32,884 nt of DNA. Source: Halobacterium sp. KA-4. GTDB taxonomy: Archaea; Halobacteriota; Halobacteria; Halobacteriales; Halobacteriaceae. The position numbers and the translations under genes were made by a program. A model generated the notes under the pieces. It was not told the origin of the DNA. It did not search any database and saw only the letters and a program-made list of their open reading frames with translations. The stretch covers positions 1 to 32,884 of the forward strand of contig NZ_JAJJZG010000027.1 of NCBI RefSeq assembly GCF_021028995.1, read 5' to 3'. Below are positions 1 through 32,884 of this stretch, piece by piece. Each line of letters begins with the position of its first letter. The first letter of the stretch is position 1.

Positions 1-136
1 CCTCGTAGATGTCCTCTGCACCGATTTCAGCGTTGTTGGCGAGGTTGAGAGAAACTTCCTCGTCAAGGCAGTTGACGAGGAAGTTAAGGAGCTGGTCCTC
101 GTGAATCTCACTGTCTGCTTGCTGGGTCGTAGACAC
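1..136 (-). CDS. ISH3-family transposase, N-terminal fragment
   Basis: The minus strand from a GTG at 136-134 reads about 45 residues without a stop to the window edge. The segment contains EIHEDQLLNFLVN and LANNAEIGAEDIYE, which I recognise as the conserved N-terminus of haloarchaeal ISH3-type (DDE) transposases. The C-terminal remainder and left end of the element lie outside the window. The GTG start is preferred because the reading frame matches the family N-terminus closely from there. This is a mobile element end, so the window boundary may be an assembly break at a repeat. I could not identify the terminal inverted repeat; it should lie between 137 and about 186. Confidence 0.85.
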   Translation of the reverse strand, partial: MSTTQQADSEIHEDQLLNFLVNCLDEEVSLNLANNAEIGAEDIYE

Positions 137-186
137 ACCTTCAGCAAGCAGACGTTCTAACTAAGCGGCTTTGTGATGTACTGGAC

Positions 187-426
187 ATGGGGATATCCTT
201 TCGGCTAGAGGAATATGGTGCTTCAGACAAGATTCTGTTTACTGATCGGCGGCCAGCGGTTTCCACCCTTTACACGAATGGAGATTTGAACGAGGTCAAC
301 CGACTCTTGGACACATGTGGTGATATGCTAATTGAAGAAGAGAATACAGGAGGGAAGCGGAACTCAAATAATGCCGTAGACTTCCGGAAGCTAGAAATAA
401 TCAAACTTGCTTTAGAATTGTTGTAG
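187..426 (+). CDS. Small hypothetical protein, possibly a 3' fragment
   Basis: This 79-aa reading frame has a moderately acidic composition, with FRLEEYGASDKILFTDRR near the start and EVNRLLDTCGDML in the middle. I do not recognise the family. The frame stays open upstream of the ATG back to a stop at 130-132, inside the insertion-sequence end. It could therefore be the 3' part of a host gene cut by the ISH3 insertion rather than a complete gene. It ends in an AT-rich stretch before the structured region at 480. No convincing promoter is seen directly upstream. Function unknown. Confidence 0.45.
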   Translation: MGISFRLEEYGASDKILFTDRRPAVSTLYTNGDLNEVNRLLDTCGDMLIEEENTGGKRNSNNAVDFRKLEIIKLALELL

Positions 427-479
427 TTAATATTCTAATATAGTTAGTGTGGTCTTCCATCTAGGTCACAAATATACAA

Positions 480-800
480 ACAACCTAAGCGCGCTCATGT
501 GCACACTAAGGTGGTCCGGCAGGGTAGCCGGCCGGAGTGACTTCCAGTACCCATCCCTGTAGGGCATGTGCACGGCAGTTGCGCAGCCCGTAGCGTCGTG
601 GGCGTGGTGGCGGAAGGGCCAGCGCGTTCTGCGCCGGCCCGTTTTACCCATACCCCCTTAGGTGCATAACAAGCTAAGGGCACCGCCTGAGTACGATGAA
701 ACCAAGCAGGGTTTCAAACCGCGTAGGAGGAAACAGCGGAGGCTATCTCACGGGTTTCGAGTACCGCGGGTACTACAATATCGTCTATGGCGGCGGTTAA
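480..800 (+). ncRNA. Candidate structured non-coding RNA region (unassigned)
   Basis: The interval 427-1022 holds no convincing gene. About 480-800 is GC-rich and full of potential stems. ACCTAAG (483-489) can pair with CTTAGGT (657-663). A hairpin at about 616-640 has GGGCC and GCGC arms around a GTTCT loop. CCGGC/GCCGG pairs at 516-531, GAAACC/GGTTTC at 698-715, and GTACC/GGTAC at 761-773. CATGTGCAC occurs twice (496-504, 565-573). A TATA-like ACAAATATAC lies just upstream (about 467-476), placed to start a transcript near 490-500. I tried tRNA, SRP RNA and RNase P signatures and found no match. The plus strand is favoured only because of the TATA-like element. The remainder (801-1022) is ordinary-looking and I see nothing in it. 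Confidence 0.3.
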
Positions 801-1022
801 ATACACGCCAGCACACCAGCGACAAATAGGCATTTGTACTTAGCATCCCTGTCTGTTCAATACTGATTAGAAACTGGCCAAGGGATGTGTGTTGAGTACG
901 CAGCTAGGATTTAGTGACGACTTGTCTGATAACTCGGAAACAATCCGCTGATTTATCCGGTAAGCGGTCCGCTTACTCCCCTGACCAGCACCATTTAGTG
1001 CGAGGTTCTTTTACGAGTCTGC

Positions 1023-1235
1023 ATGAGAACACACACCGAGGTAACTACTCTCAAGGTGGCGGACGCTGTCGGCCGCAGGTACCGAACAGCGTACGCTCAG
1101 ATGGATGACCCAGAAGAAAGCGGCGATAGGACGTTACGGAAAGTCGGTAATAGCTCCTGGCTCCCCGCCAATACTCCAGAAACGAGCGAGTGCCCAGATA
1201 GCGACGACCACGAGATAGGTGAAATCGATGCCTAA
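1023..1235 (+). CDS. Small hypothetical protein, first of three overlapping genes
   Basis: This 70-aa frame starts at ATG 1023 and ends in a TAA whose bases overlap the ATG of the next gene. It contains VADAVGRRYRTAYAQMDD and an acidic, Ser/Asp-rich C-terminus, a composition typical of haloarchaeal proteins. I recognise no domain. The main support for it being real is the tight overlap with two further short frames downstream (1228 and 1496), which suggests translational coupling. It could still be a chance frame. Confidence 0.4.
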   Translation: MRTHTEVTTLKVADAVGRRYRTAYAQMDDPEESGDRTLRKVGNSSWLPANTPETSECPDSDDHEIGEIDA

Positions 1236-1503
1236 CACGAAAGCGTTCGTCGTGTATACAGACGGTCCGTCGGGATCCTATCCATACGGTGTCTTCACCA
1301 ACCGTGAGGCCGCCAACGACGCCCGAGAAGCCATCATCAAGAAACTTGATTCCGGAATGAGCGACGTCCTTGATGACGAATCAAGAATACTAGCACACCA
1401 ACTGGCGGGAACACTCGATGCACAGGTAAAAATCAAGGAGTGCGAGCTTCGCGATGAATTCACCGAATCTGCGATTGACGACCTCTTCGAGGACTATGAC
1501 TAA
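1228..1503 (+). CDS. Small acidic hypothetical protein, second of three overlapping genes
   Basis: The 91-aa protein starts at ATG 1228 (MPNTKAFVVYTDG); a GTG at 1219 is an alternative. The ATG overlaps the stop of the preceding frame by 8 nt, and the TAA at 1501-1503 overlaps the next ATG in the same way. The protein is alpha-helical in appearance, with EAANDAREAIIKKLDSG and an acidic tail (DDLFEDYD). The opening, VVYTDGPSGSYPYGVFTNREAANDA, looks like a small beta-strand followed by a helix, as in short single-domain plasmid proteins. No named family is recognised. Confidence 0.6.
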   Translation: MPNTKAFVVYTDGPSGSYPYGVFTNREAANDAREAIIKKLDSGMSDVLDDESRILAHQLAGTLDAQVKIKECELRDEFTESAIDDLFEDYD

Positions 1504-1813
1504 CGATGATCCAAACGAAGAGGCGGCGGGACATCACAAAGTCGTAATCCGAGAGAACTCCCAGGGAGAGCGTGACCTCGGCTACACTACTGGTTCAGAT
1601 CCGCCAACGTCCCGAAGTCCGGCGGATTACGGATGGGGAACCGAGTTGAAAACGCCAGCATTCGACGACGTCCGCGACGCCGTTGACCTGGAGGCACACG
1701 AACCCGGGACGCATGTCGCCACGATTCACTACGACCTGGATGCTTGGGAATATACGGTAGAGTTCCTCGTCGAAACGAATCGAGGACCGGACAGCGATGT
1801 TACCTCCAAGTAA
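1496..1813 (+). CDS. Acidic hypothetical protein, third of three overlapping genes
   Basis: ATG 1496 gives a 105-aa protein beginning MTNDDPNEEAAGHHK. A longer frame opens upstream but would overlap the preceding gene by 50 nt, so the 8-nt overlap start is chosen. The C-terminal half (GTHVATIHYDLDAWEYTVEF) alternates hydrophobic residues like beta-strands, and the N-terminal half is Asp/Glu/Pro-rich. Composition strongly suggests a halophilic cytoplasmic protein. Family and function are not recognised. It is followed by a 60-bp gap and a convergent minus-strand gene. Confidence 0.55.
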   Translation: MTNDDPNEEAAGHHKVVIRENSQGERDLGYTTGSDPPTSRSPADYGWGTELKTPAFDDVRDAVDLEAHEPGTHVATIHYDLDAWEYTVEFLVETNRGPDSDVTSK

Positions 1814-1873
1814 TCCTTGCAGTAGTATGTCTATCCGCTTCAATATCAGTGCACTTGACGGTAGTTGCGCGTT

Positions 1874-2203
1874 CTACTCGCTGGCTTCGACTGGGGACTT
1901 GTACTTGGATTTGACCTGATCGCCGGCCCGCCACTGATAGTAGTAGTAGCGGTTGTTGTTGATCTCCTTGATGACGACGCTGGCTTTCGCAGGAACATCG
2001 ACAGGGCGGTCGTTATCCTCCTGGCTGTCCTCACGCACGACATCTTCTTTGTCCATCTCGGCAGCTGCCTGTGCTGCTTTCCAGTCGGCCAGATCCTCAG
2101 CGTGCTCAGCGATCTGGCGAAGTGCCTCGGGACCCTGGCGATCGAGGCCATCGAGGATGTACTGGGCGATGTTGTCCGGTGGATTGGGGCGTGTGTGGGC
2201 CAT
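1874..2203 (-). CDS. DUF6788-like small protein next to the origin
   Basis: The frame can start at ATG 2218, but ATG 2203 (MAHTRPNPPDNIAQYILDGL) is preferred because it leaves the 2208-2217 repeat outside the gene and gives a TATA-like element (CTATTACGA, about 33 nt upstream). The 109-aa product has an N-terminal helical part (QGPEALRQIAEHAEDLADWKAA), an acidic linker, and a C-terminal strand segment (NNNRYYYYQWRAGD, then KSKYK). The YYYYxWRxGD...KSKY pattern resembles the DUF6788 type seen in mobile elements. Two TTAACCAACA/TGTTGGTTAA pairs lie upstream, one around its promoter, which suggests autoregulation or binding of a replication factor. Its place beside the origin suggests a plasmid-maintenance role; that is inference. 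Confidence 0.65.
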   Translation of the reverse strand: MAHTRPNPPDNIAQYILDGLDRQGPEALRQIAEHAEDLADWKAAQAAAEMDKEDVVREDSQEDNDRPVDVPAKASVVIKEINNNRYYYYQWRAGDQVKSKYKSPVEASE

Positions 2204-2207
2204 CGTC

Positions 2208-2396
2208 TTAACCAACATTAGGATGACTAGGTCGTAATAGTGTTGGTTAAGACTGCCGAGAAAGGGAAACTACTGCAGGCGTTTCACAGAGGATACACCG
2301 AACGTGGACGAGTAGCCGTCACCGGGCGGTGTCTGGATGATCGGCGCGCCAACCTTAACCAACACTTTGCACGTATCGGTTCAGATTGTTGGTTAA
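2208..2396. repeat. Two paired inverted repeats TTAACCAACA...TGTTGGTTAA
   Basis: TTAACCAACA occurs at 2208-2217 and 2355-2364, each followed by its exact reverse complement TGTTGGTTAA at 2241-2250 and 2387-2396. The spacers are 23 and 22 nt. The first dyad encloses the TATA-like element of the minus-strand gene starting at 2203; the second is about 100 bp further upstream, toward the origin. Four identical 10-mers with equal geometry are unlikely by chance and mark a sequence-specific DNA-binding site, either an operator or an iteron-like replication element. Confidence 0.8.
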
Positions 2397-2490
2397 CTCT
2401 GGCCGGGCCATTCTGAAGAGTCTGCAGAACGCGAGCGAGGGAAGGAGTTGTGGCTGGTTCGAGAAGTCGGTACAGGATAGGAATATCTCC

Positions 2491-2577
2491 CCTCCCCACC
2501 GCTTCCGCTGTTCCTCGAATCAGAAGAGACGAGATGATTGACCACCCTCCCACCCCACTGCTTCCGCTGTTCTTTGG
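2491..2577 (-). other. Two ORB-like origin recognition boxes, minus orientation
   Basis: Read on the minus strand, 2516-2491 and 2577-2547 both contain GAACAGCGGAAGC followed by a G-rich tail (GGTGGGGAGG and AGTGGGGTGGG). The core plus G-string layout is characteristic of haloarchaeal origin recognition boxes bound by Orc1/Cdc6. Both boxes point away from the AT-richer spacer at 2578-2768, and a third, oppositely oriented copy lies at 2769. The stretch 2397-2841 carries no convincing gene and is best read as the core origin. Confidence 0.8.
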
Positions 2578-2730
2578 ATCTGCTAGGTGGCGGGCTTCCC
2601 GCTGGTACAGTTATCTCTAGTTGTTTCTGCTGTGGGTATGTCTGTTCACGCTGTTTGTGTCTCTTTCTAGAAGATAGGTTTATGGTGGTGGGTATAAAAT
2701 TAGTCCGCACTCCATCTTTATTCGTTAAAT

Positions 2731-2758
2731 GATGGGGATGGTTTGAACCAACCCCATC
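2731..2758. repeat. 28-bp near-perfect palindrome in the origin spacer
   Basis: The arms are 2731-2743 (starting GATGGGG, ending GGTT) and 2746-2758 (starting AACC, ending CCCCATC), separated by 2 nt with a single mismatch. It sits between the inverted ORB-like boxes at 2577 and 2769, in the segment expected to unwind. It could be a cruciform-forming origin element, a protein-binding dyad, or a terminator for orc1/cdc6, which ends about 85 bp away on the minus strand. Nothing in the sequence decides between these. Confidence 0.65.
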
Positions 2759-2768
2759 ACTTCTTCAT

Positions 2769-2798
2769 CAGAACAGCGGAACCAGTGGGGTGGGGGTG
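2769..2798 (+). other. ORB-like origin recognition box, plus orientation
   Basis: The plus strand reads GAACAGCGGAACCAGTGGGG and continues into a second G-run. It is an inverted counterpart of the boxes at 2491-2577, so core sequences face each other across about 190 bp of AT-richer DNA. This is the usual architecture of a haloarchaeal origin, with inverted ORBs flanking a duplex-unwinding element beside an orc1/cdc6 gene. Confidence 0.8.
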
Positions 2799-2841
2799 TC
2801 CAGTCTTCCCTCCTGCAGACACCGCGGCTGGTGTTGGTGGC

Positions 2842-4020
2842 TCAGTCCTCGATGCTCGCTAATGCGGACTGGACCGTATGGACTTCATACACCAACTCGT
2901 GTTTCGTGAACTTCCCTCCACTACGACCTTGGTTAATCTCGTTCCGGGAGGTGATTCCGAGCTGGCTGAGGGCAGCAAGATTGTCTCGAATCGACCGCAC
3001 GGACACAGGATCCTTCCCCGTCTCCTCACAGATTTTCCGGTAAATCGGGATAATATCCTGGGTGCGTGCCGGGGTCGCGTCCTCGTTTGTCATATTCATC
3101 AGCGTCCGGAGGAGAACCCGTGCGTGTTCGGAGAGATCTGAAATCCCTTCAGCGATAATCTCCTTCTCGATCTCCTCTTTCCCTTGCCTGACGTGTTCCT
3201 CTCGAACCATCTCATCGTGATTCTTTCTCGCAAGGTCACCCGCCATCAAGAGCAGATCGAGCGCCCGTCGCGCATCGCCCGACTCACGCGCTCCGTGAGC
3301 AGCACAGAGTGGGATAACATCCTCACTCAGCGTGTCGTCGTAGAACGCTACTTCTTTGCGCTGTTTGAGGACTTGTCGGAGCTGTCGTGCATCGTAGGCA
3401 GAGAAACTGACCACGCGCTCACAGAGGGATGAACGGACTTTCGACGAGAGATTCTCGCGGAACGTCAGGTCGTTCGAGATGCCGATGATGCCGAGGTTGA
3501 TGTCGGAGATGTTGCCGTTGTCCCGAGCTCGGGTGAGCTGGTAGAGAATGGAGTCATCGTTGAGATGGTCAACTTCGTCTAAGACGATGAGGACCGTTCC
3601 ATCGCAGGCATCTAGTTCTTCCCAGAGGAACTGGTAGACCTTCGACTGGGGGTAGCCGGTCGAAGCAATCTGGTTTTCGTGTGGCCGGAGCTGGTTGACA
3701 ATCTCAATAGCGGTCTGGTAGCTGGTGTTAAGGCCGTCACAGTTCACTTCGACGACGGTGACACTGACGCCGGGTACTTCCTGGACGTCCTCTTGGAGTT
3801 GGCCGAGGAGGTATCGAGTGGCGGCTGTTTTTCCGACCCCACTTTTCCCGTAGAGGAAGATGTTGGAGGGGTTCTCGTCGTTGATGACTGGCTGGAGGGC
3901 CGCGTGGAACTCTTCCAGTTCGTCGTCGCGGCCGACGAGTGTGTTCGGAGTGTAGTCCTCCGTGAGGGCGTCTCGGTCCCGGAAGATTTGGGTGTCCTGT
4001 TCGAACGTGAAGTCGGCCAT
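2842..4020 (-). CDS. orc1/cdc6: Orc1/Cdc6 family replication initiator
   Basis: The 392-aa product is an AAA+ origin-binding ATPase that recognises ORBs, opens the origin and recruits the replicative helicase. Walker A is GKSGVGKT (58-65), Walker B LDEVD (147-151), sensor 1 ISND (about 181-184) and sensor 2 GDARRALDLL (about 248-257). The C-terminal roughly 100 residues form the winged-helix DNA-binding domain. The reading frame extends upstream to 4221, but ATG 4020 (MADFTFEQ) is chosen: it gives the family-like N-terminus, and a TATA element (TTTATTG, about 4044-4050) lies about 27 nt upstream, fitting leaderless transcription. Length fits the family. ORB-like boxes lie downstream (2491-2798) and in its promoter region (4051-4141), so the gene is probably autoregulated and defines this replicon's origin. 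Confidence 0.95.
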   Translation of the reverse strand: MADFTFEQDTQIFRDRDALTEDYTPNTLVGRDDELEEFHAALQPVINDENPSNIFLYGKSGVGKTAATRYLLGQLQEDVQEVPGVSVTVVEVNCDGLNTSYQTAIEIVNQLRPHENQIASTGYPQSKVYQFLWEELDACDGTVLIVLDEVDHLNDDSILYQLTRARDNGNISDINLGIIGISNDLTFRENLSSKVRSSLCERVVSFSAYDARQLRQVLKQRKEVAFYDDTLSEDVIPLCAAHGARESGDARRALDLLLMAGDLARKNHDEMVREEHVRQGKEEIEKEIIAEGISDLSEHARVLLRTLMNMTNEDATPARTQDIIPIYRKICEETGKDPVSVRSIRDNLAALSQLGITSRNEINQGRSGGKFTKHELVYEVHTVQSALASIED

Positions 4021-4050
4021 GGCTGCACGTGGAAAGTATGAGACAATAAA

Positions 4051-4082
4051 CCCACCGACCACCCACTTCCGGTGTTTCCTCT
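4051..4082 (-). promoter_or_regulatory. ORB-like box in the orc1/cdc6 promoter
   Basis: The minus strand reads GAAACACCGGAAGTGGGTGG followed by another G-run. It is a variant of the boxes at 2491-2798, with CACCGGAA in place of CAGCGGAA, which is closer to the textbook haloarchaeal core. It lies immediately upstream of the TATA element of orc1/cdc6, so binding here could feed back on initiator expression as well as contribute to the origin. Confidence 0.65.
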
Positions 4083-4116
4083 GAAGAGGGATTATATAAA
4101 CAATCTCGGTTCTGAC

Positions 4117-4141
4117 AACCCCAGTACTTCCGCTGTTCTCC
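4117..4141 (-). promoter_or_regulatory. ORB-like box upstream of orc1/cdc6
   Basis: The minus strand reads GAGAACAGCGGAAGTACTGG and then a short G-run. The core AACAGCGGAA is identical to the three boxes on the far side of the gene. The G-tail is shorter, so affinity may be lower. It lies about 100 bp upstream of the initiator start. A TATATAA run is at about 4093-4099, between this box and the promoter-proximal one. Confidence 0.7.
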
Positions 4142-4262
4142 AAATCACTGTACTTGGATACGTTTCGCGCGCCATCCCCGTCTACTGCTTCCAAACCGTA
4201 GCACAAGCTGTACTGGCACATTCGCCGGTTAGCTTATGTGGCTCAGTCTGCTACACGCTCAC

Positions 4263-4466
4263 ATGGCAACCCTTCCCGCTCACCCGAAGAAGACAGACGT
4301 CAGCTCAGGTCGCCACGAAGAATCCAGCTTCCTACAAGCAGCTGCCAGCACGATCTACAACGCGGCGAAAGCATTCACCTCGTTCCGGCAGGCTCTCAGT
4401 CATGTGAAGAAAGCAGTCGCGTCGGGGCGCTCACTCCTCGCTATCGTCGCTTCTATCCTCTTCTGA
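4263..4466 (+). CDS. Possible small hypothetical protein
   Basis: A 67-aa frame starts at ATG 4263 (MATLPAHPKKTDVSSG); an earlier in-frame ATG is at 4236. It is helical in appearance (FLQAAASTIYNAAKAFTSFRQAL) with a short hydrophobic C-terminus (LLAIVASILF) and is basic, unlike most proteins here. A TATA-like TTATGTGG lies about 30 nt upstream. No family is recognised, and a chance frame is a real possibility. Confidence 0.3.
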   Translation: MATLPAHPKKTDVSSGRHEESSFLQAAASTIYNAAKAFTSFRQALSHVKKAVASGRSLLAIVASILF

Positions 4467-4549
4467 CAACCACCAGCGCCAACCGAGGCCGCCGGGACAG
4501 CATATCAGGTAATCTTTTATCGCTGTCCCACGTTGGTCCACTCAAGCAG

Positions 4550-4756
4550 ATGGGTTCAAGCGCCACCTCACCCAGTTCCTCGATCTCGATCACGCGGGAC
4601 GGCGACTGGTATGTCGCCCGCGACGAGGAGACTGGCGTCACCAGCCAAGGCGAGACACGCGCCGAAGCCCTCGCCAACCTCAGCGAGGCCATCGACCTCT
4701 ACAACGAACCCATCGACGAAGAAGACGTCAGCGAGCCTGACGCCCCCTGGTTCTAA
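4550..4756 (+). CDS. hicB: HicB-like antitoxin
   Basis: The 68-aa product starts at ATG 4550. SSSISITRDGDWYVARDEET, then GVTSQGETRAEALANLSEAI, form the strand-strand-helix of the HicB partial RNase-H-like fold; 'G.TRAEAL.NL.EAI' is the family signature. A TATA-like CTTTTATCG at 4514-4522 sits about 30 nt upstream, so the transcript is probably leaderless. No DNA-binding domain is appended (short HicB type), so any autoregulation would need another factor. The acidic tail ends EPDAPWF. It lies upstream of a HicA-like gene, the usual haloarchaeal order. By family knowledge it neutralises the HicA mRNA interferase. Confidence 0.85.
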   Translation: MGSSATSPSSSISITRDGDWYVARDEETGVTSQGETRAEALANLSEAIDLYNEPIDEEDVSEPDAPWF

Positions 4757-4827
4757 CCTCCGCGGTCCCCGTTCTGTGGTGCGTTAATGGCACCGTGCCT
4801 TCGGAGCGCTTTTGTGCATACCCGGTG

Positions 4828-5085
4828 ATGGTTTGCGCAGTGAGTCGGCGTACGTACTCCGGTCGTGAGGTCGTGAAAGTCCTCACCCGGCATGGGTTCG
4901 AGACCACCGGGGGTGTCGGCAGCCACCGGAAACTCTCCTACAAGCATCCCGAAACCGGGGACGTCCGCCACGTCGTCGTGCCGATGCATGACGAGTTGGC
5001 TCCCGGAACACTTCGAGAGATCGCCGATCAGGCTGGCGCACACGACTACGATGCCTTCCTGGACTGGCTCGATAACACGCTCTGA
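4828..5085 (+). CDS. hicA: HicA-like mRNA interferase toxin
   Basis: From ATG 4828 the product is 85 aa; a GTG at 4840 (giving SRRTYSGREVV) would give 81 aa and matches the family N-terminus even better. The core is a small double-stranded-RNA-binding-like fold: YSGREVVKVLTRHGF, then GSHRKLSYKHPE with the expected catalytic His in GSH, VVVPMHDELAPGTLREIADQ, and a C-terminal helix. HicA toxins cleave mRNA. It follows hicB with a 71-83-nt gap, long for coupled genes. An upstream in-frame extension to 4795 is judged not to be coding because it adds nothing family-like. Likely role: plasmid stabilisation. Confidence 0.85.
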   Translation: MVCAVSRRTYSGREVVKVLTRHGFETTGGVGSHRKLSYKHPETGDVRHVVVPMHDELAPGTLREIADQAGAHDYDAFLDWLDNTL

Positions 5086-5114
5086 ATCCCGGTCTTCTTC
5101 ACCCCAGTAGCGGC

Positions 5115-5144
5115 CTACAGGATTCTCTATAGTATATCCTATAG
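5115..5144. repeat. CTATAG array A (three units, 12-bp period)
   Basis: CTACAG at 5115-5120, CTATAG at 5127-5132 and CTATAG at 5139-5144 lie exactly 12 bp apart, with flanks close to CCTATAGGA. This array sits between two convergent genes (hicA ending at 5085 and the zinc-ribbon gene ending at 5180), so it cannot be a promoter operator for either. That points to a structural role such as a partition centromere. It matches arrays at 6705, 7987 and 8860. Confidence 0.85.
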
Positions 5145-5179
5145 GCTCATTACGCCCGAGTGAAACGCCAGTAAGCCGG

Positions 5180-5644
5180 CTATGCGTCGGAGTCAGTGTC
5201 CTCTTGGAGGGCTGCTCGAATGTACTCACGGCGGTCATCCACGGTCTGTTGCACCCACTGGTAGGCCTGACTATACGCCTCATCATCGTACGAGAATCCA
5301 GAGTTCGCCTCCTCAGCCTCCGTCATCATCATCTGCATCAACCCTTTCCCGTAGCCAACCGCGTGAAATCGCAGGTGATTGACCTGACGGCCCACCTTGA
5401 TCCTCTCGCCAGGGCTTCCTTCCTCTGTCTGTCGGGTGTCGGGCGTCACACTCGATGTGATGGACGCGATCTCCTTGTCCAGCAGCGCAGTGAATCCCTC
5501 TAGGAACAACTCTTGATCGACGTCGTCGGGTATGCTACCGGCGAGGGAGCTTGGAGCCTTCTCGGTGAGTGGCTCCTTGCAGTGGTAGCACACGTGGACG
5601 CCGTCGGTGAGGACCTCACGGCCACACTGAGGACAGTACCTCAT
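5180..5644 (-). CDS. Zinc-ribbon protein of unknown function
   Basis: The 154-aa product starts at ATG 5644, with an in-frame stop two codons upstream. The N-terminus holds two CxxC knuckles (CPQCGR at 4-9 and CYHCKE at 19-24), a zinc ribbon. The rest is acidic and helical: ELFLEGFTALLDKEIASI, then a His-rich segment (NHLRFHAVGYGKGLMQMMM), and YSQAYQWVQQTVDDRREYI. This resembles adaptor or DNA/RNA-associated proteins, but no named family is recognised. It lies inside the segment bracketed by CTATAG arrays A and B, divergent from the DUF6414-like gene at 5745, so it may belong to the partition island. Confidence 0.75.
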   Translation of the reverse strand: MRYCPQCGREVLTDGVHVCYHCKEPLTEKAPSSLAGSIPDDVDQELFLEGFTALLDKEIASITSSVTPDTRQTEEGSPGERIKVGRQVNHLRFHAVGYGKGLMQMMMTEAEEANSGFSYDDEAYSQAYQWVQQTVDDRREYIRAALQEDTDSDA

Positions 5645-5744
5645 ACCTCATCATCGCCGGCGGCGAGCATAGTTCTCAGCGTGTCCTTGGATGTCGGAGT
5701 GTATTCGTGCTAACTATTATATGTTACACTAACAACTATTCTGC

Positions 5745-6590
5745 ATGGTTTCCATCTCCGATGCACCTGAGGTAGTGTACACAAACGACCAGATTATCGA
5801 CCGGCTGTTCAGCTATCTGAACGAAGGTGACATTCAGGAGGTTGTGGAACGCTCTCTTGATTCTGACACCACAGGCAAAGGCGGTGGGTTGAGCAAGATT
5901 ATCCGGCTCAAGTACACTAAGTCATCGACTGATGAGGAGGAGACAGAACTGATCCGGAAGTTCGATTCCATCGGGAAGTTCGCCGTTCTGCACGGTATTC
6001 TTCAGGATGACGACGACATCACATCCTTTGAGGAGATTACCGAGGATGATCGACGGGATCTGGAAAGCGGTGATTTCGTCGAATCTCATGGGCAAATTCG
6101 TGCATCACCGATTAACGATCTCCAAGATATGATTGGAGACATCAAGCCCTATCTGGATATGTTTGACTTCGATATGGAGTTCCAAGAACAGGGACAGACG
6201 TTCACCCTCTCGGATATTCAGGACTTCCTTGACGAACTAGGGTCTGGCGAGGATGTCTACACGGTCACTACTTCGACAAGTTCGATGGATGCCGACGTCG
6301 TGTTCTCGCTGGGTGAAGGAGAGTTGGACGGCCAGCTGTCGGAGTATACGGATTACTACGTCTTGGGCCGCGTGGAACACGTGTACAATCGAGGAGAGGA
6401 AGAGTGGCTGATGAACGTGATGGACTTGCTACCTGGAAATGACAGAGACACCCAGCAGGACCGGCGGATGTTCCTCAAGCAGATGGTATCGAGTTCATCC
6501 GAGCTGCTTGATCGGAACGTGACGGAGGACGACTTCAAGATTAGCCACCCAGACGTTCGTATCCGACCGGTTGCAATCTACCTGTATTAG
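5745..6590 (+). CDS. DUF6414-like cytoplasmic protein
   Basis: The 281-aa product starts at ATG 5745 with a TATA element (ACTATTATATG) about 27 nt upstream, suggesting leaderless transcription. The N-terminus (YTNDQIIDRLFSYLNEGDI, then a Gly-rich GKGGGLSK) and the central signature LESGDFVESHGQIRASPI resemble the DUF6414 layout (YLDEE..., ...GDFVE..G.LR.SPL). The C-terminal half looks like alternating strands with a LGRVEHVYNRGEEEWL segment. There is no signal peptide and no membrane segment. Biochemical function is unknown. It lies between zinc ribbon and parA, inside the CTATAG-bracketed island. Less-than-certain family call from pattern memory. Confidence 0.65.
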   Translation: MVSISDAPEVVYTNDQIIDRLFSYLNEGDIQEVVERSLDSDTTGKGGGLSKIIRLKYTKSSTDEEETELIRKFDSIGKFAVLHGILQDDDDITSFEEITEDDRRDLESGDFVESHGQIRASPINDLQDMIGDIKPYLDMFDFDMEFQEQGQTFTLSDIQDFLDELGSGEDVYTVTTSTSSMDADVVFSLGEGELDGQLSEYTDYYVLGRVEHVYNRGEEEWLMNVMDLLPGNDRDTQQDRRMFLKQMVSSSSELLDRNVTEDDFKISHPDVRIRPVAIYLY

Positions 6591-6704
6591 GAGGTTTCTG
6601 AATAGCGATTCCGTAATGTACACTGAATAAAGAGACCTTGATAATTCACTGGCGGTCGGGCTCGCATCCGTTGTGGCCAACCAGCGTCTGACGTGGTTTT
6701 ATAC

Positions 6705-6758
6705 CTATAGCAGACACTATAGGAACTACTACAGTGAATCCTATAGGGTGTCCTAAAT
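6705..6758. promoter_or_regulatory. CTATAG array B at the parA promoter (four units plus a degenerate fifth)
   Basis: CTATAG at 6705-6710 and 6717-6722, CTACAG at 6729-6734, CTATAG at 6741-6746 and a degenerate CTAAAT at 6753-6758 are spaced exactly 12 bp. The last unit overlaps the parA ATG (6757), and a TATA element (TTTTATAC, 6697-6704) directly precedes the first. The array therefore covers the expected transcription start of parA. This is an operator position and can double as a centromere, as in many par loci. Confidence 0.85.
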
Positions 6759-7605
6759 GACCGCACGAATCGCCAGCTTCCTGGATAAAGGTGGTACAGG
6801 CAAAACAACCAGCATCGCACACCTTGGCGTCGCCCTCACCCAGCACGGCCACGACGTCCTGCTCATCGACCTAGCCGGCAAACAGGGCGACCTCGCCAAA
6901 GCATTCGGCGTCTGGGGTGACGTCCAGGACGCCATCGAGGCCGACGAAGCGTGGCCCAACATCAGCACCGTCTTTGACGACGCCTGGCCAACCATCGCCG
7001 AGAAACTTGGCGACGACGCTGTCCACGACCTCGTCTATGAAACCGGCGAAGACGTTGACCTCATCCCCGCCCATCCCGGCCTCGATACGCTGGACGCCGA
7101 GCTGGGGAACATCGACGATGCCAGCGAGCGCTACTCACGCCTAGAGGCTTTCCTTGATGACTACGTGGAGGACCTCACCTACGACGTGGTCCTCATCGAC
7201 CTCCCTGGAATGTCGAACAACGTCACATACAACGGCCTCTGGGCCGCCCGACACGTCCTTGCACCTGTAGAGATGGGGCCCTTCGAGGCCGAGCAGGCTG
7301 GCGCACTCCGTGAAGACCTAGAGAAGATCCGGTCGAACTTCGGGATCGACGTCGAACTCGTGATGGTCCTCCCGAACAAGGTTGATGACCGCACCAAACT
7401 TGCCACCGAGTACTTGACAGCGTTCCACGAGGAGTACCCCGACGCCATCGCCCCCGAGTACATCCCGTACTCACAGGACATCCGCAACGCCACCCAGCAG
7501 GGCATGACTGCCTTCGAGCTGGAGGACCCGAGCACGACTGCACAGCGCGCCCGTGAGGCATACCTCGCCGACGCTGCCGCGCTCCTTGAACGCGTGGAGG
7601 ACTAA
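6757..7605 (+). CDS. parA: ParA-family partition ATPase
   Basis: The 282-aa product has the deviant Walker A box KGGTGKTT (11-18), the A' segment LLIDLAGKQGD (35-45) and Walker B VVLIDLPG (about 144-151). These are hallmarks of the ParA/MinD-type ATPases that bind DNA nonspecifically and move plasmid copies through a centromere-bound partner. There is no N-terminal HTH extension, so it is the small type (ParA Ib/SegA-like). Operator control would therefore fall to the partner protein. The start overlaps CTATAG array B. The next gene begins 3 nt after its stop, forming a two-gene operon. Confident as ParA; partner assignment is from context. Confidence 0.93.
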   Translation: MTARIASFLDKGGTGKTTSIAHLGVALTQHGHDVLLIDLAGKQGDLAKAFGVWGDVQDAIEADEAWPNISTVFDDAWPTIAEKLGDDAVHDLVYETGEDVDLIPAHPGLDTLDAELGNIDDASERYSRLEAFLDDYVEDLTYDVVLIDLPGMSNNVTYNGLWAARHVLAPVEMGPFEAEQAGALREDLEKIRSNFGIDVELVMVLPNKVDDRTKLATEYLTAFHEEYPDAIAPEYIPYSQDIRNATQQGMTAFELEDPSTTAQRAREAYLADAAALLERVED

Positions 7606-7608
7606 ACC

Positions 7609-7992
7609 ATGGACGAAGACCTCGAACAACTACGCGAGCAGACCAGCACTGGCGACCGCCTCGATGAGGCGAGCGCCGAGCAGGAACAGCACGAGCTTCA
7701 GGAAGCAATCCTCGCAGAACTGGAGGCTATTGACGCCGGTGAGAAGCAGAAGACGGTGAGCGTGTGGGACGGCCCGATGGCCGCACTCCTCAGCGCGCTC
7801 GAAGACCGCGACGACGATCTGGTTGAGACCGGCGAGCAGCTGCGGGACGCGCTGGGCATCGAAGACGAGAGTGACCCAGATCGGAGCGAGGTCCTCCGAC
7901 TTGCGCTCCGGCTCGGTTTCGAGACTGCGGCTCCCGACAAGCTCGATGCAACACGGAGTGCGGTTGAAGAACACGCCAGCCAACGCCTATAG
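7609..7992 (+). CDS. Ribbon-helix-helix-like centromere-binding partner of ParA
   Basis: The 127-aa acidic protein starts 3 nt after parA. The N-terminal two-thirds are helical/coiled (EQHELQEAILAELEAI) and the C-terminal segment DRSEVLRLALRLGFE resembles the helix of a ribbon-helix-helix DNA-binding domain (short strand then 'R.E.LR.AL..G'). Small acidic RHH proteins downstream of short ParAs commonly bind the centromere and stimulate ParA ATPase. Its stop codon (TAG 7990-7992) lies within the first unit of CTATAG array C. Inference: this is the protein that reads the CTATAG arrays. The ParB-like gene opposite is the competing candidate. Confidence 0.7.
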   Translation: MDEDLEQLREQTSTGDRLDEASAEQEQHELQEAILAELEAIDAGEKQKTVSVWDGPMAALLSALEDRDDDLVETGEQLRDALGIEDESDPDRSEVLRLALRLGFETAAPDKLDATRSAVEEHASQRL

Positions 7993-8016
7993 CATTTCCT
8001 ATAGGATACTCTATAG
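7987..8016. repeat. CTATAG array C (three units, 12-bp period)
   Basis: CTATAG occurs at 7987-7992, 7999-8004 and 8011-8016, exactly 12 bp apart, each within a longer near-palindrome (TCCTATAGGA at the middle unit). It lies at the 3' end of the RHH partner gene and just beyond the 3' end of the convergent ParB-like gene, so like array A it is not in a promoter. This supports a centromere role rather than only transcriptional control. Confidence 0.85.
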
Positions 8017-8050
8017 TCTATGTGTGGCGTTCCTATCCAGAACAGGCCTG

Positions 8051-8767
8051 CTATGCAGGAACACCGGGGAATCCATCAGCATCCTCACCCCACCGATTGC
8101 GCAGCCGGCGAATCGTTTCCTGCTGTGTAGCTTCATCTAACTGGACATCATCCCAGTCCAGATGGCAACTCGAAAAGATCGCGGCCGCTTCCCAGTCATC
8201 GATGTACATACTGCGGCATTGGACGGTATCAAGGCCAGCAACGCAGGCAGCCCACACGCGCTTGTGACCATCCATGATCAGGAATTGGCCATCCTCGGTG
8301 ATTTGCACAAGCGGTGGCATCGGCAGACACTCATCGCGTTCAATCATGGCGATGAGCCGGAGCTCCTCCTCCGCGTTGAAGCGCCGCGAATGATACGGTG
8401 CGGGGACAAGCTTCGATAATGGTAGTTCTCTTGTGTCGATCTCACCGGTTTTCTTGAGACGTGATTGGGGAAAGGCGTAGAATCGTACACCTCGGTCGTG
8501 GAGATCGCTGAGGAGGAGAGGATTGGCACCACAGTAGTACGGTAAGGCATCTTCCAGGGTGTCTTGATAGACGACGATGATGACATTGTCATCGTCAGGG
8601 TACTCGGGGTTGTCTTCAGCGAGTGTGAGCCTCGATCTGAGGTTCCACTCGCTGGCGGTCTGTGGTGGCGTATTGACGACAACCGCTTCGCCCGGTGGAT
8701 CATCGCGGTCGATGACAATATCGCCTGGGCTGAACGGCCGCGACTCCGAGCTACTCTGGTCGGCCAT
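8051..8767 (-). CDS. ParB/Srx-fold domain protein
   Basis: The 238-aa product starts at ATG 8767. Its N-terminal half (FSPGDIVIDRDDPPGEAVVV and following) is a module I have seen in haloarchaeal plasmid proteins, without known function. The C-terminal half is ParB/sulfiredoxin-like: ELPLSKLVPAPYHSRRFN, LIAMIERDECLPMPPLVQ and FLIMDGHKRVWAACVAGL. The DGHKR element corresponds to the GERR-type motif of ParB, which binds a nucleotide. No HTH is evident, so it may be a ParB-related regulator rather than a classical centromere binder. It converges on the ParA operon, with array C between their 3' ends and array D upstream. Probably part of the partition module. Confidence 0.8.
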   Translation of the reverse strand: MADQSSSESRPFSPGDIVIDRDDPPGEAVVVNTPPQTASEWNLRSRLTLAEDNPEYPDDDNVIIVVYQDTLEDALPYYCGANPLLLSDLHDRGVRFYAFPQSRLKKTGEIDTRELPLSKLVPAPYHSRRFNAEEELRLIAMIERDECLPMPPLVQITEDGQFLIMDGHKRVWAACVAGLDTVQCRSMYIDDWEAAAIFSSCHLDWDDVQLDEATQQETIRRLRNRWGEDADGFPGVPA

Positions 8768-8859
8768 CGCCGCTTACTGTTGACTGAACCATCTTGTAGT
8801 TATAGGCTGATAGCACCGTAGCAGACCACAGCTAGCTGGTAGAGAGTCGCAGGAACGGC

Positions 8860-8889
8860 CTATATCTAATCCTATAGAGAATCCTGTAG
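8860..8889. promoter_or_regulatory. CTATAG array D upstream of the ParB-like gene
   Basis: CTATAT at 8860-8865, CTATAG at 8872-8877 and CTGTAG at 8884-8889 keep the 12-bp period. The array is about 93 bp upstream of the ParB-like start on the minus strand, so it can control that gene as well as complete the bracket around 5115-8889. The gene-free interval 8768-9091 otherwise holds only a possible gene remnant. Confidence 0.78.
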
Positions 8890-8978
8890 GATGACATTTA
8901 GACTCCTGATGCATGAATAGTGCAGTCTCTGCCATCACATCGATAGAGGACCCTCTCCAGTAGTTGAGACTGGTCGTC

Positions 8979-9085
8979 TCAATGCATACGGTTCTCAAAC
9001 TCCTTCGCGATGGATAGTGATCCACCTTCAGTAATTTCGTAGCTTTCACTCCTAACACTCTTTGCAGTGGATGACGTACCTCCAT
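8979..9085 (-). pseudogene. Possible C-terminal remnant of a regulator-like gene
   Basis: On the minus strand a frame without its own start ends at the stop 8981-8979 and reads SVRSESYEITEGGSLSIAKEF then ENRMH. The 'YEITEGG' style resembles the wing of winged-helix regulators (YEITERG). It is too short to be complete and overlaps the 5' end of the next plus-strand gene, so it would be debris from an earlier arrangement. Weak evidence: it could be chance. Confidence 0.25.
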
Positions 9086-9091
9086 TCAACG

Positions 9092-9463
9092 ATGTCCATC
9101 GACCGAGATACCTTCGAGAACACGAGCGAGGACGAACTCGTGGACCTCTCCGTCCCCGATCAAGTCCTCGGGTTTCTCGTCGCTAATGAGGATCGCGCGT
9201 TCAAGGCCCGCGAAATCGCGTCCCAGATCGGCGTCGACGAGGGTGCGGTCAGTACGGGGCTCTCACGGTTGAAGAACCGAGACCTCGTGGAACACAAGGC
9301 AACGTATTGGGCGGTGACCGATGACGAGGAACGTCTCGACGGGTATAGCGGCTACGAACGAGCGACCGCGCTGTTCAACGAGCAACTCGGTACAGAGGAT
9401 GAGGAGTCCTGGCGTGAACACGCACCAAGTGAGCCGCACCCCAGCATCGAGGACGAACAGTGA
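9092..9463 (+). CDS. Winged-helix (MarR-like) regulator, putative antitoxin
   Basis: ATG 9092 (MSIDRDTFENTSEDEL) gives 123 aa; two upstream in-frame ATGs (9062, 9071) lie in less family-like sequence. The core LVANEDRAFKAREIASQIGV, then DEGAVSTGLSRLKNRDLVEH and a wing, is a winged HTH. The tail (GYSGYERATALFNEQLG) and an acidic end are typical of a haloarchaeal pair in which this gene precedes a PemK/MazF-like toxin. The stop overlaps the toxin's GTG by 4 nt, indicating translational coupling. Likely a DNA-binding antitoxin that autoregulates the pair. Confidence 0.85.
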   Translation: MSIDRDTFENTSEDELVDLSVPDQVLGFLVANEDRAFKAREIASQIGVDEGAVSTGLSRLKNRDLVEHKATYWAVTDDEERLDGYSGYERATALFNEQLGTEDEESWREHAPSEPHPSIEDEQ

Positions 9464-9810
9464 CCAACGAAGAGACCCAAATTTTCGAGCGTGGCGACGT
9501 CGTCTACGGGGATGATCCGTTCAAAAGCGAGGAAGACGCTCGTCCCTGGCTTATCCTCTCGAACCACGACGGGCGTCCGTTCCACGGCGAGCAGTATCTC
9601 GCGGTGACGCTCACAACGAAATCATGGATGGACGGACTAATCGAGATTCCAGCGGAGAGTTGGCGTCGTGGTGGGACCCCGGATGAAAGTCGAATTGTTC
9701 CGTGGGGAGTCCAATCGATCGACCACGAAGATATCGACTTCTGGCAAGGCCGTCTTGCCAGCGATCCCGTTGATCAGGCGGTGGCTGCGCTCGTCGAAGA
9801 ACTACAATAG
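9460..9810 (+). CDS. PemK/MazF-like toxin
   Basis: The 116-aa product starts at GTG 9460, overlapping the preceding stop (GTGA). FERGDVVYGDDPF, the segment ARPWLILSNHDGRPFHGEQY and YLAVTLTTKSW match the SH3-like barrel of PemK/MazF ribonucleases: 'GDVV..dpp', 'RPwlvlSn', 'vv.ltT'. Family members cleave mRNA. Length is normal. With the HTH gene it forms a toxin-antitoxin pair, the second such module within 5 kb of the partition locus, which is consistent with plasmid stabilisation. Confidence 0.82.
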   Translation: MTNEETQIFERGDVVYGDDPFKSEEDARPWLILSNHDGRPFHGEQYLAVTLTTKSWMDGLIEIPAESWRRGGTPDESRIVPWGVQSIDHEDIDFWQGRLASDPVDQAVAALVEELQ

Positions 9811-9869
9811 CTCCTTCGAGGTTTCGTTCGAGCAGAGAGTGGTGAAACGGCTGTTAGGTAGGTCTGCGG

Positions 9870-10289
9870 TTATACCGTTGAGTAGTCCATTCGATAATAG
9901 TTGTCTCGATAAATAATGACTCGGTGAACATTTTCTCCAGACATCCTGAACTCGTTGTGTTGATTGAGGTCGATCCCGTTTTGTTCGAGGGCTTTTTCGA
10001 ACGTCTCCTGTTGTTCTTGGTTCAACTCGCGAAATTCGTGTATCTCGGCGTCAGAGTATCGGGAGAGGTCTGGTTCTTCGATTTGGGTGACAGTGAGTCG
10101 AACGCCAGACTCAGTGAGTCCTTCCTTAGTTGTTGTCGGTGATGTCGTCTCTGTTGCTGTCTCCGGTTCTGGTGTTGTCGTTCCAGAGGTTCCATCGGAG
10201 TCTGTTGGAGCGCCACTATCGCCCGAGGAACAGCCTGTCAACCCCGCTAAGGCGGCTGTCGCGCCCAGAAGAACATGGCGACGCTTCAT
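9870..10289 (-). CDS. Tat-type lipoprotein, unknown function
   Basis: ATG 10289 (MKRRHVLLG) is chosen over one at 10304 because it places the twin-arginine pair at residues 3-4 ahead of a hydrophobic stretch and lipobox LTGC (Cys about 19). The 139-aa product then has the Thr/Ser/Glu-rich linker typical of haloarchaeal secreted lipoproteins. A compact C-terminal domain follows (GVRLTVTQIEEPDLSRY ... FEKALEQNGIDLNQHNEF ... VIIYRDNYYRMDY). It is exported folded and anchored to the outer face of the membrane. No enzymatic motif is seen. It is divergent from another, broken, lipoprotein gene at 10437. Confidence 0.8.
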   Translation of the reverse strand: MKRRHVLLGATAALAGLTGCSSGDSGAPTDSDGTSGTTTPEPETATETTSPTTTKEGLTESGVRLTVTQIEEPDLSRYSDAEIHEFRELNQEQQETFEKALEQNGIDLNQHNEFRMSGENVHRVIIYRDNYYRMDYSTV

Positions 10290-10436
10290 ACCTGAACACT
10301 CCAACGGCTCCGGTAAGTGCTTTGTCTGTACTTACCACGGAGAGTGTCAAACCCACCATACCGAATGGCTTCGCCAAAGCTAGCCTCGTGGTAGTAACGA
10401 CAATATTCATACGGTTGTTACTGATATCTATGCGAC

Positions 10437-10857
10437 GTGCCCTCCACACGACACCGCTTTCTGGTGCAGACGAGCAGTTTCGGGGGAATCGCGTTACTGG
10501 CCGGCTGTGCTGGATGGAACGCTGACACGCCCACGGTTCCGACACTCGAAATAGCGCTCGAGAATGCCACGAAGGACGCCCACGTATTCCATGTCGCCGT
10601 TGAAACGGCCGATGGACTCGGACAGTGGCTCTCACGTGAGGTGCCGCCAGAAACGCGCGAGGTCGTCGAGAGAGAGAGAGCCAGACGCGGAGTACGATTC
10701 CGTGGTGATCCACGGGGTTGTTGACGAGCAGACGACACGGGGCAAGATACTCGATATTGATGGAACTGATCGAACTGAGATCTGTCCTCACATGATCTTC
10801 CAGTACAACACCGGCAACGATCCGACGACCCTCCAAAGCTCAGATATCCGCTGTTGA
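10437..10857 (+). pseudogene. Lipoprotein gene frameshifted in a (GA)n tract
   Basis: From GTG 10437, with a TATA-like AATATTCAT about 30 nt upstream, the frame encodes an N-terminal lipoprotein signal with lipobox LAGC. It runs to about residue 80 and enters a run of alternating G and A (10668-10680, 13 nt). In the current frame it then leaves for a short unrelated tail ending at 10724. The +1 frame from 10678 continues with well-formed protein (EPDAEYDSVVIHGVVDEQTT ... HMIFQYNTGN) to 10857. One extra GA unit, or two fewer, would join the halves into about 140 aa. The expected twin arginine reads RHR (TRHRFL). It is a decayed gene, a sequencing slip or a phase-variable locus. Confidence 0.7.
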
Positions 10858-11011
10858 GGGCCTCCGCAACGAACAGTCTTCGACAACTGCTACTCGTGCG
10901 GAAATGCATCCGAACGAGGGATCTTAATACAGCCAGTGAGGCGTAGTCACTATCGGTCCCTCAGATTCATGTCGAAGTAGAAGGGTCGCTAATAGGAGTG
11001 AGGGCTCATTC

Positions 11012-11692
11012 ATGACACAGTTAGACCAGGACGAAGAAACCGTCAAAGACCTCGTTCAACAGCACTGGAATGGCCGGGCAGCGACGTTCGACGAGGAAAG
11101 CCAACACGGCATCCACTCTGACGAGCAACACGACCACTGGCTCACAGTATTGCGCGAGTGGACCGGCGACAATTCTCTCGACGTACTTGATGTCGGCTGT
11201 GGGACGGGCGTTATCTCGTTATTATTGGCAGAGCTTGGCCATGATGTCGTGGGAGTAGATTTCGCCCCGGAGATGCTCGAACGTGCCCGAGCGAAAGCCC
11301 GACGGACAGACTACTCGATCACGTTCCACCGAGGGGATGCCGAGGCTCTCGCCCTGCCAGACGATACGGTCGACCTGGTCACTGCGCGCCACCTCGTCTG
11401 GACGCTCCCTAGTCCCACTGCGGCACTACAGGAGTGGCAACGTGTCGTTGAGCCCGGTGGCCGGATTCTCCTGATTGAGGGCTACTGGGACCACGACGAA
11501 CCGTGGGACGAGTACGAGCATATGCACGACGAACTCCCGATGTACGATGGCCGACCGCCCGACGAACTGAGCGACGTACTCACCGACGAAGGGTTCTCCG
11601 ACATCACGCATGAACCGCTGATGGATGCGACACTCTGGGGCCGGGAACCCCATTCCGACTACTACATCATGAGCGGCACCGTCCCGCGTTGA
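11012..11692 (+). CDS. Class I SAM-dependent methyltransferase
   Basis: The 226-aa protein has the Rossmann methyltransferase motif I LDVLDVGCGTG (about 56-66), an acidic residue ending strand 2 (VVGVDFAPEMLERA), motif II-like HRGDAEALALPDD, and the post-motif ARHLVWTLPSP. This is the UbiE/Methyltransf_11 group. It transfers methyl from S-adenosylmethionine to a small molecule, with substrate unknown. The C-terminal segment (GYWDHDEPWDEYEHMHDEL) is rich in Trp, Glu, Asp and His. It stands alone between a lipoprotein pseudogene and a convergent membrane protein gene, so context gives no substrate. Length is normal for the family. Confidence 0.9.
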   Translation: MTQLDQDEETVKDLVQQHWNGRAATFDEESQHGIHSDEQHDHWLTVLREWTGDNSLDVLDVGCGTGVISLLLAELGHDVVGVDFAPEMLERARAKARRTDYSITFHRGDAEALALPDDTVDLVTARHLVWTLPSPTAALQEWQRVVEPGGRILLIEGYWDHDEPWDEYEHMHDELPMYDGRPPDELSDVLTDEGFSDITHEPLMDATLWGREPHSDYYIMSGTVPR

Positions 11693-11776
11693 TGACGGGC
11701 TAATTGTTTCGTCTGTACTGGACGATCAATACTCTTGGATAGGACAGGCTGGATTAACGAAAGTGACGGAGATCCG

Positions 11777-12181
11777 TTACGGTCGTCTGGCCACGAGGCC
11801 GACAAGGATGAAGAGCGCGCCGGCTGCAGCAGCGAACAGCGGCGTATCGAGAGTCGCAGTCGGGTCCAGCGCGAGCCACAGCGCGGCACAAAAACTGGCA
11901 AGCGCAACTGTTGCCGTGCCGACCTCGAGAATCCGTGGTCCAGTCGCATCTGGACGGAGGCGGCTGTACATCCCATGTCCCAGGACGGTAACCGGGAACA
12001 CACAGCTAACGATCAGCGCGAGATGGACGGCGACAACACCGGCAGTGTCGACAACCGGAGCAACATCACTCACAATCGTACCGACCGCGTACAGGCCGAG
12101 AAGCCCTACTAGTAGGGCCGCGAGTATCCGTTCGACGCCACTGGCCGAGGGTCGTGGAAGGCGGTCCGCTGTCGATCCCAT
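11777..12181 (-). CDS. Four-helix membrane protein, unknown function
   Basis: The 134-aa product starts at ATG 12181. Four hydrophobic segments are visible: about 19-37 (RILAALLVGLLGLYAVGTIV), 47-70 (VVAVHLALIVSCVFPVTVLG), 85-105 and 110-130. Loops are short. No motif for transport or catalysis is recognised. It lies upstream, on the same strand, of the heme A synthase-like gene's 3' end (about 150 bp away but further upstream in coordinates is ctaA), so it is not in one operon with it. It could be a respiratory accessory protein by proximity, but that is only a guess. Confidence 0.6.
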   Translation of the reverse strand: MGSTADRLPRPSASGVERILAALLVGLLGLYAVGTIVSDVAPVVDTAGVVAVHLALIVSCVFPVTVLGHGMYSRLRPDATGPRILEVGTATVALASFCAALWLALDPTATLDTPLFAAAAGALFILVGLVARRP

Positions 12182-12330
12182 GAGACTATCTCACACTCCG
12201 ACGACAGTAAACACCCCGAAATCTCACCGATGGAATCAACCCTGTCTTAATCAGTTCCGTAATCCGCACCTCTTGTTTATCGGCCTGATCAGAGAGGAAG
12301 CCCAATCCTGCGATGGCCGCTGACGAACCG

Positions 12331-12873
12331 TTAGTGCACCTGTGCGTATCGACCCGTGTCCTGGCGTAGATACGATGTCAAGGATGCCGTCAGGAGATTC
12401 AGCAAAATGACCATAGCAACCCCGAGGTGGCTAGTGACGACGATCGGTTGGAGGTTTGCCGTGACCGTCAATCCGCCGAGAAGAACCTGGATCGGCAACA
12501 GGATCAGTGCCAGCGTTGCCGACCACTTGACGATCACCGTCTCTCGATAGCAAAGCCACGCTCCCAGCCCAGTACCCACGATGAGGAAGCCAGCGATCAT
12601 CGCGAGTCCACGATGTGCCCACTCGGCGAAGATCTGGAGGGGCGAGTACGAAGAAGTGGCGACGATGTCGGGGTGAAGAAACGGAATCCACGTTCCGTAG
12701 CACATCGGCCAGTCCGGACACGACAATCCAGCCCCGATCGCGCTCGTATACGCACCGAGGAGCATCACGAGAAAGGTGACAACCAACGTGATGGCCGACA
12801 GATGGACGTATGAGGCTGGAGAAGCCCGGACACGTTCCTGAATCCGCGTCAAGATCGAATCTACCTGAATCAT
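12331..12873 (-). CDS. ctaA: Half-size heme A synthase-like protein (COX15/CtaA)
   Basis: ATG 12873 gives 180 aa (MIQVDSILTRIQERVRASPA); ATG 12912 is an alternative that adds 13 residues. Key CtaA features are present: His in TM1 region (YVHLSAIT, H24), the extracellular cysteine pair SCPDWPMC (52, 58), EWAHRGLAMIAG (H87) and TSHLGVAM (H149). Heme A synthases oxidise the heme O methyl group for terminal oxidases. Typical proteins have eight helices; this one has about four to five, so it resembles the half-size archaeal form. It is divergent from the TFB gene at 13054. The longer frame upstream to 13041 is Arg/Cys-rich and judged non-coding. Confidence 0.8.
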   Translation of the reverse strand: MIQVDSILTRIQERVRASPASYVHLSAITLVVTFLVMLLGAYTSAIGAGLSCPDWPMCYGTWIPFLHPDIVATSSYSPLQIFAEWAHRGLAMIAGFLIVGTGLGAWLCYRETVIVKWSATLALILLPIQVLLGGLTVTANLQPIVVTSHLGVAMVILLNLLTASLTSYLRQDTGRYAQVH

Positions 12874-13053
12874 TCTTCTCGAATCAAGCGCGCTCGGTCG
12901 CTCTACTTCCATACGTATTCGGCACTCGCAAACCCAGATTGGCGGATTCCCAGATCTTGGGAACCCGCATCGTGTTCTTCGGATGGCCACCCACAGTATG
13001 CTAGCGAGAACCACTCGGATGCACCGAGAGCAGAAATTCAAGGTCCAGCACGT

Positions 13054-14028
13054 ATGTCCAACACATCACTCGACATTCGGGAAGCGGACACTGACGAACA
13101 GCATTCGACCGCCAAGTCCCGGTCACAGTCGTCGTGTCCGGAGTGCGACGGCCAGATCGTTCGCGACGATGAGCACGGGGAAACGACCTGCGAAGACTGC
13201 GGGCTAGTCCTCAACGAAGAGTCAATCGACCGAGGACCCGAGTGGCGAGCATTCAACAGCGACGAACGGGACGAAAAAAGTCGCGTCGGTGCGCCGACCA
13301 CGGAACTCCTGCACGACAAGGGGCTCAGCACAACAATTAGCAGGAAAGACACGGATGCATATGGGCAATCGGTCCCAGATCGGAAACGAGCGCGCCTGCA
13401 GCGGCTACGGAGGTGGGACGAACGATTCCGAACGAAAGACGCCCACGAGCGGAATCTCAAACAAGCACTTGGCGAGATCAATCGGATGGGATCTGCTATC
13501 AATATTTCAGACCCAGTTCGAGAGACGGCAGGGGCGATCTACCGCCGAGCGGTCGACGAAAACCTCCTCCCGGGTCGGTCAATCGAGAGCATGGCAACAG
13601 CTGCCCTGTACGCCGCAGCCAGACAACACGGAACGCCACGGCAGCTGGCCGCATTCGCTGAAGTCAGTCGCGTCGAAGAGCTCCGGATTCAGCGGGCATA
13701 TCGGTACGTTTCCCGGGAACTCGCCCTCGAAATTGAACCGGCGGATCCATTAGAATACGTGCCGCAGTTCGCGTCCGCACTCGAGGTAAGCGACGAGGCA
13801 ACGCGTCAGGCTCGCGATCTGCTCACCACCGCCAAAGCACAGAACGCACACAGTGGCAAGAGCCCGGCAGGTCTCGCAGCGGCCGCCCTCTATGCTGCAA
13901 CCCATCTCACAAACGAGCAACTGACACAGAAGACAGTGAGTAACGCAGCCAACGTGAGCCTGATGACGATCCGGAACCGCTATCAGGAATTGCTCGATGT
14001 CTACGCGGAACACGGGGAGTCTGCGTGA
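13054..14028 (+). CDS. tfb: Transcription initiation factor TFB
   Basis: The 324-aa product has the TFIIB layout. The N-terminal zinc ribbon uses C28, C31, C46 and C49 (CPEC ... CEDCG), followed by the B-reader/linker (GPEWRAFNSDERDEKSR, VGAPTTELLHDKGLSTTI) and two cyclin repeats (about 125-215 and 225-320). A recognition HTH lies in the second (SNAANVSLMTIRNRYQELL). TFB recruits RNA polymerase to TATA/BRE promoters. Haloarchaea carry several TFBs, and accessory-replicon copies often set alternative promoter programmes. Its stop overlaps the ATG of a small winged-helix gene (TGATG), so both are probably co-translated. Confidence 0.95.
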   Translation: MSNTSLDIREADTDEQHSTAKSRSQSSCPECDGQIVRDDEHGETTCEDCGLVLNEESIDRGPEWRAFNSDERDEKSRVGAPTTELLHDKGLSTTISRKDTDAYGQSVPDRKRARLQRLRRWDERFRTKDAHERNLKQALGEINRMGSAINISDPVRETAGAIYRRAVDENLLPGRSIESMATAALYAAARQHGTPRQLAAFAEVSRVEELRIQRAYRYVSRELALEIEPADPLEYVPQFASALEVSDEATRQARDLLTTAKAQNAHSGKSPAGLAAAALYAATHLTNEQLTQKTVSNAANVSLMTIRNRYQELLDVYAEHGESA

Positions 14029-14330
14029 TGACCGAGCCAAGACAACCCGGCTACGCAGAGGTAGCGACCGATAGTCAAGGGCGTGACGGACTGCGTGCGC
14101 TCGGTCGCGAAACCGACCGGGAGATTCTCGCATGCTTCGTCGCTGCGTCACCTCGTGATGTCATGGACATCGCCACCACTGCAGAATGCCACCCGATTAC
14201 AGTCGACCAAACATGTGCGCGACTCCATGGGCATGGGCTGATCCGTCCAGTCAATCGAGGACGATATGATCTGACCAACGCCGGACGTGGCTTGCTCGAG
14301 GATAAGTCCGAGGTAGAAATCGAGCGGTGA
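14028..14330 (+). CDS. Small winged-helix protein coupled to tfb
   Basis: The 100-aa protein starts at ATG 14028, overlapping the tfb stop by one base. GRETDREILACFVAASPRDV, then HPITVDQTCARLHGHGLI and RPVNRGRYDLTNAGRGLLE, form a winged HTH with a YDLTxxGRxLL wing, as in haloarchaeal DUF2250/PhiH1-repressor-like regulators. Coupling to a TFB suggests it modulates that TFB or the same promoters; this is inference. No ligand domain is attached. Confidence 0.78.
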   Translation: MTEPRQPGYAEVATDSQGRDGLRALGRETDREILACFVAASPRDVMDIATTAECHPITVDQTCARLHGHGLIRPVNRGRYDLTNAGRGLLEDKSEVEIER

Positions 14331-14410
14331 GAAGAGTCGCAGGCTTGCTCGTCTCGTCGCCGAGTACACCAACCGGATAGCATATCCCAGATACGTCCCA
14401 AGTTCAGATA

Positions 14411-14785
14411 ATGGTGCGCGATTCAGCGTCATCCGAGGACTCGCCATCGTTGCGGGATATCCTTGATGCGCTGGACGACGCCGACTGTCGAGCGATTCTT
14501 CGCGAAACAGCTGAACCCATGACCGCGAACGAACTCATGGATGTATGTGACATCCCCAAATCGACGGTGTATCGGAAACTGGACCGCCTCAGCGACGCCT
14601 CGCTGGTCCGCGAACAGGATACGATCAACCCCGGCGGGGGCCGAACCACGACGTACGAGCGAGACTTCGACGACGTGATGATCTCCATGGATGACGACGG
14701 CTTCTCGGTGACAGTGGAACGACCGCCGCGGAATGCCGACGAACGGCTTGAGGATATCTGGTCGAAGATGGGCGATGAACTATGA
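14411..14785 (+). CDS. ArsR-like winged-helix regulator
   Basis: The 124-aa product has an acidic N-terminus, then DILDALDDADCRAILRETAE, TANELMDVCDIPKSTVYRKL, DRLSDASLVREQD and a GRTTTYERDFDD wing. This is a standard ArsR/HTH_20-type winged helix; the C-terminal SVTVERPPRNADERLEDIW may dimerise. It is followed by an overlapping DUF7521-like membrane protein gene, a pairing common in haloarchaea. TATA-like CATATCCC lies about 30 nt upstream. Ligand and targets unknown. Confidence 0.85.
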   Translation: MVRDSASSEDSPSLRDILDALDDADCRAILRETAEPMTANELMDVCDIPKSTVYRKLDRLSDASLVREQDTINPGGGRTTTYERDFDDVMISMDDDGFSVTVERPPRNADERLEDIWSKMGDEL

Positions 14786-15063
14786 TGTGGGTGGGAACGG
14801 CTATCGTCGTCGTGAAAACGGTGATCTTGCTGCTAGGGAGTGGGATCACGTATATCGCGTATCGGGCTTATCGTCGCACGGGGGTACCCTCGCTTCGGAT
14901 GCTTGGGATCGGGTTCGGCATTATCACGTTCGGTGCGTTGCTCGCCGGTATCGCCCATCAAATCCTCTCTGTATCGCTGGAAATGGGAATCCTGATCAAC
15001 AGCGTCCTGGTGGCGATCGGCCTGGGCATCATCATGTACTCGCTCTATCTCGAACGGGAATGA
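14782..15063 (+). CDS. DUF7521-like small membrane protein
   Basis: The 93-aa product starts at ATG 14782 (or 14785), overlapping the stop of the preceding regulator gene. Three hydrophobic helices are visible: about 3-24 (WVGTAIVVVKTVILLLGSGI), 40-60 and 68-88, with a conserved-looking YRAYRRTG loop after helix 1. This matches the haloarchaeal DUF7521 layout that pairs with an ArsR-type regulator. Function is unknown; the pair may be a membrane-linked sensing unit. Confidence 0.8.
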   Translation: MMWVGTAIVVVKTVILLLGSGITYIAYRAYRRTGVPSLRMLGIGFGIITFGALLAGIAHQILSVSLEMGILINSVLVAIGLGIIMYSLYLERE

Positions 15064-15078
15064 CCCTCTACGGGAGAA

Positions 15079-15249
15079 GTCAGCTCAGGATTCTTCCGCA
15101 TAACGTGCTGTGAGTGCGGGATGAAAGCGGATGCAAACCGTGTTGAACGTGGGGAGTACGTCTGTGAGAACTGCGAGTTGGTCGCCAATAGTGACCTGAA
15201 TGCGGCGGAGAATATGCGGGCGACGGTAACCGAGTCCCTCATGGGATAG
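15079..15249 (+). pseudogene. C-terminal remnant of a TnpB (IS200/IS605 OrfB)
   Basis: A frame without a start directly follows the preceding gene and ends at TAG 15247-15249. It contains ITCCECGMKADANRVERGEY, then VCENCELVANSDLNAAENMR. The two CxxC knuckles and the 'NSDLNAAENM' motif are the zinc finger and final RuvC segment (with its catalytic Asp) of TnpB, the RNA-guided nuclease of IS200/IS605 elements. The first 300 or so residues are missing, so it is inactive. A right-end scaffold follows at 15250-15400. Confidence 0.88.
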
Positions 15250-15400
15250 GAGTACCGGCTGTCTGGCCCAGCCAGCGGTGCGCCTGTTCGATAAATCAAC
15301 GGGGCAAGTCGCCCCACAAGAGCAGGTACGACCGTAAACCGGCAAATATCCCAACGCTTGCGGAAGCCTCGCTGTTCACGGCGCGGAGGACGTCATCAAT
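15250..15400 (+). mobile_element. IS200/IS605-type right end with TnpB guide-RNA-like scaffold
   Basis: Following the TnpB remnant, this stretch holds GGGGCAAGTCGCCCC (15301-15315, hairpin), CAAATATCCCAAC (15343-15355), GGAAGCCTCGC, a short hairpin and GGAGGACGTCATC ending at 15397. The order CCCAAC, hairpin, GGA-nGTCA recurs at 20530, 29807 and 30110. By family knowledge the 3' end of tnpB plus the right end specifies the scaffold of the TnpB guide RNA. The guide would be the sequence beyond about 15397. Nothing else is seen up to 15469. Confidence 0.7.
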
Positions 15401-15469
15401 TCGGCATTCCAGATGGCGCCACATCATCTCGTCACCAATCAAATTAGGTTGGTCAAGAAGACTTATGAC

Positions 15470-15487
15470 TTACTAACTAATTAGTAA
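15470..15487. promoter_or_regulatory. TetR-type operator copy 1
   Basis: TTACTAA (15470-15476) and TTAGTAA (15481-15487) are exact inverted arms around CTAA. The palindrome ends 4 nt before the ATG at 15492 and follows a TATA-like ACTTATGAC, so a bound repressor would block the start site. The same core, ACTAA-CTRR-TTRGT, occurs at 16665 and 32244. Confidence 0.8.
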
Positions 15488-15491
15488 CCAC

Positions 15492-15923
15492 ATGAGCCAG
15501 TCACTCTCCGGAAAGCGACCGTGGCTCGCCGCCCTGCTCAACGTTCTTGCAATCGGCTTAGGGCACGCGTACCTCCGACGCTGGTGGCGCGCATTCGGGT
15601 GGATCACAGCCCTATTCGGCGCGGCGACGCTGTTCGTCGATCCAGCAGCACTTGAGGCATTCATGCGCGGGCAATCGATCAACCTGCTGTCGATCGCGCC
15701 AGTCCTCGTCGTCGGGGCTCTGAGCGTCGTGGACGCATATCTCGTGGCACACGCACAGAATATGATGGCTCGGTTTACTCCGAACCAAAATAGGGAACTC
15801 ACGCACTGCCCTCACTGCGGGAAGGAACTTGGCCTTGATTTGGATTTCTGTCAGTGGTGTTCCGCAGACCTCACGCACACTGAAACAGCGAGTCCGGCGG
15901 AACGGCCGGACAAGTACACCTAG
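15492..15923 (+). CDS. Membrane protein with C-terminal zinc ribbon
   Basis: The 143-aa product has hydrophobic helices at about 11-27 (LAALLNVLAIGLGHAYLRRW), 35-52 and 66-87, then a zinc ribbon with CPHCGK and CQWCSADL. This layout resembles haloarchaeal DUF7575-type proteins (small polytopic membrane domain plus treble-clef/zinc ribbon). Function unknown. The operator palindrome directly upstream places it under TetR control. It converges with the TetR gene at 15920, their stop codons overlapping. Confidence 0.8.
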   Translation: MSQSLSGKRPWLAALLNVLAIGLGHAYLRRWWRAFGWITALFGAATLFVDPAALEAFMRGQSINLLSIAPVLVVGALSVVDAYLVAHAQNMMARFTPNQNRELTHCPHCGKELGLDLDFCQWCSADLTHTETASPAERPDKYT

Positions 15924-16531
15924 CCGTCTCCGCTCTGATCGACTGCCAGTACAGCTGTGACGTATTCTTCGGCGGTCTGTCGCGCCGTTGCAAGCGACGC
16001 TTCCTCATTGAAAACGACCGCCCTAGTGCGGCCTCCGTCGACAATCGTCATTAGCGCGCGTGCGGCATGCTCGGCATCCACATCGTTGAATACGCCATCT
16101 TGGATGCCCTGGTCGATTACGGTGCTGAGCATGTAGCGGACGTACTCGTCGTTCTGCTGGAAGCGTTCCCTGAACGCTTCCTTGTATGGTGCTTGACTCC
16201 GCATCTCCAGCATCGCCACTAACAGATCCAGGTGATCCTGTGCGTCGACGAGTAGTTTGTCGAGCAGTAGGTCCAGTCGCTGTTCAGGATCGGTAGTTTC
16301 GACTTCGTGGACAGTATTTTGGAACTGGTCGAGGATGTAGTCTAGAAAGGCCGCGAGTAAGTCGTCTTTCGTGTCGTAGTGGTAGTGGATGGCAGCTGTC
16401 GACTTACCGTATTCCTCGGCAATCCGCTTGATCGTTAAGTCGGCGTAGCCGTGCTCTTGGAGAGCTCGGTATGTCGCACGCATGATCTCCTCGTTTGGAT
16501 CAGCGGCGGTGCGGTTCGGCGAATCAGCCAT
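15920..16531 (-). CDS. TetR/AcrR-family transcriptional repressor (paralogue 1)
   Basis: The 203-aa product starts at ATG 16531 (MADSPNRTAADPNEEIM). The N-terminal HTH is ATYRALQEHGYADLTIKRIA, then YGKSTAAIHYHYDTKDDLL, with the TetR 'IHYHY.TKDDLL' signature. The ligand-binding helices follow (FLDYILDQFQNTVHEVE ... FNDVDAEHAARALMTIVDGG). It is clearly related to the TetR encoded divergently at 16701, as both share 'HGYADLTI' and 'FLDY(I/L)'. Its own promoter (TATA-like GAATATAC near 16537) has no obvious copy of the palindrome, so it may be the regulator of the operator copies without autoregulation. Confidence 0.92.
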   Translation of the reverse strand: MADSPNRTAADPNEEIMRATYRALQEHGYADLTIKRIAEEYGKSTAAIHYHYDTKDDLLAAFLDYILDQFQNTVHEVETTDPEQRLDLLLDKLLVDAQDHLDLLVAMLEMRSQAPYKEAFRERFQQNDEYVRYMLSTVIDQGIQDGVFNDVDAEHAARALMTIVDGGRTRAVVFNEEASLATARQTAEEYVTAVLAVDQSGDG

Positions 16532-16664
16532 TACGTCGTATATTCGGCGTACCCGGGATAATGCTGTTGACCTTCTCGTCAGATTTCCTTTTTCGGGTTG
16601 GGAATTTGTCTCGTTGAATTACCTGTTACCGCGGTGTGTGTACACCTAACCATTCCAAAGCCTT

Positions 16665-16683
16665 TTGACTAACTGGTTAGTAA
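16665..16683. promoter_or_regulatory. TetR-type operator copy 2
   Basis: TGACTAA-CTGG-TTAGTAA (16666-16683) is an imperfect palindrome with the same core as copies at 15470 and 32244. It ends 17 nt before the ATG of the second TetR gene (16701), inside its presumed promoter/transcription start. It indicates autoregulation of the TetR-MATE operon or control by the divergent TetR paralogue. Confidence 0.8.
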
Positions 16684-16700
16684 GTACTGTATCAACCGAG

Positions 16701-17303
16701 ATGGAAGACAACCCGATGGCTGACATTCTGGAGGCAACTCACCGCGCACTCTGCCGACACGGCTATGCTGACCTCACAATCCAAGACATCGCTGCCGAAT
16801 CAGCCAAAAGCAAAGCCACGATTCACTATCACTACGGAACGAAAGAAGCCCTCTTTTCGGCATTCCTCGACTACCTCTATGACCAGTACACCGCTCAAAT
16901 CGACGCCGCCAGCGGCGAAACACCTCTCAAGCACCTTCACTCGCTGCTGGACATCCTCCTGTGGAACCCAACCGAACCTGCAAAGCAGGCGTTCCAGACC
17001 GCGATACTCGAGGTAAAAGCACAAGCACCGTACGACGACTCCGTTCAAGAACAACTCATTGAATTCGACGCGTATCTCTCCGACCGATTACAAGCGATTA
17101 TTGAAGCGGGTATCCAGGCCCGTGAGTTCAACGACGAAGTAGACCCGTCGACAGCAGCTGACTTCCTCACGACAATAATCAAAGGCGCGCATACACGCCA
17201 AGTCACCGTCAATCATCCCCCTGAGCACCTCTCCGTCCCGATGACCGATTACATCCAGACCTACTTGCTCGCCAACGACCCAGCGGAGGCACCGCCAGCA
17301 TGA
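16701..17303 (+). CDS. TetR/AcrR-family transcriptional repressor (paralogue 2), local regulator of MATE
   Basis: A TTG-started frame opens inside the operator at 16665; ATG 16701 (MEDNPMADILEATHRAL) is preferred, giving 200 aa and leaving the operator upstream. The HTH reads HGYADLTIQDIAAESAKSKA, then TIHYHYGTKEALFSAFLDYL, matching the TetR fold. The C-terminal ligand domain is about 60-195. Its TGA overlaps the MATE ATG (ATGA), so repressor and exporter are co-translated, the classic layout for a drug-inducible efflux operon. Paralogous to the gene at 15920; the pair probably arose by duplication. Confidence 0.92.
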   Translation: MEDNPMADILEATHRALCRHGYADLTIQDIAAESAKSKATIHYHYGTKEALFSAFLDYLYDQYTAQIDAASGETPLKHLHSLLDILLWNPTEPAKQAFQTAILEVKAQAPYDDSVQEQLIEFDAYLSDRLQAIIEAGIQAREFNDEVDPSTAADFLTTIIKGAHTRQVTVNHPPEHLSVPMTDYIQTYLLANDPAEAPPA

Positions 17304-18751
17304 GCATTCGAAGTAGTATCAGTTCGCTATTCAAAGGCCGCGAAGAGTTCGATCTGACCGCCGGTAGCATTGGGAAGCCACTGTTCTTCCTGTCGATGCC
17401 GATTGTCGTGACGAACCTCTTCCAGACGGCGTACAATCTCGCGGACACGTTCTGGCTGGGCCAGTACAGCACGGACGCACTCGCCGCTATCAGTTTCGCG
17501 TTCCCGATGGTGTTCCTGCTCATCTCGCTGGGGATGGGGATTTCCGTAGCGGGCAGCGTGTTGGTCGCCCAGTACACCGGCGCTGGCGAGGAACGACAGG
17601 CCGAATTCGCCGCCTCACAGACGATGACGTTCGCTGTGATCGCGTCGATCCTGTTAGGTGGTGTCGGCTACTTCTTCGTCGGGGACTTCCTCTCCTTGAT
17701 GGGGGCATCCACGGACGTCCTGCCACTGGCATCAAGCTACATGGAAGTCGTCGCACTTGGTCTGACATTCATGTTCGGCTTCGCCGTGTTCATCGCGCTA
17801 ATGCGCGGCTACGGCGACACGATTACGCCGATGCTCGTGATGTTCGGGTCAGTAGTTCTGAACATCATCATCGACCCGTTCCTCATCTTCGGCTGGTGGG
17901 CATTCCCCGAGATGGGGATCCAGGGTGCCGCCGTCGCCACGGTCTTCTCTCGAGCACTCGCGCTCGTCGTCGGGCTGGCTATCATGTTCCGTGGACGCCG
18001 TGGTGTCGAAATCCACCTGCGAGATATGGTTCCGGAGTTCGCCTACCTGCGCCGCCTCGCTCGTATCGGCGTGCCCGCGTCTATTGAGGGGACTGGGCGT
18101 GCGCTCTCGATGAATCTCCTCTTGTTCATCGTCGCGACGTTCTCCGACCCGATCGTCGCAGCATACGGTATCGGGACGCGCGTGTTCTCGGTCATTTTCC
18201 TCCCAGCCATCGCGGTCGCGCGCGGTGTCGAGACGATGACTGGACAGAACATCGGCGCCGACAAACCCGACCGCGCCGAACAGGCCGTAACCCTCGCAGC
18301 GAAGGTGCTTTTCGGTATCCTTAGCGTCGCCGGCGTCATCGTTTTCGTGTTCCCCGAACCGATCGTCTCAGTGTTCGTCGGCGCAGACCAAGCAGCCGCT
18401 GGACAGGTCGTCTCGGCTGGCGCACAGTTCCTGCGCTATGTCGCACTCACCTTCGGGTTCATCGGCATCATGCGGGCGTACACCGGGAGCTTCCGCGGTG
18501 CCGGCAAGACGCTTACCGCCGCTGCGATTTCGGTGCTGACGCTCGGCGTGATTCGGTTCCCCGTTGCATGGGTAGCTTCCGGCCCACTTGCCGAGACCGG
18601 CATCTGGCTGTCGTTCGCTATCTCGAACGTTGCTGGTGCCATTATCGCGTACGCGTGGTTCCAGCGTGGAACGTGGCGTACTGCTGACCTCACCGAATCG
18701 AACGTGGACGTCGACAACCCTGCTGTCGACGTGTCGGCAACCGACGATTAA
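17300..18751 (+). CDS. MATE-family multidrug/toxin exporter
   Basis: The 483-aa product is polytopic with about 12 helices. Family hallmarks are visible: SIGKPLFFLSMPIVVTNLFQ in helix 1, YNLADTFWLGQY after it, MVFLLISLGMGISVAGSVLV, and the internal repeat starting at VPASIEGTGRALSMNLLLF, then IAVARGVETMTGQNIGA. MATE proteins exchange cations or protons for drugs and other organic cations. Length is normal. It overlaps the TetR gene upstream by 4 nt and is followed 6 nt later by an isoprenoid-synthase-like gene, then a TVP38-like gene, so four genes probably share one transcript controlled from the operator at 16665. Confidence 0.93.
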   Translation: MSIRSSISSLFKGREEFDLTAGSIGKPLFFLSMPIVVTNLFQTAYNLADTFWLGQYSTDALAAISFAFPMVFLLISLGMGISVAGSVLVAQYTGAGEERQAEFAASQTMTFAVIASILLGGVGYFFVGDFLSLMGASTDVLPLASSYMEVVALGLTFMFGFAVFIALMRGYGDTITPMLVMFGSVVLNIIIDPFLIFGWWAFPEMGIQGAAVATVFSRALALVVGLAIMFRGRRGVEIHLRDMVPEFAYLRRLARIGVPASIEGTGRALSMNLLLFIVATFSDPIVAAYGIGTRVFSVIFLPAIAVARGVETMTGQNIGADKPDRAEQAVTLAAKVLFGILSVAGVIVFVFPEPIVSVFVGADQAAAGQVVSAGAQFLRYVALTFGFIGIMRAYTGSFRGAGKTLTAAAISVLTLGVIRFPVAWVASGPLAETGIWLSFAISNVAGAIIAYAWFQRGTWRTADLTESNVDVDNPAVDVSATDD

Positions 18752-18757
18752 CGGATC

Positions 18758-19558
18758 ATGCCACCAGCAACAACAATCGCGGAACGCCGTACCAAAATCG
18801 ACCGATATCTTGACGCTACGTTAGAGCGAACTGACGAGTGCCCGCTGGCAGCGGTTTCAACCATGGATGCATGTCCAGACCGGTGGTACGGACAGCTGGT
18901 TTGTCTCACACACGATGCAATTGCGGACAAACCGACCGCCGACGCAGTACTGCCCGCATCTGCAGCTATCGAGTTGCTCCGCGGGTACTGCCGACTGCGC
19001 ACCGAGCTGCTCATCCAACTTGCCGACAACCGCGCCCATTCACTGACTGGAGACCCAGCGAACGCGCTGCTGGCAGGAGACTACCTCAACTCGGCGGCCT
19101 ACACAGCCCTCGCCAAAACCGGTAACCACCACCTTGAAGACGCTCTCCAGGCGCTCATCGCTGTCTCCGAGTCACTCGTGGACGCATTCGACGCGAGGTA
19201 CGTCCGATCAGCCGACGATCACTCGTTCCTTGATGACACGGTCGGCAGTATTGGTGAGGGCGCCGCGGTCATCGGCATCACGCTCGCAGGCGGGGATACC
19301 ACCCAGAAGGAGGACTTTGCGACGCTTGGACGCGGATTCAGTACAGCATATCAGGTCCGCCGAATCCTTAATGCAGACAGTGACGGTGCCGTGCCGACGA
19401 TTGCGCCACCACGGTTCGATGAGGCGGCACTCCGTCAGCACGGCGCACGACACTTCAGAGAGGCCACGCATGCTCTCGACCGACTCAGCGATTCGGCAGA
19501 CGTCGAGCCACTTCGGAACTTCGTGAATACTCACTGTGATCAGGACAACGGGTTTTAA
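18758..19558 (+). CDS. Isoprenyl-diphosphate-synthase-like protein lacking both Asp-rich motifs
   Basis: The 266-aa product lies 6 nt after the MATE gene. Helical segments resemble the all-alpha polyprenyl synthase fold: AAIELLRGYCRLRTELLIQL, LLAGDYLNSAAYTALAKTGN (typically LLAGDxLL), IGEGAAVIGITLAGG, and GRGFSTAYQVRRILNADSDG where synthases read 'FQ.DDILD'. The first DDxxD is absent (the expected region reads QLADNRAHS) and the second is RRILNAD, so the Mg-diphosphate ligands are missing. Most likely a non-catalytic relative, perhaps binding a prenyl ligand. Its place in an efflux operon suggests a link to transport or membrane-lipid sensing; that part is inference. Confidence 0.65.
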   Translation: MPPATTIAERRTKIDRYLDATLERTDECPLAAVSTMDACPDRWYGQLVCLTHDAIADKPTADAVLPASAAIELLRGYCRLRTELLIQLADNRAHSLTGDPANALLAGDYLNSAAYTALAKTGNHHLEDALQALIAVSESLVDAFDARYVRSADDHSFLDDTVGSIGEGAAVIGITLAGGDTTQKEDFATLGRGFSTAYQVRRILNADSDGAVPTIAPPRFDEAALRQHGARHFREATHALDRLSDSADVEPLRNFVNTHCDQDNGF

Positions 19559-19585
19559 CGCGAAGCTGATGCTAGCCGAACGTAT

Positions 19586-20287
19586 ATGAGGGTCTTCTCC
19601 TCGCGTGACGACCGACGGCGCGCGCTCTTCATCCTTGTTGTGGGTGTTGCCAGCCTGGCCGCCCTCTATGTAGCTGTTCGTCGATATGCGCCGTTCATGT
19701 TTGATGTCGTTGCACTTCGGACGTGGATCGGCCAGTTTGGTGTGTTCGCGCCGCTCGTTTTCGTCGTGGTTCAGGCCGTCCAGGTGGTTGTCGCGCCAAT
19801 TCCCGGGCAAGTTGTGGCGCTAGTCTCCGGCTATCTGTTCGGCTCCATCCCGGGGACCATCTACAGTCTTACTGGCGTCCTGATCGGGAGTGCCGTCGCG
19901 TTCAGTCTCGCGAAGCGATATGGCCGAGCGCTCGTCGAAGAGATGCTCCACGAGGACGTGGTAACGAGGTTTGATGGGTTTGTGTCGCGAGTTGGACTTC
20001 CAGGGCTGCTCGCGTTTGTCCTCATTCCTGGCCTTCCGGATGACGTAATCTGTTTTCTTGCTGGGCTCACCACGTGGCGCCTCCGGACATTCATCGCAGT
20101 CATCAGTATCGGTCGTCTTCCAGCATACGTTCTCACGGTCTTTGCGGGCGGTGAATTCGCAGACGACCAACTAACGAGTGGACTACTCCTTGTGGGTGTG
20201 GTCGTTGTCCTCTCCGTAGTCGGCTATCGTAACCAGGACACGATCCAAGACCTTGTCCAACAATTCGAAGCACGCCTCCCATTCTGA
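19586..20287 (+). CDS. TVP38/TMEM64 (DedA-like) membrane protein
   Basis: The 233-aa product has five to six hydrophobic segments. The family core is visible: APIPGQVVALVSGYLFGSIP followed by GTIYSLTGVLIGSAVAFSLA and KRYGR (the 'SNARE-associated' domain), and later FVLIPGLPDDVICFLAGLTT with the conserved Pro-Gly-Pro-Asp reentrant-loop region. DedA-superfamily proteins act as lipid scramblases/flippases or membrane-homeostasis transporters. It starts at ATG 19586, 27 nt after the preceding gene, probably the last gene of the TetR-MATE operon. Confidence 0.88.
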   Translation: MRVFSSRDDRRRALFILVVGVASLAALYVAVRRYAPFMFDVVALRTWIGQFGVFAPLVFVVVQAVQVVVAPIPGQVVALVSGYLFGSIPGTIYSLTGVLIGSAVAFSLAKRYGRALVEEMLHEDVVTRFDGFVSRVGLPGLLAFVLIPGLPDDVICFLAGLTTWRLRTFIAVISIGRLPAYVLTVFAGGEFADDQLTSGLLLVGVVVVLSVVGYRNQDTIQDLVQQFEARLPF

Positions 20288-20297
20288 GCCATCTGGG

Positions 20298-20580
20298 TTA
20301 TACGACAACTCTGGGCCGCGTCATTCGCGCATTTTCACAGGCAGCTAGAAGAGTCACTTGGTCAACCACTGTAGGGTGGAGGTACCCGAACACTGTCTTG
20401 ACGTCCTCCAAACAACGAAGCGGCCCATGGCAGCTTTCAAGAGGTGACCCCCGACTCGCCGTGGCCGTTGGAAATCCCTCCTCGAAGAAAGATTGAGGCT
20501 GACGGATAACGCGAAGGTACGTGATGACATCCTTCGCGCCGCTCACGGCGCGGTTGCCCGAGAGTTGGGAGGTTTTTCCA
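20298..20580 (-). mobile_element. Orphan IS200/IS605-type right end next to degenerate coding sequence
   Basis: On the minus strand, CTCCCAACTCTC (about 20573-20562) precedes the hairpin CGCGCC-GTGAGC-GGCGCG (20552-20535) and AAGGATGTCATCAC (20534-20521). The order matches the scaffolds at 15343, 29807 and 30110. No tnpB lies nearby. The sequence after the scaffold (20520-20298) reads as an open frame without a proper start (FFEEGFPTATASRGSPLESC, CLEDVKTVFGYLHPTVVDQ), probably a gene remnant into which the element inserted; I do not recognise it. The rest of 20288-20700 shows nothing else. Confidence 0.55.
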
Positions 20581-20700
20581 GATATCCTCCAAGAATTAGG
20601 GCATTATTCCGATTCTCGATCGGTGCCCTCGAAAATACGTTAATGATTGTCCGGTAAGAATTTCCGTGTGGGGTACATAGTCCCCAGCAAGGTGTGAGGG

Positions 20701-20988
20701 ATGGTAACAACACACGGTGGAAGTGGTCGTCGACAGCCACGAACAGACCCAAACACGAGTGAAACAGTTAGCGCTATCGAACACTACACTTGTAGTCTCG
20801 CTGGCTTGGCTGTGACGGGGCTTCTCTGCGGTCTTCTCTACGCCGAACTGGTTGTTCTCACCCAAGTATTTGTACCGTTTGCCGGCGTGCTACTCGTGGC
20901 TGGTGTGTTTAGCGTGTGGGCATTATGTTGGCTTGCGTTCGAATTTGTCTGGGAATGGGCGAGCACGTACGGGCCCCGCTGGAAGTAG
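20701..20988 (+). CDS. Small two-helix membrane protein
   Basis: The 95-aa frame starts at ATG 20701. The hydrophilic N-terminus (RQPRTDPNTSETVS) is followed by two hydrophobic segments: CSLAGLAVTGLLCGLLYAEL, and FVPFAGVLLVAGVFSVWALC continuing to WLAFEFVWEWAS. Small haloarchaeal membrane proteins of this type are common and mostly uncharacterised. No motif suggests a role. TATA-like TAAGAATT is about 40 nt upstream. Confidence 0.6.
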   Translation: MVTTHGGSGRRQPRTDPNTSETVSAIEHYTCSLAGLAVTGLLCGLLYAELVVLTQVFVPFAGVLLVAGVFSVWALCWLAFEFVWEWASTYGPRWK

Positions 20989-21056
20989 GTTTGATTTTCT
21001 CGTCTGTTGAGACGTTCAGTGGCTTCTACGTCGATCTCATAGAAGTTCGAGGCGGA

Positions 21057-21080
21057 AACCCACGACTTGAGTCGTGGGTT
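21057..21080. repeat. Perfect 11-bp hairpin, IS200/IS605-end type
   Basis: AACCCACGACT (21057-21067) and AGTCGTGGGTT (21070-21080) are exact inverted arms with a 2-nt loop, preceded by GCGGA and followed by CCTGACATGAAG. Hairpins of this 'CCCACGACT...AGTCGTGGG' form mark the ends of haloarchaeal IS200/IS605 elements. It sits in the gap 20989-21197, between a small membrane gene and a zinc-finger mini-gene, with no transposase around it. A terminator is the alternative. Confidence 0.65.
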
Positions 21081-21197
21081 CCTGACATGAAGTATTCGGT
21101 GAATGCCATACTTAAATTTCGGCGGATAGATATTTGTTCCCCTAATCCTTTCGACGTCGTCAGAAAGTCTATGGAAGAGGAAGCGGCTGCTACATGT

Positions 21198-21344
21198 ATG
21201 CCGGAGTGCCAGAACTGTGGCAGCCACGTCACGGATGTCTACGTGCGCGGATTTACGCCGGACACAGTCGAAGACCCTCGCGTGTGCCCGAACTGCGAGG
21301 ACATGACTCGGGACCGGAACGGCGTCCGCGAGACACGGACGTAA
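21198..21344 (+). CDS. DUF7563-like zinc-finger mini-protein
   Basis: ATG 21198 gives 48 aa: MPECQNCGSHVTDVYVRGFT followed by a CPNCED knuckle. Two CxxC pairs form a zinc ribbon. A longer in-frame opening begins at 20916 but overlaps the preceding gene and lacks any family resemblance. Mini-proteins of this exact layout (MPECQNCGSxV...PRVCPxCED) are widespread in haloarchaea; function is unknown, possibly DNA or protein binding. Confidence 0.85.
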   Translation: MPECQNCGSHVTDVYVRGFTPDTVEDPRVCPNCEDMTRDRNGVRETRT

Positions 21345-21518
21345 CGCAAACTATCCTGGGTCGGGGACCTCTCGATCGCCTTTTGATCTACAACGATGAG
21401 GGGGACGTAGGGTTGAACAATAAACAACGAGCGTTTTGCATCTACAGTAAGTAATTGATAATACTACCCCTTACGCGTATGGAATCGCGTTCTGATATCG
21501 GGGCCGAGTGTTCCACAT

Positions 21519-24389
21519 ATGAACCCAAAATCACGGAGTATTCTCGATACGTCTGTGATCGTCGCTGTTGGCGACACAGAGTGGCTAACGGCCTACGTTG
21601 ATGCGCTCCAAGAACAGTCTGACGCGACTGTTCATCACGTTTCGCCAGCAACAGCCCACGAGATGCTGCAACAGAGGGCAATCAATTGCGTCGTGGCTGA
21701 CTACCGCCTGCCCGAAACAACGGGGATTGACTTCATTCGCAGCATCCGGGAGACAACCGCCACACTCCCGATTATTCTGGGGACGGCCGAAGGCAGCGAA
21801 ACAATCGCTAGTACAGCGATTGAAGCGGGCGTTACCGACTACATCGCTGTCACTGACTCACTAGACGAGACTGTAACCGATGCCGTGCAGCGAACCGAGC
21901 AGGCGCTCCGGGACGCCCAACGGGCGAAGACACAGCGCGAACGGGCACGACAGTTCGACGCGACATTTCACGACACTCGATCCGCAACGTGGGTGCTTGA
22001 CCCTGCTGGCGCGCTCACGCGCGTCAACCAAACCGCTCGCGATATGATCGATGTGGACGCCGACGACGTCGTTGGCGATCCCTTCTGGACGCTGCCATGG
22101 TGGCTTGACGAGGGCCAAACGAGCGCTGACATTCGTCGCCTTGTTGAGTCAGCAAAACGCGGTGAGTTCGGGCACGCTGTCATCACTCAGAATGGTGTGA
22201 CTGGTGAGCAAGTGTTGGAACTCTCCGTCCAGCCGGTTACTGATGAACGCGGCGACCTCGTCTCAATCATCGTCGATAGCGTCGATATCACTGAGCGTGT
22301 GGACCTCGAACGGGAACTCCGCCAATCCGAGCAACTCCACCGCGTCACGCTCAACAACATGACTGACACCGTCCTCATGACCGACGAGGACGGCGAGTAC
22401 ACGTATGTCTGCCCGAACGTCCATTTCATCTTCGGGTACACCGCCGAGGAAATCCGAGACCTGGGAACGATTGAGGACTTGCTCGGCGACGACCTGTTTG
22501 ACCGCGAGGATCTCGCTGACGACGGCGTCTTGAAGAACATCGAAACGACGGCCACGGACAAAGCCGGTCGCGAACACACGCTGCTGGTGAACGTTCGCGA
22601 AGTCTCCATTCAGGACGGCACGCTGCTGTACAGTTGTCGTGACATCACGAAGCGCAAGCAGCGCGAGCGTGCACTCGCAACCCTTCAGGAGACCGCGCGG
22701 GACTTCCTGTATGCCGAAACACACCACGAAATTGCCCACCACGTTGTCGACGATACTCCCGACGTTCTCGACCTCGATGCGAGTGCCGTCTACCTCTTCG
22801 ACGCGGATGACAATCACCTCCAGCCGACTGCGTACTCCCAGTCGATGCGGGACGCCCACGGCCCCCTCCCAGATGTGCATGCGGACGGCCGCGATCTCAC
22901 TACTCACAGTTTCGTCGAGAACGAACCCCGGTTTTTCGATGATGTCCACGATGCCGACCGCCTCGCCAATCCTGCGACTGATCTCCGGAGTGTCGCGTAC
23001 ATTCCGCTCGGGAGCCACGGCGTGTTCGTCGCTGGATCGACCGATGTCTGTGCCTTCGACGATGTGACGCGGGAACTTGCGGACCTTCTGGCGGCGACAG
23101 CGGAGGCAGCACTGGACCGCGTCGACCGTGAGTCCCAGCTTCGCGAGCAGGACCGTGAACTCCAGCGACAGAACGACCAACTTACGACACTCAACCAAAT
23201 TAACGAGACGATTCGCGAGATTGACCAGGCGCTGGTGCAGTCGGAGACCCGCGAGGAAATCGACCACACGGTCTGTGAACGCCTCACTGCGGATGGCCGC
23301 TTCCAGTTCGCCTGGATCGGCACCCACGATAGCACGAACGACGCCGTAACTCCCCAAGCGTGGGCTGGAACTGATCAGGGCTATCTCGATACGCAGTCGT
23401 TTCCGGTTGCCGCTGAGGCTGTTGAACCGGCGGGTCGGACTGCGGCGACTGGTGAGGTGACGCATGTTTCGAACGTCGCGGCTGATCTCCGGGCGGCTTC
23501 GTGGCGCAAGGACGCGATTGCACGCGACCTACTGTCCGTGCTGAGTATTCCGCTCGTGTACAACGACCTCTCGTATGGCGTTCTGACAGTGTACGCGGAG
23601 ACGCCGGACGCCTTCGATGAAACGATTCAGACAGTGCTGGCGGAGCTCGGTGAGACGATTGCCTCCGCGATTAGCGCCAGTGAGCGCAAGCGCGCGTTGC
23701 TCACCACGTCGATGACTCGCGTCGAGTACACGGTTGCTGATCCGTCGTTTGTGCTCGCGCAATTGGTGCAGGCTGCCGACTGCACGATTACCTATGAGGG
23801 CGGTGTCCAGCAGACTGCCAATGGGAACTACGTGTTCGTCACGGTCGAGGACGCGCCGCTTGACGCAGTCGTCGACGTGGCGGCTGACCTCCGCGTGATC
23901 GAGGACGTCCAGCGGATTCGTGGTGGTGAGACTGGAGGCGTGTTGCGGCTCCGGTTGGCCGAGCCGTTCCTTGCGACGGAACTGGCCGACCACGGTGCTG
24001 TCCTGCAGAGCGCGACGGCCTCGCAGGCGGGAACAGCATTCGTTATTGACGTTCCTGGGAGTGTTGAGGCCAGAAACGTCACGAAGTTCGTCACTCAGCG
24101 CTTCGAGGACGTTGAGCTCACGTCGAAGCAGACGCGCGAACAGGCGTCCGAACACGGGTTTTACGCGTCAGTGCTGGATAGCCTGACTGACAGGCAACTG
24201 GAGGTCTTGGAGACGGCGTACTACAGTGGGTTCTTCGAGTCGCCGCGGACGGTGACTGGTGAAGCCGTTGCGGAGTCACTGGACATCTCCCCACAGGCGT
24301 TCTACCAGCATATCCGAACGGTGCAGCGGAAACTCTTCGCGGCGCTGATCGACGACCACGCCCCGGTGGTCACTCGACACGCGGACTGA
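21519..24389 (+). CDS. Bacterio-opsin-activator-type PAS/GAF regulator with HTH_10 domain
   Basis: This 956-aa cytoplasmic regulator is multidomain. A receiver-like domain spans about 10-135, with the putative phosphoacceptor at D61 (VADYRLPETTG). It is followed by two PAS domains (about 150-275, with FWTLPWWLDEGQTSADI, and 280-395, with TDTVLMTDEDGEYTYV), two GAF domains (about 400-550 and 580-730), a Bat-type beta domain (about 735-890) and a C-terminal HTH_10 (LTDRQLEVLETAYYSGFF, then ISPQAFYQHIRTVQRKL). Such proteins sense light, oxygen or redox signals and activate transcription. The receiver lacks the usual second acidic residue and Lys (DYIAV in place of DYI.K), so phosphorylation may not be its input. 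Starts at ATG 21519. Confidence 0.92.
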   Translation: MNPKSRSILDTSVIVAVGDTEWLTAYVDALQEQSDATVHHVSPATAHEMLQQRAINCVVADYRLPETTGIDFIRSIRETTATLPIILGTAEGSETIASTAIEAGVTDYIAVTDSLDETVTDAVQRTEQALRDAQRAKTQRERARQFDATFHDTRSATWVLDPAGALTRVNQTARDMIDVDADDVVGDPFWTLPWWLDEGQTSADIRRLVESAKRGEFGHAVITQNGVTGEQVLELSVQPVTDERGDLVSIIVDSVDITERVDLERELRQSEQLHRVTLNNMTDTVLMTDEDGEYTYVCPNVHFIFGYTAEEIRDLGTIEDLLGDDLFDREDLADDGVLKNIETTATDKAGREHTLLVNVREVSIQDGTLLYSCRDITKRKQRERALATLQETARDFLYAETHHEIAHHVVDDTPDVLDLDASAVYLFDADDNHLQPTAYSQSMRDAHGPLPDVHADGRDLTTHSFVENEPRFFDDVHDADRLANPATDLRSVAYIPLGSHGVFVAGSTDVCAFDDVTRELADLLAATAEAALDRVDRESQLREQDRELQRQNDQLTTLNQINETIREIDQALVQSETREEIDHTVCERLTADGRFQFAWIGTHDSTNDAVTPQAWAGTDQGYLDTQSFPVAAEAVEPAGRTAATGEVTHVSNVAADLRAASWRKDAIARDLLSVLSIPLVYNDLSYGVLTVYAETPDAFDETIQTVLAELGETIASAISASERKRALLTTSMTRVEYTVADPSFVLAQLVQAADCTITYEGGVQQTANGNYVFVTVEDAPLDAVVDVAADLRVIEDVQRIRGGETGGVLRLRLAEPFLATELADHGAVLQSATASQAGTAFVIDVPGSVEARNVTKFVTQRFEDVELTSKQTREQASEHGFYASVLDSLTDRQLEVLETAYYSGFFESPRTVTGEAVAESLDISPQAFYQHIRTVQRKLFAALIDDHAPVVTRHAD

Positions 24390-24470
24390 TCACTCTCGAA
24401 GCGGACGCTAGCAGTGTAATCGCGCGATAGGGCTCCCTCCGCGCCCCGATTTCGCAAATGGTTGAATAGT

Positions 24471-24495
24471 AAACCACGCTGGCTGGCGTGGGGTT
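24471..24495. repeat. Hairpin downstream of the Bat-type gene
   Basis: CCACGC (24474-24479) pairs with GCGTGG (24486-24491) around TGGCTG, flanked by AA and GGTT that extend the stem with a bulge. It lies about 85 nt after the stop. It resembles the IS200/IS605 hairpin at 21057 (CCCACGAC...GTCGTGGG) and could be a remnant right end or simply a transcript-end structure. A TATA element for the next operon (CTTATACAC, about 24521) follows. Confidence 0.4.
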
Positions 24496-24583
24496 CGGTG
24501 CTCAACTATCGAATATTCCCTTATACACTTAGTATCCGTATGTAGAGCATCCCGCACAGCACTGTCGGGACACTCACTTACCC

Positions 24584-24727
24584 ATGAGGGACGTCAACCA
24601 GAATTCAGCCGAGGAATCACCGTACGAATGCTTCGAGTGCGGGAACGTCGTGCTTGCTGAGGATAACCCTGGGCAGTGCCCCGACTGCGCGGGGGATATG
24701 CGGAACCGACGCACACCCATCGAATAA
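24584..24727 (+). CDS. Rubrerythrin-like zinc-ribbon mini-protein (DUF7129 type)
   Basis: The 47-aa product starts at ATG 24584 and has two CxxC knuckles ([13 protein letters not shown] and [13 protein letters not shown]), the rubredoxin-like ribbon of rubrerythrins without the di-iron domain. Haloarchaeal DUF7129 proteins match this form. Its TAA shares the base pair overlap TAATG with the start of the glutamate dehydrogenase gene, so both are co-translated. A role in regulating or protecting the enzyme is possible but unproven. Confidence 0.85.
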
Positions 24728-26025
24728 TGGCCTCAACACCAACCCAGCACGACGACAACGAGACGGCCGAAGAGCCAAGTGAACCGGAATCGGCGCTGCA
24801 GACCGCACGTCGACAACTCCAGCACGCCGCCGACCACCTCGATATCGATCCGAGCATTGTCGAGCGACTCAAGCACCCCAAGAAAGTCCAGGAAGTCACC
24901 GTTCCAATCGAGCGCGAGAACGGCGATGTGGAGGTCTATACCGGCTATCGTGCGCAACACGACAGCGTCCGCGGCCCGTTCAAGGGTGGCCTCCGTTATC
25001 ACCCCGAGGTCACCCGCGAGGAATGCGTCGGCCTCGGCATGTGGATGACGTGGAAATGCGCCGTGATGGACATCCCCTTCGGCGGCGCGAAAGGCGGCAT
25101 CGCCGTCAACCCCAAAGACCTCAGCGAGGACGAGAAAGAACAGCTGACACGGCGATTCACCGACGAAATCCGCTCGGTTATCGGGCCAACCACGGACATC
25201 CCCGCACCCGACATGGGGACAGACCCGCAAACAATGGCGTGGTTGATGGACGCCTACTCCATGCAGGAAGGCGAAACAATCCCCGGCGTCGTCACCGGCA
25301 AACCGCCGATCGTTGGCGGGAGCAAAGGCCGTGATGCAGCACCCGGCCGCAGCGTCGCAATCATCACCCGCGAAGCAATCGACTATTACGACAAAGACAT
25401 CAAAGAAACCTCGATTGCCGTCCAGGGCTTCGGGAGCGTCGGGTCGAACGCCGCGAAACTACTCGACAGCTGGGGTGCAAACGTCGTCGCCGTCAGTGAC
25501 GTCAACGGCGGCATCTACGACGCAAACGGCCTCGATACACACTCGATTCCCTCGCATCACGAGGAGCCAGAAGCCGTGATGACTCACGAGGCACCAGAAA
25601 CGGTGACCAACGACGAGTTACTCGAACTGGACGTCGATGTGGTGATTCCAGCGGCAATCGGGAACGTCCTAACGGAAGCCAACGCCGACGATGTTGCTGC
25701 CGACATCATCATCGAGGGCGCTAATGGACCGACGACGACCGCCGCGAGCGCGATCTTCGCCGACCGAGACATCCCGGTCATTCCAGATATTCTGGCTAAC
25801 GCTGGCGGTGTGACGGTGAGTTACTTCGAGTGGCTCCAAGACATCAATCGCCGCGCGTGGTCGCTCGAACGCGTCAACGATGAACTGGAAACAGAGATGC
25901 TGGCAGCCTGGCAGGATGTCCAAACAGAATTCGAGACACGCGACGTCACGTGGCGCGACGCAGCGTATATCGTCGCGCTCTCACGGATTGCCGAAGCCCA
26001 CGAAACGCGCGGCCTTTGGCCCTAA
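24727..26025 (+). CDS. gdh: Glutamate dehydrogenase (Glu/Leu/Phe/Val family)
   Basis: ATG 24727 gives 432 aa ([20 protein letters not shown]), overlapping the previous stop. The N-terminal catalytic domain has [16 protein letters not shown] and the active-site Lys in [10 protein letters not shown] (K122); the nucleotide-binding domain has [15 protein letters not shown] (about 232-246). The C-terminus contains [20 protein letters not shown], with the conserved 'NAGGV..SYFEW'. Glutamate dehydrogenases interconvert glutamate and 2-oxoglutarate plus ammonia with NAD(P)H. The length fits the archaeal hexameric type. Very similar proteins exist as multiple paralogues in haloarchaea. The transcript probably starts at the TATA near 24521 and includes the mini-protein. 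Confidence 0.95.
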
Positions 26026-26042
26026 CTCGCCTGAGTATTCAA

Positions 26043-26708
26043 TTATTCACGGAGCAGTTCTAATCGTTGTACGGTCGGGAGATGCCAATCGTACGTGACC
26101 GCGACTAACCGCATTCCGACAGTCACGACTGCACACGCGCCGGCAGCCGTACTGCCACTCGCGCCGACCACGCCGGTCAACCAATATGCCGCGCCACCCA
26201 GAACGGCGCAACTCGCGTAGAAGTCTTCGAAGAGGATGAACGGCGCTCTATCAAGCAGTATATCAGCGAATGCTCCGCCGCCGACAGCGTTGATCATTGC
26301 AATTGCAACGACACCAAACGCCGAGACACCTGCATCAGTCGCGACGATAGCACCCGTCGTCGCGAAGGCAGCGAGGCCGATCGCGTCTGCGACGAGCGTA
26401 ACTGGATGAGTGTCCGGTGACTCTAAGACGACGCTCAGAACCATTGCTAACCCGACGCCGAGGAGCCCCAGTACGATTTCGATTGGAGACTGAAGAACTA
26501 ACGGCACTCGTGTGACGAGCAAGTCACGGGTTGCACCACCGACAAACGCCATCGATAACCCCACGATAGCAATCCCGAACACGTCGAACTCCTCGCGAAT
26601 CGCCTTCGAAGATCCGACGAGGGCGAACGCCACCAGCCCGATTGTGTTCATCACCGCGAACGGATCGCCGAAGAGAATTGAAATAATGCCCTGGCTCACT
26701 GCGCCCAC
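26043..26708 (-). CDS. TRIC-type (UPF0126) membrane channel protein
   Basis: The 221-aa protein has seven hydrophobic helices and two internal repeats typical of UPF0126/TRIC: FAVMNTIGLVAFALVGSSKA, FVGGATRDLLVTRVPLVLQ, and later ADAIGLAAFATTGAIVATDA, AVGGGAFADILLDRAPFILF. The GGxxRD(LL)/GGGxxxD motifs lie at the cation-conducting centre. TRIC channels pass K+ and similar cations in trimers. It converges with gdh with a 17-bp gap. Starts at ATG 26708; there is no clear operator upstream. Confidence 0.92.
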   Translation of the reverse strand: MGAVSQGIISILFGDPFAVMNTIGLVAFALVGSSKAIREEFDVFGIAIVGLSMAFVGGATRDLLVTRVPLVLQSPIEIVLGLLGVGLAMVLSVVLESPDTHPVTLVADAIGLAAFATTGAIVATDAGVSAFGVVAIAMINAVGGGAFADILLDRAPFILFEDFYASCAVLGGAAYWLTGVVGASGSTAAGACAVVTVGMRLVAVTYDWHLPTVQRLELLRE

Positions 26709-26899
26709 CTATGATAGTGAGTATGTTGAGTGCGACGTATCAATACACTCCCTGTGGCGAACCTTGCTCAGATACCTCGTCCTCGGTCAGATCACCGTAG
26801 CTGACGATGTGAAGGCACCAAGAGGACGTGGAGGCGCTGGGCTTGCTGCGCCTGTTGGGAACCGCAACACCTACTCGGTCGCTAGTCCTTATCTTCTAT

Positions 26900-27967
26900 A
26901 TGGACCGGCGTCGGTTTCTGAAAACTGCGGGTGGGCTGGTTGGCGTGGCCGGCGTCTCCGGGTGTCTCCGGCGACTCGGGTTCGAGACGCAGTCCGCGTG
27001 GCGCGACCCCCCGCTCGTCGAAGACCGACCGGATGGTGTCTATCACCCTGCGATTGTTGAGGGGATGGGCATGTACGAAACGACGACCATCGATGGTATC
27101 GGGGTCGCGTTGATGCACTCGTTTCCTCATCGGTTCTGGAGGGTGACCGGGACGAACAAAACAAAAGTCGTTGTCTCATCGGACGACTCGCTGCATTTGA
27201 TGGCGAGCGCCTGGGATGCCGAATCCGGGACAGTGCTCCCGACCGCGGTGTCAGTTGATGTTCGAAACGAGGAGGGTCGCGTCTCTACGACGAACCTGTG
27301 GTCGATGCTATCCCCAAATATGGGGTTCCACTACGGGGATAACGTGGCACTGTCGGGGAGCGGTGAGTATGAGGCGACAGTTCGAATTGCGCCCGTTCAG
27401 GCAGCACGGACCAGACCGTTCAAGGGTCGATTTACGGAGATGCGGACTGCGCAGTTCCAGTTCACCTTCGAGCCGGCGGAAACGTACGACCTCCCGATTC
27501 GCCGGCTCAGTAAGAAGGCAGGCACCCGCGGGACAGTAGACTTGATGCAGATGGACGGCGTGCCAGCTCCAGTCGCGCCACCGAAAGAACAGCTCCCCGG
27601 ACGGCTACTTGGGGAAGCCTCAGCTGACGACGCCTTGTTCTACGTAACTCTCGTTACTGACGAGCAGCGATTTTCGGGGACGGATAGCCCATATCTTGTT
27701 GTCTCTCCGCGTACGCCATATAATCGAGTTCTCCTGCCGGGGATGTCGCTCTCGATGGCTGTCGAACGCGACGGGCAGACTGTCATGGGAACCGGACTTG
27801 ATGGTACACTTGATCCTGACCTCGGGTACTACTACGGGACAACTGTGGATCGCGTTGAGCGCGGTGATACAGTCACGATCAAAATTGAGACCCCGCCGCA
27901 ACTGTCTCGCCACGATGGCTACGAAACCGCATTCATGGACATGTCTGCGGTCCACTTCTCTGTCTGA
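26900..27967 (+). CDS. P19-like metal-binding Tat lipoprotein (two domains)
   Basis: ATG 26900 (MDRRRFLKTAGG) gives 355 aa. The Tat signal (RRRFLK) precedes lipobox VSGC (Cys 22). The mature part holds P19-like domain 1 with EGMGMYE (about 54-60), ALMHSFPHRFW (about 70-80) and GFHYGDNVALSGSGEYEATV (142-161); the Met and His residues are where P19 iron/copper proteins bind metal. A second, weaker copy has GYYYGTTVDRV near 320 and ends near the C-terminus (ETAFMDMSAVHFS). TATA-like CCTTATCT lies upstream. Anchored to the outer membrane face, it may bind metal for the polytopic protein encoded convergently at 27984. Confidence 0.78.
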   Translation: MDRRRFLKTAGGLVGVAGVSGCLRRLGFETQSAWRDPPLVEDRPDGVYHPAIVEGMGMYETTTIDGIGVALMHSFPHRFWRVTGTNKTKVVVSSDDSLHLMASAWDAESGTVLPTAVSVDVRNEEGRVSTTNLWSMLSPNMGFHYGDNVALSGSGEYEATVRIAPVQAARTRPFKGRFTEMRTAQFQFTFEPAETYDLPIRRLSKKAGTRGTVDLMQMDGVPAPVAPPKEQLPGRLLGEASADDALFYVTLVTDEQRFSGTDSPYLVVSPRTPYNRVLLPGMSLSMAVERDGQTVMGTGLDGTLDPDLGYYYGTTVDRVERGDTVTIKIETPPQLSRHDGYETAFMDMSAVHFSV

Positions 27968-27983
27968 AGACTACCAACGGGCC

Positions 27984-29492
27984 CTACCCGAGATACGGGG
28001 GCGTTGCGCCCGGTAATGACAGCAGCCAGAGACTGACGATGGTGTACCCTATCATCACGAGGACGAATGGGTACTGGCTTCGGATGGCGGCGAGCCGGCT
28101 CGGGAAGAGATCGTATGCGGACGCGTGCGCCTCCCAGATCGCGAGCAAGTGGCCTACGAGCACGAACGCGATGCTGAGGGCAGTGAACCAGTTGGGTGGC
28201 GCGAGGACGAGCGGATTCGCAGGTGGTGACAGCGGCGACACCACTGCCATCGTCAGCGCCGGACTCAACGAGACGAGCAGCCCTGCGTAGTGGGCGAGGT
28301 GATAGCCAGCCGCGATCGCCAGAAGCGGAGGAGCCAGCCGTAAGGCGATCGAGCGGCTCGTAACGTAGGTGTCAGTGAACCGGCGAGCAATAGTGCCAGC
28401 ATACCAGTACGCCGCGAGGAAGACGACGTATCCGATAACGAGGAGAGTCGTATAGGCCAGGACAGCGAGCGGCGTGGCTGCCATCACTGCACTTAGCGGC
28501 GACTCAACGACGGTTGTGATGGTCTGTGCGCCGGCTGTCGTCGTGATGAAACCGCTGTACGTGAGCTCCCAGATGAGCGCGATGATGAAGGCGATGTCCG
28601 AGGAATCGGTTACGACATCTGATTGCGCGAGGTCGCTCCCCGGGAGTATAATCTCCACCGACCCGTCACGTAGCTGGATAGGTGCAACGGCACCGTAGAA
28701 TCTGAAGAGGACCGTTATCGGGTCCGCGTGCTCGAACCAGGCGTCGGAGCCGAAGACGACAGCGCCAGCGATGGTGTACAACGAGTATCCGAGAATAGCC
28801 GTTGCGAGCACACGCGGGACAGTGCTAACAGGGAAGATGACCTCGACCCAGACGAGCGTGAGGATACCGGCGATGGCCGGCCACCTGTCGAATGAATCTG
28901 GGTACTCGTAGAAACCGGTTGGGAGAATCGTTGTAATGGCGCGCCAGGGATTTAGAGCGGGCCATGGGTTGCCGACGAGATACGCAACAACGGGGAGGCC
29001 GGCGCGAACGCCGACGAATGTGACGAGGACGGTGAGACTAGCCGATGGCAGCTGTGGCCCGGTGTACCCGAGGAACACCATGAGACAGAGCCCGACCACA
29101 GCCAGCGTCTGGCCAAGGACACCAATCCACCGCCGAACCGCGGGCATTCTTGGAAGGGACACAGACCGGGAATGGAGCGAGTAGATGAACGCGCGATCAG
29201 TGACAAAGCTCGCAAGCAGTGCCGACGCGCCAATTGTCGCCCCGCCCGTCGCTAAGTACAGCCATCGCGGGATAGCGAGCGCCTCACGTGGTTGCTTGGA
29301 GAGGGTCATCCCGTTCGCAGCGGCGACACTATCGGCGAGAACGGTTAAGATCGCTATCCAAGCGAGTACTTGCGCGCCGAAGCGGATGCCGAACGTCGGC
29401 ATCGCGTTCGACTTGGCGTCTTCCCGGGGAGTTGCTTTCGCTGTTGATTCGTCTCCAGAGGTGTTCTCGGCGTTAGATGGCGTAGATGGCAT
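27984..29492 (-). CDS. Large polytopic membrane protein (about 12 helices)
   Basis: ATG 29492 gives 502 aa. The reading frame continues further upstream, but ATG 29492 lies just inside the 3' end of the zinc-finger gene (20-nt overlap) and begins a Ser/Thr/Glu-rich soluble N-terminus. About 12 hydrophobic segments follow. A characteristic cytosolic/loop motif is YLVGNPWPALNPWRAITTIL. I have seen 'NxWxxLNPWRA' in actinobacterial membrane proteins annotated as fenitrothion-hydrolase-like, where the name is not reliable. There is no ATP-binding motif. It is probably a transporter or permease; with the P19-like lipoprotein next door, a metal uptake function is a reasonable hypothesis. Confidence 0.72.
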   Translation of the reverse strand: MPSTPSNAENTSGDESTAKATPREDAKSNAMPTFGIRFGAQVLAWIAILTVLADSVAAANGMTLSKQPREALAIPRWLYLATGGATIGASALLASFVTDRAFIYSLHSRSVSLPRMPAVRRWIGVLGQTLAVVGLCLMVFLGYTGPQLPSASLTVLVTFVGVRAGLPVVAYLVGNPWPALNPWRAITTILPTGFYEYPDSFDRWPAIAGILTLVWVEVIFPVSTVPRVLATAILGYSLYTIAGAVVFGSDAWFEHADPITVLFRFYGAVAPIQLRDGSVEIILPGSDLAQSDVVTDSSDIAFIIALIWELTYSGFITTTAGAQTITTVVESPLSAVMAATPLAVLAYTTLLVIGYVVFLAAYWYAGTIARRFTDTYVTSRSIALRLAPPLLAIAAGYHLAHYAGLLVSLSPALTMAVVSPLSPPANPLVLAPPNWFTALSIAFVLVGHLLAIWEAHASAYDLFPSRLAAIRSQYPFVLVMIGYTIVSLWLLSLPGATPPYLG

Positions 29493-29739
29493 AGAGGAAC
29501 AGGAAGACGAAGTATACTGCGACGATACACGCGAGGGCTCGCAGCCGGAACGAGCCGAGGGCGTCGCGCTCGTTCGCTCGCGCATCGTGGAAGTCGGTTC
29601 GTTCAGCCTCAGTGAGGTCTGGCCAGTGGTTGAGGCCCTTGTGGAGAGTGAGGCGGTCCTCAGTTGGGAACGGCTCATCACAGTACTGGCAGACCGCTGG
29701 GGAGTCGCCTGGTGGAACGGCTGATTGAACAGTGGACAT
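29473..29739 (-). CDS. C2H2-type zinc-finger membrane mini-protein
   Basis: The 88-aa protein starts at ATG 29739. VCQYCDEPFPTEDRLTLHKG followed by LNHW matches a C2H2 finger (CxxC ... HxxxxxH), then an acidic helix (TEAERTDFHDARANERDALG) and one C-terminal transmembrane helix (LACIVAVYFVFLFLYAIYAI). This is the DUF7410-like layout. It overlaps the polytopic gene downstream by 20 nt, so they are co-translated. It is likely a regulatory or assembly subunit of that membrane protein. Confidence 0.82.
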   Translation of the reverse strand: MSTVQSAVPPGDSPAVCQYCDEPFPTEDRLTLHKGLNHWPDLTEAERTDFHDARANERDALGSFRLRALACIVAVYFVFLFLYAIYAI

Positions 29740-29806
29740 ACCCTCGATAGATCACGTTGTGCTACCGTACATCCGCTTGAAATGCTTCTGCTTCTCGCCT
29801 GGCAGC

Positions 29807-29870
29807 CTTGATATCCTCCCCGCTCTGACGGGTTGGGATTTCCGACCGTCGTTGGGAGATTACGAGTCAC
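29807..29870 (-). mobile_element. Orphan IS200/IS605-type right end
   Basis: On the minus strand, CTCCCAACGACG and GAAATCCCAACCCG precede the short hairpin CCCG-TCAGAG-CGGG (29832-29819), then GAGGATATCAAGG. This has the element order of the other scaffolds (CCCAAC, hairpin, GGA-nTCA). No TnpB gene or remnant is adjacent. The gap 29740-29928 holds nothing else recognisable. Confidence 0.55.
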
Positions 29871-29928
29871 CGATCACGGTAGTAACCAGTCTTCGTGGGG
29901 TGAAACAGCCCTCACAACGGTTGAATAG

Positions 29929-30063
29929 TTAGAGGATTGAGTCCGTCCATGTGTGCCCACATTCGCTACAATCGAAGAAGTGGACCGCCTGCTCATCGAC
30001 GACCCCCTTCCCTGTCGATTGTGCTAATGCGAATCCACATTCTGGGCAGTCGGACACGGTCAC
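29929..30063 (-). CDS. Zinc-ribbon mini-protein
   Basis: GTG 30063 (alternative GTG 30057) gives 44 aa: a CPECGFALA knuckle and a CSECGHTWTD knuckle separated by about 25 residues with a VVDEQAVHFFD strand. The second half resembles the TFIIS/RPB9-type ribbon (CxxCGHxWTD). Haloarchaea encode many such 40-60-aa zinc-finger proteins with regulatory roles. The longer frame to 30222 is Arg-rich and lies in insertion-sequence sequence, so it is rejected. Confidence 0.65.
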   Translation of the reverse strand: MTVSDCPECGFALAQSTGKGVVDEQAVHFFDCSECGHTWTDSIL

Positions 30064-30109
30064 AACCTGTCGTTTGGGTAGCGACACGAAAAAGCGGAAT
30101 GGCCGCCTT

Positions 30110-30262
30110 TGGTGACCTCCTCCTCGCCGTAAACGGCGAGGCTTCCCACGGCACCGCACCGCTGAGTTGGGATATTTGCTGGTTGACGACCGGTCGGCAT
30201 GACAGGCCGATGGCGGGGCCACACCGCCGTTACTCCTATCCCAAACGGGACTCGGAGTTATC
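30110..30262 (-). mobile_element. IS200/IS605 right end with a trace of the tnpB 3' end
   Basis: On the minus strand the end reads GAGTCCCGTTTGGGATAGGA (about 30253-30234), matching the tnpB stop context at 15240 (GAGTCCCTCATGGGATAGGA). It continues with homologous GGC..TGGCCC.GCCA, then CAAATATCCCAAC (30178-30166), GGAAGCC (30145-30139), the 8-bp hairpin CCTCGCCG-TTTA-CGGCGAGG (30141-30122) and AGGAGGTCACC. So it is the same element type as at 15250, with only a few codons of tnpB (ESRLG and stop) left. The rest of 30262-30440 shows nothing recognisable. Confidence 0.7.
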
Positions 30263-30440
30263 TCGCTGACCGAGACACCACAGCCCTTCGAGAGGGTGTC
30301 TCAAACGTTCTGGTTCTCGGAGTCCCGATATTGTGCATTTGTGTGGGGCGGTGTGACCGCCTCGGGGTATGTCATTCTATGATACGATTCTACTTAAATA
30401 TCCGTATTGCTGCTGAACGAGGTTTGTGTCGGCGTTGTCG

Positions 30441-30475
30441 GATTCACGCCCGTCGTAAACGACGGGATTCTCTCC
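30441..30475. repeat. Short perfect hairpin, insertion-sequence-end type
   Basis: CCCGTCGT (30449-30456) pairs with ACGACGGG (30459-30466) around AA. On the minus strand it reads GAATCCCGTCGTTTACGACG and continues GGGCGTGAATCC. It resembles the hairpins of the nearby IS200/IS605 ends and lies in the gene-free interval 30263-30560. It may be another decayed end, or a terminator for the NSS transporter gene whose stop is at 30561 (minus strand). Confidence 0.45.
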
Positions 30476-30560
30476 TTGTAGAAGATAGATGTCTGTCCTT
30501 GCTCACGTTAGCTATAACGTACCCACGGTACCGAAGTATCCGATGTTATGGACCCCTCAA

Positions 30561-31979
30561 TTAGGGTCGTTCACTCTGGCGAGCGTGGGAGTGTGTTGTT
30601 CGGGTGACTGCGGTCCGGCAAACAAGCGTCGCGAGCACGGCGATTGCGACCCGCGTAACGATCGCCAGTGAGACGCTTGCGAGTGCGGCCAGCGTGGTTG
30701 TCAGCGAGAACATAACGACAACGGGTAGCACCCAACCAACGGCCAGCACCCATGGCGTCGCGAACTTACTGAGGCGGCCAGCGCCGCGCTGGAACTCCGT
30801 GACAGCGTCGTCGCGGAGCACCCAGCCGACGATCGCGAGAAACGCGAACAAGCCAACTGTCAGCATCACGTCGACGACCGGGCCGGACACGAATCGAAAT
30901 GCCGGCCCGGCAAGCGCCAACCCACTGCCAGTCACCGCAATCACCAGCGTCACGAGCAGCGTTGCCAGCCGCCGGGACATCTCATAGTTGTCGACAAGGG
31001 TCGCAACGGGCGTTTCAAGCAGATTAATGCCGCTTGTCACAGCTGCCAGCAGGACGGTGAAGAAGAAGACGGTTGCAACGAGAGTGCCGCCGGGCAGCGA
31101 ACTGAACGCGGTTGCGAGTGCTACGAACAGCGCGCCAGGGCCGCCCTGTCCTGGGCTGATCCCCTGGGAGAACAACAGCGGCAAAACGACGAGCCCAGCC
31201 AAGACGCCGATGACTGTGTTCGAGACCGCAATAACGAGGGTGTCACGCGGGAGGGAAACATCCTCGTCGAGGTATGAGGCGTACGTGAGCATCGCGCCGG
31301 CACCCAGCGAGAGCGTGAATAATGCCTGTCCGGCTGCTGGTCCGAGGACGTCGAAGAAGTGTGTGGCGAGGTAGTCGCCATCGAAGTCGAGATAGAACGC
31401 GTAGCCGGCGGCGGTGTTGGGTTGGGTGGCTGTCCAGACAGCAAGTCCACCGAGCAACACGACGACTGCGGGGAGCATAATTTTCGAGGCGCGTTCGATA
31501 CCCTGGCTCACGCCGAAATAGACGATTATGGCTACGATTGTGAGGAACAGTAGGTGGAAACCGACTGCCGGGAGGCCGTGGCTTGCGTGGCGGAAGTACT
31601 GCTGTGGCTGCGAGAAGTATGCGCCGGTCGGTGACAGTAGTGTGTATCTGAGGATCCAGCCGCCGACGACCGAGTAAAACGACAGCATTACGGCGGTTGT
31701 GATGACGTTGAATGCGCCCAGTGGTGTGCCCCACCGGGAGCCGATGAGCGCGCGGAGCGCACCGATTGGCGTTTGGCGGCCACGTCGGCCAAGCACGAGT
31801 TCAGCGAGCAACCCGGGGACGCCAATCCCGACGACGAGCAGCAAGTACATTACGAGGAAAGCGCTGCCGCCGTTGTCAGCAGTCAACCATGGGAACCGCC
31901 AGATGTTCCCCAACCCGGCTGCACTGCCGACGGCCGCAAGTACGAATCCTACGTTCGAAACCCACGAATCTCGATCCAT
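30561..31979 (-). CDS. NSS-family sodium-dependent transporter
   Basis: The 472-aa product has 11-12 helices and the NSS (SNF, LeuT-type) signature in helix 1, NVGFVLAAVGSAAGLGNIWR followed by FPWL (about 8-32), where Na+ and substrate backbone contacts are made. Helix 6/8-like segments include FTLSLGAGAMLTYASYL. NSS proteins import amino acids or related solutes with Na+. It is preceded by a 49-aa membrane peptide (start 32216) with 87 nt between, in the same direction. The operator palindrome at 32244 lies upstream of both. Substrate cannot be read from sequence; the signature SAAGLGNIWRFP is family-general. Confidence 0.95.
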   Translation of the reverse strand: MDRDSWVSNVGFVLAAVGSAAGLGNIWRFPWLTADNGGSAFLVMYLLLVVGIGVPGLLAELVLGRRGRQTPIGALRALIGSRWGTPLGAFNVITTAVMLSFYSVVGGWILRYTLLSPTGAYFSQPQQYFRHASHGLPAVGFHLLFLTIVAIIVYFGVSQGIERASKIMLPAVVVLLGGLAVWTATQPNTAAGYAFYLDFDGDYLATHFFDVLGPAAGQALFTLSLGAGAMLTYASYLDEDVSLPRDTLVIAVSNTVIGVLAGLVVLPLLFSQGISPGQGGPGALFVALATAFSSLPGGTLVATVFFFTVLLAAVTSGINLLETPVATLVDNYEMSRRLATLLVTLVIAVTGSGLALAGPAFRFVSGPVVDVMLTVGLFAFLAIVGWVLRDDAVTEFQRGAGRLSKFATPWVLAVGWVLPVVVMFSLTTTLAALASVSLAIVTRVAIAVLATLVCRTAVTRTTHSHARQSERP

Positions 31980-32066
31980 CAGTGTACAAATTTGGCTACT
32001 GTAGGAGGAAGTCCGTGTCGATTCAGCTGCTCAGAGGGATCCCAGATATCGGCACACCGGACCAGA

Positions 32067-32216
32067 TCAGGTTAGTTTGGTTCCGATCCAGAGAAGAACT
32101 AGAATGGGAAGCAATGGCAGGAGTAGAACTCCTAATGCCGTAGCGATCAAATACCCGACGACGCTCATCTCAGCGTTCGAATAATCCGTTCGACGACGAC
32201 TTACAGCGTCCGTCAT
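32067..32216 (-). CDS. Small membrane subunit (MetS-like) of the NSS transporter
   Basis: This 49-aa frame is short but coherent. ATG 32216 is followed by MTDAVSRRRTDYSNAEMSVV, a single hydrophobic helix (GYLIATALGVLLLPLLPILV, then LLWIG) and a short KLT tail. Position and form match the small single-helix subunits known for some prokaryotic NSS transporters (MetS with MetP). There is no clear TATA because the operator at 32244-32261 occupies the promoter position, about 28-45 nt upstream of the start. It is the first gene of the operon with the transporter. Confidence 0.72.
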   Translation of the reverse strand: MTDAVSRRRTDYSNAEMSVVGYLIATALGVLLLPLLPILVLLWIGTKLT

Positions 32217-32243
32217 ATCTAACACTCCGTTTTCTTGGAACAA

Positions 32244-32261
32244 AAACTAACTGGTTGGTAA
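32244..32261. promoter_or_regulatory. TetR-type operator copy 3, upstream of the NSS operon
   Basis: AAACTAA-CTGG-TTGGTAA (32244-32261) carries the ACTAA-CTGG-TTRGT core of the copy at 16665 with two changes. It lies 28-45 nt upstream of the small-subunit start on the minus strand, where BRE/TATA would be expected. This would place the NSS operon under one of the TetR repressors encoded 15 kb away. Confidence 0.7.
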
Positions 32262-32436
32262 GCACACTTCGTTTGGGAAACAGCCATTACTGCCTATAAT
32301 CTATATTCGGTTGTAGTAGGCTAATTGAACGGTAAACGCCTGCTCTGTAGTTCGTGATATCCCTCAAGACCTCAGATTGGTAACTACAGTGACTGAGCCT
32401 AGAGACTACTATTCTACGGTCAATTAGTCAGAGTAT

Positions 32437-32727
32437 ATGAAAATTGGAATTGTAAACGAATCGTGGCGGCCAGAGATTAAAGTTCGGAGGGAACGACCGC
32501 GAAGAGCTATATCATACCTCAAAGAAAGAGGAGAGAAATTACTGATACTCGCTGCGACTTTCTCGCTCGGAATCAACCTTCTCACTCGCTACTATCCAGA
32601 ACTGAACACGCTGGCGCTGCTACTGTCTGTCATCCTGGTCGGCCACACCTCTCGCCGATGGTTGGGTCACCATAACCAGGTCACATGGTTGTTGCCTGAG
32701 CTATATACTGGGTTGTTTTCAAACTAA
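32437..32727 (+). CDS. Hypothetical protein with two hydrophobic segments
   Basis: The 96-aa frame starts at ATG 32437, about 26 nt after a TATA-like ACTATTCTAC. A basic N-terminus (RPEIKVRRERPRR) is followed by LLILAATFSLGINLLTRYYP and LNTLALLLSVILVGHTSRRW. No family is recognised. It ends 10 nt before the insertion sequence, so it may be truncated by it. The gap 32262-32436 shows nothing else. Confidence 0.55.
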   Translation: MKIGIVNESWRPEIKVRRERPRRAISYLKERGEKLLILAATFSLGINLLTRYYPELNTLALLLSVILVGHTSRRWLGHHNQVTWLLPELYTGLFSN

Positions 32728-32736
32728 GTAATAGAA

Positions 32737-32884
32737 GAGGGTGTCATAGAACGATTCCCACACCAAAGAGCAGGGTGAATGCTGAGATGGTATGGCCTCA
32801 GCGACCCTGCAAGATGATCCTTCGGTAGAGACGTTCTTCAATGTCGCGGAGACCGAGACGCTAGCGCTGTTTGAGCACCTCTCC
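32737..32884 (+). mobile_element. IS5-family insertion sequence, left part
   Basis: GAGGGTGTCATAGAACG at 32737 looks like the terminal inverted repeat of haloarchaeal IS5-type elements, followed by a short leader and the transposase start at 32792. The element runs off the window. Since the other edge of the window is also inside an insertion sequence, both boundaries are probably repeat-caused. Confidence 0.75.
32792..32884 (+). CDS. IS5-family transposase, N-terminal fragment
   Basis: ATG 32792 opens a frame to the window edge, 31 codons: MASATLQDDPSVETFFNVAE, then TETLALFEHLS. This is the well-conserved N-terminus of haloarchaeal IS5-group (ISH9-like) transposases, DDE enzymes that cut and paste the element. 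The catalytic domain lies outside the window. Confidence 0.9.
   Translation, partial: MASATLQDDPSVETFFNVAETETLALFEHLS

Follow-up and report, generated by a model that had tools for sequence, protein, structure and literature searches.

The CTATAG repeats described here very probably act as docking sites by which a plasmid is partitioned into both daughter cells. Judging from sequence comparison, we give a probability of about 0.8 to the reading that they are the centromere and operator of a plasmid par locus, which would comprise a Walker-type ParA and a small centromere-binding protein. The conserved system consists only of parA, the 127-aa protein encoded at 7609-7992 and two arrays. The initial annotation had proposed a partition locus at which a dimeric protein loads onto the repeats. 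Its core idea was strongly supported by the comparative evidence, because the arrays occupy fixed positions, their units are conserved around free spacers and the array word co-varies with the protein; the binding, the dimers and the cooperativity are parts of that idea which we infer. The literature searched described no haloarchaeal centromere, in agreement with the initial annotation, which knew of none of the CTATAG kind.

Four CTATAG arrays with a 12-bp period, 13 units in all, were found in the window (the whole 32.9-kb stretch of DNA analyzed), exactly where they had first been reported. Array 1 (5115-5144; CTACAG, CTATAG, CTATAG) lies between the 3′ ends of a HicA-like gene and a zinc-ribbon gene. 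Array 2 (6705-6746; CTATAG, CTATAG, CTACAG, CTATAG) is followed by a degenerate fifth unit, CTAAAT, at 6753 (to 6758). Array 3 (7987-8016) comprises three perfect CTATAG units, and array 4 (8860-8889; CTATAT, CTATAG, CTGTAG), 93 bp upstream of a ParB-like gene, matches array 1 in inverted orientation (33 nt, 85%). All four arrays fall between genes; the one overlap is in array 3, whose first unit contains the stop codon (CTA TAG) of the 7609-7992 gene. Pairs of the form CTATAG-N6-CTATAG with at most two mismatches occurred ten times in the window, all inside the arrays, compared with 0.23 expected and at most two in 100 dinucleotide shuffles of the window. Triples matching at least 15 of 18 positions occurred seven times, against none in 60 order-1 Markov simulations. 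When spacings of 7-30 bp were tested, near-perfect CTATAG pairs appeared solely at 12 and 24. The 12-bp-spaced units were not equally dense elsewhere, as chance occurrence would have it: all nine CTATAG hexamers of the window fall within the arrays.

The gene parA (6757-7605, forward strand) encodes a 282-aa Walker-type ATPase with the motif DKGGTGKTT, matching Pfam AAA_31 (2.4e-19), CbiA (5.3e-16) and the PHROG ParA-like family (7e-39). The deviant Walker A signature KGGxxK[S/T] is present near the N-terminus (FLDKGGTGKTT). As it starts at about residue 11, there is no space for an HTH domain, and the N-terminal HTH region is accordingly missing. Type Ib ParA proteins are small ATPases of about 200-250 aa without an N-terminal HTH (PMC9178275). 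The protein agrees with them in its small size and in the missing HTH, although its 282 aa slightly exceed the quoted range. As in type Ib systems, a small partner gene, whose product would bind DNA, follows directly in one operon, after a gap of 3 bp from the parA stop, and the same gene order was found in nearly all relatives. Repeated sites at the par operon are also shared with those systems: in many relatives, arrays precede parA and follow the partner gene.

Upstream of parA, the element GTCTGACG (6686-6693, forward strand) precedes a TATA-like box, TTTTATA (6697-6703, forward strand), which we read as that of the parA promoter and which stands directly before array 2. The element is kept across array classes, and TCTGA was found within 110 bp of parA in 45 of 61 loci, compared with a background of 8%. 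The order of element, TATA box, array and ATG is repeated in relatives. Array 2 is a candidate upstream centromere and operator of parA, and array 3 a candidate downstream centromere. It is unlikely that the arrays are purely transcriptional operators, by which the 127-aa protein represses parA (its own operon) and neighboring genes while the centromere lies elsewhere. The location of array 2 between the TATA box and the parA start would suit such a role, as would array 4 ahead of the ParB-like gene and, on a plasmid of Actinarchaeum, an array that precedes a RelE/ParE toxin-antitoxin operon by about 80 bp. However, the second array that recurs most constantly marks the 3′ end of the operon, a place that requires no promoter, and several arrays are flanked on both sides by the 3′ ends of convergent genes (at 5115, and at 31448 in Actinarchaeum); a centromere fits both observations better. 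Moreover, the sites of the omega system serve as operator and centromere alike (PMC9499535).

A search of haloarchaea showed that 12-bp-spaced arrays near ParA recur: about 25 related cassette loci carried CTATAG arrays at two fixed places, one between the TATA box and the parA start, the other at the second gene's stop codon or just after it. These places hold down to about 42% protein identity. Across 75 arrays (276 units), the units carried 1.3-1.55 bits per position and the spacers at most 0.21 bits. Minimal loci had two arrays of only 3-4 units. In the nearest relative found, G018, homology stops at 8014, at array 3, and array 1 is also present. The arrays are restricted to the replicon of the cassette. 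On a 42-kb Actinarchaeum plasmid, 27 of the 28 CTATAG hexamers were in nine arrays, all intergenic or overlapping a stop codon, and the remainder of that 3.7-Mb genome gave one weak array match; the rest of the 3.34-Mb genome studied here contained one further array (contig C26, 12487-12516). A viral origin of the cassette was considered and rejected, as neither phage records nor an IMG/VR scan gave a homologue of the 127-aa protein. The 66 IMG/VR contigs with an exact triple look like chance matches, because each had a single triple and no cassette protein was encoded within the stretches examined.

The array word tracks a short segment of the 127-aa protein, T-S-W-D versus T-A/S-R-D. Among 391 haloarchaeal genomes, triple arrays were present in 23 of 23 with a W-type protein and in 8 of the 368 others (Fisher test, P = 9e-31, with kinship among genomes ignored). 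Four of these eight genomes, in which a W-type protein was not detected, were inspected, and no W-type cassette was found beside the triple array. W-type loci carried CTATAG arrays at 0.257 per kb, and loci encoding the other classes of the protein at 0.0026 per kb. More distant cassettes had arrays at the same places, with the words GTTTGC, CGTATA, CATATG and GTATCT and a period of 6/12 or 13 bp. On the protein tree, the word class changed six times; the minimum is five and the shuffled mean 27.9. Among 13 loci outside the first draw, all of them relatives of the training loci, QKT[VI]S[VI]WDG went with CTATAG at 12 bp in 6/6 and the R-type in 0/7. On one contig, two cassettes with 4 kb between them differed in their array word.

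A rule that W means CTATAG was dropped as too simple, because proteins with SFWDG, SIWDK and SVWDT lacked CTATAG arrays: the first pairs with CATATG, the second with a 12-bp CACATAG array, and the SVWDT locus (L097) had no array. When further loci were collected by ParA only, a 13-bp period was seen in most of the ParA-40% group. By the period measure, no clear 12- or 13-bp array was present at the expected places in five loci with ParA at 57-63% (L219-L223) or in the pR1SE2-like loci L216, L225, L226 and L229; therefore, the architecture is not universal. We consider it about an even bet that these cassettes form an undescribed haloarchaeal partition family, in which a three-residue reading head of the small protein sets the centromere word (T-S-W, CTATAG every 12 bp; T-A-R, GTTTGC every 6; T-S-R, CGTATA every 6; T-T-Y, CTATAG every 13; N-T-R, GTATCT every 13) and a switch of word gives rise to incompatibility groups among the plasmids of one cell. 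Such naturally occurring combinations of word and protein offer a ready system for studying the joint change of centromere and reader, and would make it possible to build stable vectors for halophiles that are compatible with one another.

The arrays had been said to bracket a partition island. They do lie at the places reported, but the decisive ones are located at the parA promoter and at the stop codon of the gene for the putative binding protein; likewise, of the listed island members, only parA and the 127-aa gene are conserved parts, in contrast to the ParB-like, zinc-ribbon and DUF6414 genes. The zinc-ribbon gene (5180-5644, reverse strand) is only a neighbor that is not conserved with the cassette, and so is the DUF6414 gene (5745-6590, forward strand; PF19952, 1.6e-24), which was found among cassette loci only in G018. 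The ParB_N-like gene (8051-8767, reverse strand; 238 aa) is an accessory neighbor. Its product matches PF02195 at 5.4e-4, below the cut-off, and this weak match, together with the array upstream of the gene, would be the ground for taking it, instead of the 127-aa protein, as the array binder. We regard that as very improbable, since the gene is missing beside the cassette in almost every locus with arrays, G018 among them, no HTH part was detected by domain search, the few plasmid homologues mostly match its N-terminal half alone, and the array word follows the 127-aa protein. Just as remote is the idea that the arrays are replication-origin iterons for Orc/Cdc6 or a Rep protein: an orc1/cdc6 gene is present at 2842-4221, but its homologues lie close to only a minority of the cassettes, and their distance varies, while the arrays go with parA and the small protein and keep fixed positions with respect to those genes, and their word changes with the 127-aa protein rather than with an initiator.

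The candidate centromere-binding protein (127 aa; 7609-7992, forward strand) was characterized by alignment, structure prediction and its co-variation with the array word. The second cassette protein was found in 57 of 391 sampled haloarchaeal genomes and also on many named plasmids, where it is annotated as 'hypothetical'; the cassette gains a concrete candidate centromere and binding protein. The structure models have an extended segment at 43-54, then helices, and the predicted recognition segment, KTVSVWD, spans residues 48-54. Near the N-terminus, a GDR motif occupies residues 15-17; R17 was kept in at least 90% of 50 aligned members, with G15 before it in most. The protein had been called RHH-like, and a ribbon-helix-helix fold remains plausible: Pfam RHH_1 matched weakly in 8 of the 50 members (best E = 0.016), confined to the second helix. 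Foldseek with two structure models found no significant match (Arc only at E = 6), and a PDB sequence search found nothing related. Histone-fold matches of the core model in Foldseek were discarded (E above 1). The protein had no ParB_N match, which sets the locus apart from canonical ParABS, where a ParB with ParB_N and HTH parts acts at parS.

In the mechanism that we propose, the ParA ATPase would be the motor, and dimers of the 127-aa protein would bind the arrays, one per CTATAG palindrome. Adjacent dimers, spaced by 12 bp or about 1.14 turns of the helix and hence rotated by ~50 degrees each, would touch and load cooperatively. The promoter array and the operon-end array would form a two-sided centromere, and the former would also repress the operon. 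Extra arrays on the replicon might supply more centromere copies or place neighboring maintenance genes under shared control. The N-terminal tail with R17 would contact ParA and stimulate ATP hydrolysis, and the plasmids would then track ParA over the nucleoid. The locus would operate in the manner of pSM19035 delta/omega or pB171 par2.

In par2 of the E. coli plasmid pB171 (parC1-parA-parB-parC2), parC1 and parC2 flank the operon and contain 6-bp repeats. With arrays on both sides of its operon, the haloarchaeal locus resembles par2, whose parA-parB operon is accompanied by parC1 and parC2 as two centromere regions (PMC4270457); par2 differs in being bacterial and in its word and period. The delta/omega/parS system of pSM19035 (Streptococcus), with an RHH ParB, likewise has a short ParA, a small DNA-binding protein and contiguous short repeats, and its several parS sites overlap the promoters of par and of additional maintenance genes (PMC9499535). 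Omega requires at least four contiguous repeats for full ATPase activation (PMC9499535); the two arrays of 3-4 units in minimal haloarchaeal loci count against a partition role in this respect. The omega parS is built from runs of 7-10 non-palindromic 7-bp heptads (WATCACW). The arrays here are runs of 3-6 palindromes of 6 bp with a 12-bp period, and, unlike in pSM19035, one array closes the operon at its 3′ end. No sequence relation between the 127-aa protein and omega was detectable. TP228 ParF-ParG-parH also combines a type Ib ParA with a small protein partner, and we know of no second downstream array there. The conserved Gly-x-Arg of the 127-aa protein (GDR 15-17) appears to resemble the arginine-finger region of the ParG N-terminal tail (Arg19, region 15-23; PMC5393062), although ParG has 76 aa and a proven RHH fold, and the fold of the 127-aa protein is putative. 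Among archaeal systems, SegAB of the Sulfolobus chromosome shares a ParA-like ATPase, a small archaeal binding protein and palindromic sites that precede the operon, but the SegB sites are described as imperfect palindromes rather than tandem arrays, and the system is chromosomal (PMC5120986). A profile of the 127-aa protein found no related chain among PDB sequences. The AspA-ParB-ParA system of the Sulfolobus plasmid pNOB8 likewise partitions an archaeal plasmid by means of a ParA motor; it uses three proteins, including the winged-HTH AspA, and one 23-bp palindrome with spreading (PMC5120986), whereas the present cassette has two proteins and arrays of fixed period.

The four CTATAG arrays (5115-5144, 6705-6746, 7987-8016 and 8860-8889) were found at the positions given by the initial annotation, with 13 units, all in 12-bp register. 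The window has ten pairs of the form CTATAG-N6-CTATAG when two mismatches are allowed, against 0.23 expected. None of 60 simulations reached the observed array triples, and near-perfect pairs had spacings of 12 and 24 only. Random scatter of the word, named beforehand as evidence against a dedicated role, was not seen: all nine hexamers of the window sit inside arrays. Elsewhere in the genome (3.3 Mb), one further array was present, on contig C26. It lies at 12487-12516 (8488-8517 of locus L007), directly behind a winged-helix gene, and the same contig holds a parA of another family. The outer arrays (5114-5146 and 8858-8890) are inverted copies of each other over 33 nt (85%), with spacers partly included. 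Such a pair could stem from a duplication in the recent past or mark a segment that can invert.

Searches with the 7609-7992 protein turned up homologues in 57 of 391 Halobacteria genomes and 28 plasmid records; in the latter they are labelled hypothetical protein. Almost all of their genes are directly preceded by parA. CTATAG arrays recurred near parA in relatives, at two fixed places in about 25 loci. The first is about 900 bp upstream of the partner start, between the TATA box and the start of parA; the second is the stop codon of the partner gene, which CTATAG often itself provides. Across 75 distinct arrays, units carried 1.3-1.55 bits per position and spacers at most 0.21 bits. Conserved units with free spacers fit the expectation for binding sites at a fixed distance.

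In the same 391 genomes, triple arrays (three units, at most two mismatches) were found in 31. They were present in all 23 genomes with a W-type segment (mostly QKT-[VILM]-S-[VIA]-WD), but in only 8 of the 368 lacking it, mostly with one match each. The arrays were nearly restricted to the cassette-bearing replicon; in Actinarchaeum halophilum, a 42-kb plasmid had nine and the remaining genome one weak match. On that plasmid (locus L104), perfect arrays at 31448-31477 and 32160-32189 flank a RelE/ParE-RHH toxin-antitoxin operon, which suggests that this operon is also controlled by the array-binding protein. Some arrays had no W-type cassette detected nearby (G337:C26:35189, G001:C3:54226 and G093:C2:79294, the last two genomes carrying one identical array); they may have been captured or may serve a different protein.

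Relatives with a 40-47% identical partner protein, and ParA still up to 72% identical, had no CTATAG-12 arrays; different arrays occupied the same two places. Their words (period in bp) were GTTTGC (6), CGTATA (6), CATATG (12), CTATAG (13) and GTATCT (13). On a maximum-likelihood protein tree, the six word classes required 6 changes (least possible 5; shuffled 27.9). Ribbon-helix-helix (RHH) proteins such as Arc, MetJ and omega place alternating residues of such a segment into the major groove. Read as outward residues at alternate positions of the aligned segment, T-S-W-D corresponded to CTATAG-12, T-A-R-D to GTTTGC, T-S-R-D to CGTATA, T-T-Y-D to CTATAG-13 and N-T-R-D to GTATCT. The rule was derived from the first locus set and tried on 13 loci from genomes outside the first draw: CTATAG arrays were present in 6/6 W-type and 0/7 R-type loci. 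Shared descent of the locus sets makes Fisher values overstate independence. Where arrays were readable, the R-type loci had the predicted other word. In PL47 of Haloquadratum walsbyi, which has a Y-type protein, CTATAG units with a 13-bp period precede parA. Both a CTATAG and a CGTATA cassette occurred 4 kb apart on one contig (G363:C63), and one of each, on two contigs, in the window's own genome. Distant ParA cassettes (about 40% identity) in pNG400, pHME505, pKBTZ03_437, L227, L228, L230-L236 and L238 also had arrays of 13-bp period, mostly GTATCTG-like and with NLT-type proteins.

Motif and size identify the window ParA as a type Ib ATPase. Two good-confidence monomer models of the partner showed an extended segment followed by helices; the structure search gave no significant match, and the RHH_1 match of the partner proteins was weak. 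We therefore liken the partner, which would act as in an RHH partition system, to such systems without filing it as a proven RHH protein. The CTATAG arrays are a real, strongly constrained feature. We infer that they most likely serve as centromere and operator in a haloarchaeal variant of ParA-type plasmid partition that is widespread but apparently so far undescribed. The open-licence PubMed Central papers searched contained no account of such arrays or of any haloarchaeal plasmid centromere; the initial annotation, too, knew of no described haloarchaeal centromere with this sequence. The closest described systems are bacterial pSM19035 omega (PMC9499535), pB171 par2 (PMC4270457) and TP228 ParG (PMC5393062), and archaeal SegAB and pNOB8 (PMC5120986).

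The partition island originally proposed was only partly retained. parA (6757-7605) and the 7609-7992 gene are shared, but homology with Halobacterium salinarum DSM 3754 (about 96-98% DNA identity through both genes) stops at 8014 and the sequences then differ wholly, which places the ParB-like gene (8051-8767) and the fourth array outside the shared cassette. The zinc-ribbon (5180-5644) and DUF6414 (5745-6590) genes were found in this relative and in no more distant locus. Its parA is interrupted (end of C15, start of C9; window 7396-7400 and 1-183), apparently through insertion of an IS element, with 5 bp of overlap, and the 183 bases flanking the break equal the start of the window. On one side of the partition region (about 4553-5085) lies a HicA-like toxin gene preceded by a HicB-like frame; on the other (about 9092-9810), a winged-helix gene overlaps one that resembles PemK/MazF.

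The element GTCTGACG (CGTC-T-GACG; 6686-6693), a few bases before the parA TATA box, was conserved at this place in 45 of 61 loci, irrespective of array class. It could be a regulator site or a promoter element. In the window's own genome it also precedes a parA of a different family (C6:47112), an Era-like GTPase gene (C54:129850) and a dapA-like gene (C22:85099).
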